The notes below the pieces were generated by a model, which had not been told where the DNA came from, made no database searches, and saw only the letters and a list, made by a program, of their open reading frames with translations. A stretch of 58,345 nt of DNA, from contig JAUVYV010000022.1 of assembly GCA_030602885.1 (NCBI GenBank), forward strand, positions 1-58,345. Reading direction: 5' to 3'. Shown in pieces: positions 1-58,345 of this stretch; within the stretch, counting starts at the first letter, position 1; the number at the start of each line of letters is the position of its first letter. Source of the stretch: Phycisphaerales bacterium (GTDB lineage Bacteria > Planctomycetota > Phycisphaerae > Sedimentisphaerales > Anaerobacaceae). Made by a program: the position numbers and the translations under genes.

Positions 1-923
1 CGTTTTCTGGAAAAAGCAGGCAAACGTGCCGCTGATTTCCACAATTTACAACTTGAAAATCTCGACAAGCCTCTTGAAGCGGTACAGATGGATGAACTGC
101 ACGGTAAAACAGTCAAACGCAAAGACAAAACCGAAGTTGTCAACGTTCCCAAAAAGCTGTGTAAACGCCTCAGTAAAAAAAGGGCAAAACATGGCTTCAT
201 ACGGCTCTGGCCGTGAAAAGCAGGTTTCTTCTCGAATCGATTATTGGAGCCCGTACTCTTCACAACGCTTTGCAGATGACTGCTTCGGTGGCTGTGTATT
301 CCAAAGGCAAGGACCCTCCGCTGATTCTGGTAGACGATCATCCGCCATATCCACAGGCTATTCTTACAGTATTTGGACAGATCAAACATCGCCGCCGAAA
401 AAACGGCAGAGGCAGACTCAAGTATCCACGCCTCAAACCGCCTGCGGATATGCAGGTAGGCGTTGTGAAGAAACTTCGAGACGACAGAGGTCATTTGTTG
501 AAAGTATCGAGCAAAGCTCTGTTTGGCAAAAAGAAACAAATCGAAAAGCGTATTCAAAAGCTGGGCATTGGTCAGAAGATCAATACTTCTCATATGGAAC
601 GACTCAATGGCACGATAAGAGGCCAGCAGGCCCGTCTTGCAAGGCGTACACGCAACGGCTCTCATCTTCAGGAGATGCTGCAGTATTCGATATGGCTGTG
701 GCGAGACTTGTACAACTGGACAAGGGTGCATTACTCGTTGCTGGACGAAACACCTGCGATGGCATTGTGTCTGACGGACGATGTTTGGACTGTTTTGAAA
801 TATATTTTGTATCCGGTTCATGTCAGCGACCTTCAACGTCAGGACTGGGCCGAGCAGCGTAACAGCGTGCTGGAATCAGCCGTTGATGTTTATAAACGTA
901 ATAAAGCCTTACCAATATCATGA
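1..923 (+). pseudogene. IS1-like DDE transposase, frameshifted, 5' end outside window
   Basis: The open frame entering the window (frame 1) contains VQMDELHG, matching the first catalytic Asp region of IS1-type DDE transposases, and stops at TGA 214-216. The protein then continues in frame 3 from about 210: VKSRFLLESIIGARTLHNA, then LVDDHPPYPQ (second Asp) and HMERLNGTIR with RLARRTR (catalytic Glu region), ending at 923. The two halves together match the C-terminal two thirds of an IS1-like transposase. They are joined by a -1 shift near 208-213, inside the catalytic domain. IS1 itself uses a programmed frameshift, but between insA and insB, so decay is the simpler reading here. No terminal inverted repeat is recognisable at the right side. 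Family level is fairly sure; the exact IS family is not. Confidence 0.7.
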
Positions 924-933
924 GGTAGTACCT

Positions 934-1205
934 TTGAATTGGGTTTGTTTTTTTGCGGCCGGAAGGGGCTATTTTTCTCGTAATCTCTTTTATTGTATAG
1001 GGTTAAGTTCATTTTTGGGGTTTGCTGAAATTGGCTTTGAATTGGGTTTGTTTGGGTTTGCTTTGGGTTTGCTTTTCACCGTTCGGAGGGGTGAATATTC
1101 TTCGTAATTCCTTTTCAGGTATAAAGTTAAGTTCATTGTGGGCCTTGCCAAAATTGGGTTTGTTTTGCATAAAAAGGTGTAAATTGCCAGCAAGTTAAGT
1201 TGGGC
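934..1205. repeat. Degenerate tandem spacer repeat (about 100-125 bp units)
   Basis: The spacer downstream of the transposase holds two and a half imperfect copies of one unit. CTTTGAATTGGGTTTG recurs at about 933 and 1035, with a shorter AAATTGGGTTTG at 1151. GGTTAAGTTCATT-like blocks recur at about 1002 and 1126, each preceded by TCGTAAT and a T-rich run. Read on the - strand this gives KTNPI / KPKANPNKPN-like peptides, a signature of non-coding dispersed repeats often mistranslated as proteins in Phycisphaerae (recalled, not searched). It is not treated as coding. Confidence 0.6.
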
Positions 1206-1207
1206 AG

Positions 1208-1782
1208 GATAGGCGGTTTTGTTTTTAGACACTGATTCACACCGATTGACACTGATTTTTGAAAAAGTTCAAGGGCTGAGAAATAGAATATAACATATTG
1301 TAAATGCGTGGGCATTGTTGAACCGTCCTAATTTCCGATACAGTATTCACTTTCTGTATGTTAGGTGGGTATTATACAACATGGGAAGTTAGATGTCAAG
1401 TGAAAAATAGTCGCTGGTCGCTGGTCTCTCGTGACTCGGTAGGGTGGAGAGTATCGCGTATCGCAGGTTGCGGGTTGGTGTGGAGGGATGGTTAGAAAAT
1501 ATATTGATAATAGATGAATGATGATTGATAATTGGCCCCGGTGAGATAGGCAAAGGTGGCCATCTCACGGGGTAAAGCGGGTAAATTTTAGCGGGTGAAA
1601 AAGGGTTGCAATCTCGGGCTATTTAGATATTATTTGGGCATGGATTTGGTCTAAGCTCTAAATGCTAAGCACTAAATCCTAAACAATATCGAAATTCAAA
1701 TGTTCAAGTGATCTAAACGTGCTTGTTTGGCGGGTGAAGGCGCAGCCGGTAATACAGTGATGGCGGTTTTGTAAAATATAAA
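1208..1782. other. Non-coding spacer with small repeats
   Basis: No credible gene. It holds an ACACTGATTCACACCGATTGAC-like repeat (1230-1255), two exact TCGCTGG heptamers (1411-1424), a hairpin with arms CCCCGGTGAGAT (1536-1547) and ATCTCACGGGG (1562-1572), and the 7-bp array at 1651-1685. The hairpin arms resemble those at 34298-34357. Confidence 0.55.
1651..1685. repeat. 7-bp tandem repeat, CTAARNN x5
   Basis: Five contiguous heptamers that all begin with CTAA (CTAAGCT, CTAAATG, CTAAGCA, CTAAATC, CTAAACA). The array lies about 100 bp upstream of the TPR gene. It has the same period as the arrays at 13882, 14283, 36054 and 58150. Confidence 0.75.
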
Positions 1783-3315
1783 ATGTTGCACACAATTATA
1801 GAATGGTTCAAGAATCTGAGTGAGCCCTGGCAAATTGCTATATTTGGAGCAGGGGTGACCTTTATTGGCGGACTATTCGTATTATGCAGGTGGCTGTTCG
1901 GAAAAAAGAAAGACACGGATTTGGCCCTTGAGATAATAGATGATACCTTGAAACAAAATAAGCAACTCAGGCAAACCGTAAAACAGCTCGAAGAGCAATT
2001 AGCACGCTCGCAGCTATCGACAGAACCCGGCGAATCCCAAGTCCCGCAGCCCACGCAGGAGGCGAAAGACTTAGCTGCACAGATTGAAGACGATGCCGGG
2101 CCTTATGCACAGGCGCTGAAGGCCATTGCCGAGGGCAACAATAAACAAGCCGATGAATTCCTGGACGAGACACAGCAGCTTTTAGACCATGTCCAGGAGC
2201 AAAAAGACCGGGCCCAGGCAAAGATATACATGGCCCGGATGCGAAATGCCTCTTATGCCGGCAGGCCTCAGGATGCCCTGCAGTACTGCAATAAACTGAG
2301 GCTGCTGGCCGGAGAAGACCCGCAGATTCTTAATCTTATGGCTACTGTTTACTACGAAAACGCACTGTATCAGAAGGCCGAGCCGCTGATGAAACGGGCG
2401 CTGGCGATTGATGAAGCTGGTTTAGGCAAAGACCATCCGAAGGTGGCCATACGATTAAATAACCTGGCGCAGTTGTATAAGGCGACGAATCGTCTGGCCA
2501 AGGCCGAGCCACTGATGAAACGGGCGCTGGCGATTGATGAAGCCAGTTTCGGCAAAGACCATCCAGAGGTCGCCACAGATTTAAACAACCTGGCGCAGTT
2601 GTATAAGGCGACGAATCGTCTGGCCGAGGCCGAGCCGCTGATGAAACGGGTGCTGGCGATTGATGAAGCTAGTTTAGGCAAAGACCATCCGAACGTGGCC
2701 ACAGATTTAAACAACTTGGCGCAGTTGTATCAGGCGACGAATCGTTTAGCCAAGGCCGAGCCGCTGATGAAACGGGTGGTAGAGATATTTGAAAAATCCT
2801 TGGGTAAAGATCATCCCAATGTTGCGACGGCATTAAACAACCTGGCGCAGTTGTATAAGGCGACGAATCGTTTGGCCGAGGCCGAGCCGCTGATGAAACG
2901 GGTGGTAGAGATATTAGAAAATCCTGGCGGTGAACCGTTACCCAATTATGCCGGGGCGTTAAACAACCTGGCGCAGTTGTATAAGGCGACGAATCGTTTA
3001 GCCGAGGCCGAGCCGCTGATGAAACGGGCGCTGGCGATTGATGAAGCCAGTTTAGGCAAAGACCATCCGAAGGTGGCCATCCGATTAAACAACCTGGCGT
3101 CGTTGTACAGGGAAACGAATCGTTTAGCCGAGGCCGAGCCGCTGATGGAGCGGCATTTGGTGATTTTTCTACAGTTTACCCAGCGGACCGGCCATCGGCA
3201 CCCGCATCTGGAAGATGCGATCGAAAACTATACCGCCCTGCTAATGCAGATGGGGCACAGTAAAGACCAAGTCGCTGCCCGACTGAAGCGCCTGACCCCG
3301 GAAATGTCTGAGTAG
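1783..3315 (+). CDS. Membrane-anchored TPR protein (kinesin light chain-like repeats)
   Basis: 510 residues. An N-terminal membrane segment (about residues 15-40, WQIAIFGAGVTFIGG...) is followed by a basic KKK stop-transfer run and a coiled-coil-like stretch to about 75. From about residue 190 there are seven consecutive 42-residue TPR units with consensus AEPLMKRALAIDEASLGKDHP (first half) and NNLAQLYKATNRLAE (second half), as in TPR_10/TPR_12 families. Such domains bind partner proteins; the partner here is unknown. The units are very similar at DNA level (126-bp period, about 2376-3160), implying recent unit duplication. No strong Shine-Dalgarno precedes the ATG, so the start is provisional. 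It stands alone between repeat-filled spacers. Confidence 0.85.
   Translation: MLHTIIEWFKNLSEPWQIAIFGAGVTFIGGLFVLCRWLFGKKKDTDLALEIIDDTLKQNKQLRQTVKQLEEQLARSQLSTEPGESQVPQPTQEAKDLAAQIEDDAGPYAQALKAIAEGNNKQADEFLDETQQLLDHVQEQKDRAQAKIYMARMRNASYAGRPQDALQYCNKLRLLAGEDPQILNLMATVYYENALYQKAEPLMKRALAIDEAGLGKDHPKVAIRLNNLAQLYKATNRLAKAEPLMKRALAIDEASFGKDHPEVATDLNNLAQLYKATNRLAEAEPLMKRVLAIDEASLGKDHPNVATDLNNLAQLYQATNRLAKAEPLMKRVVEIFEKSLGKDHPNVATALNNLAQLYKATNRLAEAEPLMKRVVEILENPGGEPLPNYAGALNNLAQLYKATNRLAEAEPLMKRALAIDEASLGKDHPKVAIRLNNLASLYRETNRLAEAEPLMERHLVIFLQFTQRTGHRHPHLEDAIENYTALLMQMGHSKDQVAARLKRLTPEMSE
2376..3160 (+). repeat. 126-bp intragenic tandem repeat (TPR units)
   Basis: About six and a half copies of a 126-bp unit within the TPR gene. 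GCCGAGCC(G/A)CTGATGAAACGG recurs once per unit with few mismatches. The conservation exceeds what protein-level selection alone would need, so unit number may vary between strains. Confidence 0.75.
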
Positions 3316-3324
3316 GCAGGTGGG

Positions 3325-3375
3325 TTGGACTAGTCGGACCGGTCGGACGAGTCAGACCAGTCGGACCTGTAGGAC
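3325..3375. repeat. 9-bp tandem repeat, GTCGGACNN
   Basis: About five imperfect nonamers (GTCGGACCG, GTCGGACGA, GTCAGACCA, GTCGGACCT, GTAGGACTT) just after the TPR stop codon. It contains no dyad or T-run resembling a terminator. Confidence 0.65.
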
Positions 3376-3548
3376 TTTTTGAATTGATTATTGATGAATG
3401 TGGGTCCTCTGCTGCTAAGCCAGGGTAGCATGGGTCCCCGGTTTGAGGATTCCAAGAAGCTCACCCGTAGGGATCTTCGCTGCGCTTCGAGATTCGGCGG
3501 GAGGCGGAGTGGTGCTGGGCACGGCGATGGTGACGGATAATGTGGGGG

Positions 3549-3607
3549 AGGTTATGCACGGCCGAGACGGCCGTGCCACGATGCATGGGCAGGATGCCCA
3601 TGCCACG
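3549..3607 (+). repeat. Twin-palindrome REP-like element, copy 1
   Basis: Two adjacent palindromes, CACGGCCGAGACGGCCGTG and GCATGGGCAGGATGCCCATGC, preceded by AGGTTATG. A nearly identical inverse copy lies at 35757-35815. Translated, such elements give HGRDGRAT / HGQDAHAT peptides, a widespread artefact in planctomycete annotations (recalled). It sits immediately upstream of the promoter for the DedA operon. Confidence 0.75.
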
Positions 3608-3610
3608 TTG

Positions 3611-3639
3611 TTGACATTGTGCACGTCCGGGCTTATTCT
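3611..3639 (+). promoter_or_regulatory. Sigma70-like promoter of the DedA-AMMECR1-maf operon
   Basis: TTGACA (3611-3616), 17-bp spacer, TATTCT (3634-3639), 27 bp upstream of the DedA start codon. The -35 hexamer is perfect and the -10 hexamer matches 4 of 6. The start codon follows an AGGAGG Shine-Dalgarno at 3658-3663. Confidence 0.55.
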
Positions 3640-3666
3640 TTGTGTAAAAATTGCGGCAGGAGGCAC

Positions 3667-4332
3667 ATGGACGATAGTATAAATCGGCAGGAACAGATAC
3701 AGCAGGTAGTGTGGTGGCACTGGCACAGGCGGTTGTACAACTGGGTGGTCCACTGGGCAGATACGCGATTCGGGATGCTTGCATTGATATTGCTTGCTGT
3801 TACCGAGCCGATTTGCGTGCCTATTCCGGCGGATGTGATGGTCGTCGGGATGTGTTTAGGCAAGCCGAAACGTGCGCTGCGGTACGGTTTGACGTGTTCG
3901 CTTTTTTCAGTGCTCGGCGGGACTATTGCCTTTTCCCTTGGCTTGGCAATCGGGCCGGAAAGGGTCGTTCAATTCTTCGAGCAGATAAGCTTTGGGCCTA
4001 TCGATTTAGCTCGCAGGGCACAGCAGGCGCTGGAGCTTTACCAAAAGTGGGACTTCTGGGCGATTTCGATATCGGCACTAACACCTGTGCCTTATATGAT
4101 TTTTAGCTGGGTCGGGGGAATGGCCGAGGTGTCATTGCTGAAATTCGTGGGTATAAGCGTGATATTCCGCACGATGCGGTTCGGGGGCGAAGCGCTGCTG
4201 TTCTATTTCTTCGGCGAAAGGGCCAAGCGCCTCATAGAAAAGTATTTCAACACGGCAACTGTCGTTGTTATCATATTGTTAGCTTTGGTTGCGTATGCCG
4301 TCAAACAGTTGGGTCATTTGTTTGCGGGCTGA
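3667..4332 (+). CDS. DedA/VTT-family (YqaA-like) membrane protein
   Basis: 221 residues from ATG 3667, which follows AGGAGG; an upstream in-frame ATG at 3619 lies inside the promoter and is rejected. Several hydrophobic segments are visible: FGMLALILLAVTEPICVPIPADVM, GTIAFSLGLAIG and the C-terminal TATVVVIILLALVAYAV. The VPIPAD stretch near the first membrane segment and the SALTPVPY.IFSWVGG re-entrant-like motif are typical of DedA/SNARE-associated (VTT) proteins, some of which act as lipid flippases or affect membrane-potential homeostasis. It is first in a tight run: the next gene starts 3 bp after its stop. Substrate unknown. Confidence 0.85.
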   Translation: MDDSINRQEQIQQVVWWHWHRRLYNWVVHWADTRFGMLALILLAVTEPICVPIPADVMVVGMCLGKPKRALRYGLTCSLFSVLGGTIAFSLGLAIGPERVVQFFEQISFGPIDLARRAQQALELYQKWDFWAISISALTPVPYMIFSWVGGMAEVSLLKFVGISVIFRTMRFGGEALLFYFFGERAKRLIEKYFNTATVVVIILLALVAYAVKQLGHLFAG

Positions 4333-4335
4333 GAG

Positions 4336-4896
4336 ATGAACGAGTCGCAGAAACAGGCGTTGTTGAAGGTCGCCCGTGACGCGGTGGAGGCGGTGATTAC
4401 GGCCAAGCCGCTGCCTAAGGTCGAGGCCGACGAGGCCGAACTCAATGCCAATTGCGGCTGCTTCGTTACGCTGAAAAATCACGAGCAGCTTCGAGGGTGT
4501 ATAGGCCAGTTCACTTCCGACAGACCCCTGATCGAGCTTATTGTCGAGATGGCGGAGTCTTCTGCAACAAGAGACCCGCGGTTTTTAGCCGACCCGATAA
4601 CGGCTGATGAGCTGGGCGATTTGGATATCGAGATTTCAGTGCTGTCACCCTTAAAGAAAACCAGCGACCCGCTGAGCTTGCGATTAGGCGTTGACGGTAT
4701 TTACATAAAACGTGGGCCTCTGTCGGGCTGTTTCCTGCCGCAGGTGGCGACCGAGACGGGCTGGGACGCCGAGCAGTTCCTCTCGTACTGCTGCTCACAC
4801 AAGGCGGGGCTGAGCCCGGACGCGTGGAACGATCCGGCCACCGAGGTGTACCTTTTCACCGCGGAGGTCTTCGGCGCAGCTTTTAAGGATATCTGA
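4336..4896 (+). CDS. amrA: AmmeMemoRadiSam system protein A (AMMECR1 domain)
   Basis: 186 residues and full length for the family. The hallmark LRGCIGQ motif lies at about residues 54-60, with the downstream DIEISVLSPL segment and a GxFLPQVATETGW stretch typical of AMMECR1 proteins. These accompany a Memo protein (AmrB) and a radical SAM enzyme (AmrS) in many bacteria and archaea; the modification performed is not established. An AmrB homologue is in this window at 56583-57458, 52 kb away, and no AmrS is visible. The gene is co-transcribed with the DedA gene (3-bp gap) and the lipoprotein gene (15-bp gap). Confidence 0.92.
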   Translation: MNESQKQALLKVARDAVEAVITAKPLPKVEADEAELNANCGCFVTLKNHEQLRGCIGQFTSDRPLIELIVEMAESSATRDPRFLADPITADELGDLDIEISVLSPLKKTSDPLSLRLGVDGIYIKRGPLSGCFLPQVATETGWDAEQFLSYCCSHKAGLSPDAWNDPATEVYLFTAEVFGAAFKDI

Positions 4897-4911
4897 GAGG
4901 AACTACGCGTT

Positions 4912-5958
4912 TTGATAAGAAGATTAGCTCTTATATTTACCATCCTGCTCCTCTGGCTTGGGGGATGTGGCGATGCTTCCCATCAGGGAGATTTGCGGAA
5001 TCTGAAGATCGATACGCCTGAGGGGATGAAAAAGTACCTTGAGGGTCAGAATCTTCCGGCGTTGGTTTCGGTTGACGTCTGGGACAACAAGTATGGGCCT
5101 GGACTGAAGCTCACAACCGCTCACTATGAGATTTTCACGACCCTGCTGGAGCCCTTGATGCTCTCGCAGGTGCCCGGCTTTGTCGAGAGCGCTTATCGCG
5201 GCTACCAGAGCCAGCTGCCTGCGCCTGTCCGGACCAGCAGCAGATTCACCGTCTATCTCTTTGCAGAGCGCCGGCAGTGGGACGCCTTTACAATCTATTT
5301 TGCCGGCAGACAGGCACCTGTCTATATGAAGATAAAGAAAGGCGCATATATGCTTAAAGGTGCATGCGTGGCTTACAATATCGGCGTCGAGCGGACCTTC
5401 GACAGTATAGGCCACGAGGGGTGGCATCAGTTCTCCGGAAAGCACTTCAGGTTTCGATTGCCAAGCTGGCTCGACGAAGGTATCGCCATGCTCTTTGAGA
5501 CCCACGCCTATGACAGGGGCTTTTTCTACTTTGACGCCACAAAGAACCTCGGCCGTCTCGGTGCCCTCAAGATGACCCTCCAGAAAAACAAGATGATTCC
5601 ACTGCGCCGGCTCATCTCGATGAATCCAGGCGAGGCCATTATCGACGGTGACGCCGCCGTTGGCGCCTTCTATAGTCAGTCGTATGCGCTCGTAAGATTC
5701 CTGCGCGAAGATGATTATGGAAGGCGACTGGCAAACTACCACCGCCTGATGCAGGACGGCCTGACCGGACAATGGCCTTTGAGCGATGCGGGCAAAAGAG
5801 TCGCCGCCGACAGGAATGTCCCCATGACCGTCCGGTTGAACAGGGCGCTCGGTGTGCTCTTGTTCGCGCATTACATCGATGAGGACATTGAAGAAATTGA
5901 GCGGCAGTACATCCGTTTCTGCAGAAAAATCGTCTATCATGTGCGATTCAAAAATTAG
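4912..5958 (+). CDS. Lipoprotein with HExxH metalloprotease-like motif
   Basis: 348 residues from TTG 4912, 15 bp after amrA. A lipoprotein signal ends in WLGGC (lipobox Cys near residue 19). The centre carries GHEGWHQF (HExxH, about residues 167-171) followed by LPSWLDEGIAMLFE, the arrangement of gluzincin zinc peptidases (HExxH ... E in an EG helix), as in peptidase MA-like/DUF1570 proteins of planctomycetes. A secreted, membrane-tethered zinc hydrolase is therefore likely; the substrate is unknown. The alternative is an inactive fold that only keeps the motif. The TTG start is the only one that keeps the whole signal peptide. Confidence 0.8.
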   Translation: MIRRLALIFTILLLWLGGCGDASHQGDLRNLKIDTPEGMKKYLEGQNLPALVSVDVWDNKYGPGLKLTTAHYEIFTTLLEPLMLSQVPGFVESAYRGYQSQLPAPVRTSSRFTVYLFAERRQWDAFTIYFAGRQAPVYMKIKKGAYMLKGACVAYNIGVERTFDSIGHEGWHQFSGKHFRFRLPSWLDEGIAMLFETHAYDRGFFYFDATKNLGRLGALKMTLQKNKMIPLRRLISMNPGEAIIDGDAAVGAFYSQSYALVRFLREDDYGRRLANYHRLMQDGLTGQWPLSDAGKRVAADRNVPMTVRLNRALGVLLFAHYIDEDIEEIERQYIRFCRKIVYHVRFKN

Positions 5959-6005
5959 CGAACATTAACCCACAAACAGTCTGGCAGCGGCTAAATACGA
6001 AACCT

Positions 6006-6599
6006 GTGGCTCAATCGTCCAGCAACAAACCGTCCATTATTCTTGCCTCGGCCTCACCGAGGCGCCGCCGGTTGCTCGCCCAGGCCGGCTACAAATTCAG
6101 GGTCGTCCCCTCAAATATTGACGAATCAACCTTCGATGCCCGACAGCTCAGCCCCGCTGCCTGCGCCGAGCATCTGGCGCTTGCAAAAGCGCTCGATGTC
6201 GCCGAGAAATATCCCAACGCGCTCGTCATCGGCGCCGATACCGTCGTCGATTGCGACGGGGAAATTATCGGCAAGCCCGCCGATGCGACTCAGGCCGAGG
6301 CCATTACCCGCAAGCTCTTCAGCAGGCCCCATAAGGTAATCACGGGCCTTGCAATTGTCCGGCTCGCCGACGAGGCCAAAATTGTAGCCAGTGACACCAC
6401 TGTCGTCTATCCAAGGCAGATGACCGATGAGCAGTTGGCCCAACACTTGGCTTGCGGCTCGTGGCGTGACAAGGCCGGTGCGTATGCCATCAGGGAGCAG
6501 GGCGATGAGTTTGTCGAGCGAATCGAAGGCAGCTTGACAAACGTTATGGGCCTGCCGATGGAGCTCCTGCATCGCCTGATAATGGGCATCTCCTCTTGA
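6006..6599 (+). CDS. maf: Maf family nucleotide pyrophosphatase
   Basis: 197 residues from GTG 6006, close to the usual Maf length. SASPRRRRLL (N-terminal nucleotide-binding motif), VIGADTVV, ITGLAIVR and WRDKAGAYAIREQG are all present. Maf proteins hydrolyse non-canonical or pyrimidine nucleoside triphosphates to monophosphates and can affect septation. The DKAGAYAIQ-type C-terminal motif fits the dTTP/UTP-specific (YhdE-like) branch. It is last in the + strand run starting with DedA, 47 bp after the lipoprotein gene. Confidence 0.93.
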   Translation: MAQSSSNKPSIILASASPRRRRLLAQAGYKFRVVPSNIDESTFDARQLSPAACAEHLALAKALDVAEKYPNALVIGADTVVDCDGEIIGKPADATQAEAITRKLFSRPHKVITGLAIVRLADEAKIVASDTTVVYPRQMTDEQLAQHLACGSWRDKAGAYAIREQGDEFVERIEGSLTNVMGLPMELLHRLIMGISS

Positions 6600-6665
6600 A
6601 GTTACCCGCCGGCAGCAGCAGCGCTGCAAACCTTGCCATCGCTCCCCCCCCACGTCCGTTCTTAC

Positions 6666-6693
6666 TTGATTGTCCCGGCCCGGACTGTATGAT
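6666..6693 (+). promoter_or_regulatory. Possible promoter of the M28 peptidase gene
   Basis: TTGATT (6666-6671), 16-bp spacer, TATGAT (6688-6693). It lies 65 bp upstream of the TTG start. Consensus match only. Confidence 0.35.
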
Positions 6694-6758
6694 GTTAATC
6701 GTTTTATGGCAGTGCGGTTGCTTCCTGAGCAGAGCCTCTTAGTAAGCGGAGAGAAGAG

Positions 6759-7802
6759 TTGGAATCGAGGGGTCACAGGAAATGGTTTCGCATACGTATC
6801 ATCACCCGCGGGGCGGTGATTCGCTTGAGCGTACTGGCGGGCGCTCTTATTGTCTTCTGTTTTTGGGGCCATTTCACAATGATTAGAATGCCCGGCAAAA
6901 GCTATAAAGGCACGCTGCCTGCCCTGACCGAAGACCAAAAGACCCTGCAAACAGAGCTCACCCTCGCCGTCGAGCACATCGCCGGCACAATCGGAGAGCG
7001 AAATCTCTACAAGTACGAAAAGTTGCAGCAGGCGGTGAATTTCATAGAGAGCACACTCACGCAGACCGGCTGCGAGGTCCGTCGTCAACAATTTGATGTC
7101 CAGGCAAAAACCTGCTGCAACCTCGAAGTCGAAATTTCCGGCTCCGAGAAAAAGGACGAAATCGTGATTGTCGGCGCCCATTACGACTCCGTCTTCACCA
7201 GCCCCGGAGCAAACGACAACGGCTCAGGCGTCGCTGCGACACTCGCCCTTGCTCGTCGCTTCAGGCACAAAAGCCCGCAGCGAACCCTGCGGTTTGTCTT
7301 TTTTGTAAATGAAGAGCCGCCGTTTTTCCAGACCCCCGATATGGGAAGTTATATTTATGCCGCCGCCTGCCGAGCTAAAAACGAAAACATCGTCGCCATG
7401 CTCAGCTTAGAGACCATCGGCTGTTACTGCGACGAGCCGAACAGCCAGAAGTACCCATTCCCCTTCAGCATCATATATCCGAATACCGGCAATTTTCTCG
7501 GCTTTGTCAGCGACCTTTCATCACGGAAACTGCTCCGCCGCGTAGTCGCCTCATTCCGAAAAAACTGCAAATTCCCCTCCCAGGCAGGCGCCCTGCCCTC
7601 CTTCATCACCGGCATAAGCTGGTCCGACCACTGGTCCTTCCGGCAGCACGACTACCCCGCAATCATGGTCACCGACACCGCACCATTTAGATATCTATAC
7701 TACCACTCCGCCGAAGATACCCCCGAAAAAATCGATTACGAACGTCTGGCGAGGGTCGTAGCAGGCCTCGAAGCGGTCATCACTGACTTGACCGACCTCT
7801 GA
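6759..7802 (+). CDS. M28 family metallopeptidase, membrane-anchored
   Basis: 347 residues from TTG 6759, preceded by GGAGAGAAGAG. A basic N-terminus and one hydrophobic segment (about 25-45, VIRLSVLAGALIVFCFWGHF) look like a signal anchor. The catalytic domain shows GAHYDS and GANDNGSG (zinc ligands His and Asp), VNEEPP (catalytic/ligand Glu pair), SDHWSF and a late YHSAEDT (His ligand), the M28 aminopeptidase pattern. It most likely removes N-terminal residues from peptides outside the cytoplasm. It converges on the gene at 7944-9788. Family is clear; substrate unknown. Confidence 0.9.
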   Translation: MESRGHRKWFRIRIITRGAVIRLSVLAGALIVFCFWGHFTMIRMPGKSYKGTLPALTEDQKTLQTELTLAVEHIAGTIGERNLYKYEKLQQAVNFIESTLTQTGCEVRRQQFDVQAKTCCNLEVEISGSEKKDEIVIVGAHYDSVFTSPGANDNGSGVAATLALARRFRHKSPQRTLRFVFFVNEEPPFFQTPDMGSYIYAAACRAKNENIVAMLSLETIGCYCDEPNSQKYPFPFSIIYPNTGNFLGFVSDLSSRKLLRRVVASFRKNCKFPSQAGALPSFITGISWSDHWSFRQHDYPAIMVTDTAPFRYLYYHSAEDTPEKIDYERLARVVAGLEAVITDLTDL

Positions 7803-7943
7803 AAATACCCTGTCGGCTGTGACCTTTCCAAAAACGTCCGAAAAAACTTCAACTCAATCACTTTCATCTAATGGGCTGTCCGGCCTATGCGCGCTTCGGT
7901 ATGACATGATGTTTGTGCAGCCCGTCCAGCCGGGCCGGGCTCG

Positions 7944-9788
7944 CTACTGTTCTTCTTTTTTGCCGCCGAGCAGTCCACCAAGGGCCTCAAGAAGCCCCTT
8001 CGGTTTGACCGCCTCTTTCACCTCATCAGGCAGCTTGTCACCGAGCTGCTTTTGTATTTGACCGTCCAGCTCCTGTGCGAATCGTTCCCTGCCGGCGTCA
8101 ATTAGTGCCTGCCTGAATTGCTCGGTTAGCCCCTTCGTATCGAACGCCACTCGCGGCTCGGTGACAGGGCCCACCACGCGGATGGTGGTGTTCAGGTCCT
8201 TGAGCGTATCGAGGATTCGTCTTGTGTGGTTCGCACCGAGCCCGAGTATTCCGTCACCCTGAGATGTGGCCTTTAGGTTCTTGATGTTCACCGCAATACT
8301 CAAATCGACCGTCTGCGCACTTATCTGTCCGTTGAACGAGCCCGCAGCCAGGCCCGACTGAAACGCCAGCCCTGCTCTCTCGCCCAGGCCGGACTGAAAT
8401 TTCGCAAGGTCAAAACCTGAAAAAATGCCCGAAAGTTTCGCCGGACCTGCCGCCGAGTCGAAGTCAACGGTGACCTTAACCTCCGCACCTGTATCATGGG
8501 ATCCTATCTCGATATCAATGGGCAGCCCTGCGGTTCGCGGCGAGTCGCTGATGTTCTTCAGTGTAATTGCGCTGTTGCCAAACATCACCGATGGTATCTC
8601 TATCTTATCAAGCAGCATATTCCTCGCAAGAAGCCGCGGCGTGGCCGGCTCCTGCGAACGGGCGCCAAGGTATTCAAGATGCTTCAAAGGGACCTGTCGA
8701 GCCGCCGCCTGCTTTTCGTCTTTCGGCTTGGGCAGGAACCTTCGCAGTCTCGCCAAATTCTCTTTGAGGGCTTTTGCGTCTTTGAAATAGTTCTCGAGTT
8801 TTGCAATATCGGCTACTTCAATCTTAAATTCTCCCGGGTCGAAGACCGCTTCTTTCTCCTCGGAAGACTTCGTGACAACCTTACCGGGCGTGCGGCGCTT
8901 CTCATCAAAGCTGATGTTTGTCACTTCCAGGTTATCCAAAACAAGTTTTCCCAGCAGTATATTGTACAGACTTGCGTCCGCACTCAATTTCTCGATAGCG
9001 ACAAAATTATTCTCCGGGCTGTCCGCATCCGTCACTTGTATCCCCGCCGCCGATACCGCACCCGTCAAAAGCGAAAGGGCCAGACTTGCCAGATTCACCT
9101 CCGCCCCGTTCGCCTGCGTCATCCTGTTCACGGCATACTCTCTAACCGTTTCGTCCTTCACCATATTTACAGCCACCGCTGAGACGATGATGACTATCAA
9201 GGCCAGCACGACTCCCGCCTTGCGGATGTACACTGTCCGGCCGGTAAACAGCGACTGTGCATCTTTCGTGCGTTTGCCGACGAGCAGACGGTCGATGATT
9301 CGCACCCAACGATGCGAATACCATTTCTTAAATGCCTCGGAGTTCTCCTCGAATCTGAGCAGCGTCTTTCGAAAACCAATCACCGCCCGGGCCAGCAGCA
9401 GCCCGGCTATTGCGCCGATGACAGGCCCGACGACAACGGCACCGGCCACCGAGTAGCGCGTAAAGTCCGTTATCCCGACAAGCGGCACCGACGCCAACAA
9501 CTTAAACAACCACGAGATGTGGTCCTGTGCAAATACGCCGATGTGGTACAGGACCGGCGCCGCGGCAAACAGAAGTCCCTTACCTATGGCCGCCGAGAGG
9601 AGAAACAAAGCCGTGTGTATGTTCAAAATCAAAAACAAAATCACCAGCACCGTATGCAGACCCGACCACCCCGGCACTAAACCGAACCAGAAGCCAAGCA
9701 TCACCGATAGAAAAATCAACGGAGGCGCCACACCGCCCCTGAACACCGCCAGCATCTTTTTTATCGACCTCGGAATTGGAATAAACAT
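7944..9788 (-). CDS. Polytopic N-terminus fused to AsmA-like domain (TIGR03546 + TIGR03545-like)
   Basis: 614 residues. Residues 1-165 are hydrophobic with several membrane segments (LIFLSVMLGFWFGLVPGW, HTVLVILFLILNIHTALFLL, VVVGPVIGAIAGLLLA) and resemble the short TIGR03546 family. After a basic linker, another membrane helix (about 193-212, VVLALIVIIVSAVAV) precedes a large extracytoplasmic part with AsmA-like repeats (KLVLDNLEVTNISFD, LLDKIEIPSVMFG, TVDLSIAVNIKNL, VRVVGPVTEPRVAFDTKG), resembling TIGR03545. As recalled, these two families are usually adjacent separate genes; here they are one chain. AsmA-like proteins are linked to envelope lipid transport, so a similar role is inferred. 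Family naming is from memory. Confidence 0.65.
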   Translation of the reverse strand: MFIPIPRSIKKMLAVFRGGVAPPLIFLSVMLGFWFGLVPGWSGLHTVLVILFLILNIHTALFLLSAAIGKGLLFAAAPVLYHIGVFAQDHISWLFKLLASVPLVGITDFTRYSVAGAVVVGPVIGAIAGLLLARAVIGFRKTLLRFEENSEAFKKWYSHRWVRIIDRLLVGKRTKDAQSLFTGRTVYIRKAGVVLALIVIIVSAVAVNMVKDETVREYAVNRMTQANGAEVNLASLALSLLTGAVSAAGIQVTDADSPENNFVAIEKLSADASLYNILLGKLVLDNLEVTNISFDEKRRTPGKVVTKSSEEKEAVFDPGEFKIEVADIAKLENYFKDAKALKENLARLRRFLPKPKDEKQAAARQVPLKHLEYLGARSQEPATPRLLARNMLLDKIEIPSVMFGNSAITLKNISDSPRTAGLPIDIEIGSHDTGAEVKVTVDFDSAAGPAKLSGIFSGFDLAKFQSGLGERAGLAFQSGLAAGSFNGQISAQTVDLSIAVNIKNLKATSQGDGILGLGANHTRRILDTLKDLNTTIRVVGPVTEPRVAFDTKGLTEQFRQALIDAGRERFAQELDGQIQKQLGDKLPDEVKEAVKPKGLLEALGGLLGGKKEEQ

Positions 9789-10141
9789 AGTTCTGCCTCC
9801 TAATCACAATGTTTGCATTCTGAGTCCTCAAATACCTGCGTGCACTAATTCTAATTGTGTGTCAATGCCGGCACAAGAACTTTGCTCGCAGAATATGCCC
9901 CAGGCTCTGTGCTGTGCCCTGCCAAAGTGGCTGAGAGCCGGCCCCAACCGTGCCAAAAATGGCGGTTTTCGCCGCTGGTGATGCTTCGATTCGGCACGAC
10001 AAGCAAATTAAGCGTCGCCTAATTACCTTTTTTATAAGCACTTATGGAACCGGGCGCATTTTGCCCGCCGCCGAGTACCGTACTGGTATATCATTTGCTC
10101 ATCTGTAGTGATTAGGCATGAAAACCATAAGACGGCTTTAA
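9789..10141. other. Divergent spacer before the chaperone cluster
   Basis: About 350 bp between the AsmA-like gene and groEL1. No CIRCE inverted repeat (TTAGCACTC-N9-GAGTGCTAA) is present. A TGGTATAT at about 10087 could be an extended -10 element, but no -35 hexamer fits. No other structure is clear. Confidence 0.4.
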
Positions 10142-10158
10142 TAAGGAGATAGGTAATC

Positions 10159-11835
<1,677 letters not shown>

Positions 11836-11902
11836 CCGAACTGCAAACTCAAGGTGAATCCGAATTTTTGAAAAACAGACCTTTGTATATAAGGAGGCAC
11901 GT

Positions 11903-12193
11903 ATGAAACTCAGACCACTGGATGACAGAGTCGTCATAAAGCAGTTGGAAGCCGAGGAAAAAACAGCAGGCGGTATCATCCTGCCCGACACAGCCAAGGA
12001 AAAGCCCCAGATGGGAAAAATCGTCGCCGTCGGACCGGGTAAGCTCACCGACGACGGCAAACGCACGAAAATGAGCGTCAGGAAAAACGACAAGGTCATC
12101 TACGCAAAGTACATCGGCAACGACGTCGAAATCGACGGCGATAAATACGTTATTCTCAGTGAGCGTGACATTCTGGGAATAGTCGAAAAGTAA
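11903..12193 (+). CDS. groES: Co-chaperonin GroES
   Basis: 96 residues, normal length. It begins [12 protein letters not shown], with the mobile-loop region [18 protein letters not shown] and [19 protein letters not shown]. It forms the heptameric lid of GroEL. A strong AAGGAGG Shine-Dalgarno (11891-11897) precedes the ATG. It sits between two groEL genes, so one cap may serve both paralogues. Confidence 0.97.
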
Positions 12194-12232
12194 AACCGCA
12201 GAACAGAATAGAAACGCAGTATTCGATTGTGA

Positions 12233-13873
<1,641 letters not shown>

Positions 13874-13881
13874 TTCGTCGT

Positions 13882-13905
13882 TCGTATTTCGTATTTCGTA
13901 TTTCG
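13882..13905. repeat. Left inverted 7-bp array (TCGTATT x3) flanking four-helix-bundle gene
   Basis: Three exact TCGTATT heptamers (13882-13902) plus TCG. The segment 13891-13905 (GTATTTCGTATTTCG) is perfectly complementary to 14280-14294, and 13882-13889 is complementary to 14303-14310. The arms enclose the 117-codon gene at 13920. Confidence 0.8.
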
Positions 13906-13919
13906 AGCAGGACAAACTG

Positions 13920-14273
13920 ATGGGTATCCAAACGTACAGAGATTTGGACATTTGGAAAAGGGCAGTCGAACTGGTCACACAGATATACGAAGTGACCAAA
14001 CGTTTCCCGAGGGAAGAGCTCTATGGCCTCGCCTCGCAAATGAGGCGGGCTGCAATCTCGATTCCCTCAAATGTCGCCGAGGACTTCAGAAGATTGCACA
14101 ATAAGGAATATAAGCAGTTCCTGTACGTATCTTCCGGTAGCTGTGGTGAGCTTGAGACACAGGTGACTATCGCAAGAAACCTCAGCTATATTGACGAAGC
14201 ACAAGAACAAGCTCTTCTTGAAAAACTTGACCACATAGGACGAATGATGACAAACCTTATAAAGAAACTCTGA
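13920..14273 (+). CDS. Four-helix bundle protein (23S rRNA IVS / S23 type)
   Basis: 117 residues, usual for the family (TIGR02436-like). DLDIWKRAVELVTQIYEVT, LASQMRRAAISIPSNVAED, GSCGELETQVTIARNLSYI and a final amphipathic helix match the four-helix-bundle proteins first found encoded inside 23S rRNA intervening sequences and related to Avd of diversity-generating retroelements. The molecular role is unknown. Here it interrupts a chaperone operon between groEL2 (46 bp upstream) and dnaJ (42 bp downstream) and is bracketed by inverted heptamer arrays that could pair in the mRNA. No reverse transcriptase or variable repeat is nearby. Confidence 0.9.
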   Translation: MGIQTYRDLDIWKRAVELVTQIYEVTKRFPREELYGLASQMRRAAISIPSNVAEDFRRLHNKEYKQFLYVSSGSCGELETQVTIARNLSYIDEAQEQALLEKLDHIGRMMTNLIKKL

Positions 14274-14279
14274 CCATGC

Positions 14280-14310
14280 CGAAATACGAAATACAATATA
14301 CTAAATACGA
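14280..14310. repeat. Right inverted 7-bp array (AATACGA-type) flanking four-helix-bundle gene
   Basis: Four heptamers (AATACGA, AATACAA, TATACTA, AATACGA; 14283-14310), the reverse complement type of the left array. Its inner 15 nt (14280-14294) pair perfectly with 13891-13905. It ends 5 bp before the dnaJ ATG, so pairing could affect dnaJ translation. Confidence 0.8.
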
Positions 14311-14315
14311 GTACG

Positions 14316-15461
14316 ATGGCAAAACGAGATTACTATGAAATGCTGGGAGTTGGCAAGAATGCTTCTCCCGATGATATCAAACGCGCTTACCGGCGTCTGG
14401 CGATAAAGCACCATCCGGACAAAAACCCGGACAACAAAGCCGAGGCCGAAGCAAAGTTCAAACAGTGCGCCGAGGCATACGAAGTCCTGTCCGACAGCGA
14501 AAAACGCCGGCGCTACGACCAGTTCGGCCACGAGGGCCTGCGCGGTATGGGTATGCGCGACTATACCCACATGCGATGGCAGGATATCGGCAGCGTCTTC
14601 GAAGACATCTTCGGATTCGGCGACCTCGGCGACCTCTTCGGCATGGGCGGAAGAAGAGCCGGCAGACGAACGGGCCCAGCCCGCGGATACGACCTCGAAA
14701 CAGCCGTCGATCTCACCCTCAACGAGATCGCCAAAGGTGCTGAAAAGACCATAGAGTTCACTCGCCAGGATATATGTCCCGAATGCACCGGCTCCGGTAG
14801 CGCTAAAGGCACCTCCCCGGGCAAATGCCCAACCTGCGCCGGCTCAGGACAGGTCGCAAGAGGCGGCGGATTCTTCCAGATGGTCTCCACCTGTCCCCAG
14901 TGCCGCGGCTCAGGCCGGGTCATTACAAATCCCTGCAAAAACTGCCGAGGCACCGGCCGGCTACCCAAAAAACGAGTCGTCAGTGTCAAAATCCCCGCCG
15001 GTGTCCACGAAGGCCAGGGAATCAGAGTGGCTTCTGAAGGCGAACCCGGAAGAAGCGGCGGACCAAGAGGAGACCTCTACTGCTACGTCCGCGTAAAACC
15101 CCACGAGTTCCTCGAACGCAATGGTAACGACCTCATCGCCGTTGTCCCCATCAGCTTCACCCAGGCCGCTCTCGGCGCTACAATCAATGTCCCCTCGCTG
15201 AACGGCACAAAACAGCTCAAAATTCCGCCTTCTACCCAGTACGGCAGCGTATTCAGAATAAAAGGACAGGGCCTGCCCGACATCCGCTCTCGCCGCACCG
15301 GCGACCAGCTCGTACAGGTCATCGTCGAAACACCTGAAAAACTCAATAAAAGACAGGAAGAGCTTCTCCGCGAATTCGCCAGGACCGAAAGCAAACGCGT
15401 CTCACCAAAGGCGCAGGGATTCGTTGAAAAACTAAAGAAGTATTTCGGTAACAGCTCATGA
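14316..15461 (+). CDS. dnaJ: Chaperone DnaJ (Hsp40, type I)
   Basis: 381 residues. J domain (1-70) with the HPD motif in [10 protein letters not shown] and QFGHEG, a short G/F region (about 95-125) and four zinc-binding repeats [24 protein letters not shown] and CKNCRGTG (about 148-215). The C-terminal substrate-binding domain includes [14 protein letters not shown]. It stimulates DnaK ATPase and hands over unfolded clients. No dnaK lies in the window. The stop overlaps the grpE start (ATGA). No good Shine-Dalgarno is visible; the upstream inverted array occupies that position. Confidence 0.97.
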
Positions 15462-16006
15462 AAGAAAAGGCCGAAAAAAAGAACAGGAGTAAAAAAGAAC
15501 AAAAGCTCGCCGAGCAAATCGACCGGCTACAAAACGAAAAAGACGAGCTCTTCGCTAAACTACAGCGAGTAGGTGCAGACTATGATAATTTCCAGAAGCG
15601 CTCCGCGAAACAAATCGCCGATTCCGTCGCATACGAAAAGGAAGCCGTAATAAAAACCCTGCTGCCCGCTCTGGATAATTTCGAGCACACACTCGCTAAT
15701 ACCGACAAGTCCGAGAGCATCGAAGTCCTCGCCAAAGGCGTCCGGATAATCTACGACCAGATGCTCGACATCCTAAAATCCCACGGCGTCGAGCAGATAG
15801 AAGCCACAGGCCAGCCGTTCGACCCGGCACGGCACGAAGCAATGCTGCAGCGAGCCGAACAGGACAAAGAGAACGGCCTCGTCCTCGAAGAATACCAGAA
15901 AGGTTACCGCCTCAACGGCCGAGTCATCCGCCCGAGCAAAGTCATCGTAAATAAACTCCCCACCCCACAACCCGAAGACGAACCGGAAGAAAATGACTCC
16001 CAATAA
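15458..16006 (+). CDS. grpE: Nucleotide exchange factor GrpE
   Basis: 182 residues. A charged N-terminal coiled coil ([23 protein letters not shown]) is followed by the GrpE core: [40 protein letters not shown] and the C-terminal [18 protein letters not shown]. It exchanges ADP for ATP on DnaK. It overlaps dnaJ by 4 nt, implying translational coupling. Confidence 0.96.
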
Positions 16007-16074
16007 CGTTTAGGATAGCCGCCTTTTCGCAATACGTAATTTTACCCGCCGAAGGCGGGACGAGATACGAACAA

Positions 16075-16392
16075 ATGCCAACCTACGATTACATCTGTGA
16101 AAACTGCGGACACGAATTCGAGCAGTTCCAGTCCATCACCGCCCGCCCATTGCGAAAATGCCCCAAGTGCAAAAAGAATTCTCTTAATCGCCTCATCGGC
16201 GCCGGCGCCGCCGTAATCTTCAAAGGCAACGGCTTCTACGAAACCGATTACCGCTCCGAATCCTACAAAAACGCCCAGAAAAAGGAAAAGGAAGCCGCCG
16301 ACAAGAAACCGAAAACTGAAACCGAGAGCAAACAGACCCCCTCAGATAAAAAAAGTAAGTCCAAAACAAAGGAAAAGAAAAAACCGGCATAA
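16075..16392 (+). CDS. FmdB-family zinc ribbon protein
   Basis: 105 residues. MPTYDYICENCGHEFE and KCPKCKKNSLNRLIG form the CxxC...CxxC ribbon (about residues 9-36) of FmdB-type putative regulators. A FKGNGFYETDY segment follows, also typical. The last 45 residues are a Lys/Glu-rich tail, probably disordered. It may be co-transcribed with grpE (68-bp gap). Function of the family is not established. Confidence 0.9.
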   Translation: MPTYDYICENCGHEFEQFQSITARPLRKCPKCKKNSLNRLIGAGAAVIFKGNGFYETDYRSESYKNAQKKEKEAADKKPKTETESKQTPSDKKSKSKTKEKKKPA

Positions 16393-16421
16393 TACCGCAC
16401 CGCCCACCGGCCTTGCTCCTG

Positions 16422-16961
16422 TCATTTCACAAGCTTCGCTATCTCCTTGAGCTGCGGATGTTCCGCCGTCCGCAGCAGTTCGAACAACGCCATCTCAGTT
16501 GAACTGATATTCCCGCCCCCAGCCGCAATCCTTTCAAGACCAACGTTCTTGTTTTCTAAGGTCCTTGAGGAAACCGCGTCACTAATCACATCTACCTCAT
16601 AACCTCGCTTCACCAAATCCACCGCCGTCTGATATACGCAAACGTGCGCTTCTATCCCGCAAAGCACCACCTGCTTGCACCCAAGCCCCTTCAGCTTGTT
16701 ATCGAAATCCGGTTGACCACAGCAGCTAAAACCTGCCTTGTCGATAGGTTCGATACCGGTCAGCAGTTCCGCAATCTCCGCAACCGTCGGCCCCAGCGCA
16801 CTCGGCACCTGCTGGCACCACAAAATGGGAATCTCGAGAATCTTCACGGCTTGAATAAGGATTTGGATATTCTTGAAAAGTGTATCTTTGTCGTGCATCA
16901 ACCGGGCAAGCTTGCCCTGAACATCCACCACAACAAGACAACAATTCTCCGCCTCAAGCAT
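16422..16961 (-). CDS. Cysteine hydrolase (isochorismatase-like, YcaC/nicotinamidase type)
   Basis: 179 residues. The catalytic triad of the fold is visible: Asp in VVVDVQGKLA (about residue 13), Lys in EPIDKAGFSC (about 94) and Cys in GIEAHVCVYQTA (about 127), with the cis-peptide region after it. Members hydrolyse amide or vinyl-ether bonds (nicotinamide, isochorismate, N-carbamoyl compounds); the substrate here cannot be read. It converges on fmdB and lies 37 bp downstream of the anti-sigma gene, so it may share that transcript. Confidence 0.88.
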   Translation of the reverse strand: MLEAENCCLVVVDVQGKLARLMHDKDTLFKNIQILIQAVKILEIPILWCQQVPSALGPTVAEIAELLTGIEPIDKAGFSCCGQPDFDNKLKGLGCKQVVLCGIEAHVCVYQTAVDLVKRGYEVDVISDAVSSRTLENKNVGLERIAAGGGNISSTEMALFELLRTAEHPQLKEIAKLVK

Positions 16962-16998
16962 CCTCTAAAACTTCCGCCTTCAACTGCCTGAAAAAAGC

Positions 16999-18015
16999 TC
17001 ACTCCTTTGCCTCGACCACTATCGTCAGGTGCGCATCCGCCGCACCGGCCGACTGGTCCACGGAAGTTTTAGCTGTTTTCTCGCCGCTCGTCAAGACCGG
17101 TTTCGGTATGGTAATCAGATCGACCTGCGCCGGCTCGAACAGCGCAAGCACTTCTCTGCCCGGCAAAAGCGCATCCAGACCGTTCAAGACAGCCAAATCC
17201 TTCGCCAGACGTATGCGACCATCGGCCATATCCTCATTGAGCAACCGTGCGATTTGCCCGGGACGTATCCCGCGAATCTCAACCTGCTCGGTAAACAATC
17301 CCGTCCGCAGCAAGAATACCGCCGAATCACATCTCGACCACACCGCCTCAAGCTCCGCCAGTATCCGATTCAAGTCCTCTCGGCTGCAGCTCAGCGCGTA
17401 TGTGCTTTTCGAACCCGGCTCTTTCTCCACTATGTACTTGAACTGAACGTTCTCGTCGATTGCATTGTTGACAAAAGCATCAACGGCCACAAAATCCACC
17501 GCCCGAAGCACAACTCGACCGTCAAAGGCCGAAACTGCAGGACTTCGCCCCTCGCCGGCTGACCCTCTGCCTGCCGCTTCCTCCAGAGTGTAATCGCCGA
17601 CCGGCCCGTCCCAGATCACCTCGGCTACAGGTCTGTCGGTTCCCTGACCGGACAGAATCGAATAGACTACACCTGCCAGCAGCGCCACTAAACCGAGCAT
17701 TGCCGCCGCTGCAACAAGTTTTCGCACAAACAGGTGCCTCGCTCCCGCACGGCTCTCAACAGTTCCTCCGCGCTGCCCTAACAGCGTCTGCTTCTCCAGC
17801 GTACTCTTTATCTGCTCAAGCATCTCTGCCGGTGCTTCCGACGGCGGCAATGAGCTGACAAGGACCTTGCACTTCTCCAAATCCGCGAGCCGCCGCGCTA
17901 TCTGTGTATCATGAGCAGCTAAACGCTGCACCTCCACCTGCTGCCTTGCGTTTAACTCACCGTCAAGATAGCTGTTCAGCAGCTCGTCAATATTTGACTC
18001 TTCCATAGGATTCAT
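16999..18015 (-). CDS. Probable anti-sigma factor, single-pass membrane protein
   Basis: 338 residues. The N-terminus (IDELLNSYLDGELNARQQVEVQRLAAHDTQ) resembles the helical sigma-binding region of ZAS-type anti-sigma factors, but no HxxxCxxC zinc motif is visible. One membrane segment lies at about 112-134 (LVAAAAMLGLVALLAGVVYSIL), followed by an extracytoplasmic domain of about 200 residues without recognisable family. The start overlaps the sigma gene stop by one base (TAATG), the usual layout for a sigma factor and its regulator. Role inferred mainly from that coupling. Confidence 0.75.
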   Translation of the reverse strand: MNPMEESNIDELLNSYLDGELNARQQVEVQRLAAHDTQIARRLADLEKCKVLVSSLPPSEAPAEMLEQIKSTLEKQTLLGQRGGTVESRAGARHLFVRKLVAAAAMLGLVALLAGVVYSILSGQGTDRPVAEVIWDGPVGDYTLEEAAGRGSAGEGRSPAVSAFDGRVVLRAVDFVAVDAFVNNAIDENVQFKYIVEKEPGSKSTYALSCSREDLNRILAELEAVWSRCDSAVFLLRTGLFTEQVEIRGIRPGQIARLLNEDMADGRIRLAKDLAVLNGLDALLPGREVLALFEPAQVDLITIPKPVLTSGEKTAKTSVDQSAGAADAHLTIVVEAKE

Positions 18016-18614
18016 TACAAGCTCGCCTCCAAAATCTCCCGAAGATTGCTCCTCGCCCTGCTGATTCTGCTCTTTACCGTCCCTAATTCCACATCAAGAA
18101 CCTTCGATATCTCCGCGTAATTCATTCCCTCGATATCCCGCAGAACAAGCACCGCCCTTTGATTCTCGTCAAGTCTCATTATCGCCCCGACCACAAGCTC
18201 ACACAATTCGCGGTCTTCTGCAATCTTTGCCGGCTCCGGCGACCTGGCATCGGCCAGCAGCTCAGCCAATGTAACCTTCGCTTCGTCTGTCCGTCCGTCG
18301 TCCGCCGAATCCAGTGAGCTGAATCGTATCCTTGCCCTTCTTTGGCAGTAATTCAAACTCAGATTGACCGCAATCCTGAACACCCATGTGTAAAAACTGC
18401 TCCGCCTCTCAAATTTGCCGATATTCTCTATTACTTTGACAAACGTCTCCTGCGTTAGTTCCGCAGCGTCGTCCACATCCGCACATATCTTCAGTATCAC
18501 GTTGTAGATGCGGTTCTGATACTTCAGTATCAGCCGCTCCATCGCCGCTCCGTCCCCTCGCTGCCACTGCTCCACCAGCGCTGAATCATCTATGCTTATA
18601 GGGGCTTGTCTCAA
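18015..18614 (-). CDS. ECF-type RNA polymerase sigma factor
   Basis: 199 residues from TTG 18614, chosen because AAGGAG lies 6 nt upstream (18621-18626); a longer frame to 18689 lacks a ribosome site. Region 2 (LVEQWQRGDGAAMERLILKYQNRIYN ... ELTQETFVKVIENI ... SSFYTWVFRIAVN) and region 4 (AIMRLDENQRAVLVLRDIEGMNYAEISKVLDVELGTVKSRISRARSNLR) are complete. It should direct RNA polymerase to an envelope- or stress-responsive regulon under control of the downstream membrane anti-sigma. Target promoters are unknown. Confidence 0.93.
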   Translation of the reverse strand: MRQAPISIDDSALVEQWQRGDGAAMERLILKYQNRIYNVILKICADVDDAAELTQETFVKVIENIGKFERRSSFYTWVFRIAVNLSLNYCQRRARIRFSSLDSADDGRTDEAKVTLAELLADARSPEPAKIAEDRELCELVVGAIMRLDENQRAVLVLRDIEGMNYAEISKVLDVELGTVKSRISRARSNLREILEASL

Positions 18615-18767
18615 GCGCTTCTCCTTTCTTAGACACATCCCAGCCGGATAAGTTCCACGAAAATCTTTTCGCCGGCACAAGCTAACCACCGACTATGATT
18701 GCAGATACGTGCTTTGAGGTCAATCCAAATCACTAACAGCGACTCTGGCCGACCGGCTCCGCCCCCC

Positions 18768-20114
18768 CTATTTCTTCGACTCCTCGATTATATCGCCTTC
18801 TTTGTGTCCGTTCATCCGATTTTCCCGGACCCTGATGTTGGAAGCCCCGGCTCCGATATACACGCCCCCACTCTGGCCGCCCTGGCCGGTCTCGCGAATG
18901 ATGTTCTCCTCGATGGCGATATCGTGCGTAATACCGTCTATGTAAATACCGTACCCGCCTTCTTTCGTACCGTTGTTCTCGATGATATTATTGATGAGCT
19001 TGTTCCGGTGGGCACCGTTTTGCTCGGCCTCGTCTCGCATATATATCCCGTGCACACCATTTAAATAAATGTGGTTCCCTTCAAAAACATTGTCCGTATC
19101 CTTATGCCCGATTGAAAGGCCGTGCCGACCGTTTCTATAAGACCTGTTGTCCCTGAACACCCCATCCTGCACCCGCCAGCACACGAAAATCCCGTCCGTT
19201 CCGTTGTCGTGCGATACACACCGCTCAATCCTCGTTCGCACCGAACCGGTCCCGGGATGAAAACCGAAGTTGCCGCACCCTTGAACCTCGCAGTTGCGAA
19301 CCGTCATATCCTCCGTAATCTGCCAGCTAATCCCGTCACCGTTGAAATTCGTCACCTTCACACCTTCCACCACGCACCTTCTCGATTTATGCAGGTAAAT
19401 CCCTCCGCCGCGACAACCGCCGAGATAATCGTTCGTCCCCTTATTGCCGTCGACAAATAAATCGGCAATCCGCACATCTTCGCATTCTACCGCTTCGATA
19501 AGCGAACAGGCGTTTGAAACCACGCCCTCAAGCCCTGATTGGTAGTCCCTGACCGTGTAATTGTCAATGTACAGCATGTCCCCCTCAATGGCCGTTATCC
19601 TTGCAGTCGTTACCGCCCACCCGCTGTTGTTTGCGCTGTCCTGAATAATCACCGCCATCCCGACGGCAAAGCCCGACGCATCTTTAACGCCAACGCCCAG
19701 CTTGCCGTACCCGCAGTCCGACCCGAGCGCACTTTTGAATCCGTTCACCTTCACCAGCTTCGTGGATTTGCCCGCTCCGGCCAGCCAAATCCCACTTGCT
19801 AATCGCACCCCGGCCGACATCTCGAACACCCCTGCGCCCAGCTTCACAGTCCCCCCGCCTCTCGCCTTCAGGGCATCCACGGCAATCTGAATTGCCGCGG
19901 AGGTATAAGCACCGATATCCGCCTCAGGCCCGCCGACCGTGATGACCCGCTCGGCAACCCTCGGCTTGACCAGCCCTTCTTCCCGCCGGCCCCTCGCCGG
20001 CCCACGACCTGACTCATCTGCCTGGCCACAGTACCCGGCTCCGTTCGCCCCAATCAGTGCAATCCAGACTACAACAAGCAATTTCCCAGCTTGGTACAGG
20101 TGATTTCCGGCCAT
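18768..20114 (-). CDS. Secreted right-handed beta-helix protein (pectate lyase-like)
   Basis: 448 residues. A signal peptide (KLLVVVWIALIGANGAGYCG, cut near residue 30) is followed by a pectate_lyase_3-like start (DIGAYTSAAIQIAVDALKARGGGTVKLGAGVF) and NosD/beta-helix turns rich in N.N.F.D/N patterns (CEDVRIADLFVDGNKG, DMTVRNCEVQGCGNFG, GVFRDNRSYRNGRHGLSIG). Such folds act as polysaccharide lyases, epimerases or hydrolases. No catalytic Lys/Arg set can be assigned, so the activity is open. It is a single gene, separated from the sigma gene by 150 bp. Confidence 0.8.
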   Translation of the reverse strand: MAGNHLYQAGKLLVVVWIALIGANGAGYCGQADESGRGPARGRREEGLVKPRVAERVITVGGPEADIGAYTSAAIQIAVDALKARGGGTVKLGAGVFEMSAGVRLASGIWLAGAGKSTKLVKVNGFKSALGSDCGYGKLGVGVKDASGFAVGMAVIIQDSANNSGWAVTTARITAIEGDMLYIDNYTVRDYQSGLEGVVSNACSLIEAVECEDVRIADLFVDGNKGTNDYLGGCRGGGIYLHKSRRCVVEGVKVTNFNGDGISWQITEDMTVRNCEVQGCGNFGFHPGTGSVRTRIERCVSHDNGTDGIFVCWRVQDGVFRDNRSYRNGRHGLSIGHKDTDNVFEGNHIYLNGVHGIYMRDEAEQNGAHRNKLINNIIENNGTKEGGYGIYIDGITHDIAIEENIIRETGQGGQSGGVYIGAGASNIRVRENRMNGHKEGDIIEESKK

Positions 20115-20261
20115 GAAATTTACCCTCTCAGTCGTTCAAAAGCACGTTTTATGAAGCCATCAATACGGCGTAGGGGTTTACCCCACCAACCGCCCGATAT
20201 GATGACAGATACCGCCTTCTGCGTCAACGCAGTTTACACTATTTCACAATCGACGCCGCCC

Positions 20262-20300
20262 CAAAAACAACCGGGGCCTACACTTTTGTGTAGGCCCCGG
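20262..20300 (-). terminator. Intrinsic terminator after the LamG/dockerin gene
   Basis: Perfect 13-bp stem CCGGGGCCTACAC / GTGTAGGCCCCGG with a 4-nt loop (20271-20300), followed on the - strand by TTGTTTTTGG (20261-20270). It lies 49 bp past the stop of the 20349-23702 gene. Confidence 0.85.
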
Positions 20301-20348
20301 ACTGTTGCAAAGCCAAAAAGCTATCCGTAACTCAAAACATTACCCAAC

Positions 20349-23300
20349 TTAAGGTATCACTGGCCACCAGGCCGACTCAAGCCACTCCTGAGCTAATTTT
20401 GCCATGTCCTTGAAGTCGATTATTTTCTGGCCCTTCGGATCGGGACTGTAGATGTCCGCATATCCGGCAGGCGGCAGAATCGCATAGTAGTGCGTCAACC
20501 CCGGATCCAGACCAGCTAACCACATGAGCTCTTCCTCGCTCAACTGCCGGTCATACACACGAACGTCGTCAAGGTAGCCGTAGTACAGACGGTCGATGTG
20601 TGGACGCATAGGAGTAGGCGTCTCGCCCACCATACCGCCCTCGTAGTCCTGAGCGCCGATGGCCCAGTTCGGATCGTAATCCGGGTTGTGCGAGTGGTTA
20701 TAGGCAATCTCGTTCATGTCCTCCTCCGCCTCCAGTCGCCCGTCGATGTACACCCGGCTCATACCGCCGTTGACGTCAGGCCACTGTTCCCAGGTGCCTG
20801 CAAGGTGATGCCACTCATTCAGAGGCACTTTCTTCTCCGTTGCATTGCCTCCGTGGCCTACGAAGTGTACCTGCCTCACGAGCCACTCCATACCCATCTC
20901 AAGCTTCTGGGAGGCCTCGCCCTTGCTGATCATGCAGGCCCAGCCGTTAGGCTCGGTCTGCTTCCCCCAGACCGCAAAGGTGTACGACTTACCAAGGAAG
21001 TTGGCGTCGCCATGGCGGTCGCCCCACGTGCCGCAAATCACATAGTCGTTGACATCAACCTGGTCGAAATACGCCACCTTGTTACCAGCCAGCGACTGAG
21101 GCCGAGTCTCGTCAGGAACAAATACCGGCGTGCCCTGCGCAATACCATTTGAGTCCGCTTTGATTCTGGAGTTGGGGTCGTTATCCCAGTTATCCTCGAA
21201 CTCCCAGCGGGCCATCATACACGGGTCGTTGGGCGCTACAGCTACGGGAACATCCGTGATCCGATCTGCCTTAAGCCAGTGGTTCGAAAGCACCTTGATG
21301 TCCTTGATGTTGACCGTACAGTCGCCGTTCAAATCGCCAAGCTGCCCGTAGTACGGCACGCCGCCCGGGTGACCAACGCATCGAGGCGGATACACCCTGA
21401 TGTTGTCAAACGTCACAATACCATCGCCGCCGACGTTTTCCCAGTTACACCGAATTCCGAAGCCAAGGTACAGGTACGCCACGTCGTTAACGTCAACTCC
21501 GGCGTCGATGAACTCGTCAAGGTCGATGTTGAACTGGCCTGACAGCTTCTCTTGAGCGCTGACATCGGGATTCCATATTATCTCCAGATTGCCGTCCGAA
21601 GACTCCAACCCAACGTACATCCTGTCGTAATTCGGGTCTGCCGCGTTGTCGGCATTTCCCACGTGGTCAAGGGACAATGCACGCAGCGTCGTCTCGGCAT
21701 CACCTTCGGTGAGGTTGTTAGCCTCAGCCGGAAATACGTACCGGACCTCTGAGAAGTAATCAATGCCGGTCACCGTCCCATTGTTGTCGTAAGTGTACGC
21801 CATCGTGCCGTGCGCGAGAGCCAGTCCCGCACCTCCACCCATATCTCCACCGAGGCAGCCGATATCATAATCAGCATCATAGATCTGCCAGAAGTCGCTC
21901 ATGTCGTCCCAGCTGTCGTAATCGAATTCGTCTATCACGCGATAGTCGCCTACCGTAAAGCTCCAGGTATCACCAGGCCAGATGCATGGGTCGGGCCCTG
22001 CCGTATTTACCTCATCCACACGCCAGAAGTATTCCTTGCCAAGCTCCAGACCCGTAGCCGTATAGTTCGGCTCTGTCTGGGGGGTACCGCCTGTGGCGTC
22101 GCAAACATCGTTGAAGTCCGTCCCGAAGTACACCACGTGTGCGTTCACGTCCGACGCGTAATAACCCGGCTGCCACTCAAGCAGACTGCTCAAAGGTATA
22201 GGTACACCGACCTTGATACCGAGCGTCGAACCGTCTGCCGGGACTGGATCATACGGTCCTGGATCGAGCGTACGGAAATAATGAATCGGCGCCTTCCACC
22301 ACGAGATGTTCTGATTGTCTTTATCGGGGACACCGTTTGCGTCGCTGACCTCGATAACCGTCCAGACGTACTCCGTGGCGAGCTCAAGAGAGCCGGCCGG
22401 ATGGTCCGTGGCGACATCGAGGAAATTGGCATCCTGGGCGCCGACAATATGCCCGAAATCCGTCATGACCGGATACTCCAGGTTCCAGCCTTCTATGTAG
22501 AGCTGCATATCGTCGTAGGTACCAATGAACACGTGGTGACCGTTGCCTCTCTGGGAACCTGGCGTTCCGCCCGTACCGAGATAATCTCCGGGACCCCAGC
22601 TCAGCGTTACCTTTGGGTCCACATTCGTTGCGTTCTGCCGCGGATACAAACCATAGGGCTCGCCGTAACCGCCTAAATACGCCGTAACAACGGTATGACC
22701 CACCTGGGTCGGCTCGTCCGGAACCACCATATTACCGTCGGGAACGTACTCCACTATCAGTTCGCCCCACTTCGGCATCCACCAGTTGTTCACGTCGTCG
22801 TTGCCGGGCTGATACCAGTGCTGCGGGTCGCACGGGTCGTCGGGCGTTCCGTATGCCGTTATCCAGCCGCGGTCGATGAACCCCTGGATGCCTATATCCT
22901 TTCTGCCGTCATAATAGGGATCCGTGTACGCTCCGCGCTCATAGGGCTGGTACTTCTCGTAAGGTATGGCGCTATCCCTGCGGTCACCATCGATTATCAA
23001 ACTGCCTTCTCGAATATCCAGGTTGCTCGTGCATACCCCAATCCAGATGGTGGGATAGAAGTCCCTGATTTGCCACGGGTCATATCCCCTTAGCATCTCG
23101 AAAAAATATGTCCGGAAGGTACCGTCGTTGATTCGAAGCGTACCGCCGCCTCCGGTATTAAACGACAGGGTAAGACCGTCCGCAACCCACTCGCCGCCGT
23201 CCAGGACAACATGACCCTGGCCTCCCATCTGCGTGCTCCACACGCCGTGAACCGTACTTGCATCCGGGTCGCGCTGCGTCCGCCAGTAGCTGCCGGGCAT

Positions 23301-23702
23301 CAAATGGACCGTTCCGGTGTTGTCCACTCCGTCCGGGAAGCCGCTGCCTAATATAATCAGCCCCGGCTCCACAGTCAGCCGTCCATACATCACCAGACAG
23401 GGATCTGCAACCGGCAGACCCGTTGTCCCTATCCGCGCACCGCTCATCTCGAACCCGTCGATAGTTACGTTCACGTCGGCCTGCATAGTAGGCCAGGAAC
23501 GTCCCTCCGCCAGCGGTCCCGCTATGGTGATTGCCCCCTGACCCAGTCCGGGCGGCCCCACGTCGTTCGGGTTCCAGTTCAGCGGCTCGTTAAAGTCGTT
23601 GTTGTCGAAATACTCATCGGTCCAGGTCATCTGAGCCGATGCGCTGCCGGTGAGTACCAGCACTACAAGAAATGATGTTAAAAACACTATCCTTTTACAC
23701 AT
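20349..23702 (-). CDS. Large secreted protein with beta-sandwich, LamG and split dockerin-like repeats
   Basis: 1117 residues with a clean signal peptide (cut after ASA, about residue 23). Residues 25-330 form a repetitive beta-rich region of the autotransporter/PEP-associated kind. Two FN3-like stretches with YLGxY/VYFGTD motifs follow (about 340-585). A dockerin-like half, GDLNGDCTVNIKDIKVLSNHW (about 785-805), and a second half, IIDFKDMAKLAQEWLES, at the very C-terminus are separated by a LamG/concanavalin-like lectin domain (about 820-1060, ...YTFAVWGK, WHHLAGTW, VYIDGRL, YLDDVRVYDRQLS). Probable extracellular carbohydrate binding; no catalytic domain recognised. A GAGGAGGAG Shine-Dalgarno precedes the ATG, and a strong terminator follows the gene. 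Confidence 0.85.
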   Translation of the reverse strand: MCKRIVFLTSFLVVLVLTGSASAQMTWTDEYFDNNDFNEPLNWNPNDVGPPGLGQGAITIAGPLAEGRSWPTMQADVNVTIDGFEMSGARIGTTGLPVADPCLVMYGRLTVEPGLIILGSGFPDGVDNTGTVHLMPGSYWRTQRDPDASTVHGVWSTQMGGQGHVVLDGGEWVADGLTLSFNTGGGGTLRINDGTFRTYFFEMLRGYDPWQIRDFYPTIWIGVCTSNLDIREGSLIIDGDRRDSAIPYEKYQPYERGAYTDPYYDGRKDIGIQGFIDRGWITAYGTPDDPCDPQHWYQPGNDDVNNWWMPKWGELIVEYVPDGNMVVPDEPTQVGHTVVTAYLGGYGEPYGLYPRQNATNVDPKVTLSWGPGDYLGTGGTPGSQRGNGHHVFIGTYDDMQLYIEGWNLEYPVMTDFGHIVGAQDANFLDVATDHPAGSLELATEYVWTVIEVSDANGVPDKDNQNISWWKAPIHYFRTLDPGPYDPVPADGSTLGIKVGVPIPLSSLLEWQPGYYASDVNAHVVYFGTDFNDVCDATGGTPQTEPNYTATGLELGKEYFWRVDEVNTAGPDPCIWPGDTWSFTVGDYRVIDEFDYDSWDDMSDFWQIYDADYDIGCLGGDMGGGAGLALAHGTMAYTYDNNGTVTGIDYFSEVRYVFPAEANNLTEGDAETTLRALSLDHVGNADNAADPNYDRMYVGLESSDGNLEIIWNPDVSAQEKLSGQFNIDLDEFIDAGVDVNDVAYLYLGFGIRCNWENVGGDGIVTFDNIRVYPPRCVGHPGGVPYYGQLGDLNGDCTVNIKDIKVLSNHWLKADRITDVPVAVAPNDPCMMARWEFEDNWDNDPNSRIKADSNGIAQGTPVFVPDETRPQSLAGNKVAYFDQVDVNDYVICGTWGDRHGDANFLGKSYTFAVWGKQTEPNGWACMISKGEASQKLEMGMEWLVRQVHFVGHGGNATEKKVPLNEWHHLAGTWEQWPDVNGGMSRVYIDGRLEAEEDMNEIAYNHSHNPDYDPNWAIGAQDYEGGMVGETPTPMRPHIDRLYYGYLDDVRVYDRQLSEEELMWLAGLDPGLTHYYAILPPAGYADIYSPDPKGQKIIDFKDMAKLAQEWLESAWWPVIP

Positions 23703-24434
23703 AACAACTCCTCCTCAAAGATAAAAAAAACAATAGGTCAATTTCTCACACTTAGCTCGCTGCTCCAGACAGCCGCGAGGGCCCTTGACCGCACCCTGAA
23801 ATGCTCATCAAGGCGTCGGTGGCGCGCCGGTCGTGAACAGTCCGCCGGAGAAAAAAATACGGGCAAAAGACATATACCAATTACTCTGTGTTTGCCCCAC
23901 ACAGCTCAATAATGCACTACGTCACCCTCCTTTCTGCCGGAGCGGCAATTAATCGTTTTTCAGCTTGTCCTCTCTACACTCATGAGAGAATAACAGATAC
24001 ACACACACCTTTCGGCCGAAATAGCCGAAATACTACTAATCACACTCCCAAATACTTTCCTCTCCTGTGCTTTGCAGCAAAACTTGCACCCGAACAGTCT
24101 CACTCCACTCGTCAAGCCCGCTGCATAACCCAGGAACGTCCAATCAGATATACCCTTACTTAGCTATAGTAAGCATACACTATCATCCCGTACCCTGTCA
24201 ACCCCAAAAATTATCGGATTACACAATTTTCTTCAACTACACCCCCAAAATCCACTATGCCCCCCATTACTGACCTCCAAACCCACCCCGCACTGCCCCA
24301 TATCAAGCCATTCTTAAAACAAACACGCCCTGCTGAACCCCCCAAAAAACCCACAAACTCCACAAAATTCGTTGTAACCCCGCCACACATAAATATAATC
24401 CGCCATAACCTTCTTCACAAAGGATGCAAACTCG
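23703..24434. other. 732-bp intergenic region with long putative leader
   Basis: No gene recognised. The - strand half is the putative 470-nt leader of the LamG gene, with a GGGCAAA/TTTGCCC dyad (23860-23897). The + strand half (24180-24430) is strikingly C-rich and G-poor up to the beta-mannosidase start. Confidence 0.45.
24172..24201 (-). promoter_or_regulatory. Sigma70-like promoter, probably for the LamG/dockerin gene
   Basis: On the - strand: TTGACA (24201-24196), 18-bp spacer, TATGCT (24177-24172). If used, the transcript has an untranslated leader of about 460 nt. Consensus match only. Confidence 0.4.
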
Positions 24435-26951
24435 ATGGCCAAAGAAATGCTCGATTTGACCGGAAACTGGGAATTCAGGCAATATCCCGCCTCCGCCAGA
24501 AGAATGAGGGACCTTGATGACTCCCGCTGGAGCAGAACCCGGGTGCCGGCCTCGGTCTTTCAAAGTCTGGTTGCCGACGGACAGATAGACCGCAAGGAGC
24601 TGCTCGCAAATCCCGAAAATTTCGCCTGGGTAAGCGATAAACCCTGGATATTCCGCAAAAGATTCGATCTACCCGCCGACCTGGCTGATTGCGAGCGACT
24701 TGAGCTGGTCTTCGACGGTCTCGACACCGTCGCAAGCATCTGGCTAAACGACAAGCTCATCGCAAAAACAGCCAACATGTTCATACCCTTCCGCTTTGAC
24801 GTAACCGATCTTCTCAGGCCAAAGGCAAATCAGCTTCTCGTCAAATTCGAACCCGCCTGCGCCTACGCAAAGGCACTGATGGCCCGATACACGTCGTTCG
24901 ACCAGTCCGCCATATTGAATCCACACCGCGCATACATAAGAAAGGCACAGTACCAGTTCGGCTGGGACTGGTGTCCGGCTTTGCCCGGCTGTGGTATCTG
25001 GCGACCGGTTCGACTCGAAGGCGTCAAAAAAGCACGCTTCGATGACATCCATATCAGAGCAATAGACTCCAATCGCCACTACGCCGACGTCAAAATTGCA
25101 GTCAAGCTGGCGGCTCTGAATTCCGACCACTTCACCTGCACGCTCCGGCTGAAAGGCCGAAATTTCGCCGCTCAACAGGAACTCGCCTTTCCCCCCGGAG
25201 AAGACTTTCATTCCACTGTTCTGCGAATAGAAAAGCCCGACCTCTGGTGGCCTGCCGGCTCCGGTGAGCAGAATCTCTATCATGCCGACCTTCGGTTGCA
25301 CAACACCGGCGACCTCCTCGACCGCCGGTGCACACACTTCGGAATCAGGACCGTTAAACTCAATCAGTCTCCTGACTCCCGCGGCCGGGCCTTTGCCTTT
25401 GAAATAAACGGCCAGACCGTCTTTGCAAAAGGCGCAAACTGGATACCACCTTCACTGTTCCCGGGCTCCGTAACCGACGACGATTATGAAAAACTCTTAA
25501 ATGCCGCCGCCGAGGCCAACATGAACATGCTCCGAGTCTGGGGCGGCGGATATTACGAAGCAGACCGTTTCTATGAAATCTGTGACCGGCTTGGTATTAT
25601 GGTCTGGCAGGATTTCATGTTCGCCTGCACCTACTATCCCAACCGACAATGGTTCATCAGCGAAGTCCAAAAAGAAGCTGCCACTGTCATTAAGCGACTG
25701 AGAAACCACCCGTCTCTCGTGCTTTGGTGTGGAAACAATGAAATCGACTTCTCACACCACCAGGGATACCTTGGCAAAGGCAGAAAGTTCCACGGCAAGG
25801 CGATTTACCACAACCTCCTCCCAAAACTTCTTCACGAGCTCGACCCCGACCGCGACTATATCCCCACAACACCTCTCGGAACAAAGAACGATTCGAACTC
25901 ACCGAACTGCGGAACCGTCCATCAGTGGGATGTATGGGCGTTCCACGCCCCCAGTCGAGAATACATCTGTCCCCCCGACCAGGTGCCCCGATTCGTGACC
26001 GAGTTTGGATTTCAGTCGTTGCCGGACATTAAAACCCTCGAAGACATCTGCAGCACACAGCAGTTGCGCATCGCTGATTATGCCGTTGAAAAACACAATT
26101 ATCAGCTCGACGGAAACTGCCGTCTCCGGCGATATATCAGCGAATTATTCGCCGGACCAGCCGATCTCGAAGAGCTCATATATCTCTCGCAGCTCACACA
26201 GGCCAGAGCCCTGAAAAAATACGTCGAATATCTCAGGGCCAACAACATCAGGAATAAAGGTGTTCTCTTCTGGCAATTCAACGACTGCTGCCCGGCAATA
26301 AGCTGGTCTGCGCTCGATTATGCCAAAAGACCAAAAGCCCTCTACTACTATGCAAAACGCTGTTTCTCAAACGTCCTGGTGACACTCGTCCCCGAATTCC
26401 ACCCTCCAAAGGCAAACTCCACACCGACCGTCAGCTCCCTTCGTCCCGTCGTCGTAAATGACAGTAATGACCCCGTCACTGCCACCCTGACGTGCCGCCT
26501 GATTGACCTGTTCGGAAACTCACTCGATAAACTCGCCTTTCCCGTGGCAATTGGCCCCTCCAATTCCTCATCCGCCCCTAAACTCCCCGCCGCCTTTCTT
26601 AATCCTCTCAATCCCGACAAATCCGCACTCCGGCTTACCCTGGAAGAAAACAACCGAACGATTGCACAAAACCTCTATTTTTACCTGCCCGACAAGTATA
26701 TCCAGTGGCCAAAGCCAAACATTACTGCTGACGTCCGGCAAAGAGCGGAAAACCGATGGCAAATCCGCCTGAAATCAGATTCCCTCGCTCGAGATGTGCA
26801 AATCATTGCCGAAGCGAACTCGCAATTCAGCGACAACTTTATAGACCTGACACCCCCCGGTGACGTTCTAATCACCCTCAAAACCACAAAACCGCACCCG
26901 TCGATTAAGCCGGCTCTGCGCCTTCGCTCCGTGACGAGCACATCAAGATAG
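24435..26951 (+). CDS. Beta-mannosidase, glycoside hydrolase family 2
   Basis: 838 residues, typical for GH2 beta-mannosidases. The N-terminal jelly-roll begins LTGNWEFRQYP, with KPWIFRKRFDLP and LVFDGLDTVASIWLND. An RKAQYQFGWDWCPALPGCGIWRPVRL stretch is characteristic of beta-mannosidases. The TIM barrel carries the acid/base in LVLWCGNNEIDF (NE) and the nucleophile in RFVTEFGFQS (E). It hydrolyses terminal beta-mannose residues from manno-oligosaccharides. No signal peptide is seen, so it is probably cytoplasmic and acts on imported oligosaccharides. AAAGGATG precedes the ATG. Confidence 0.95.
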   Translation: MAKEMLDLTGNWEFRQYPASARRMRDLDDSRWSRTRVPASVFQSLVADGQIDRKELLANPENFAWVSDKPWIFRKRFDLPADLADCERLELVFDGLDTVASIWLNDKLIAKTANMFIPFRFDVTDLLRPKANQLLVKFEPACAYAKALMARYTSFDQSAILNPHRAYIRKAQYQFGWDWCPALPGCGIWRPVRLEGVKKARFDDIHIRAIDSNRHYADVKIAVKLAALNSDHFTCTLRLKGRNFAAQQELAFPPGEDFHSTVLRIEKPDLWWPAGSGEQNLYHADLRLHNTGDLLDRRCTHFGIRTVKLNQSPDSRGRAFAFEINGQTVFAKGANWIPPSLFPGSVTDDDYEKLLNAAAEANMNMLRVWGGGYYEADRFYEICDRLGIMVWQDFMFACTYYPNRQWFISEVQKEAATVIKRLRNHPSLVLWCGNNEIDFSHHQGYLGKGRKFHGKAIYHNLLPKLLHELDPDRDYIPTTPLGTKNDSNSPNCGTVHQWDVWAFHAPSREYICPPDQVPRFVTEFGFQSLPDIKTLEDICSTQQLRIADYAVEKHNYQLDGNCRLRRYISELFAGPADLEELIYLSQLTQARALKKYVEYLRANNIRNKGVLFWQFNDCCPAISWSALDYAKRPKALYYYAKRCFSNVLVTLVPEFHPPKANSTPTVSSLRPVVVNDSNDPVTATLTCRLIDLFGNSLDKLAFPVAIGPSNSSSAPKLPAAFLNPLNPDKSALRLTLEENNRTIAQNLYFYLPDKYIQWPKPNITADVRQRAENRWQIRLKSDSLARDVQIIAEANSQFSDNFIDLTPPGDVLITLKTTKPHPSIKPALRLRSVTSTSR

Positions 26952-26974
26952 AAACCCGCTCGACAAACCCGTCA

Positions 26975-28933
26975 TCAGCGCCTCCTGCTGTCCATCATCA
27001 GTTCCATCATCAGCAGTTGATCCGGAGTCATCCCTCCGACACCAGGCTGCCCCGGAACGATAGGTGTCCGACGACGACCTCGCCGCCTCCCCCTGCCTCC
27101 CCACGCCCGCAACGGCTCCTTGGTCTTCTTGGCAAGAGTCCTTATCTCATTGTACTTCAGACGAAGCTCGTTCGGCCAGTGCACTAACTTCACTGGAACG
27201 CGGTCGATACGTTCCCCGTCGCTGCTGTACAGCATGTCGAAATAACCTCGCGCATGAAGACTCTTGCCCGTCCAGTCATTTACCGGCACCAAATCAACCA
27301 GAATCGCCCCCGTGTAGTAATTGATTTCTTCCGGTATGGTGACGTCCTGTTCTTCCTCTTCGAGCTTGGGCTCCGCAACGCCGCCTATCGTCTCGCCCCG
27401 CTTCACCAAAAACTGTTCACTGTACCAGTACCCGAGCGCATACTTCGATACCTGAACCTCCACCGCTTTCGCCGCCTCCTGAACGTTGACCGGGAAAAAA
27501 TACAGCATCGACGGAATTGTCACCGCTTCGGTCGTATCCGAGAACTCACTCCATAAAATGACCTTGTCCTTGCTGGACAGGTCGCTCTCGGCGAATTTCT
27601 CTGTCCCCGCAACCGGGTTGAACACACCCAGCCGAATCCTGTAGTGATATGTGCTGCCCGGCTGTACCGTGTCGTCGTGACCCCAGAAAACAAGCGGCTC
27701 GCTCATCTTCGTCAAGCTCACCTTGGCGATTAGCGAAACCTCCTCAAGCTGGTTATAAAACTCACTTACGTCAACCGTTGTACGTACCGGCCTCTTGGAC
27801 TTCTCGGCTGCTTGGCTCTCGCCACGTCGCTCCGTTCGTGTCTTTCTTGTCGACGGACGCCTCACAGAGCTGCCCGTCGGGCCCCCTCCATATAACATCT
27901 GCATTAGGGCCTGTTCATTCAATGTTCCTCCTGTCGGCGCAACCGGCCTTGTTGTACGACGCTCTTGCTTCGCTCTATCTCGCTGCTGAGAACGCTCTTC
28001 CTTCTCAGCCGCTTCCGCCGCTGCACGCGCTTCTCGCTTCTCCTGAGCTTCTACATGCCTTCGATTGGACACGTACTCCTTGTGAATCGACGGCGGAAAC
28101 CATTCCTCATCCACAGATGCAATCTGATATGTCGCCGGCTGTAACAGGTCTGCTTGTACCGTCGGGGCATCAAACTTAAGTACCCTTACCGTTATCCCCC
28201 CCGCACCAAGTCGCTCAACATCCTCGATGATTCCAAACATCTCCGAATAAGGATCAACTTGCGACCGCGCAACTCGCTCCCATTCGCTCCATGTCCCGTC
28301 GTCGGCTAATCGCTGTCTCTGAAGATCCACAGCCGCAAACACCGGCCTCGCAAGGCACGGATCTCGCCATTCCTCCTTTACCGCCGAACCGGCAAAACTC
28401 TCCTGAAAACTCTTCGTCAACGCTGATACGTCGAACTTCGCCTCCACCGTCATAAGGTCGATATCATTCGGCGCATACGCCGTTTCATCATCAACATTCT
28501 CTGTGCTGATCTTCTGTACCGGAATGTACGCCGCCGCCCTTATGTGCCCTGCCGCAACGTCCGTTACCTGTGCAAGCTCCGGCATGCGGTATTTGGGCTG
28601 GATACTGTCCCTGAACGTGCCCGGCTGCCACGGACCTGTGTCGGCGTCTATGCCGCTCAGCGAAGAGGCCATAAGAGCCGCAAAGTCATCCACCTTCGGT
28701 TTATACGACTCTCGTTCCTTCGGTTCCTCGTCCAGATGCGCCTGAACCTCCCGCGCCTGCTCGCTTATGTACATGTCAATCTGACCCGGCTTGAATTCCT
28801 TGTTGTCCAGACTGATTACGTTCGGACAGAACAGTATGAGTTTGAAACCTATCAAGCCGCACGCCAATACCGCAAGAGCAAAAAATATCTTCTCAACGTG
28901 CTCTTCTAATATGTTGACACTCTTTTTCTTCAT
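26975..28933 (-). CDS. Single-pass membrane protein of the PilM-PilN operon
   Basis: 652 residues. One N-terminal membrane segment (about 15-36, IFFALAVLACGLIGFKLILF) leaves the bulk outside the cytoplasm. No database family recognised. A disordered Arg/Ala/Glu-rich linker (about 305-380) contains NEQALMQMLYGGGPTG, almost identical to a motif in the PilM-PilN fusion of the same operon; the C-terminus has a related GGMTPDQLLMMELMMDSRRR. The domains after the linker are beta-rich (VFWGHDDTVQPGSTYHYRIRLGVFN). Position third in the operon suggests a PilO/PilP-like role in an inner-membrane pilus or secretion platform; this is inference from context. Confidence 0.7.
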   Translation of the reverse strand: MKKKSVNILEEHVEKIFFALAVLACGLIGFKLILFCPNVISLDNKEFKPGQIDMYISEQAREVQAHLDEEPKERESYKPKVDDFAALMASSLSGIDADTGPWQPGTFRDSIQPKYRMPELAQVTDVAAGHIRAAAYIPVQKISTENVDDETAYAPNDIDLMTVEAKFDVSALTKSFQESFAGSAVKEEWRDPCLARPVFAAVDLQRQRLADDGTWSEWERVARSQVDPYSEMFGIIEDVERLGAGGITVRVLKFDAPTVQADLLQPATYQIASVDEEWFPPSIHKEYVSNRRHVEAQEKREARAAAEAAEKEERSQQRDRAKQERRTTRPVAPTGGTLNEQALMQMLYGGGPTGSSVRRPSTRKTRTERRGESQAAEKSKRPVRTTVDVSEFYNQLEEVSLIAKVSLTKMSEPLVFWGHDDTVQPGSTYHYRIRLGVFNPVAGTEKFAESDLSSKDKVILWSEFSDTTEAVTIPSMLYFFPVNVQEAAKAVEVQVSKYALGYWYSEQFLVKRGETIGGVAEPKLEEEEQDVTIPEEINYYTGAILVDLVPVNDWTGKSLHARGYFDMLYSSDGERIDRVPVKLVHWPNELRLKYNEIRTLAKKTKEPLRAWGGRGRRRGRRRTPIVPGQPGVGGMTPDQLLMMELMMDSRRR

Positions 28934-28977
28934 CGCCTGTTCCCTGAAAATAACGCATGCAAATAAACTCTCACCGC

Positions 28978-30237
28978 CTACCTGCGCCTCGTATCCTTTT
29001 TCTCCTCGACTACCTCCTTCACCGCTTCCGGCTTGAGTGCGTCATGCCCGCTTCTCTCAAGAATATACTCGCAGATTAAATCCAGCTCAACCACAGAATC
29101 GTCCCCGTATCGATAAAGATCGTGTTCGTCACTCTCCATATCAACGGCACTCGTCGTGCTCTCCAGAACCGTAATCTGATTGTGCTCGTATGTCTCTGCC
29201 GCTTCCGACCCCGAATGGCCCCTGAACACGTGTTTCTTCACGCTGCAAAGCTCCTTCATAAACTCAAGAACTGCCTTTGAATCAACTAAAACGCTCAGCT
29301 CGAAATGTACCACGTCTATTTTGTCGTTCGAGACTCTCCCTGTGAATGAATCGGCCAGACCGTCCCTCGCCTCGCGAACATAAACCGGTTTCCCGCCACC
29401 CGCCCTGCTGCCTGACCCCTTCGTCGTTGTTTTACCACCGGAAAAACTCACCCATAACACACGCTTCACCGGCGATGTGTAAACGCTGCTCGAACCCGAA
29501 TCCATAGCTTTAACCGTCTCGAATACGTCTTCGATAATCCAGTATGCAAGCTGCCAGTACCAGCAGTCTTCCACAGCTTCCTTGCGAGTGTTGTACTTAT
29601 AGCTGCCCCAGAGCTCGTAACCCGGCAAATCCAACGCGTTCACATAAACCGATGCAGATTTCGCTTTCTCGCGGCATAGAACATCCGTGATCGTCGCGTC
29701 ATCGTCCCGAGCTCTCGAAATCAGACGCCTGCCGCCCGTTCGCCTTCGACGCGGTGTACCCTCAGGCCGCATCGCTTGGTCGAGCTCCGCCTCTGTCGGG
29801 CAGTCTCGACCGTTCACGCTCTCTATCAAATCCTCTATCCCAGCTCGATACAACCGACCAAACTCATCGAAAATCAGCATCGATGTGTCTTTGGGTTCAG
29901 GGAATATCTTGTAGCTCAGCAACTCTCGTTGCGTCGTCTGTCTTGCCAAAAGCGTAATCTGATTCGCATCTGCCTCCCACGCCTGCTGGTACTCTTTCTC
30001 AATCTCTACCTGACTCAGCGGAACCGCGCTCTGCGACAACCTCTTCACACTTTGACCCAAAGGTATGCTTTCTTCTTCCACTTTCTTCTTGAAGCTGCTG
30101 CCTAATAGAAGTGTCACCGCCAAAACTACGAACCCTGCAATGAGTATCGCACCAGGCAGCACCAGTGACGAATATGACTTCAAAAAACCGAGTTTCGAAA
30201 AAATACCCTTGAACTGTGTTAACTCAATCTTAGCCAT
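28978..30237 (-). CDS. Single-pass membrane protein, PilO-like by position
   Basis: 419 residues. A cytoplasmic N-terminus of about 22 residues, one membrane segment (about 23-46, SLVLPGAILIAGFVVLAVTLLLG), then a coiled-coil-like start and a periplasmic region interrupted by a basic disordered stretch (PRRRRTGGRRLISRARDDD, about 163-181). A late FELSVLVDSKAVLEFMKELCSV segment is compatible with the ferredoxin-like fold of PilN/PilO, but sequence identity to them is not evident. Shine-Dalgarno AGGAGAA abuts the ATG. It begins 17 bp after the PilM-PilN fusion gene, so co-translation is likely. Confidence 0.68.
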   Translation of the reverse strand: MAKIELTQFKGIFSKLGFLKSYSSLVLPGAILIAGFVVLAVTLLLGSSFKKKVEEESIPLGQSVKRLSQSAVPLSQVEIEKEYQQAWEADANQITLLARQTTQRELLSYKIFPEPKDTSMLIFDEFGRLYRAGIEDLIESVNGRDCPTEAELDQAMRPEGTPRRRRTGGRRLISRARDDDATITDVLCREKAKSASVYVNALDLPGYELWGSYKYNTRKEAVEDCWYWQLAYWIIEDVFETVKAMDSGSSSVYTSPVKRVLWVSFSGGKTTTKGSGSRAGGGKPVYVREARDGLADSFTGRVSNDKIDVVHFELSVLVDSKAVLEFMKELCSVKKHVFRGHSGSEAAETYEHNQITVLESTTSAVDMESDEHDLYRYGDDSVVELDLICEYILERSGHDALKPEAVKEVVEEKKDTRRR

Positions 30238-30254
30238 TTCTCCTGCTCGCCAAT

Positions 30255-32453
30255 TTACACGTCTTTTGCCTGCTCAGCTCCAGTGTCTCCCTTTTTCCAT
30301 TTGAATTTCGCGTTTAACACGAACCAATAATCATGCACTTCTTCCACCACCTTGCCAAACCTGTCGATTTTCTTCTTTCCGTATTCGTCCAGAACAGTTA
30401 CCTTGCTGATAACCTCTTTCGTCATCGGGTCGATGAGTATCTGCTCTTTATTCTCACCCGGTTGCACACTTCTTTCGCCAATACCCGTTGGTATATTGCC
30501 GCCTATGTCAACTTCACCCGTCTTCAGCTCAAAATGGTCGATTTCCGTCTTCTTGTACAATTCAAACGGCACCTCTTTTCCGATTGCCTCATTCAGATGC
30601 ATAAGCCGAGTTATGATTCCCCAGCTCTCCTGGTCGTTCTCCACCCCTGCAGGGTCCATCAGTGAACCTATGTCCTTGTACGGTGTGTAACCTACTATCG
30701 TGACCACAAATCCCGGCTCCGCCTCCGCCGTCGTACTTGCAGCCCCTGTACGAGAAGAACGCGTTGCACTCGGTGGTATGCTGTACCTTGACCTGCCTGC
30801 ACCACCACCACCGTAAAGCATCATCATTAACGCCTGCTCATCATAGGGCATCCCTCCACTACCTGTTCCGCCGGAGCCATCCAACCTCTCCTGAAAACCC
30901 GACGACCTAAAATCCGCCCTCTCTATGTCCTCCGTGTACCGAACCGACATCTCCGTAACAAATACCTGTTTCCGCTCCCCGCGATCTATCTTCCGTAATG
31001 CCGCCACGTCACCCGCCTTAAACACCCTGTATAGCTCCGACTGCTCCGGATTCGTCTTCTCGTTGGGAAGCACCGAAAACAGCGTCTGATGCAAAGATGC
31101 GATTACGTCACGGTATTTGAACAGGTCAAATTCTTTCTCCATCGAAGCATCGTACCGGGAAGACTGGCTCTTCACTCGATTCAGCTCCTGTTCCGCCTCG
31201 CGCGCCTCGCTTATCAGCATGCCTACTTCGCGCCTCACGCCGCTCTTGCTCGCATAACTCATCCTGTCCACAAATGTCCTCGCAAACGCAAGAACCGAAA
31301 ACAACAAAAACAAAAGAGCTGCCGCCACGAAGTACTTCGATTTCACCGCCCACGCCATCGACCTCTCTATGCTCTTCGGCAGCAGGTTGCTCTCGATCCT
31401 GCCCAAACCCAGCGACTGAATACCAAGACCGTAAACTATACCAAAATCGCACACGCTCTCGTGGAACTTCGCCGCCGATACCGCCGCGCTTATCCTAAGC
31501 TGCTTGAACGAATCAGGCCTCTCTATCGGAATCTGAAGACTCTGCTGAAGATATTGAAGAAGACCGCGCATCTTCGTCCCACCACCCAGAGCAACTATCC
31601 TCACAATCTTCGTCGTCGGATTCGAGTTGTTGTAATACCCTATCGAACGCTGTATCTCCGATGCTAAGTCCGCAAACACCGGCTTCATCGCCTGCAAAAT
31701 CTGCCTCGCATACTTGCTCATCGGCGCAGTTCGCTTCAGCTTCTCCGCCTTCTGAAAATTCAGCTTGAACGTCTCCGAAATCGCACGCGTAAACGCATTG
31801 CCGCCCATCGGTATCGTCCGCTGCCATACGCTCGACTTCGTGCAAACAACCAAATCCGTTATCTCCGCTCCAATGTTCAAAACTACCACCGCCTGCTTGT
31901 CCGAACTCGTCAAATCAGACCTGTCATAAAGCAGATAGTTGTAAAGCGCCATCGGCGCCATCTGAACGTACCCAACCGCAATGTTCTCCCTCGCAAAATG
32001 CTCGAGCTCCCCACTCACCACCTCGTTCTTAATCGCAAATATCCCTACCTTCACCTCCGCGCTGCCCTCCGCCGTCATCATCTGCCAGTCCCACTGCACC
32101 TCGCTTATGTCGAACGGTATCTGCTGGCTCGCCTCGAACTTCACTATCTCCGGAATCCGCTTCTTCTCCACCGGAGGAAGGTTCACAAAACGCGCAAAGC
32201 TGTTCTGGCTCGGTACCGCTACTATCACCTCGTCCCCGCTGATGTCATTCTCCTGAACGAACTGACGCAGACTCAGCGCTATCAGCTCGTCCCTCTCCGC
32301 AGCACTCACCCCGGTACCGGTCAGTATCTTGCCGTGCTGGATATTATCGAACCCAGTCACCTCAAGAGCTCCCGACTCATTGCTCAAACGCAACGCCTTC
32401 AGCGAGCTATTGCCAATATCAATCGCCCATACCGAACCGTATCTCTCCGCCAT
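30255..32453 (-). CDS. Type IV pilus PilM-PilN fusion protein
   Basis: 732 residues. Residues 1-345 are a PilM-type actin-like ATPase: VWAIDIGNSSLKALRL (phosphate 1), VVVLNIGAEITDLVVC (phosphate 2) and RIVALGGGTKMRGL (adenosine motif). Then IESNLLPKSIERS (about 353-364) matches the conserved NLLP N-terminal segment of PilN, normally the peptide bound by PilM, followed at once by a membrane helix (about 373-394) and a coiled coil. The periplasmic part contains a Gly-rich linker with YDEQALMMMLYGGGGAG (about 537-553). So PilM and PilN, separate in classical pili, are one polypeptide here. It heads a three-gene operon; GGAGGT precedes the ATG. No other pilus genes are in the window. Confidence 0.85.
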   Translation of the reverse strand: MAERYGSVWAIDIGNSSLKALRLSNESGALEVTGFDNIQHGKILTGTGVSAAERDELIALSLRQFVQENDISGDEVIVAVPSQNSFARFVNLPPVEKKRIPEIVKFEASQQIPFDISEVQWDWQMMTAEGSAEVKVGIFAIKNEVVSGELEHFARENIAVGYVQMAPMALYNYLLYDRSDLTSSDKQAVVVLNIGAEITDLVVCTKSSVWQRTIPMGGNAFTRAISETFKLNFQKAEKLKRTAPMSKYARQILQAMKPVFADLASEIQRSIGYYNNSNPTTKIVRIVALGGGTKMRGLLQYLQQSLQIPIERPDSFKQLRISAAVSAAKFHESVCDFGIVYGLGIQSLGLGRIESNLLPKSIERSMAWAVKSKYFVAAALLFLLFSVLAFARTFVDRMSYASKSGVRREVGMLISEAREAEQELNRVKSQSSRYDASMEKEFDLFKYRDVIASLHQTLFSVLPNEKTNPEQSELYRVFKAGDVAALRKIDRGERKQVFVTEMSVRYTEDIERADFRSSGFQERLDGSGGTGSGGMPYDEQALMMMLYGGGGAGRSRYSIPPSATRSSRTGAASTTAEAEPGFVVTIVGYTPYKDIGSLMDPAGVENDQESWGIITRLMHLNEAIGKEVPFELYKKTEIDHFELKTGEVDIGGNIPTGIGERSVQPGENKEQILIDPMTKEVISKVTVLDEYGKKKIDRFGKVVEEVHDYWFVLNAKFKWKKGDTGAEQAKDV

Positions 32454-32522
32454 AGCACACCTCCAGCGTTATGGCTCAAACAAAGGCCAATTAACCTTGT
32501 AAACACACACACTCATCTGTAG

Positions 32523-32531
32523 ATTATACCA
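32523..32531 (-). promoter_or_regulatory. Extended -10 promoter candidate for the PilM-PilN operon
   Basis: On the - strand TGGTATAAT, an extended -10 (TGnTATAAT) with a perfect TATAAT, 70 bp upstream of the start codon. No -35 hexamer is recognisable, as often with extended -10 promoters. It overlaps the 5' end of the divergent mtaB region. Confidence 0.4.
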
Positions 32532-32535
32532 TACC

Positions 32536-33942
32536 ATGCGAACTTTTTCTATAAATACTCTCGGCTGTAAAGTCAATCAGTACGAAAGCCGGCAGATTCG
32601 ACAATTCCTCGAATCACTCGGCCTCGCCGCCATCCGCCCATCCGATAAACCCGACCTCGCCGTCATCAACACCTGCTGCGTTACCCACACCGCCTCAGCC
32701 AAGTCTCGTTCCTGTATCCAAAGAGCACAAAAGCTTGCCCCTGATGCCGTTACGGTCATCTGTGGCTGTCTGTCCGCACTCGAAACCCCCGAGCTAAGCT
32801 GCCACAAAAGCAAGAATCTCCACATCGTAAAAGACCGCCGCACTCTTGCCGAAACGCTGCACAAGCTCATTGACTCCTCGCGGCAGGACCCCAAAATGTG
32901 CCCTGAACACCTTATTAGACCACAAAATCCGCGAAAAATCAAGGATAATAACCCCGCTTTCGCCAATTACACCCGCCTACGGCGGGCAAGCCCCGAATTA
33001 CCGCAATTAACCGCATTTAAGGGCCATACGCGCGCTTTCCTAAAAGTCCAGGATGGCTGTGACGCCGTTTGCTCCTACTGTATTATACCAAAAACCCGCC
33101 CCCATGTTCACAGTAAGCCCGCAGACCACGTATTGTCGGAAGCCGGCTCGCTCGTCGAGGCAGGCCATAAGGAAATCGTCCTGACCGGCGTCAATCTGGG
33201 GGCCTATGGGCAACAAAGTGTTCGACGGCGCAATTGGCAGGACGGCATCAATCCGCGCTTAGCCGAATTGCTCGATGAGCTGGTTCAGGTGCCGGGGTTG
33301 GCCCGCATCCGCCTAAGCTCACTCGAACCCGCCGATGTGACCGAAGGACTCCTCGATATATTCGCGAAGCGAGACAACATCATGCCACACCTCCACCTCT
33401 CCGTCCAGTCCGCCTCAGACCGCATCCTGCGCCGAATGTGCAGGGATTACTCCCCCAGCGACCTCCGAGAAAAAATTACCATGATAAAAGCACGACTCGA
33501 CCGACCCGCAATCACCGCCGACATCATCGTCGGCTTCCCGGGCGAAACAGATGAAGATTTCGCCGAAACCGTTGCTCTCGCCAAATACGCTGGCTTCTCA
33601 AAGATGCATGTCTTCCCATTCTCGCCACGCACCGCAACACCCGCCGCTAAAATGAAAGAACGCGTCCCGATACCGGTTGTCAAACAACGCAGCGAGACCT
33701 TGCGAAATCTCAGTAACGAATTAGCCGACCAATTCCGAGACCAGTTTATAGGCCATACCGCACAAGTCCTAATCGAATCCAATAACGGCCGCGTTTCCGG
33801 CAGATGCGAAAGATACTTTCGGGTCTTCCTTAATAACTCGGCAAAGCCGGCGCAAAACGAAATCGTGCAGGTCAAACTGATTCAAAATACAAATGACGGC
33901 GCAGTCGCTTCTCTGTGCCGGGAAAGCGAGGTGACAAAATGA
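32536..33942 (+). CDS. mtaB: tRNA t6A37 methylthiotransferase MtaB
   Basis: 468 residues. The N-terminal UPF0004 domain has its three cluster cysteines in NTLGCKVNQYE, INTCCVT and VICGCL. The radical SAM CX3CX2C is GCDAVCSYCIIP (C175, C179, C182). HLHLSVQSASDRILRRM and ADIIVGFPGETDEDF are family-typical, and a TRAM-like C-terminus (IGHTAQVLIESNNGRVSGRCERY) ends the protein. It adds the methylthio group to N6-threonylcarbamoyladenosine at position 37 of ANN-decoding tRNAs, using two [4Fe-4S] clusters and S-adenosylmethionine. CKVNQYES distinguishes it from MiaB and RimO. The stop overlaps the next gene (ATGA). Confidence 0.94.
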   Translation: MRTFSINTLGCKVNQYESRQIRQFLESLGLAAIRPSDKPDLAVINTCCVTHTASAKSRSCIQRAQKLAPDAVTVICGCLSALETPELSCHKSKNLHIVKDRRTLAETLHKLIDSSRQDPKMCPEHLIRPQNPRKIKDNNPAFANYTRLRRASPELPQLTAFKGHTRAFLKVQDGCDAVCSYCIIPKTRPHVHSKPADHVLSEAGSLVEAGHKEIVLTGVNLGAYGQQSVRRRNWQDGINPRLAELLDELVQVPGLARIRLSSLEPADVTEGLLDIFAKRDNIMPHLHLSVQSASDRILRRMCRDYSPSDLREKITMIKARLDRPAITADIIVGFPGETDEDFAETVALAKYAGFSKMHVFPFSPRTATPAAKMKERVPIPVVKQRSETLRNLSNELADQFRDQFIGHTAQVLIESNNGRVSGRCERYFRVFLNNSAKPAQNEIVQVKLIQNTNDGAVASLCRESEVTK

Positions 33943-34205
33943 AGCTCAATATAAAGGCGTTTGCCCTTACCTGTGGCCTCATCTGGGGCCTCGGCCTGCT
34001 CTGCCTCACCTGGTGGATTATCGCCTTCGAAGGCGCCACCGGCGACCCAACCTTTATAGGCCGACTCTATCGCGGATACTCTATCAGTCCTTTGGGCAGC
34101 ATCATCGGTATGCTCTGGGCATTCGCCGACGCCGCTATCGGCGGAGCAATCTTCGCCTGGCTATACAACCTGCTGTCCGGCAAGATGACCTGCAAACAAA
34201 CCTGA
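33939..34205 (+). CDS. Small two-helix membrane protein
   Basis: 88 residues from ATG 33939, which overlaps the mtaB stop. Two membrane segments: AFALTCGLIWGLGLLCLTWWII and SIIGMLWAFADAAIGGAIFAWLYNLL, joined by GATGDPTFIGRLYRGYSISPLG. Similar small proteins (YRGYxxSPxGSxIG, IFAWLYN) are often auto-annotated as phage holin, but a chromosomal gene coupled to mtaB argues against lysis function. Role unknown. Confidence 0.8.
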   Translation: MKLNIKAFALTCGLIWGLGLLCLTWWIIAFEGATGDPTFIGRLYRGYSISPLGSIIGMLWAFADAAIGGAIFAWLYNLLSGKMTCKQT

Positions 34206-34297
34206 CACCTCACCACGACTATGCTTGCCCCGCCTGCCTGCCCTCGAGGTGAGCTTCGCAGACATTACAAACGGCCGGGCCCCGAAATCCGTTGTCG

Positions 34298-34357
34298 CCG
34301 GTGAGATGATGTTGCAACGCAGTGGAAATCCCGGCGAGCCGGGGTCTATCTCACCGG
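34298..34357. repeat. Nested inverted repeat (CCGGTGAGAT arms)
   Basis: Perfect 10-bp arms CCGGTGAGAT (34298-34307) and ATCTCACCGG (34348-34357) enclose a second hairpin CCCGG-cgag-CCGGG (34330-34343). The outer arms match the hairpin at 1536-1572. It lies between the convergent small membrane protein and SGNH genes, but no T-run follows, so it looks like a dispersed element rather than a terminator. Confidence 0.6.
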
Positions 34358-34485
34358 GGTCATTCCGACCGAGCGAAGCGATGTGGTTGATTACCTTCAC
34401 CGCAATCTTCCCGCTCGCAGGCCGTGCCTCCGGACGAACTCGGCTTTTGAGATTTGATGTAATCGGATTCCGGGGACACAAGATT

Positions 34486-35640
34486 TTATGAATCTTCCTT
34501 AAGGAACCAGGTACCGGCACTTGGGTCCGTTTTGAAGAAGTTCAGCAGCATTTCTGCCACTTTTCGACGCCCGGATTCGCTCGGATGCGTCCCGTCCCTC
34601 TCACTCAAATCCTCCTGTTTCCACACCAGCCCGTCGCTCTTGCGGGCGTTGAGACCATCGGCCCACAGGTATGGGCCCCACAAAAGCAACGGGGATTTGA
34701 CGTCACCACGACCGGCGGCGTAATTGAGCTCGCCCTTGCCTTGTATCTGCTCTTCGATAAGCCATCTGACGGTGAACGCCGACTCGTAGGCGTACGGCTC
34801 GGGGTTAAGGCCCGTAGTCGCATAGCCGGCATAGATGCGGCTGGATAGATATGCGACCCGCAGATTAGGAAAACGCTTTTTAAGTTCTTGCAGCACGACA
34901 ACAAGGTCGCCTTGCATCGCGCGGGCGTGCCTGGGGAACGGGCCCAAACGTTGAGGCCCAGGCAGCGCCTGCTTTACCCAGGCCACCTGCACCTGCGCAC
35001 CAGACAGACCCGCCTCTTCCATTCGCTCCTCCATCACTCTCCACGGAGACCGACGCTCTCGTTCGGTTGCCTTTTCAGGGTGAGCCCAGATGTCGGCCGA
35101 CATCCCGCCTTGAGCGCAATCGACGATAAGGACGTGGGACGATTTCTTCGGGTCGGCCTCGGCCATTTTCTTGAAGGCGGAGAACTCCTGTGTCGTATTG
35201 GACATCCCGACGGAAATCAACCCTATCCTGCCCGTCTTCGATGGCTGTCCCTCGGCATCGACCGGCTGGATCTTCGCAAGGGCTTTTTCAGACGCGACGC
35301 GATGTGAAGAGGGAGGCTCGTTTTTCCCGTTCCCATATAGCCCACCGCTCTGCCCTTTGTAGTTTCCATCGGCCATTTCCGTCAGCGGTACCAGGCCTGT
35401 AGTCTCTCTCGGCTGTCGGATGCTCGGCTTACGACGTCGTTCCCTGGCGCGCTCGAGAAAAGCCCTCTCCTCCTCGCTAAGCTGCCCGCCCTCACGCTGC
35501 TTCTGGAGTATCTGTTCGAGGCGCGTGCGGCCACGCCCATTCTCATCAGCCGCCGCTGCCGTCCGGGCAAAGACGGAGAATAAAACCAATACCGTAGCAG
35601 CCAGAGTAACGATTCTTCTCGTTTGATATGCAGAGCGCAT
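34486..35640 (-). CDS. Secreted SGNH-type esterase-like protein
   Basis: 384 residues. Signal peptide (LAATVLVLFSVFARTAAAA, cut about residue 30), then a Gln/Glu/Arg-rich helical stretch (QILQKQREGGQLSEEERAFLERARERRRK). The catalytic part shows VGMSNTTQEF (nucleophile Ser block), DCAQGGMSADIW, YLSSRIYAGYA and a C-terminal DGTHPSESGRRKVAEMLLNFF, matching the DxxH block V of SGNH hydrolases. Relatives include carbohydrate O-acetylesterases; substrate unknown. GAAGGAG lies 6-8 nt upstream of the ATG. It is monocistronic. Confidence 0.78.
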   Translation of the reverse strand: MRSAYQTRRIVTLAATVLVLFSVFARTAAAADENGRGRTRLEQILQKQREGGQLSEEERAFLERARERRRKPSIRQPRETTGLVPLTEMADGNYKGQSGGLYGNGKNEPPSSHRVASEKALAKIQPVDAEGQPSKTGRIGLISVGMSNTTQEFSAFKKMAEADPKKSSHVLIVDCAQGGMSADIWAHPEKATERERRSPWRVMEERMEEAGLSGAQVQVAWVKQALPGPQRLGPFPRHARAMQGDLVVVLQELKKRFPNLRVAYLSSRIYAGYATTGLNPEPYAYESAFTVRWLIEEQIQGKGELNYAAGRGDVKSPLLLWGPYLWADGLNARKSDGLVWKQEDLSERDGTHPSESGRRKVAEMLLNFFKTDPSAGTWFLKEDS

Positions 35641-35756
35641 AGATATTCTCCTTCAATTTTTTGTCGTACAGTTGCCCGTGCTTATCTTAACACGAAAGGG
35701 CTGCGCCCGCCAAAACGAAAAAACCGCTGGCAACGCCGGTGTCTATTTCCCCCGTT

Positions 35757-35815
35757 CGATGCATGGGCATCTTGCCCATGCATCGTGGCACGGCCGTCCC
35801 GGCCGTGCATAACCT
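35757..35815 (-). repeat. Twin-palindrome REP-like element, copy 2
   Basis: Inverse copy of the element at 3549-3607: GCATGGGCATCTTGCCCATGC and CACGGCCGTCCCGGCCGTG followed by CATAACCT. About 52 of the core bases match copy 1 with only a few substitutions, and weaker similarity extends beyond the AGGTTATG end. Confidence 0.75.
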
Positions 35816-35945
35816 TCTCCACATTACCCGCCACTCCCTCTGGCCGGGGCGCCCGCGTGAGGTATGCTTTCCCAATTCGCCCGCCACGTCAACGGCCTAA
35901 CGCGCTAAGGCCATTGGCGATCCACTTCATAATTCGATATTCCCT

Positions 35946-36039
35946 CCGTCATTGCGAGGCGGAGCCGAAGTAATCTTTTGTCACCTCGAGCGCAGTCGAG
36001 AGGTCTATTCTTTTCCGTCATTGCGAGGAGCGAAGCAAG
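35946..36039. repeat. Cluster of dispersed intergenic repeats
   Basis: CCGTCATTGCGAGG occurs twice (35946 and 36015), each followed by a GGAGC/AGC-CGAAG variant. Between them is the dyad CACCTCGAGCGCAGTCGAGAGG (35982-36003). Both types are widespread bacterial spacer repeats (recalled). The 7-bp array at 36054 follows directly. Confidence 0.65.
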
Positions 36040-36053
36040 TTTACCCTGAGTGT

Positions 36054-36088
36054 AATCGTCAATCGTAAATCGCAAATCGAAAATCCCT
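36054..36088 (+). repeat. 7-bp tandem repeat, AATCGNN array, copy A
   Basis: Five contiguous heptamers beginning AATC (AATCGTC, AATCGTA, AATCGCA, AATCGAA, AATCCCT). All 35 bases recur in inverse orientation at 58150-58184. Confidence 0.85.
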
Positions 36089-36149
36089 TCACCCCGCTCT
36101 AACCCCTTTCTTAACTCTACTATTAGATATTCTTATACTACCCCTCAAC

Positions 36150-36440
36150 CTTTACCCGCCTCCAGCCAGTCCAATCTCGTGCACCGTAACGACCAGCATA
36201 GGCACGTGGGTATTCGACTCGGTCGGCTATGGTAATGATGCAGGGGCATTTACCGCTCAGACGGCCGGGATGATCAAGCGATACGAACAACAGGGCTCGC
36301 CTGGTGATCCGATATGGGGCTGCGTCGGAGCAGGCAGTACGACCGAAGCGGCTTCGGCAGGAGCTGTCACGGTCGAATGGAATTGTTCAGCGGTCAACCG
36401 AATGGCGCAAGTGGCGGGTTCATTTGCCGTTGCGCCGTAG
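36150..36440 (+). pseudogene. C-terminal remnant of an unrecognised gene
   Basis: An open frame ending at TAG 36438-36440 reads like protein (TSIGTWVFDSVGYGNDAGAF, then TAGMIKRYEQQGSPGDP, STTEAASAGAVTVEWN and NRMAQVAGSFAVAP) but has no start codon and runs back into repeat sequence. It resembles the C-terminus of beta-rich exported or phage-like proteins. It is followed 31 bp later by a good terminator, as expected for the 3' end of a once intact gene whose 5' part was lost, perhaps by repeat-mediated deletion. Family not recognised. Confidence 0.5.
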
Positions 36441-36471
36441 GTTTGACAGGGCAAAACGGGAATATATCCAA

Positions 36472-36500
36472 CCGGGCTCAGAGCAGCCCGGCTTTCTTTT
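36472..36500 (+). terminator. Intrinsic terminator after the gene remnant
   Basis: Stem CCGGGCT (36472-36478), 6-nt loop, AGCCCGG (36485-36491), then CTTTCTTTTC. Confidence 0.75.
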
Positions 36501-36727
36501 CGGGGATTTGAGAGAACCGGCCGGGCAAATCGGGTTTTTGTGGGATATCAGAGTATTGAGACGGATTGGTAAAATTGCGGTCTGTTGATGCAAGAGAGCA
36601 GATAACTGTATAGTATGAAAGGATTTAGCAGCTTACATTCAAGGATGTTCACTTCGTCGTTTGGGCGTATTCGACCGCAGAGCCGAAGCTCGGAAAGCAT
36701 TAAGTAGGGTCGAAGGCCCTAAGAACA

Positions 36728-36756
36728 TTGACTTTGAATGCGAAATTGGGTACACT
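36728..36756 (+). promoter_or_regulatory. Sigma70-like promoter of first DUF362 gene
   Basis: TTGACT (36728-36733), 17-bp spacer, TACACT (36751-36756). The paralogue downstream has the same arrangement (TTGACT, 17, TAAACT at 41313-41341). The roughly 120-nt leader that follows is also partly conserved between the two genes. Confidence 0.6.
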
Positions 36757-36886
36757 AATACTGGATAGGTATCACGTTTAGAAGCGTGGATCGTGCCTTA
36801 TCTTCATTCCGCGGTGTCTCTGCTGCATCGTGGAGGAGAGGTGTTAGCTGCCGTGGCAGACGGCCAATATAACTGGAGGTGTGGTA

Positions 36887-39800
36887 ATGTCATTTTCGCG
36901 AGGAGAAGATGAACTCAGAGCTTGTCCCAAAACAGGCAAAATCATCAAGCCAAAAAGCAAGTACCGCTGGCTAAAGTGGCTGTTTCCGGTAACGGGGCTG
37001 GCAGCACTTGCGTGGTTTTTGATACGAGTGATACCGAAGCCATCTCGTGCGACGTATCCTTGTCAGCGGGTTGCGTTTCCGTTGGCATCGGGCTTTATTA
37101 TCTGGCTGACGGGAGCGATGGGGTCGGTCGCGGCATTTCGCAGTGCAAAGGCGGCATTTGCCAAAGCAAAGTATCCGGTTGCGATAATTTGCATAGTCGC
37201 CAGTATAGGATTTTTGTGGCTTTCGATGAGCCTCACGTCGCAACAGCAAACCCAGGCCGTGATTCGTGCTGCGCAAACAGCTAATGATCCCATTGGCGAG
37301 GCCCAGGGTGTTAATCCGGGAAGAGTCGCGTGGATACACAACCCTGAGGCGACCGACTGGGTGTACACCAGCCAAACCCAGAGCGAACACTGGTACGAGA
37401 GCGAACACACAGACCAGGCCGTAGTGGACCAAATGATGTCTCAGGCTCTTCGAACGCTCACCGGTGAAAGCTCCGATCAGGCGGCATGGGACAGCATTTT
37501 CAGATGGTTCAATCAAAAACACGGCAAGGGCAATATTGGTTATCAGCCTGGCGAGAAGATCGGTATCAAGAGCAATAATACTCTGAGCACCGGCTCCGAA
37601 CCGGCGATTATGGACAAGAATCCCTGGTGGGGTGAGAACTACATGAATTACATCGACAATTCGCCTCAGTTGACAATCGCGTTGCTCAAGCAGTTAACGG
37701 ACGTTGCGGGTGTAGCACCCGGTGACATATCGATAGGCGATCCGGGCAGGATAATGCCCAACTACTGGTACGATATGGTCGAGCCGAATTGTCCCGGCGT
37801 TGTTTATATTGCAGCAATCGGCGGGATGGGCAGGACCCAGAGTGATTGGTCGGATGTGGAACTCCACTGGAGCGACCCGTGCTCGGCGAGAACTTCGGGG
37901 GTTTCGGCTATAGACTACATACCGCTATGCTTCGCAGAAGCGGATTACTTTATCAATTTTCCTGTAATGAAAAGTCATGACAAAGGCGGCATAACCGTAT
38001 GTGGCAAGAATTTCTATGGTTCGCTTATACGCAATCCTCCTGGCAGCATCGGCTATGAACGGTCATACCCCGGGCTGTGGACCGAGAACGACTATTACGA
38101 CATGCACAGTACACTGTCTGATGCGCTGCCATCCATGGGGAATTACCGCTGTCTTGTTGACCTTATGACGCATCCGGATATGGGAGGCAAGACGCTTCTT
38201 TATCTCGCCGATGCGTTGTTTGCAGCAGAGGGCTGGGACGGTGTTCCGAGCGAGTGGAGTATGCCGCCCTTTGGCGACGGAGCGACAGTGACAGACTGGC
38301 CTTCGAGCATCTTTTTGTCCCAGGATGGTGTTGCTATTGATTCGGTGTGTTTCGATTTCCTGTTAGAGGAGTGGCCTAAAGACCCCGGAGCTAACATGGA
38401 AGGTTCGGACGACTATCTTCACGAGATGGCGTTGATACCGAGCCCGCCATCGGGAACGACTTATGATCCGAACGATGACGGTGGACTGACCGAGAGCTTC
38501 GGCGTTCACGAACACTGGAACAATGCCGCCGATATGCAATATACGAGAAATCTCGGCACCGGTGACGGTATCGAACTTGCATCCGAGCCCGGTGTGATGG
38601 GCGATTTCGATAAGAATGAGATCATTGACTTCCGCGACTTCGCAGTCCTGGCAGCGGCATACGGCAGCACGCCCGGCTATCCCGAGTGGAACGCAGACTG
38701 CGATATGTCAATGCCAAGTGACAACGTGATTGATGATGCGGACGTAGCAGTTTTCTGCGAGAACTGGCTTGAAGAGTTGTCCTATATACTTATAGAACCA
38801 GGTGCGACGCTACAGCAGGTCTATTACGCATCCGGCAAATACTTCGAAGGGCCTGTCTGGGACCCGATTTCCGGCAAGCTCTACTTTACCAACAGGACCG
38901 ACAACCAGACAATGAGACTCGATGCTCCGGGTTCAGCGAGCGTATGGGCGACCAGCCTGCCATATACCAACGGCATGTACCTTTCGCTTGAAGGCAGGAT
39001 GCTCAGAGCCGATGAGAACCCAATGCAGATATCGAGCCATCAGATAGGTGCGAGCGGCCCGGAAGATTCCCAGATACTTGCCGACAGCAGCGACGGTATC
39101 AGCACCAAGCCCAACGACCTGGTTCAGCTTGCCAACGGCAATATCTACTTTACGGGTCCGGACTGGGGAGCGGGGCCGAGTGCGCAGGGTATTTACCTGT
39201 TGAAGACCGACGGGACGGTGACAATGGTCAAGAACGGTCTCTATCAGCCCAACGGCTGTATAGCCGGCAACGACGGTTCAAAGCTGTATGTGGCCGAGAG
39301 CGCAAGCAGCTACAACAGCCTCAAGCGCTGGTGGGTCTTCAATATCCAGGGCGACGGTACGCTTGATGCGGGTTCGATATTCTATAAGCCTTCAAGTCCG
39401 GCGAGCTACAACGACCCCGACGGTATAACGATCGACGCCATCGGCAATCTCTACTGCACCGGCTTTGGAGGGCTATGGATATTTTCGCGTGAGGCCGAGC
39501 TGCTCACGATGATTCCGATACCAGAAGCGGCCAGTAATGTTACGTTCGGCGGAACATACAACAAGACCCTCTTCATTACTTGCCAGGACAAGGTTTACAG
39601 CCTGGCAATGGCAGTTGCAGGCGGCGGGCACGGCGGAACACAGTTGCCGAGCCAGCCGACAATACCGGCAACGGCGGCAGAGATTACCGTCGATGGTGCA
39701 ATTGAATTAGCATGGAACAGCGCGCCCTCCTACGACATGGACAACATCCTGCTCGGCACAGTCAGTGATGACGCGGACCTTTCGGGGACATGGAAGGCGC

Positions 39801-41131
39801 TGTGGGACTGGGAGAATCTCTATTTTCTCGTAGAGATAACCGACGACGTTCAGTACAACGATTCGCCGATCAGCACTCCATGGGAAGATGATGTTGTCGA
39901 ACTCTACATCGATGCCGACCACAGTCAGGGTGCTTCATACGATGGAACCAATGACTACGAACTGGTCTTCCGCTGGAACGATTCGGGCGTGATACACTTA
40001 GGCGTTTATTCGGCGACCAATACGACGGGTATGGACTTTGTAATTGTTGATACGGCGACGGGGTATCGCTTTGAGGCGGCCCTGCCATGGTCCGCTATGG
40101 GTGTGACTCCTGTAGGCGGCAACTATATCGGCCTCGACGTCCACACATGTGACGACGACGATGGCGGCAACAGAGAAGCCAAGAAGGCATGGTGGGCGGA
40201 GACGGACGATTCATGGCAGTGGCCCAATATCTTTGCCAGCGTGCTTTTGACCGGCTCAAGCACAGCGCCGGTACCGCCTGGCCAGGCAAGCAATCCTTCG
40301 CCGATTAATGGCGCAACAACAGTCAGCGTCAGCACAAGTTTGAGCTGGACTGCCGGCTCGAGTGCGACAAGTCACGATGTCTATTTTGGGACGGATTCGA
40401 CACCTGATTCAGGTGAGTTCCAAGACAACCAGACAGAGACAACGTTCGATCCGAACACGCTGGACTACGACACAACTTATTATTGGCGAATCGATGAGAA
40501 GAATGCAGCGGACACAACAACCGGCATCGTCTGGAACTTCACAACCACTTCGGAACCCGGCCCATTGCCAAGCCCATGGATAAGCTATGACATCGGCGAC
40601 CCCGGCGCGGCCGGCTCCGCTTCGTATGCCAGCGGTACCTTTACCGTCAGCGGTTCCGGCGCCGACATCGCAGGCATAGACGATGCGGGCCAGTTCGTGT
40701 ATCAGCCCGCCAGTGGCAACTGCACGATAACCGCCCGGGTAGTCAGCTTGACAGATGTTGTAGCCAACTGGGCCAAGGCGGGTATTATGATCCGCGAGTC
40801 CCTGGACCCCAATTCCACTTTTGCGTTTGGCAACTACACGACGAACATCCCACGCTCAGTCAACAGTTGGACCCTGCTGCATCGCGACACCACAGGCGGC
40901 GGCGCCACACAAACGGTATGGGGCGACGTTCCTCCGCCATATTGGCTCAGAGTCGTTCGTTCGGGCGACAACTTCAGCGGGTATGTATCGTCGGATGGCT
41001 CATCGTGGACGTTGATTACCATGGTACCCATCCCGATGACGAGCAATGTTTATGTGGGCATGGCTGTTACCAGCCACCAGGCAGGGTCGCTCTCTACGGC
41101 TACATTCGACAATGTCAGTGTGACGCCGTGA
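36887..41131 (+). CDS. DUF362 multidomain membrane protein (dockerin-like, SMP-30, CBM9, FN3)
   Basis: 1414 residues from ATG 36887, 6 nt after GGAGGT. Start: CPKTGK motif, then three membrane segments (about 28-115). Residues about 140-560 are a DUF362 domain (SIGDPGRIMPNYWYD, YFINFPVMKSHDKGGITVCGKN, DGVAIDSVCFDFL). A dockerin-like pair follows (about 570-630), then an SMP-30/gluconolactonase-like beta-propeller (about 635-910, FEGPVWDPISGKLYFTN, PNGCIAG), a CBM9-like domain (about 918-1120), an FN3-like module (about 1130-1222) and a C-terminal beta-sandwich with ANWAKAGIMIRE. Probably faces the outside and handles carbohydrate. The DUF362 role is unknown. The second paralogue (41476) shares only the part up to the dockerin-like region. 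Confidence 0.85.
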   Translation: MSFSRGEDELRACPKTGKIIKPKSKYRWLKWLFPVTGLAALAWFLIRVIPKPSRATYPCQRVAFPLASGFIIWLTGAMGSVAAFRSAKAAFAKAKYPVAIICIVASIGFLWLSMSLTSQQQTQAVIRAAQTANDPIGEAQGVNPGRVAWIHNPEATDWVYTSQTQSEHWYESEHTDQAVVDQMMSQALRTLTGESSDQAAWDSIFRWFNQKHGKGNIGYQPGEKIGIKSNNTLSTGSEPAIMDKNPWWGENYMNYIDNSPQLTIALLKQLTDVAGVAPGDISIGDPGRIMPNYWYDMVEPNCPGVVYIAAIGGMGRTQSDWSDVELHWSDPCSARTSGVSAIDYIPLCFAEADYFINFPVMKSHDKGGITVCGKNFYGSLIRNPPGSIGYERSYPGLWTENDYYDMHSTLSDALPSMGNYRCLVDLMTHPDMGGKTLLYLADALFAAEGWDGVPSEWSMPPFGDGATVTDWPSSIFLSQDGVAIDSVCFDFLLEEWPKDPGANMEGSDDYLHEMALIPSPPSGTTYDPNDDGGLTESFGVHEHWNNAADMQYTRNLGTGDGIELASEPGVMGDFDKNEIIDFRDFAVLAAAYGSTPGYPEWNADCDMSMPSDNVIDDADVAVFCENWLEELSYILIEPGATLQQVYYASGKYFEGPVWDPISGKLYFTNRTDNQTMRLDAPGSASVWATSLPYTNGMYLSLEGRMLRADENPMQISSHQIGASGPEDSQILADSSDGISTKPNDLVQLANGNIYFTGPDWGAGPSAQGIYLLKTDGTVTMVKNGLYQPNGCIAGNDGSKLYVAESASSYNSLKRWWVFNIQGDGTLDAGSIFYKPSSPASYNDPDGITIDAIGNLYCTGFGGLWIFSREAELLTMIPIPEAASNVTFGGTYNKTLFITCQDKVYSLAMAVAGGGHGGTQLPSQPTIPATAAEITVDGAIELAWNSAPSYDMDNILLGTVSDDADLSGTWKALWDWENLYFLVEITDDVQYNDSPISTPWEDDVVELYIDADHSQGASYDGTNDYELVFRWNDSGVIHLGVYSATNTTGMDFVIVDTATGYRFEAALPWSAMGVTPVGGNYIGLDVHTCDDDDGGNREAKKAWWAETDDSWQWPNIFASVLLTGSSTAPVPPGQASNPSPINGATTVSVSTSLSWTAGSSATSHDVYFGTDSTPDSGEFQDNQTETTFDPNTLDYDTTYYWRIDEKNAADTTTGIVWNFTTTSEPGPLPSPWISYDIGDPGAAGSASYASGTFTVSGSGADIAGIDDAGQFVYQPASGNCTITARVVSLTDVVANWAKAGIMIRESLDPNSTFAFGNYTTNIPRSVNSWTLLHRDTTGGGATQTVWGDVPPPYWLRVVRSGDNFSGYVSSDGSSWTLITMVPIPMTSNVYVGMAVTSHQAGSLSTATFDNVSVTP

Positions 41132-41177
41132 CAGGCGAGTAGCCCTTCGGCCGCCGACAGGGAAACTGACAACTGAC

Positions 41178-41262
41178 GTGAGCACGAGCACCACGCTGAG
41201 CTGGACAAGCGGTACAGCCGCAACCTGAACCCAATTAACGGTACGGGAATCGGTTCGAGCAC
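41178..41262 (+). pseudogene. Debris of an FN3-like module
   Basis: Just past the stop of the first DUF362 gene, 41178-41228 reads VSTSTTLSWTSGTAAT then stop, matching VSVSTSLSWTAGSSAT of the FN3-like module in that gene. A shifted NPINGT follows (41228-41245), matching its NPSPINGAT. This looks like a duplicated module cut off by frameshift and an earlier stop codon. Confidence 0.55.
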
Positions 41263-41312
41263 GAAGACCGGATAGCGGTAACCGCCGTAACCATCGGAAA
41301 TGGCAAAAGGTG

Positions 41313-41341
41313 TTGACTTTTGAGAGGTTCTCTGTTAAACT
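41313..41341 (+). promoter_or_regulatory. Sigma70-like promoter of second DUF362 gene
   Basis: TTGACT (41313-41318), 17-bp spacer, TAAACT (41336-41341). The leader has two small dyads: CCCACC/GGTGGG (41359-41374) followed by TTGTTGTT, and GCTCCGC/GCGGAGC (41391-41425). Confidence 0.6.
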
Positions 41342-41475
41342 GATAGTAAAGTACCATACCCACCCACAGGTGGGTTGTTGTTAAAATGTAGCTCCGCCCG
41401 CGGTGATTGTGCTGCGTTGCGGAGCAGGTTCTATTGTTGTCGAGGCAGAAGGGTTAAAGCAGTGGAGGTATGGTG

Positions 41476-43374
41476 ATGTCATTTTTGAGAAAAGTTGGTG
41501 CACAGAGAGTCTGTCCGAAGACGGGCAAGGTAATTGAACCAAAACGCAGGTACAGAGCCGTCAGATGGCTTTTGCCGATAACGGGATTAGGCGCCCTCGT
41601 GTGGTTTTTAATCAGGGTGATACCGAAGCCATCTCGTGCGATGTATCCGTGTCAGCGTGTTGCGTTTCCGTTGGCATCGAGTTTTGTCATCTGGGTGATG
41701 GGAGCGCTGGGCTCAATTGCAGCATTTCGCAAGGCGAAGGTGTGTTTTGCTCGGGCGCGTTATGCCGTGGGTATCCTGTGCATTATCGTCAGCGTCGCCT
41801 TTATCTGGGCGGCGATGAGCGGGGCAATCCAGAAGTACGCGATGGCGGGGGCGGGCGATTGCGACCCTCGAGTACCACAGCCGGCTAACGAACCGATGGG
41901 AGTTGTGAAAGGTATCCATCCGGGGCGAGTGGCGTGGATTCATGATCCGAATGCCACCGACTGGGAGTACGTTCCACGGGGTGGGGAGACATCGTGGGAG
42001 AACGACCATACAGATCAGGCAACGGTCGATGAGATGATGTCGAAAGCGATTCGCGTGTTGACAGGCGAGAAGGCAGATGCGACTGCGTGGGACGCGGTCT
42101 TCAGGAATTTCAACCAAACGCACGACAAAGGGGATGTGGGCTACACGGCAGGAGAGAAGATTTCCATCAAGGTGAACTTCACGCTGATGTATAACGCAGA
42201 CCCCTGCGTTATGGAAAAGAAGTACGATCAGTGGTGGCAGGACAAGAACTGGATAGACAACTCACCTCAGATGGCCATAGCGCTTCTGTATCAGCTTGTG
42301 AACGTAGTGGGGGTCAGCGAGAGTGACATCAGCATAGGTGACCCGGGCAGAATAATGCCCAACTACTGGTATGACATCGTACACGTGGAGTTTCCGGATG
42401 TCGTGTATCTGACGAGGGACGGCTATACGGGTTGCGGTCGAACGATAGTCGAGTGGGACGATGAGACGCCGTTTTACTGGAGTGACCCGTGCAGCAGCCA
42501 TTTTGACCTCGTCACAGAGACCGATTATTTACCCACTCACTTTGCGGACGCAGACTACATGATCAACTTTGCCATTCTGAAAACGCACAGCCACTCAGGC
42601 ATTACACTGTGCGGCAAGAACGATTATGGCTCACTGATCAGAAATCCGGATGCGCATGAGATGCCTACTCCCTCGGATTGGTACAACATGCACCTATCGC
42701 GGATTCTGCCGGAAGAATCACCTGGGATGGGTCACTACCGCGCGATAGTCGATTTAATGGGTCATCCGAATCTGGGAGGCAAGACGCTGCTTTATCTGCT
42801 CGACGGTCTTTTTGCAGGGGAATGGTGGAACGCCGTGCCTGTAGAGTGGGAAATGGCACCGTTCAATGGTGACTGGCCTTCAAGCATTTTCCTGTCACAG
42901 GACGGAGTTGCGATTGACTCGGTTGGGTTCGACTTTCTGTATGCGGAATGGCCTAAGAATGGCGAAGGTGATGAAACGGCCGGCGCCGATACGGCCGGCG
43001 CGGATGACTATCTGCATGAGGTGGCATTGGCGAATGACCCCTGCTCGGGGACATTCTACGACCCGAACGGCGACGGTGTTAGACTGGCAAGTCTTGGAGT
43101 TCACGAGCACTGGAACAATTCGACGGATAAGCAGTACTCTCGTAACCTGGATCCGGTAAACGGAACCGGTATAGAACTCGCGACCGAAGTACCTCTCAGC
43201 GGTGATTTTAACGGTGACGGAGTTGATTTCGCTGACTTCGCCACGTTCGCTGCCGCCTGGGGCAGCCGGCCGAGCGATGGCAACTGGAATGCCGACTGTG
43301 ACATCTCGATGCCCAGCGACAACGTCATCGACGAATATGACCTGATTGTCTTCTGTGAAAACTGGCTCAAGTGA
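41476..43374 (+). CDS. DUF362 membrane protein with dockerin-like C-terminus (paralogue)
   Basis: 632 residues from ATG 41476, 6 nt after GGAGGT, matching the start of its upstream paralogue. N-terminal CPKTGKVIEPK, three membrane segments (about 30-120) with conserved IRVIPKPSRAMYPCQRVAFPLAS, and a DUF362 domain with SIGDPGRIMPNYWYD, YMINFAILKTHSHSGITLCGKN and DGVAIDSVGFDFLYAEWP. It ends in a dockerin-like pair (GDFNGDGVDFADFATFAAAWG ... VIDEYDLIVFCENWLK). Lacks the SMP-30/CBM9/FN3 extension of the first copy. The pair arose by tandem duplication including the leader. Followed by a strong terminator. No CxxC-type [4Fe-4S] motif is evident, so DUF362 iron-sulfur chemistry is not supported here. 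Confidence 0.85.
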   Translation: MSFLRKVGAQRVCPKTGKVIEPKRRYRAVRWLLPITGLGALVWFLIRVIPKPSRAMYPCQRVAFPLASSFVIWVMGALGSIAAFRKAKVCFARARYAVGILCIIVSVAFIWAAMSGAIQKYAMAGAGDCDPRVPQPANEPMGVVKGIHPGRVAWIHDPNATDWEYVPRGGETSWENDHTDQATVDEMMSKAIRVLTGEKADATAWDAVFRNFNQTHDKGDVGYTAGEKISIKVNFTLMYNADPCVMEKKYDQWWQDKNWIDNSPQMAIALLYQLVNVVGVSESDISIGDPGRIMPNYWYDIVHVEFPDVVYLTRDGYTGCGRTIVEWDDETPFYWSDPCSSHFDLVTETDYLPTHFADADYMINFAILKTHSHSGITLCGKNDYGSLIRNPDAHEMPTPSDWYNMHLSRILPEESPGMGHYRAIVDLMGHPNLGGKTLLYLLDGLFAGEWWNAVPVEWEMAPFNGDWPSSIFLSQDGVAIDSVGFDFLYAEWPKNGEGDETAGADTAGADDYLHEVALANDPCSGTFYDPNGDGVRLASLGVHEHWNNSTDKQYSRNLDPVNGTGIELATEVPLSGDFNGDGVDFADFATFAAAWGSRPSDGNWNADCDISMPSDNVIDEYDLIVFCENWLK

Positions 43375-43409
43375 CCAGTCACATCGCAGCGAATGAGATT
43401 CAGAGCAAG

Positions 43410-43447
43410 ACGGCCGGCGACGACGAAATCGCCGGCCGTTTCTTTTA
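43410..43447 (+). terminator. Intrinsic terminator of second DUF362 gene
   Basis: Perfect 11-bp stem ACGGCCGGCGA (43410-43420) / TCGCCGGCCGT (43429-43439), 8-nt loop, then TTCTTTTA. Confidence 0.9.
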
Positions 43448-43452
43448 TATGC

Positions 43453-43481
43453 TTGCATCGAGACCGGCGAAAATGTAAATT
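43453..43481 (+). promoter_or_regulatory. Promoter of tRNA-Ser
   Basis: TTGCAT (43453-43458), 17-bp spacer, TAAATT (43476-43481), 14 bp before the mature tRNA 5' end. Confidence 0.5.
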
Positions 43482-43495
43482 ACCGCTGTTGACTC

Positions 43496-43586
43496 GGAGA
43501 GGTGGCCGAGTGGCTGAAGGCAACGGTTTGCTAAACCGTCGTAGGGGTTCATACTCCTACCGCGGGTTCGAATCCCGCCCTCTCCG
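43496..43586 (+). tRNA. tRNA-Ser (GCU)
   Basis: 91 nt. Acceptor GGAGAGG pairs with CCTCTCC, followed by discriminator G; CCA is not encoded. D arm GCCGAGTGGCTGAAGGC, anticodon arm ACGGT-TTGCTAA-ACCGT with anticodon GCT, a long class II variable arm (GTAGGGG...CTCCTAC) and T arm GCGGGTTCGAATCCCGC. It decodes AGC/AGU. The 3' end is duplicated downstream (43679). Confidence 0.97.
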
Positions 43587-43592
43587 TTGATG
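43569..43592 (+). repeat. tRNA 3'-end direct repeat, copy 1
   Basis: The 3' 18 nt of tRNA-Ser plus TTGATG form a 24-bp sequence repeated exactly at 43679-43702, 110 bp downstream. This resembles the paired attachment sites left when an element integrates at a tRNA gene. Confidence 0.7.
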
Positions 43593-43678
43593 CTGCTGAC
43601 TTGTGGTGGCGGGATGAGAACACGCGCAGTGCGAAGCACTGCCACGCGGGTTTGACACGCCCAAGGCGAGCCGCGAAG

Positions 43679-43702
43679 CGAATCCCGCCCTCTCCGTTGA
43701 TG
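43679..43702 (+). repeat. tRNA 3'-end direct repeat, copy 2
   Basis: Exact 24-bp copy (starts CGAATCCCGCCC). About 30 bp further on, GGGTTCCAATCCC (43728-43740) is a third, mutated T-arm-like sequence. Between the copies there are only 86 bp, with a CAGTGCGAAGCACTG dyad at 43627-43641 and no gene. Confidence 0.7.
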
Positions 43703-43869
43703 TGCAAAAGGTATCTTCGCGGATTTGGGTTCCAATCCCGCCTTGGCTGTTTTTCTCTGCGCAAGACCTGCAGCAATTTGCCAGACAAAATCACAATTTT
43801 CCAATTGAGCATCCGGCGGGGGCGGTTTATAATCGCGGGCGGATGGGAGAATCCGGAAACGGTGGCAGT

Positions 43870-44994
43870 ATGACTGCGGTAATCAGCAGGCCGGGAACTC
43901 AAGAGAAGTTAGAGATACTGAGCACAGATGCGCAGTATGACCTGGCGTGCGCGTGCAGTTGTAATCAGAACGAACGGCGGATGCGCGGTGCCGATGGTAA
44001 ATGGATTTATCCGGTAACACTTCCCAACGGCGGAACGAGCGTTCTCTTCAAGACCCTCATGTCGAACGTCTGTGTGAACGACTGCAAATACTGTCCGCTT
44101 CGCGAGCAGCAGGATGTTCGGCGGTGCAGCTTAACAGCAGAGGAGACTGCAACGGTATTTCTCGACTATCTGAGACAGCGCAAGGTCTTCGGTCTGTTTT
44201 TGAGCTCGGGGGTTGTGGGCAGCCCGGATGCGACGATGGAGCGGCTCAATCGCGTGGCAAGGCTGCTGCGGGACAGGCACGGATTCCGTGGTTATATTCA
44301 TCTGAAGATTATACCGGGGGCGAGCGATGCGGCGATCGAGGAGGCGGTGAGCCTGTCGAGTACGGTTTCACTGAATATCGAGACACCAGGCGAAAAAAAT
44401 CTGGCCAAGCTCTCGAGTAAGAAACGATACATCGAAGATATCATCGGGCCTATCAAGCTGATAAGCAAGCTCACCGCTTGCGGGAAAAAATACGAACGTG
44501 TAAAGCAAACAACGCAGTTTGTTGTCGGCGCAGCCGGCGAATCAGATTCGGAGATCGTCAAATATATGTGGGGGCTGTACGACCGATTGAAAATGCACAG
44601 GGTTTATTTCAGCGCATATCAACAGGAGCCGGGGGACGAATCGGTTGTAGGTGATCAGCCGAGCGACCTGTTCATGCGCGAACATCGGCTTTATCAGGTT
44701 GATTTTCTGATGCGTCGGTACGGGTTCGAGGAGTCGGATATTGTTTTTGAGGAAGGGGGGACTCTTTCATTGGCAGTTGACCCGAAGGAGGCCTGGGCGA
44801 AGCGGCATCCCGAGTGGTTCCCTGTGAATGTGAATCGGGCGTCGAAGCTGGAGCTATTACGGGTTCCGGGACTCGGGCCTGTGACGGTCAGGCGGATATT
44901 GGAGAGACGCAAAGAGGGACGGCTGAGCGATATCCGGGATATAGGCAAGGTCGGGGCACTGTTGAGCAAAGCCAGCGCGTACATAGCTTTTTGA
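43870..44994 (+). CDS. Putative DNA modification/repair radical SAM protein
   Basis: 374 residues from ATG 43870; an ATG at 43843 is a possible alternative. Begins EKLEILSTDAQYDLACACSC; the radical SAM CX3CX2C is NVCVNDCKYC (C68, C72, C75). FLSSGVVGSPDATMERL, YIHLKIIPGA, LNIETPGEKNLAKLS and FSAYQQEP are typical of TIGR03916-like proteins. The C-terminus has a helix-hairpin-helix (VNRASKLELLRVPGLGPVTVRRILERR), implying nucleic-acid contact. Family members usually sit next to a TIGR03915-like DNA-metabolism protein; none is here. The reaction is unknown. It is not the AmrS partner of the AMMECR1 protein. Confidence 0.88.
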   Translation: MTAVISRPGTQEKLEILSTDAQYDLACACSCNQNERRMRGADGKWIYPVTLPNGGTSVLFKTLMSNVCVNDCKYCPLREQQDVRRCSLTAEETATVFLDYLRQRKVFGLFLSSGVVGSPDATMERLNRVARLLRDRHGFRGYIHLKIIPGASDAAIEEAVSLSSTVSLNIETPGEKNLAKLSSKKRYIEDIIGPIKLISKLTACGKKYERVKQTTQFVVGAAGESDSEIVKYMWGLYDRLKMHRVYFSAYQQEPGDESVVGDQPSDLFMREHRLYQVDFLMRRYGFEESDIVFEEGGTLSLAVDPKEAWAKRHPEWFPVNVNRASKLELLRVPGLGPVTVRRILERRKEGRLSDIRDIGKVGALLSKASAYIAF

Positions 44995-45062
44995 GCATTT
45001 GTTTTGACGGGAGGGGGGATTTTCGTTACCTTCGCATCGTTGCGTACTATCGGGAGACGGTT

Positions 45063-45818
45063 ATGGACACGTTCGGTATCACGGTATTTTTTATCGTACT
45101 GGTGACGGTCGTTGCGGCCTTTATCAGAAGGGTCAAGCGGGACAAGTGCCTCAAAGACTTCGAACATGATATGGTGACGCTGGAGCAGGTTTCCGGTAAG
45201 ACAGCGTGGGGGAAACTGAACGTCGAAAATACGGGCCTGGAGCTCGTCTATACCGACAAACACTCCGATGCCGACGGGCATGATGAGACGAGCTATGTCC
45301 TGTATAAAGGCGAATTCGGCAATATTCAGGCGCTGGTTCGATACCACGACGAACTGAGCGAGGCGAATAAGAAAGAACGCGACAGAGAGCTGGAGATGAC
45401 GTACCATCCGTCGCTGCCTCGGCGACTCAAGAGAAGGATACTCAACGTATTCAAGACTATCCGCGACTCAATCGTCGAAGTCATAAACATCCTCATCAGC
45501 CAGGCCAAAAAAGCCACGCCGGCCGGTACGGTGCTGACGAGCCAGGACAAGTACGTCAGCCAGATGAAGCAGGAATTGATGGGAGCAGCGGGGACTTCGT
45601 ATGAGCCGCTGCTGGAGAAGTACATAGGCCGCAAGGTCGTGCTCGAGATAATTAAAGGTGACAGGGTGCTGGAATGCTGCGGCGTGCTGAAGGAGTACAC
45701 GGCTGAGTTCGTTGAGATTATGGATGTGGCCTACAGATTGAAGACCGATGAAGAGACGCGCATGGCGGACCTAATTGTGCCTCGCAAGTTCGGCATCGTC
45801 CGACACCTCGGAGAATGA
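45063..45818 (+). CDS. Membrane-anchored protein of unknown function
   Basis: 251 residues from ATG 45063 (GGGAG 5 nt upstream); a longer frame from 44814 only shadows the radical SAM gene. One N-terminal membrane helix (about 3-22, TFGITVFFIVLVTVVAAFI) and a charged cytoplasmic body. KYIGRKVVLEIIKGDRVLECCGVLKEYTAEFVEIMDVAYR resembles the Sm-like/SH3-type barrel seen in proteins that report on surface or RNA binding, but no family is certain. The next gene starts 7 bp after its stop. Confidence 0.75.
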   Translation: MDTFGITVFFIVLVTVVAAFIRRVKRDKCLKDFEHDMVTLEQVSGKTAWGKLNVENTGLELVYTDKHSDADGHDETSYVLYKGEFGNIQALVRYHDELSEANKKERDRELEMTYHPSLPRRLKRRILNVFKTIRDSIVEVINILISQAKKATPAGTVLTSQDKYVSQMKQELMGAAGTSYEPLLEKYIGRKVVLEIIKGDRVLECCGVLKEYTAEFVEIMDVAYRLKTDEETRMADLIVPRKFGIVRHLGE

Positions 45819-45825
45819 TTCGACT

Positions 45826-46353
45826 ATGACTGAAAATAGACTGCTCCAAAGCTTCAAATACTGCCCCAATTGTGCGGCACCGGCCTTGACTATCCACGAT
45901 GAAAGAAAACTCGTCTGCAACAACTGCTCATTCACCTACTTCCATAACATCTCCGCCGCTGCCGCCGCTATAATCGAACACGATTCGAAAATCCTGATTA
46001 CTGTCCGGGGACACGAGCCGCAGGCCGGTATGCTCGACCTGCCCGGCGGTTTCGCCGACCCCGGCGAGACTATCGAAGCCGCCCTAAAACGAGAAATACA
46101 CGAAGAGCTCAATCTTGAAATCCCCAACCTCAGATACTTCACCTCCGAACCCAATATCTACGTCTATAAAGACATCCCTTACTACGTTATCGACTCCGTC
46201 TTCACCTGCCGGTGCGACGACCTTGAGAAAATGAAACTCAGCGACGAAATCGCTGCCGTGAAATTCCTGAAACCCGGCGATATCCCGCTCGACAAAATTG
46301 CATTCGATTCGATCCGAAACGCAATTCGCCGTTACATCGACACCCTGAAATGA
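45826..46353 (+). CDS. NUDIX hydrolase with N-terminal zinc ribbon
   Basis: 175 residues from ATG 45826. A zinc ribbon CPNCAAP ... CNNCSFTYF (about 12-35) precedes the NUDIX domain with box GGFADPGETIEAALKREIHEEL (GX5EX7REUXEE). The layout resembles NudC-like and ADP-ribose/NAD-type pyrophosphatases, which cleave nucleoside diphosphate derivatives. The substrate cannot be assigned. It probably shares a transcript with the membrane protein upstream. Confidence 0.9.
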   Translation: MTENRLLQSFKYCPNCAAPALTIHDERKLVCNNCSFTYFHNISAAAAAIIEHDSKILITVRGHEPQAGMLDLPGGFADPGETIEAALKREIHEELNLEIPNLRYFTSEPNIYVYKDIPYYVIDSVFTCRCDDLEKMKLSDEIAAVKFLKPGDIPLDKIAFDSIRNAIRRYIDTLK

Positions 46354-46384
46354 CCCGCTCGGCCGTGGCGCGTCACACAGAAGC

Positions 46385-47008
46385 TTATCGCTTCCGAACC
46401 GCCAGTGTATGTATCTGCCGGTTCTCTTTAAGGTACTTGCGTTCGAAGTTTGTGCCGACCCACTCGCCGGTATCGGCGCCTGCGGTGGGCAGGAAGTCCA
46501 CTTCTTCAAGGCGTCCGCTTCTCGCAGCCAGCACGTTTGTTATCTGTTCGAAGTATTCGGCGTGGTCGGTTGCAATTCGCAGATGGCCGCCGGGCCTGAG
46601 GCAGCGAAGCAGTTGTTCGGTGTTAGTATTGTTGAAGAACCTTCTCTTATGATGACGTTTCTTGGGCCAGGGGTCGGGAAAATATATGTGAAAGCAGTCA
46701 ACGGAGGAGGCAGCGATATTCTCGGCAATCAACGCGGCTGCATCGGTTCGGATAAGCTTGACGTTTGAAAGCTGCCATCGGCCTACGCGGTCAACCGCGT
46801 AGCGATAGTATCTGCGCGCCCATTCGATGCCGAGAAAATTCACCTCCGGATGCGTCCTTGCCTGATTGACCAGAAACGTCCCCTTGCCCGAGCCGATCTC
46901 GATATGGACCGGTGCCTGACGTCCGAAAATCCGGCAAAAATCGATTTTGCCGTCCAAATCCTCGCCCTTTAGCGCAACTGAAGGATATTCCCTTAGTATC
47001 CTGGCCAT
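46385..47008 (-). CDS. trmB: tRNA (guanine46-N7)-methyltransferase
   Basis: 207 residues from ATG 47008 (GGAAG upstream); a longer frame to 47077 is less likely. Motif I VHIEIGSGKGTFL, the diagnostic YFPDPWPKKRHHKRRF, and LRPGGHLRIATDHAEY and WVGTNFERKYL near the C-terminus all fit TrmB. It methylates G46 in the tRNA variable loop using S-adenosylmethionine. It converges with the NUDIX gene. Confidence 0.95.
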   Translation of the reverse strand: MARILREYPSVALKGEDLDGKIDFCRIFGRQAPVHIEIGSGKGTFLVNQARTHPEVNFLGIEWARRYYRYAVDRVGRWQLSNVKLIRTDAAALIAENIAASSVDCFHIYFPDPWPKKRHHKRRFFNNTNTEQLLRCLRPGGHLRIATDHAEYFEQITNVLAARSGRLEEVDFLPTAGADTGEWVGTNFERKYLKENRQIHTLAVRKR

Positions 47009-47049
47009 AAGCTTCCAAAAGCTCAAAAACGTGCGGATTCCCGCAAATA

Positions 47050-47266
47050 CGACGGATTCAACGGTGATATTATACAAGAATCGCAGGTTGCCGCAAAGGC
47101 AACTGCTGCTTTTTGCGCTTCACGCGGCCTTAAAGTAGGCCCTGAAGACTATCGATATGAGGATATGGCCGAACTGCGGTTTTGGGACAGGATTCGGCAG
47201 CCCGTTGGTATCAGGCATTTTTATCGATTAAGTCAGGGATATTCCCATAACAACCCGGTCATGTAA
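47050..47266 (+). pseudogene. Orphan reading frame without start codon
   Basis: A frame ending at TAA 47264-47266 reads protein-like: GDIIQESQVAAKATAAFCAS, RGLKVGPEDYRYEDMAELRF, WDRIRQPVGIRHFYRLSQGY, SHNNPVM. There is no ATG, GTG or TTG before ATG 47165, which would leave 33 residues, and the frame is closed by a TAG at about 46996 inside trmB. It is either a gene remnant truncated by the trmB region or a small gene with a rare start (ATT/ATA near 47063). No family recognised. Confidence 0.35.
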
Positions 47267-47340
47267 CCGTATGAATAAATGCAGCGAGTCGTATGGGCAG
47301 AGCTGGGCCGAAGTAAAAGGCATAAGAGAGAAGATGCGAA

Positions 47341-48042
47341 ATGATTCGGCAATTAGGTAAAATTCGACGCAGACAGGTTTTGATTGATATTAACACGCAG
47401 AACGATTTCTTCCTCAATGACGGCAAGGCAAGGGTGGGCAATCGCAGAAGGGTCCTAAGCCATATCCGAAGAATGATAGCCCTCGCTCGGGCCAGGCATA
47501 TCCCCGTAATCTCAATATGCCAGATCCACCCGAATGACAACGGCGGCAGTGCTATCGACTACTGCATAGACGGCACGACCGGACAGAGAAAGATTACATA
47601 CACGCTTTTAAGCAATAGAGCAAGTTTTGCGGCGGACAATAATACGGACCTGCCGATTGATATACTCCGCCGGTACAGGCAGATTATACTGCACGCCCGC
47701 TGCAGCGACCCATTCAGTGAACCTCGCATTGACCGGCTCTTAAGCGAAATCAGAGCAAATGAGTTCATTCTCATTGGAGCAAGCGCCGAAGGCGCGGTGG
47801 AGGCGACCGCCCTGGGCCTGCTTCAGAGAGGCAAGAAGGTCAGCGTCGTTGTCGATGCTATCGGCTCAATAGACAAACGGAGGGCAAAACACGCCCTGCG
47901 AAAAATCGGCGCCAAAGGTGCTCGCCTCGTCGAGACAAAAAGAATCGCCGGAGCATCTCATCTCAAATCCGTCGGCGTGCTCAAAAACGGAAACGGACAA
48001 AAGCAGGCACAAGAGCCGGTTCTTAAACCCGCCGCCAAATAG
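47341..48042 (+). CDS. Isochorismatase-fold protein lacking the catalytic Cys
   Basis: 233 residues. The fold is recognisable from VLIDINTQNDFFLNDGKARVGN (catalytic Asp position), IRRMIALARARHIPVISICQIHP and FILIGASAEGAVEATALGLLQRGKKVSVVVDAIGS. In active members the last segment reads GxxTxxCVxxTA; here the Cys position is Ala (EGAVEATA). The C-terminal 40 residues are a basic tail. It is therefore probably a pseudoenzyme or a binding protein. An intact family member is at 16422-16961. Confidence 0.75.
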   Translation: MIRQLGKIRRRQVLIDINTQNDFFLNDGKARVGNRRRVLSHIRRMIALARARHIPVISICQIHPNDNGGSAIDYCIDGTTGQRKITYTLLSNRASFAADNNTDLPIDILRRYRQIILHARCSDPFSEPRIDRLLSEIRANEFILIGASAEGAVEATALGLLQRGKKVSVVVDAIGSIDKRRAKHALRKIGAKGARLVETKRIAGASHLKSVGVLKNGNGQKQAQEPVLKPAAK

Positions 48043-48124
48043 CCGTATCTCCACGTCTTAAATCTCACTTTCATTGTCGCCGGGCGCATCTCATATACAT
48101 TGGCCTGCTGACACTGCTCAACCG

Positions 48125-48153
48125 TTGACATCTGCCCTTTAAGGTAATAGACT
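48125..48153 (+). promoter_or_regulatory. Sigma70-like promoter of the sulfatase pair
   Basis: TTGACA (48125-48130), 17-bp spacer, TAGACT (48148-48153), 82 bp before the first sulfatase start. Perfect -35, 4 of 6 at -10. Confidence 0.55.
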
Positions 48154-48235
48154 GCGCTGTTAGTCAAGAGGTATCTGAATACTAACCGGGGCGCCTTTGC
48201 CAACAAGATGACAACCGTTAACCCGAGGAAAAAAG

Positions 48236-49696
48236 ATGGGCCGGCAGACCAGAAGAGAGTTTCTAAAGAGTGTGAGTTTTTCGGCATCTCTGGCGATTGC
48301 GCCGCGATTCGCATTCGGCGAACAGACAGCTAAAAAACCGAACATCATCTTCATCCTGACCGACGATTTGGGCTATGGCGATTTGGGCTGTTACGGCCAG
48401 GAGCAGATAAAGACGCCTAACCTTGACAGGATGGCTGCTGAGGGGATGCGTTTTACGGACCACTACGCCGGCAGCACGGTATGTGCCCCCTCGCGGTGTG
48501 TTTTGATGACCGCCCTGCACACGGGCCACTGCTTCGTCCGCGGCAACAAGAAAGTGGGTGAGGGGGACCTTCCGATACCGGAGGAGACACTGACCGTGGC
48601 GAAGATATTGAAGGGGGCGGGTTATTCGACCGGTCTTGTCGGCAAGTGGGGGCTTGGCGGGCCAGGGACAAGTGGGATACCGAATAAGCAGGGCTTCGAT
48701 TATTTCTTCGGCTACCTCTCCCAGGTTCGCGCGCACAACTACTATCCCACATACCTCTGGCGGAACGAAGAGAAGGTGCCGCTGAAAAACGAAGTCGTGT
48801 TCAGCCCGGACGGCTACGCAAAAGGACTCGGTAGTGCTGCGAAAAAGCGCGTCCGGTATTCACACGACCTCTTCGCCGACGATGCACTCAAATTCATCGA
48901 ACGAAACAAGGGCAAACCGTTCTTTCTCTACCTCGCCCTGACCATCCCGCACGCCAACAACGAAGCGCATCTGGTCAACCGCCACGGTATGGAAGTACCC
49001 GACTACGGCATCTACAAAGATAAAGATTGGCCCGAGGCGCAGAAGGGCCATGCGGCGATGATTTCACGGATGGATGCGGACGTGGGAAGACTTTTGGCCA
49101 AGCTCAAAGAGCTTGGGATAGCAAAGAATACGTTCGTTCTGTTCAGCAGCGACAACGGCACGCACAAAGAAGGTGGCGCAAAACCCGACTTCTTCAAAAG
49201 CTCCGGGCCCCTCCGCGGCATCAAACGAGACCTCTACGAGGGCGGAATCCGTGTCCCGACGATTGCATACTGGCCCGGCACAATAAAAGCGGGCTCCGTA
49301 AGCGACTATATCGGCGGGTTCCAGGACTTCCTGCCGACCTGTACAGAGTTGGCAAAGGCCAAAACACCTGACGCCATCGACGGTATCAGTATGGCACCGA
49401 CACTGCTGGGCGATGAGGCAAGGCAGAAAAAGCATGAGTTTCTTTACTGGGAGTTTCACGAAAGAGAGAAGAAGCAGGCCGTCCGTATGGGCGACTGGAA
49501 ACTGCTGCGCTTTGTCCGCTCCGGAAAAGTTGAACTCTACAACCTAAGAGACGACCTCGGCGAAACAAGAGACATCACCAAAGACCACCCCGAGATAGTA
49601 GCAAGACTCGAAAAGTACCTGGCCGAAGCAAGAATACCTTCGCAGACCTTTCCCATGCCCGAGCTCGAACGACTTAGAGGCAAATTGAAACCATGA
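48236..49696 (+). CDS. Sulfatase (arylsulfatase A-like), Tat-exported
   Basis: 486 residues. Twin-arginine signal TRREFLKSVSFSASLAIA, then KPNIIFILTDDLGYGDLGCYG (metal-binding Asp pair) and STVCAPSRCVLMT, whose Cys in CxPSR is converted to formylglycine. GKWGLGGPG, HDLFADDALKFIERNKGKPFFLYLAL and SSDNGTHKEGG (metal-binding DN) complete the active site. It removes sulfate esters from polysaccharides or other sulfated compounds outside the cytoplasm. The next sulfatase overlaps by 4 nt, so both are co-expressed. Activation requires a formylglycine-generating enzyme or anSME, not in this window. Confidence 0.95.
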   Translation: MGRQTRREFLKSVSFSASLAIAPRFAFGEQTAKKPNIIFILTDDLGYGDLGCYGQEQIKTPNLDRMAAEGMRFTDHYAGSTVCAPSRCVLMTALHTGHCFVRGNKKVGEGDLPIPEETLTVAKILKGAGYSTGLVGKWGLGGPGTSGIPNKQGFDYFFGYLSQVRAHNYYPTYLWRNEEKVPLKNEVVFSPDGYAKGLGSAAKKRVRYSHDLFADDALKFIERNKGKPFFLYLALTIPHANNEAHLVNRHGMEVPDYGIYKDKDWPEAQKGHAAMISRMDADVGRLLAKLKELGIAKNTFVLFSSDNGTHKEGGAKPDFFKSSGPLRGIKRDLYEGGIRVPTIAYWPGTIKAGSVSDYIGGFQDFLPTCTELAKAKTPDAIDGISMAPTLLGDEARQKKHEFLYWEFHEREKKQAVRMGDWKLLRFVRSGKVELYNLRDDLGETRDITKDHPEIVARLEKYLAEARIPSQTFPMPELERLRGKLKP

Positions 49697-51165
49697 GCGA
49701 ATCGACAATGATGAATCGTCGCGACTTCCTCAAGAAAATAGCCGCCACAAGCACCGCCCTGGCAATGCCCGGCTGCACCCCACCTCACCGCCCGACTCAG
49801 ACAATCTGCCCAAAACCCAACATAATTTTCATCATGGCCGATGATTTGGGTTACGCCGAGCTCGGCTGTTACGGGCAGAAGAAAATCCGCACACTTAACG
49901 TTGATAAGCTCGCCGCTGAAGGTATCAAGTTCACACAATGCTATGCCGGCTGCAGCGTCTGTGCGCCCTGTCGGAGTGTGCTGATGACCGGCTATCACAT
50001 GGGCCATACGTCGGTGCGGGAGAACAGCGGCGGTGTGCCGCTTGTGCCCGGCGACGTCACCGTAGCGGAGGTTCTGAAAGAGGCCGGCTATACCTGTGGC
50101 GGGTTCGGCAAATGGGGACTGGGGGACATTAACACCGAGGGTGTGCCGACGAAGCAGGGGTTTGATGAGTTCTTTGGTTACTACCATCAGGTGCACGCGC
50201 ATTACTATTATCCTGAGTTCTTGTGGGACAACGACGAGAAATATGTCCTGGAGGGCAATGAGAACGATGGTCGCAAGATTTATACGCATGATGTGATTAT
50301 GCAGCGGGCGCTTTCGTTTATTCGGCGGAACAGAAACAAGCGGTTCTTCTGCTACCTGCCTGTGACTATACCCCACACAGAGCTGCTTGTGCCGGAAGAA
50401 TCCATGGCCGAATATGCGGGCAAATTCCCTGAGCCGAAACCGTTTGTCGATGAGCGTGGGCATGTGGCCGACCAGGCCCACCCCCGAGCGGCATTTGCGG
50501 CCATGATCACGCATCTGGACAAAGGCGTCGGAGAGCTTATGGCTGCTCTGAAAGAGTTGAATATTGACGACAAAACGATTGTATTCTTCACTTCGGACAA
50601 CGGGGGACAGAATGCCGGAGGGGTGGATGCCGAATTCTTCGAGGCCAATGGGCCGCTGCGAGGGTACAAGAGGGACTTCTACGAAGGCGGGCTGCGAGTG
50701 CCGATGATAGTGCGTTGGCCGGGGCGTATCGAGCCGGGTATTGTCAATGAGCTTCTCTGGTATTTTGCCGACGTTATGCCGACATTAGCTGAGCTGGCCG
50801 GCGCTACCGGTCACCTGCCGGCGAATATCGACGGGATTAGCGTTGTGCCGACGCTGCTCGGCGAAAAGCCGGCGGGGAGAAAGCAAAAGGGCCACGAGTA
50901 CCTGTACTGGGAGCTGGGTAAGGCCGGCAGATTAAAGCAGGCGGTTCGGATGGGCAACTGGAAGGGTGTGCGGAATCGACCCGGTACACCGATCGAACTA
51001 TACGACCTGAACGACGACGTCGGAGAGACAAACAACGTAGCCGACAGACATCTTGAAATAGTGAAAAATATCGAAGAGCTTATGAGCAGCGCTCACATAC
51101 CGATGCGGCCGCAGGGTGAGCCGCAGGGCGTCCGGTGGCACTGGGCGATGAGACGATACAAGTAA
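49693..51165 (+). CDS. Sulfatase, Tat lipoprotein, CAPCR active-site motif
   Basis: 490 residues. NRRDFLKKIAATSTALAMPGC combines a twin-arginine signal with a lipobox Cys (about residue 27), so it is probably a Tat-exported lipoprotein. KPNIIFIMADDLGYAELGCYG, GCSVCAPCRSVLMTG, GKWGLGDIN and TSDNGGQNAGG are sulfatase motifs. The formylglycine signature is CAPCR, with Cys where Ser is usual (CxPSR); the C-x-P-x-R core is kept, so activity is likely. It is similar to the upstream sulfatase throughout and overlaps its stop (ATGA), suggesting tandem duplication and joint action on one substrate. Confidence 0.94.
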   Translation: MSESTMMNRRDFLKKIAATSTALAMPGCTPPHRPTQTICPKPNIIFIMADDLGYAELGCYGQKKIRTLNVDKLAAEGIKFTQCYAGCSVCAPCRSVLMTGYHMGHTSVRENSGGVPLVPGDVTVAEVLKEAGYTCGGFGKWGLGDINTEGVPTKQGFDEFFGYYHQVHAHYYYPEFLWDNDEKYVLEGNENDGRKIYTHDVIMQRALSFIRRNRNKRFFCYLPVTIPHTELLVPEESMAEYAGKFPEPKPFVDERGHVADQAHPRAAFAAMITHLDKGVGELMAALKELNIDDKTIVFFTSDNGGQNAGGVDAEFFEANGPLRGYKRDFYEGGLRVPMIVRWPGRIEPGIVNELLWYFADVMPTLAELAGATGHLPANIDGISVVPTLLGEKPAGRKQKGHEYLYWELGKAGRLKQAVRMGNWKGVRNRPGTPIELYDLNDDVGETNNVADRHLEIVKNIEELMSSAHIPMRPQGEPQGVRWHWAMRRYK

Positions 51166-51222
51166 TCAAAACCTCGCTGTTACCCTCCTAAGCACTACAC
51201 CAGATTGGACAAGCAGTTTCCT

Positions 51223-51301
51223 CCGCACCCAAGACCTGACAAAACGAAGCCCTGTTCTTTTCTGTTCGATCCGTTTCGCTTTGCTGCTAATTTGGGTGCG
51301 G
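51223..51301. promoter_or_regulatory. Long-range inverted repeat upstream of the E2 promoter
   Basis: CCGCACCCAA (51223-51232) and TTGGGTGCGG (51292-51301) are perfectly complementary with a 59-nt loop. The right arm ends 4 bp before the -35 element. It may be an operator, or part of the sulfatase 3' end; no T-run follows. Confidence 0.4.
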
Positions 51302-51305
51302 GGCA

Positions 51306-51334
51306 TTGACAATCGCCGGCCAGAGACGTAAAAT
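51306..51334 (+). promoter_or_regulatory. Strong sigma70-like promoter of the E2 gene
   Basis: TTGACA (51306-51311), 17-bp spacer, TAAAAT (51329-51334): 11 of 12 consensus bases, the best promoter in the window. 51 bp upstream of the start codon. Confidence 0.7.
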
Positions 51335-51385
51335 CTTGTGTTTAGACAATCAACTAAAAACAGTCAATCGGATAGGAATATCATA

Positions 51386-52618
51386 ATGGCAAAGGAAGTT
51401 CGGTTACCGCAGCTCGGCCAGACTATGGAGGAAGGCACAATCGTTAACTGCCTCGTAAAGGTCGGCGACCAGGTCAAAAAAGGCGACGTGCTGTTCGAGA
51501 TCGAAACGGACAAGGCCACGCTGGAGATGGAATCTCCTTCAGATGGTTTTGTAAAACACATAATAGCCCGGCAGGGTCAGACACTGCCTGTCGGCGACCC
51601 CGTCCTTGTCCTTGGCGAAAAGGATGAGCAGCTCAGCGACGACTTTATCAAGTCACTGACCGGCGGCGCTGCACCCACAGCTGCGGCAGCTCAGGTGTCG
51701 GTATCGGCCACAGCGCCGACGACTGCACCTGCCAAACCCGCTGCTGCGCCGGTTGAAGCTCCTGCGAAGGTGATGGCGTCACCGAGGGCAAAGAAGCTCG
51801 CAGCCGACTTCGGCGTTGACCTTACAGCCGTCAAAGGAACGGGCCTTGGCGGCAGAATTACCGAAGATGACGTCAAGAAAGCCACAGGCGGTGCGGCAAA
51901 ACCTGCTGCCGCAGCAGCGGCCCCTGCCGGCGCTGAGCCGAAGCTCGGACAAACCATACCGGTTACCCGCCTGCAGAAAATCACCGCCCAGCGCATGCTT
52001 CGCTCCAAACAGGAAATACCCTGCTTCTACCTTAACGTACAGGCCGACGTGACCGACCTCGTCGCGTACAGAACCAAGCTGAACGAAACCGGCGATGTCA
52101 AAGTCGCCTACAACGACTTCATCATCAAAGCCGTCGCGATCGGCCTCGAAAAGTTCCATGTTATGACAGGCCAACTCGACGGCGACAAGATCAAACTCGC
52201 CGACTCCATCGGTATCGGCCTGGCAATCTCGGTTCCCGACGGCCTGGTCGCCCCAATCGTCAAGGATGTCCAGAGCAAAAGCGTCAGTGAGGTTGCCCGC
52301 TACAGTCAGGCGCTCATCGAAAGAGCAAGAGCCGGCAAGCTTACCCCCGACGACCTCGAAGGCGGCTGCATCACCGTCAGCAACCTCGGCACGTTCGGCA
52401 TCGACTCATTTATCCCAATCGTCGTGCCGGGCCAGTGCTCCATCCTCGGCATAGGCCAAATCGCCGACACCCTTGTTCCATCCGACGGCAATATCCTCGT
52501 CCGAAAGCTGATGAATATGACCCTGTCCGTTGACCACAAAGTAACAAACGGTGCCTACGCCGCACAGTTCCTCGATTTCGTCAGAAAGCTGCTCGATGAC
52601 CCGGCGAACTTCAAGTAG
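51386..52618 (+). CDS. 2-oxoacid dehydrogenase E2 component (dihydrolipoamide acyltransferase)
   Basis: 410 residues from ATG 51386; an upstream frame start at 51338 is rejected. Lipoyl domain 1-80 with the modified Lys in IETDKATLEM (K43), an Ala/Pro-rich linker, a peripheral-subunit-binding domain (MASPRAKKLAADFGVDL ... GGRITEDDVKKA, about 130-170), a second linker and the acyltransferase core from about 195. The active-site motif is DHKVTNG where most E2s have DHRxxDG, so the conserved Asp is Asn. It transfers acyl groups to CoA in pyruvate or related dehydrogenase complexes. No E1 or E3 genes are adjacent, so it must assemble with subunits encoded elsewhere, or act alone. Confidence 0.92.
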   Translation: MAKEVRLPQLGQTMEEGTIVNCLVKVGDQVKKGDVLFEIETDKATLEMESPSDGFVKHIIARQGQTLPVGDPVLVLGEKDEQLSDDFIKSLTGGAAPTAAAAQVSVSATAPTTAPAKPAAAPVEAPAKVMASPRAKKLAADFGVDLTAVKGTGLGGRITEDDVKKATGGAAKPAAAAAAPAGAEPKLGQTIPVTRLQKITAQRMLRSKQEIPCFYLNVQADVTDLVAYRTKLNETGDVKVAYNDFIIKAVAIGLEKFHVMTGQLDGDKIKLADSIGIGLAISVPDGLVAPIVKDVQSKSVSEVARYSQALIERARAGKLTPDDLEGGCITVSNLGTFGIDSFIPIVVPGQCSILGIGQIADTLVPSDGNILVRKLMNMTLSVDHKVTNGAYAAQFLDFVRKLLDDPANFK

Positions 52619-52641
52619 ACCCCCACAACTCCAAGACCGAT

Positions 52642-52681
52642 AAAAAGCGGCGTCGAGGCCCTGTTTTCAACGCTGCTTTTT
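52642..52681 (+). terminator. Intrinsic terminator of the E2 gene (possibly bidirectional)
   Basis: Stem AAAAAGCGGCGT (52642-52653) / ACGCTGCTTTTT (52670-52681), one G-T pair, 16-nt loop, followed by more T-rich sequence. It lies 23 bp past the stop. Confidence 0.7.
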
Positions 52682-52907
52682 CTCTACCCCCGGTCTTGTC
52701 CCGACTGGGCCGAGAAACCCCCTTCCCTGTACTGTCAACTGCGTTTTTTATCGGCTGGTCCCATAAAAAGATAAAGTTTCTAACCCTCTGTTGCCGAAAA
52801 AATCAGTGGGCGATGGACCCTCTTGACAGCACTGATACGCGGCCATCGAACCCAGGCTTTATGCCTTTCCATAAAAGGTCCTTTATTGTAGAGGTCTCGG
52901 ACAGATT

Positions 52908-54152
52908 ATGAGAACGATAGCGATTGTCAATCAAAAGGGTGGTTGTGGCAAAACTACGGTAGCAATAAACCTTGCAAGTGCACTGGCCGAGGCGGACAGG
53001 AAGACTTTGCTTGTCGATATGGACCCGCAGTCGCACTGTGCCGTCGGACTGGCAGTACCCGAAGAGCAGATCGAGCAAAGCATTTACGACATCCTCATCA
53101 GCTACAGCAGAAATGAGCCCCTGAAATTGTCCGAGATACTCTGGGAAATCAGCGAAAACCTCGAGCTGGCGCCGGCCAGCATCGACCTGTCCGCTTTCGA
53201 GCAGCAAATGGCCGGTGTACCCGAACGCGAATGCTGCCTGCAAAAGGTCCTCGATTCCGTCGGAAACGAATACGACTCTGTCATAATCGATTGCCCCCCC
53301 GCCGTGGGACTGCTTACCTTCAACGCCCTGCGAGCCGCCACCGATGTCATTGTCCCCGTCGAAACCGGCTACTTCTCACTGCATGGGCTCAGCAAACAGC
53401 TCGAAACTCTCAGTATCCTCTGCCGGCGGTGCGACCAGCACGTAAACGTAAGGGTGCTCGCCAGCATGTACGACATAAGAACGAAAATGGCACGCGAGAT
53501 ACTCGGTGAGCTGCGGTCTCACTTCGACGACAAAATGTTCAAAACCACGGTTAACTTCAATACGAAACTGAAAGAGGCCACGAGCTTCGGCCAGCCAATC
53601 TGTGAATACGACCCCGCAAGCAGAGGACACGCCGATTTCAAGTCGCTGGCGAGAGAGGTCGTCAGCACCCAGGCAAAAGAGCCGCGCCGGCAGATAGTCG
53701 AGTCACTCACCGACCAGCTCGAAGCAATCACCGCAACCGCAGACGAGCTCCTCGAACAGGCAAAACCAAGAATACAGGAAATTCCGACATCCAAACCTGA
53801 GCCCGCCAGGTCCGAAGCTCTCAAACCTGAAAAACCGGACTTGGCCCGAACCGATGCAAAACTATCCGATTACTACGGCGCCAATCAGGTAAACGACGCC
53901 ATCGCATTTGTAACGCTGTACCCGCGCGCCAAGGCCGTCCAGGTGGCGGGCGATTTCAACAACTGGCAGCCGTCCAAAACACCGCTTGAAAAGGTCGGCG
54001 AAAGCGGCGTCTGGCAGACATCCGTCAAGCTGACTCCCGGAAGGTACCGTTACCGTCTTGTCGTCGACGGCCAGTGGCAGCAGGACCCCTACAACGAAAC
54101 GACCGAGCTAAATCCCTTCGGCGGCCATAACTCCGTCGTCGAGGTCAAATAA
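52908..54152 (+). CDS. ParA/Soj ATPase fused to AMPK-beta-like glycogen-binding domain (CBM48)
   Basis: 414 residues. Residues 1-255 are a ParA/MinD-type ATPase: KGGCGKTT deviant Walker A (10-17), LLVDMDPQSH, DSVIIDCPPAVG (Walker B) and PVETGYFSLHGL. A helical and Pro-rich linker (about 255-325) leads to a C-terminal CBM48 (about 332-414): VTLYPRAKAVQVAGDFNNWQP, PGRYRYRLVVDGQWQQDP and GGHNSVVEV. Of the five glycogen contacts known in AMPK beta, both Trp and the Asn are kept, with Arg for Lys and Phe for Leu. No ParB is adjacent. It may tether or distribute glycogen or another alpha-glucan; this is inference. A terminator follows. Confidence 0.9.
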   Translation: MRTIAIVNQKGGCGKTTVAINLASALAEADRKTLLVDMDPQSHCAVGLAVPEEQIEQSIYDILISYSRNEPLKLSEILWEISENLELAPASIDLSAFEQQMAGVPERECCLQKVLDSVGNEYDSVIIDCPPAVGLLTFNALRAATDVIVPVETGYFSLHGLSKQLETLSILCRRCDQHVNVRVLASMYDIRTKMAREILGELRSHFDDKMFKTTVNFNTKLKEATSFGQPICEYDPASRGHADFKSLAREVVSTQAKEPRRQIVESLTDQLEAITATADELLEQAKPRIQEIPTSKPEPARSEALKPEKPDLARTDAKLSDYYGANQVNDAIAFVTLYPRAKAVQVAGDFNNWQPSKTPLEKVGESGVWQTSVKLTPGRYRYRLVVDGQWQQDPYNETTELNPFGGHNSVVEVK

Positions 54153-54198
54153 CCCACAACCACTACACACACAGGTATCACCGTCGCCGCTCACTGCC

Positions 54199-54240
54199 CT
54201 CTCGACACCCACAGCCCGTGTCGAGAGCAACTTTTACCAA
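54199..54240 (+). terminator. Intrinsic terminator of the ParA-CBM48 gene
   Basis: Perfect 10-bp stem CTCTCGACAC (54199-54208) / GTGTCGAGAG (54218-54227), 9-nt loop, then CAACTTTTACC. Confidence 0.75.
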
Positions 54241-54267
54241 AAAATGAAAAAATTGGCCGGATTTTCC

Positions 54268-54296
54268 TTGACATCCGAACCCTGAAACGTTATCAA
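54268..54296 (+). promoter_or_regulatory. Sigma70-like promoter of the P-domain PEP-CTERM gene
   Basis: TTGACA (54268-54273), 17-bp spacer, TATCAA (54291-54296). 62 bp upstream of the start codon. Confidence 0.55.
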
Positions 54297-54358
54297 TGCG
54301 ATAGTGATGGGGGCGAGGATTGAGTAGTTCAACATGTAACTTTTATTGCGGAGTTTAT

Positions 54359-54964
54359 ATGTTTACTCGATGCTCGACTCTAAACGTGGCTGTCACACTG
54401 CTCATCGGCCTGAATACCCTCTCCTGTGCCTTTGCCGATTTCACGTACACCTACGGCGGCAGTTTCAATTTGCCCCTGCCCGACCCCAACGGATCCGGCG
54501 AGACAGCCGTCGCGGAGGCAACCATAAATGTCGGCGACCATATTACTATAGCCGACCTCGACGTAGGCATAAACATAACTCACCCGCATGTATTCGACCT
54601 GCAACTTTTTCTGCAAAGTCCGCAGGGCGCGCAAATCTGCCTGAACGCATACGACTTTAACCCATTCTTCGTCGGCGGCAACTATACGGGAACGATATTC
54701 GACGACGAGGCACCGCAGCCCATCGAGCATGGCAAACCGCCTTTCACAGGCCAATTCAAACCCCACAGCCCCGACCTGCTTTCCCATTTTGACGGCCAGG
54801 ACGCCTTCGGCGACTGGCTGCTGCAAATCCATGACGTTTGGCCTTTCCACGCCGGACAATTAGACGCATTCGAGCTTATTATTACGGTTCCGGAACCGTC
54901 GAGTTTCATTTTGCTCTCTGCGGGTCTGTTTTGTCTGCGCAGGAAAAGCCGCAGGCGCAGATGA
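54359..54964 (+). CDS. Exported P-domain protein with PEP-CTERM sorting signal
   Basis: 201 residues from ATG 54359, 5 nt after GGAG. Signal peptide (VAVTLLIGLNTLSCAFA, cut about residue 26). The body resembles a proprotein convertase P-domain: ITIADLDVGINITHPHVFDLQLFLQSPQG, FDDEAPQPI, HFDGQDAFGDWLLQIHD and GQLDAFELII. The C-terminus is a PEP-CTERM signal: VPEPSSFILLSAGLFCL followed by RRKSRRRR, processed by an exosortase. P-domains usually accompany subtilisin-type proteases; here it stands alone. Probably a surface or extracellular-matrix protein. Confidence 0.88.
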   Translation: MFTRCSTLNVAVTLLIGLNTLSCAFADFTYTYGGSFNLPLPDPNGSGETAVAEATINVGDHITIADLDVGINITHPHVFDLQLFLQSPQGAQICLNAYDFNPFFVGGNYTGTIFDDEAPQPIEHGKPPFTGQFKPHSPDLLSHFDGQDAFGDWLLQIHDVWPFHAGQLDAFELIITVPEPSSFILLSAGLFCLRRKSRRRR

Positions 54965-55078
54965 AGCATTAAAAACCTGCTGAAAATCTTACCAACTCAG
55001 CTCCCATCCTGATACAGCCTTGATAGTCGTCGCAAATCGCTGTAAGATAGCGACGAATTGCATTTTGGAGCTGATTCG

Positions 55079-55438
55079 GTGACAGAAGAAGCCCAGAAGG
55101 TTGAGGTGACCCGCGTCAAAAAGCCGGTTAAGTATTCACGGCCGACGCCCACGCCCCTTGAACGATTCAACAATGCCCTTGGGCCGGTGGCGGGCGGGCT
55201 GATACTGGATATGGCCGATTTTCTCACCTTTGGCCCGATTGGACTATACATAGGGTTTTTTGTGGGAGCTGTCATCGGCTGGTGGATTGGCTCGACGTAC
55301 GGCTTTTCGTTGAAGGCCAAACTGTTCTGGGCAACTCTGGCCGGCCTCTACTGCCTGGTTCCTATGACCGAGTTTGTGCCCATCGCAACCATGATATCGG
55401 CGGTGGCAAGATTCTACGAAAAAAACTCGCGGCGATGA
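55079..55438 (+). CDS. Small membrane protein, two or three helices
   Basis: 119 residues from GTG 55079, 8 nt after GGAG; a TTG at 55058 is an alternative. Charged N-terminus, then LGPVAGGLILDMADFLTFGPIGLYIGFFVGAVIGWWIG and LFWATLAGLYCLVPMTEFVPIATMISAVARF as membrane segments. No family recognised. An inverted repeat TCGTCGC/GCGACGA (55027-55056) lies just upstream. It converges on the PEP-CTERM gene at 55445. Confidence 0.7.
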   Translation: MTEEAQKVEVTRVKKPVKYSRPTPTPLERFNNALGPVAGGLILDMADFLTFGPIGLYIGFFVGAVIGWWIGSTYGFSLKAKLFWATLAGLYCLVPMTEFVPIATMISAVARFYEKNSRR

Positions 55439-55444
55439 CGCTTG

Positions 55445-56059
55445 TCACCTCCTGCGTCTTCTCGCAGCAAGCACCGCGCCGAGGCCAAGCAGCGCTACCG
55501 TCACCGGCTCGGGGGCCGGCGTGGGCAATTCAACAATAACGCCGCCTGTGATACCACCGGAGACTACGCCCGCACCCATCATCGGCTCGCGGTCGCTGGT
55601 AAAAAGCAGCACGCTCGAATACTCGTCGGCACCTACGTTGTCGAGCTGAAACAGATACAGCACGCTTTCCGTAAGGGCAAACTCGACGGATGGCCTCACG
55701 CCACCGGGCACACCATACGCAAACAGCGGGTCATCGAGCACGTTAAACACGGTGATATCCGGCAGTACGCCGACCGAGAAGAAATCGATACCTACTTCGG
55801 ATGTGTCATTGTTGAAGAACTGGTACGCATAGACGTATTGGCCGGGAAATGATATTGAGCCGCTGTAGTCGCCCGGTGCATATACGGCGTAGTCCACAAA
55901 ACCGGCAAGCGCAGGACTGCCGAGATTGTCGAAATCGATATGGTCCGACATGCTCGTGATAGCGGCAGGGTCTTCATACAACGCCGCATAGGCACCTGTT
56001 GCGAATTGTAATACAACTACCGATACGAGGGCCAGCCAGAGCACATGTGCTGATTTCAT
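55445..56059 (-). CDS. PEP-CTERM exported protein
   Basis: 204 residues from ATG 56059, preceded by GGAGG. Signal peptide (HVLWLALVSVVVLQFATGAYA, cut about residue 25). Central region of about 150 residues (YAYQFFNNDTSEVGIDFFSVG) without recognised domain. C-terminal PAPEPVTVALLGLGAVLAARRRRR is a PEP-CTERM signal: PEP motif, hydrophobic helix, Arg cluster. Sorted by exosortase, probably to the cell surface or biofilm matrix. Confidence 0.88.
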   Translation of the reverse strand: MKSAHVLWLALVSVVVLQFATGAYAALYEDPAAITSMSDHIDFDNLGSPALAGFVDYAVYAPGDYSGSISFPGQYVYAYQFFNNDTSEVGIDFFSVGVLPDITVFNVLDDPLFAYGVPGGVRPSVEFALTESVLYLFQLDNVGADEYSSVLLFTSDREPMMGAGVVSGGITGGVIVELPTPAPEPVTVALLGLGAVLAARRRRR

Positions 56060-56195
56060 CGCTCTTTTCCTCCGAGAAAGAAAACCCAATTCCAATGGAC
56101 TCAGCCGGGCGCTAAATCTGCGCAGAAAAATACCGGCTTCGCACTATGAGTTTCCTTCCCCAAGGAGTTTTCTCGGCCCCCAATTAGCCGTTCGT

Positions 56196-56223
56196 ATTAT
56201 ACCCCCCGCAACCCCAAAGTCAA
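56196..56223 (-). promoter_or_regulatory. Strong promoter of the PEP-CTERM gene
   Basis: On the - strand TTGACT (56223-56218), 16-bp G-rich spacer, perfect TATAAT (56201-56196). Leader about 130 nt to the ATG. Confidence 0.65.
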
Positions 56224-56419
56224 CAGAAAAATCCCCGGATTATAAAAAAAACTTTGCACCCTTTCCAAAGACTACACCCCCGCCGTCCCCTGCAAATCCA
56301 CAAAGGCAATCAGCCCAAAATCCGATTCAAAGACATCCACATCAAGGGCCTGTCAGAGTAACAACACTACCCGCCGGGATACTCCAAGCGGTCTCCAATA
56401 CCTGGCATGCCTTTACATC

Positions 56420-56590
56420 TCATTTTAGCCTATACGTTTTCGCGGAATAGGTGAATCCAGGTTTCCTTTCATCTGGTGGGAACTCGGCAACGAGTTCTTT
56501 TCCCAGATCTTCAATCCATCTCCAGGCCGGACCATCCTCTTTGAACTTGTTATAATTGTGCCGTGTAGTATTTCTTGCGTATTCAGAAGA
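56420..56590 (-). pseudogene. C-terminal remnant of an unrecognised gene
   Basis: A - strand frame ending at TGA 56422-56420 reads EYARNTTRHNYNKFKEDGPA, WRWIEDLGKELVAEF, PPDERKPGFTYSAKTYRLK. It has the composition of a real protein, unlike the other two frames, but no start codon; upstream it runs out of frame into the end of the Memo gene. It may be the tail of a gene lost by deletion. No family recognised. Confidence 0.4.
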
Positions 56591-57458
56591 TAATTGCGGT
56601 GTAGCCGACGGCTTCGGCGGATTCAGTGCCGAATTTCTTCCGCATCACCTCGTTGCTGTTGGTGTGGGCCAGCAGCAGGCCTTTGGTTTTGCCGAGCGCT
56701 TTTGCAGCGGCGACCGCGGCGGCTGCGGCGCCCGGGCCGCAGGCATTGGAGTTTTCGGCGGCGGTTTCGAGCATCTTTTCCGGCTGCATTTGCAGTGCAT
56801 AGTCAATAAATTGTTTGTCATTGACGTCCATTGCCCACTGCAGGGCCTTTTTGCCGGTGCCCTTCGGGGTAAAGCCGTATCGCGGGCCGTAATGAGTCAG
56901 GTCGGTTGAGCCGATACAGATGATTTTGCGTTCCTCGTCGCTGGCAATAATGCTGCCGACGATTTCGCCGGCCTGTATCGACTGCTCGCCGGGCGGGGTA
57001 AGGATAGGAAGAATCTTTGCGTTTGGGAACAGGTGCTGAATAAAGGGGACTTGAACCTCCATACTGTGCTCGCCGGCGTGGGCGTCTGTGTCGCTTACCG
57101 CGGTGCCGCTTTCGAGCACGGCGTCGGCAAGTTCTTCATCGACAGGCACTTCGCCAAGTGATGTGCTCCAGCAGCCCTTACTATAAACGGCAGGCATCGA
57201 GCCGTAGTAACCGTGGGCGGCGCCGAAGATTACAAAGGTATCCACCTGCTCGTGCCGCTTTTTGACGGCCTTGAACACCATTGCTGCGGTAGCACCGCTG
57301 AAGGTCCAGCCGGCGTGCGGGACAATGCCGGCTGCTATCGTATCGGGCAATTCGTGAGTTATTGTCGCTGCGTCGAGACACTCATTTATCTCGTCGATAC
57401 AGGAATCGCGCTGGCCGGGATAGAATTGACCGGCCACTATCGGTCTTCTCGTTTCCAT
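56583..57458 (-). CDS. amrB: AmmeMemoRadiSam system protein B (Memo-like)
   Basis: 291 residues from ATG 57458, 5 nt after AGGTGG; a GTG 9 bases upstream is an alternative. RRPIVAGQFYPG, GIVPHAGWTFSGATAAMVFK, FVIFGAAHGYYG, DTDAHAGEHSMEVQVPFIQHLFPNAKILPILTP and GSTDLTHYGPRYGF place the conserved His/Asp/Cys positions of the Memo/dioxygenase-like fold. Partner of AMMECR1 (4336-4896) in the AmmeMemoRadiSam system. Here the two genes are 52 kb apart and this one is divergent from purE. Confidence 0.94.
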   Translation of the reverse strand: METRRPIVAGQFYPGQRDSCIDEINECLDAATITHELPDTIAAGIVPHAGWTFSGATAAMVFKAVKKRHEQVDTFVIFGAAHGYYGSMPAVYSKGCWSTSLGEVPVDEELADAVLESGTAVSDTDAHAGEHSMEVQVPFIQHLFPNAKILPILTPPGEQSIQAGEIVGSIIASDEERKIICIGSTDLTHYGPRYGFTPKGTGKKALQWAMDVNDKQFIDYALQMQPEKMLETAAENSNACGPGAAAAAVAAAKALGKTKGLLLAHTNSNEVMRKKFGTESAEAVGYTAIIF

Positions 57459-57474
57459 CTTCGCCACCTGTTAC

Positions 57475-57503
57475 TTGCATTTGCGGCACCAGGCCGGTAT
57501 CAT
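57475..57503 (+). promoter_or_regulatory. Sigma70-like promoter of purE
   Basis: TTGCAT (57475-57480), 17-bp spacer, TATCAT (57498-57503). 51 bp upstream of the start codon. Confidence 0.55.
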
Positions 57504-57554
57504 TGGGAATTGGTCTGAAACGTAAGTATTGTAACCTTAAAGGTGGCAAAGACA

Positions 57555-58058
57555 ATGGCATCTGAAAAAAAATCGACCGTTGCGGTGGTGATGGGCTCCG
57601 ACAGCGATATGGAGGTTATGGAAAAATGCATCGATACGCTGAAAGAGTTCGGTATAAAGCCGATAGTGCGGATAATAAGCGCGCATCGCACGCCGGATGT
57701 GGCGGCGGAATTCGCGGATAATGCGGTGAAAAACGGGATAAAGGTGATAATTGCAGGGGCGGGGATGGCGGCGCATCTGGCGGGTGCGATAGCGGGCAGG
57801 ACGACGATGCCGGTGATTGGCGTGCCATTAGAGGCGAAAGGTGGGCTGGGTGGGCTCGATGCGCTGTTGAGCACGGTTCAGATGCCGCCTGGTGTGCCTG
57901 TTGCGACGGTGGCTGTAGGCAAGGCGGGGGCGAAGAACGCGGCGGTGTTGGCGGTGCAAATCCTTGCGCTGTCAGAAGATAAGTTGGGAGAGAAACTGGC
58001 GGATTTCAGGGAAAAGCAGCGGGCGAACGTTATCGAAAAAGATTCGGGCATTCAGTAA
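57555..58058 (+). CDS. purE: N5-carboxyaminoimidazole ribonucleotide mutase (class I PurE)
   Basis: 167 residues from ATG 57555, 8 nt after AAAGGTGG. VVMGSDSDMEVM, RIISAHRTPD (active-site His) and VIIAGAGMAAHLAGAIAGRTTMPVIGVPL are diagnostic for PurE; TVQMPPGVPVATVAVGKAGAKNAAVLA closes the octamer core. It converts N5-CAIR to CAIR in purine synthesis. purK is not adjacent. Confidence 0.97.
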   Translation: MASEKKSTVAVVMGSDSDMEVMEKCIDTLKEFGIKPIVRIISAHRTPDVAAEFADNAVKNGIKVIIAGAGMAAHLAGAIAGRTTMPVIGVPLEAKGGLGGLDALLSTVQMPPGVPVATVAVGKAGAKNAAVLAVQILALSEDKLGEKLADFREKQRANVIEKDSGIQ

Positions 58059-58345
58059 AAGGGCGGGGGCGTAGTATGGCGAAGGAGGACGGGGGTAAAC
58101 GGGGATGGTAGTATAAGCTGAGCTTATAGCAGGAGGGGTTGGGGGGAGAAGGGATTTTCGATTTGCGATTTACGATTGACGATTTGGTACTGCTTCGGGT
58201 CGAGAGGGGCAAACGGGGTGGGTTTTGGCATTTGGCGAAACGTGCGAAAGTTTGAAAAAAATTGAAAAAATTTGTGAAAAATGGCAGTGAAAAGGCAAAA
58301 AAACGCGAAAAAAGGGGGTTTTGAGAGAATTTTGGGAGCGCGTAG
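58059..58345. other. Terminal spacer, repeat-bearing
   Basis: No gene. It contains the 7-bp array at 58150-58184. The last 100 bases are purine-rich on the + strand, with A-runs but no clear terminator dyad for purE. Confidence 0.5.
58150..58184 (-). repeat. 7-bp tandem repeat, AATCGNN array, copy B (inverse)
   Basis: Reverse complement of 36054-36088 with all 35 bases identical. Weak similarity continues past the AATCCCT end (CCCC and AACCCCT blocks in both copies). Confidence 0.85.

Follow-up and report, generated by a model that had tools for sequence, protein, structure and literature searches.

In classical type IVa pili (PilMNOP; 2YCH), PilM is a complete actin-like domain with its nucleotide-site residues, PilN carries an NLLP leader just ahead of its membrane helix, and the two are separate polypeptides encoded by two genes. 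An artificial crystallisation construct, 5EOU, joins P. aeruginosa PilM to PilN(1-12) without the remainder of PilN. In type II secretion systems (T2SS), GspL is a single chain in which a membrane helix connects an actin-like domain in the cytoplasm to a PilN-like domain in the periplasm, and it has been treated as an orthologue of the PilM-PilN complex (PMC4471445). A further related protein is Amuc_1101 (MUL2B; family NF045709) of Akkermansia muciniphila, which has been termed “a PilM protein” (PMC13174399). Amuc_1101-1100-1099-1098 correspond to MUL2 and its secretin (PMC5332112, PMC13174399), and the MUL2 pilus has been linked to glycan attachment (PMC13174399). No description of Amuc_1101 as a fusion was found in the literature searched.

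The window analysed here is a stretch of 58,345 nucleotides from the genome of a Phycisphaerales bacterium (Planctomycetota), in which a fused PilM-PilN gene occupies positions 30255..32453 and is encoded on the minus strand, with its ATG at 32453 and its stop codon at 30255. A sequence-only reading of the window had placed the gene at exactly these coordinates, but the strand had to be corrected: the plus strand at 30255-32453 is full of stops. The features of the gene that follow all lie on the minus strand. The actin-like PilM domain covers residues 11-347 (31413..32423; Pfam PilM_2, PF11104, 128.8 bits at a cut-off of 27, profile positions 2-339/340) and is complete with its nucleotide-site residues, as in a classical type IVa PilM; D12, G14, G195, D200 and G290-G292 are invariant in relatives. 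The protein also exceeds the cut-off of TIGR01175 (pilM) with 152.1 bits. A linker (residues 348-355, 31389..31412), delimited by alignment with the engineered fusion 5EOU, leads to the NLLP docking motif (residues 356-359, 31377..31388), which is invariant in 11 Phycisphaerae-type sequences. The junction reads ...DFGIVYGLGIQSLGLGRIESNLLPKSIERSMAWAVKSKYFVAAALLFLLFSVLAFARTF..., and the S-NLLP (355-359) lies 8 residues past PilM and about 15 ahead of the membrane helix, just as the leader of a classical PilN precedes its helix. The helix itself (about residues 374-391, 31281..31334) is the hydrophobic stretch YFVAAALLFLLFSVLAFA, and fused relatives have a hydrophobic stretch at the equivalent place. 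It is followed by a periplasmic coiled-coil-like segment (about residues 395-465, 31059..31271), which appears as helices in an AlphaFold2 (AF2) model and aligns with PilN past its membrane helix, and by a PilN-like periplasmic region (about residues 466-720, 30294..31058), delimited by AF2 secondary structure and matched by profiles in its first part only. PilM and PilN are thus not separate polypeptides here, as they are in classical pili, but parts of one 732-aa frame. The gene is confirmed as a genuine PilM-PilN fusion that has kept the PilN docking peptide at its junction, the order of PilM domain, NLLP and membrane helix being that proposed from the letters alone, and the fixed stoichiometry also proposed there is 1:1 by construction.

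Separate Phycisphaerae/Planctomycetota assemblies contain ten other homologues of full length that have the same uninterrupted frame, are 55-62% identical to the window protein and share with it an invariant S-N-L-L-P. A frameshift or an assembly error joining two genes, named beforehand as a finding that would overturn the fusion, is excluded because these independently assembled homologues, and complete genomes as well, keep the frame; nothing was found in favour of such an error, and its chance is negligible. One further homologue, L016, has its frame broken by an assembly gap of two unknown residues, which falls within the membrane helix and away from the junction. The fusion, which the sequence-only reading had proposed to survey in Phycisphaerae, extends from these homologues to the whole phylum. 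A PilM_2 search of 149 Planctomycetota genomes found PilM in at least 148, typically several per genome (the counts from this search being lower bounds), and among the matches listed, the open frames form one group of 340-400 aa and another of about 590-900 aa. When 20 of the long-frame loci were fetched, 18 proved to be true fusions and two (L051 and L052, with ORFs of 452 and 462 aa) ordinary PilMs, so that the length of the open frame alone overcounts fusions. A second set of genomes contributed nine more fused frames, and in all 27 frames opened (18 + 9), PilM is separated by about 10 residues from x-L-[LMIVA]-P, which in turn precedes the membrane helix by about 15. The fusion is widespread in Planctomycetota and no local oddity of one genome. 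As an observation apart, three genomes of family f48 (G049, G088 and G122; L109-L111) have PilM frames of fused length (583-599 aa) that PilM_2 covers only by two separate matches (in G049 and G088, 1-144 and 253-338), which suggests loss of a PilM subdomain.

Of the 70 PilM domains placed on a tree, the 38 from fusions and the 32 ordinary ones fall on the two sides of one branch (support 99/97), which has a length of 2.2 changes per column. That one long branch separates them makes a single origin likely. Judged by family profiles, the fused PilMs belong with the Akkermansia Amuc_1101 lineage and are closer to it than to standard PilM: fused domains score higher on NF045709 than on TIGR01175 (196 vs 154, 234 vs 185 and 213 vs 166 bits), and ordinary PilMs score higher on TIGR01175 in nine of nine cases. 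Residues 9-456 of the window protein align with positions 8-459 of the NF045709 profile (223.8 bits), which points to homology past PilM, through the junction, the membrane helix and the coil; the equivalog cut-off of that family (650 bits) is reached neither by the window protein nor by its relatives in the phylum (257-282 bits). Searched alone, the post-PilM regions of relatives match positions 344-473 of NF045709 (E 7e-12 to 5e-4), which argues that the Amuc_1101 family has the same fused layout; the post-junction part of the window protein by itself gave no match to NF045709. Both proteins combine PilM, junction, membrane helix and coil in one chain, although Amuc_1101 is shorter (about 608 aa, compared to about 730 aa). 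The Amuc_1101 lineage thus appears to be a PilM-PilN fusion, with a docking peptide that is strictly conserved in Planctomycetota, and the simplest reading is one fusion event before the Planctomycetota/Verrucomicrobiota split, or an early transfer.

The grouping with Amuc_1101 also bears on the proposal that the window protein is a type II secretion protein, GspL, under another name. GspL has exactly the same layout (PMC4471445), the GspL of E. coli K-12 has at most a weak motif (DMLHGIF) at the equivalent place, 15-odd residues before its membrane helix, and the window genome itself encodes a GspL behind a GspK-like gene (L004, contig C59; 506 aa, junction GINFLEAD). The latter is one of two further single-chain PilM-PilN proteins of this genome, both GspL-like; the other (L003: 583-2136, minus strand, contig C9) has 518 aa, the junction VNLLPPE, and matches above cut-off to Pfam PilM_2 (truncated, 1-207) and Pfam PilN. 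The gene next after it looks GspM/PilO-like by eye. A further T2SS-like cluster was noticed on contig C111 (L090), where genes for a 1089-aa secretin (gspD profile), a T2SSE ATPase and a possible GspL of 492 aa occur together with GspF-like and pseudopilin-like genes. The window protein, however, not only groups with Amuc_1101 but has a full-length PilM domain and an intact NLLP, profile scans recognised no gsp genes beside it, and its scores are far below the cut-offs for GspL: the whole protein has no match to TIGR01709 (gspL) at E 1, its PilM domain scores 11.5 bits on that profile (cut-off 65), and T2SSL reaches 15.5 bits (cut-off 25.5). Identity with GspL is largely refuted by these scores, and we regard it as improbable. 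Single-chain PilM-PilN is nevertheless already known from GspL and Amuc_1101, so the fusion is no new invention, and since the PilM-PilN complex has been equated with GspL before (PMC4471445), it joins a known kind of protein.

The kinship of the post-junction region with PilN is likely from profile comparisons. The post-PilM regions of 29 fusions, compared with 24 canonical PilNs of the same phylum, gave a probability of 97.5% (E 6e-12, 160 columns); without NLLP and membrane helix, the match fell to 41% (E 3e-4) and was carried by the coil and the first strand. Against the PilN profile, operon gene 2, which also has a membrane helix, gave 53.5%, and operon gene 3 gave 0.6%. Pfam PilN does not match the window protein, and the split PilN of the same genome (contig C65) is below its cut-off as well (13.5 vs 22.8 bits). 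This profile was dropped as a detector: in the window genome it finds only the fusion on C9 and misses the split PilN of C65. The sequence-only reading would have given up the fusion if a PilN-like ferredoxin fold were absent after the membrane helix. A mid-confidence AF2 model contains strands (498-507, 581-590, 641-647 and 709-719) and helices of the right kind, with pLDDT mostly 54-80 in this block outside an insertion, and a complete ferredoxin fold is a likely prediction. The insertion, a low-complexity Gly/Met-rich stretch between the first two strands (residues 517-577, 30723..30905), is gapped and poorly conserved in relatives and has a pLDDT <50.

The geometry of the junction can be compared directly with the engineered fusion. 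The window protein reads GLGIQSLGLGRIES-NLLP where 5EOU reads GLALRSFDSSGMARI-NLLP; in both, PilM is joined directly to ...NLLP at nearly equal spacing, and the natural linker is one residue shorter. The C-terminus of ordinary PilMs of Planctomycetota reads GLASRLRK, and the next gene, often only a few bases away, encodes PilN (start MIxINLLPPE). As PilM tail and PilN leader together make up about ten residues, the length of the fusion linker, nothing has been inserted and PilM runs straight into PilN. In an alignment of 38 fusions across the phylum, the P of the motif is present in 38/38 (the row of L054 is misaligned at the motif, but its junction, NKINLLPPEM, does carry the P), the two preceding positions hold L or similar residues, and the positions between PilM tail and NLLP and those past the motif vary. 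One might suppose that a docking peptide is formally redundant once fused, and that NLLP is a vestige, a mere residue pattern of the linker. Vestiges should decay, and here the P and the L/M/I/V-like positions before it persist among variable neighbours over a great divergence, with 2.2 changes per column on the fusion stem, which counts against a vestige and leaves it with a very small probability. A docking peptide in use could occupy the groove of its own PilM or that of a neighbouring subunit; the tether by itself shows no docking, and the permanent contact proposed from the letters alone is one possibility. Two AF2 models, one of the full length with 11 sequences (pLDDT 49) and one of residues 1-384 with 12 sequences (pLDDT 52), are below 50 in the groove region of PilM (about 80-178) and at the junction, and do not place NLLP. 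With these models, Foldseek and VIA-align recovered PilM and the actin family, as expected, and VIA-align aligned the second model, at its pLDDT of only 52, with 5EOU over residues 4-364, past NLLP. Docking in trans, in which the tether would be a leash that lets the peptide enter the groove of a neighbouring PilM and cross-link platforms into a ring or filament, is a sub-question of the reading preferred below. Actin-like relatives of PilM and FtsA form arrays. The motif is strongly conserved without a sign of cis geometry, both models being unreliable around groove and junction; against this, the linker matches the engineered PilM:PilN(1-12) construct in length, so that a local contact is at least allowed, and we consider docking in trans a possibility, though not the better bet.

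The fused gene is the head of a three-gene operon whose order is conserved in relatives. Gene 2 (28978..30237, minus strand, 419 aa), conserved beside the fusion, has an N-terminal membrane helix and a periplasmic region and takes the place of PilO/Amuc_1100; gene 3 (26975..28933, minus strand, 652 aa), the conserved third gene, has an N-terminal membrane helix and a large periplasmic region and takes the place of Amuc_1099. A candidate extended -10 promoter (TAGAAA-17-TATAAT with TG before the -10; 32523..32551, minus strand) matches the consensus just upstream of the ATG, and is weak by itself. In one relative (L054), the order is fusion, gene 2, gene 3, secretin, and in several others a TPR-secretin follows gene 2. 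The two such secretins that were scanned match the Amuc_1098 family best, so that the order parallels Amuc_1101-1100-1099-1098. The locus differs from that of Amuc_1101 in that the secretin, linked there, is unlinked in the window genome, and in that gene 2 has no measurable similarity to Amuc_1100; two distant positional equivalents of gene 2 touch the Amuc_1100 family, weakly (E 0.02-0.1 only). Profile scans gave no family match for gene 2 and no meaningful one for gene 3, neither is recognisable as PilO or PilP, and profile searches of both against solved structures found no credible relative. The altered inner-membrane platform that had been deduced from the fusion holds only loosely, because the operon partners are unrecognisable as PilO/PilP by sequence. 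Several observations were made on the side. A linear motif, EQALM[MQ]MLYGGG, is common to the fused protein (30786-30851) and gene 3 (27863-27928), within low-complexity insertions, and is not obvious in relatives; the DNA of the two copies is identical at only 28/45 positions, so that the similarity is held at the protein level or old. The third operon gene of the distant relative (L054:2954-4009) has a weak fibronectin type III match in its periplasmic part (E 3e-4, below cut-off), which hints at Ig-like modules in gene 3 products. The window also contains, on the plus strand, a gene for a MiaB/MtaB-type tRNA methylthiotransferase-like protein (by eye; 32536-33942), which is divergent from the fusion and adjoins it in most Phycisphaerae loci, a TCP-1/cpn60 family chaperonin (12245-13870, 542 aa; Pfam Cpn60_TCP1, 260 bits) and two adjoining large DUF362 proteins (36881-41128 and 41470-43371), the first of which also has SMP-30/gluconolactonase, CBM9 and DUF1349 domains.

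Other pilus parts are spread over the genome. The search for pilB, pilC and pilQ elsewhere, suggested with the original reading, found all three on contig C65, in a complete classical cluster of PilB, PilC, pilins, PilM, PilN (MYTIDLLKGQ), PilO-like protein and PilQ, in which PilM and PilN are separate. PilB and PilC are also encoded on contig C127, in a PilB-PilT-PilB-PilC-pilin cluster without PilM. The secretin of this genome that is nearest to the fusion-linked secretins of relatives is encoded on contig C96 (119 bits, compared to 66 for the next). In four genomes of 99-100% completeness, the fused frame is the only full-length PilM match, and their T2SSE matches are ordered in the PilB-PilT-PilB pattern.

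The window protein is probably an inner-membrane platform subunit of a dispersed, type IV pilus-like machine that is Amuc_1101-like and of a type found in Planctomycetota and Verrucomicrobiota, its PilM and PilN having been joined in a single ancient event; we hold this reading with fair confidence. The cytoplasmic, actin-like PilM half should couple to the assembly ATPase under the membrane, and the NLLP behind it would dock in the groove of a PilM, either in the same chain or in the next subunit, as 2YCH and 5EOU suggest. The chain would then cross the membrane, and its PilN-like periplasmic part may pair with the product of gene 2, which stands in the place of PilO. The gene 3 product and the unlinked secretin of C96 would complete the path to the outer membrane, and the cluster on C127, which lacks a PilM of its own, would be the motor. 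The C96 secretin and the C127 motor, unlinked in this genome, are candidates chosen for their similarity and for synteny in relatives. By analogy with the Akkermansia MUL2 pilus, the machine probably serves to attach the cell to surfaces or to capture glycans.

The fusion is the natural counterpart of the artificial crystallisation construct and bears on whether PilM and PilN must come apart at some stage of the pilus cycle. In genomes with no full-length PilM besides the fused one, complete dissociation cannot belong to the cycle, unless the chain is cut. Tentatively, and with less confidence than we place in the platform assignment, Planctomycetota and Verrucomicrobiota may share an ancient, separate class of type IV pili with a covalent PilM-PilN platform; as several nearly complete genomes have the fused frame as their only full-length PilM together with PilT-like ATPases, extension and retraction could run there without PilM leaving PilN, and models based on release would not be general. 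The comparison also suggests that Amuc_1101, a component of the mucin pilus of Akkermansia, represents PilM and PilN together rather than a PilM by itself, which would account for the absence of a separate PilN in that locus. The kinship links the medically watched Akkermansia pilus with a widespread planctomycete system.
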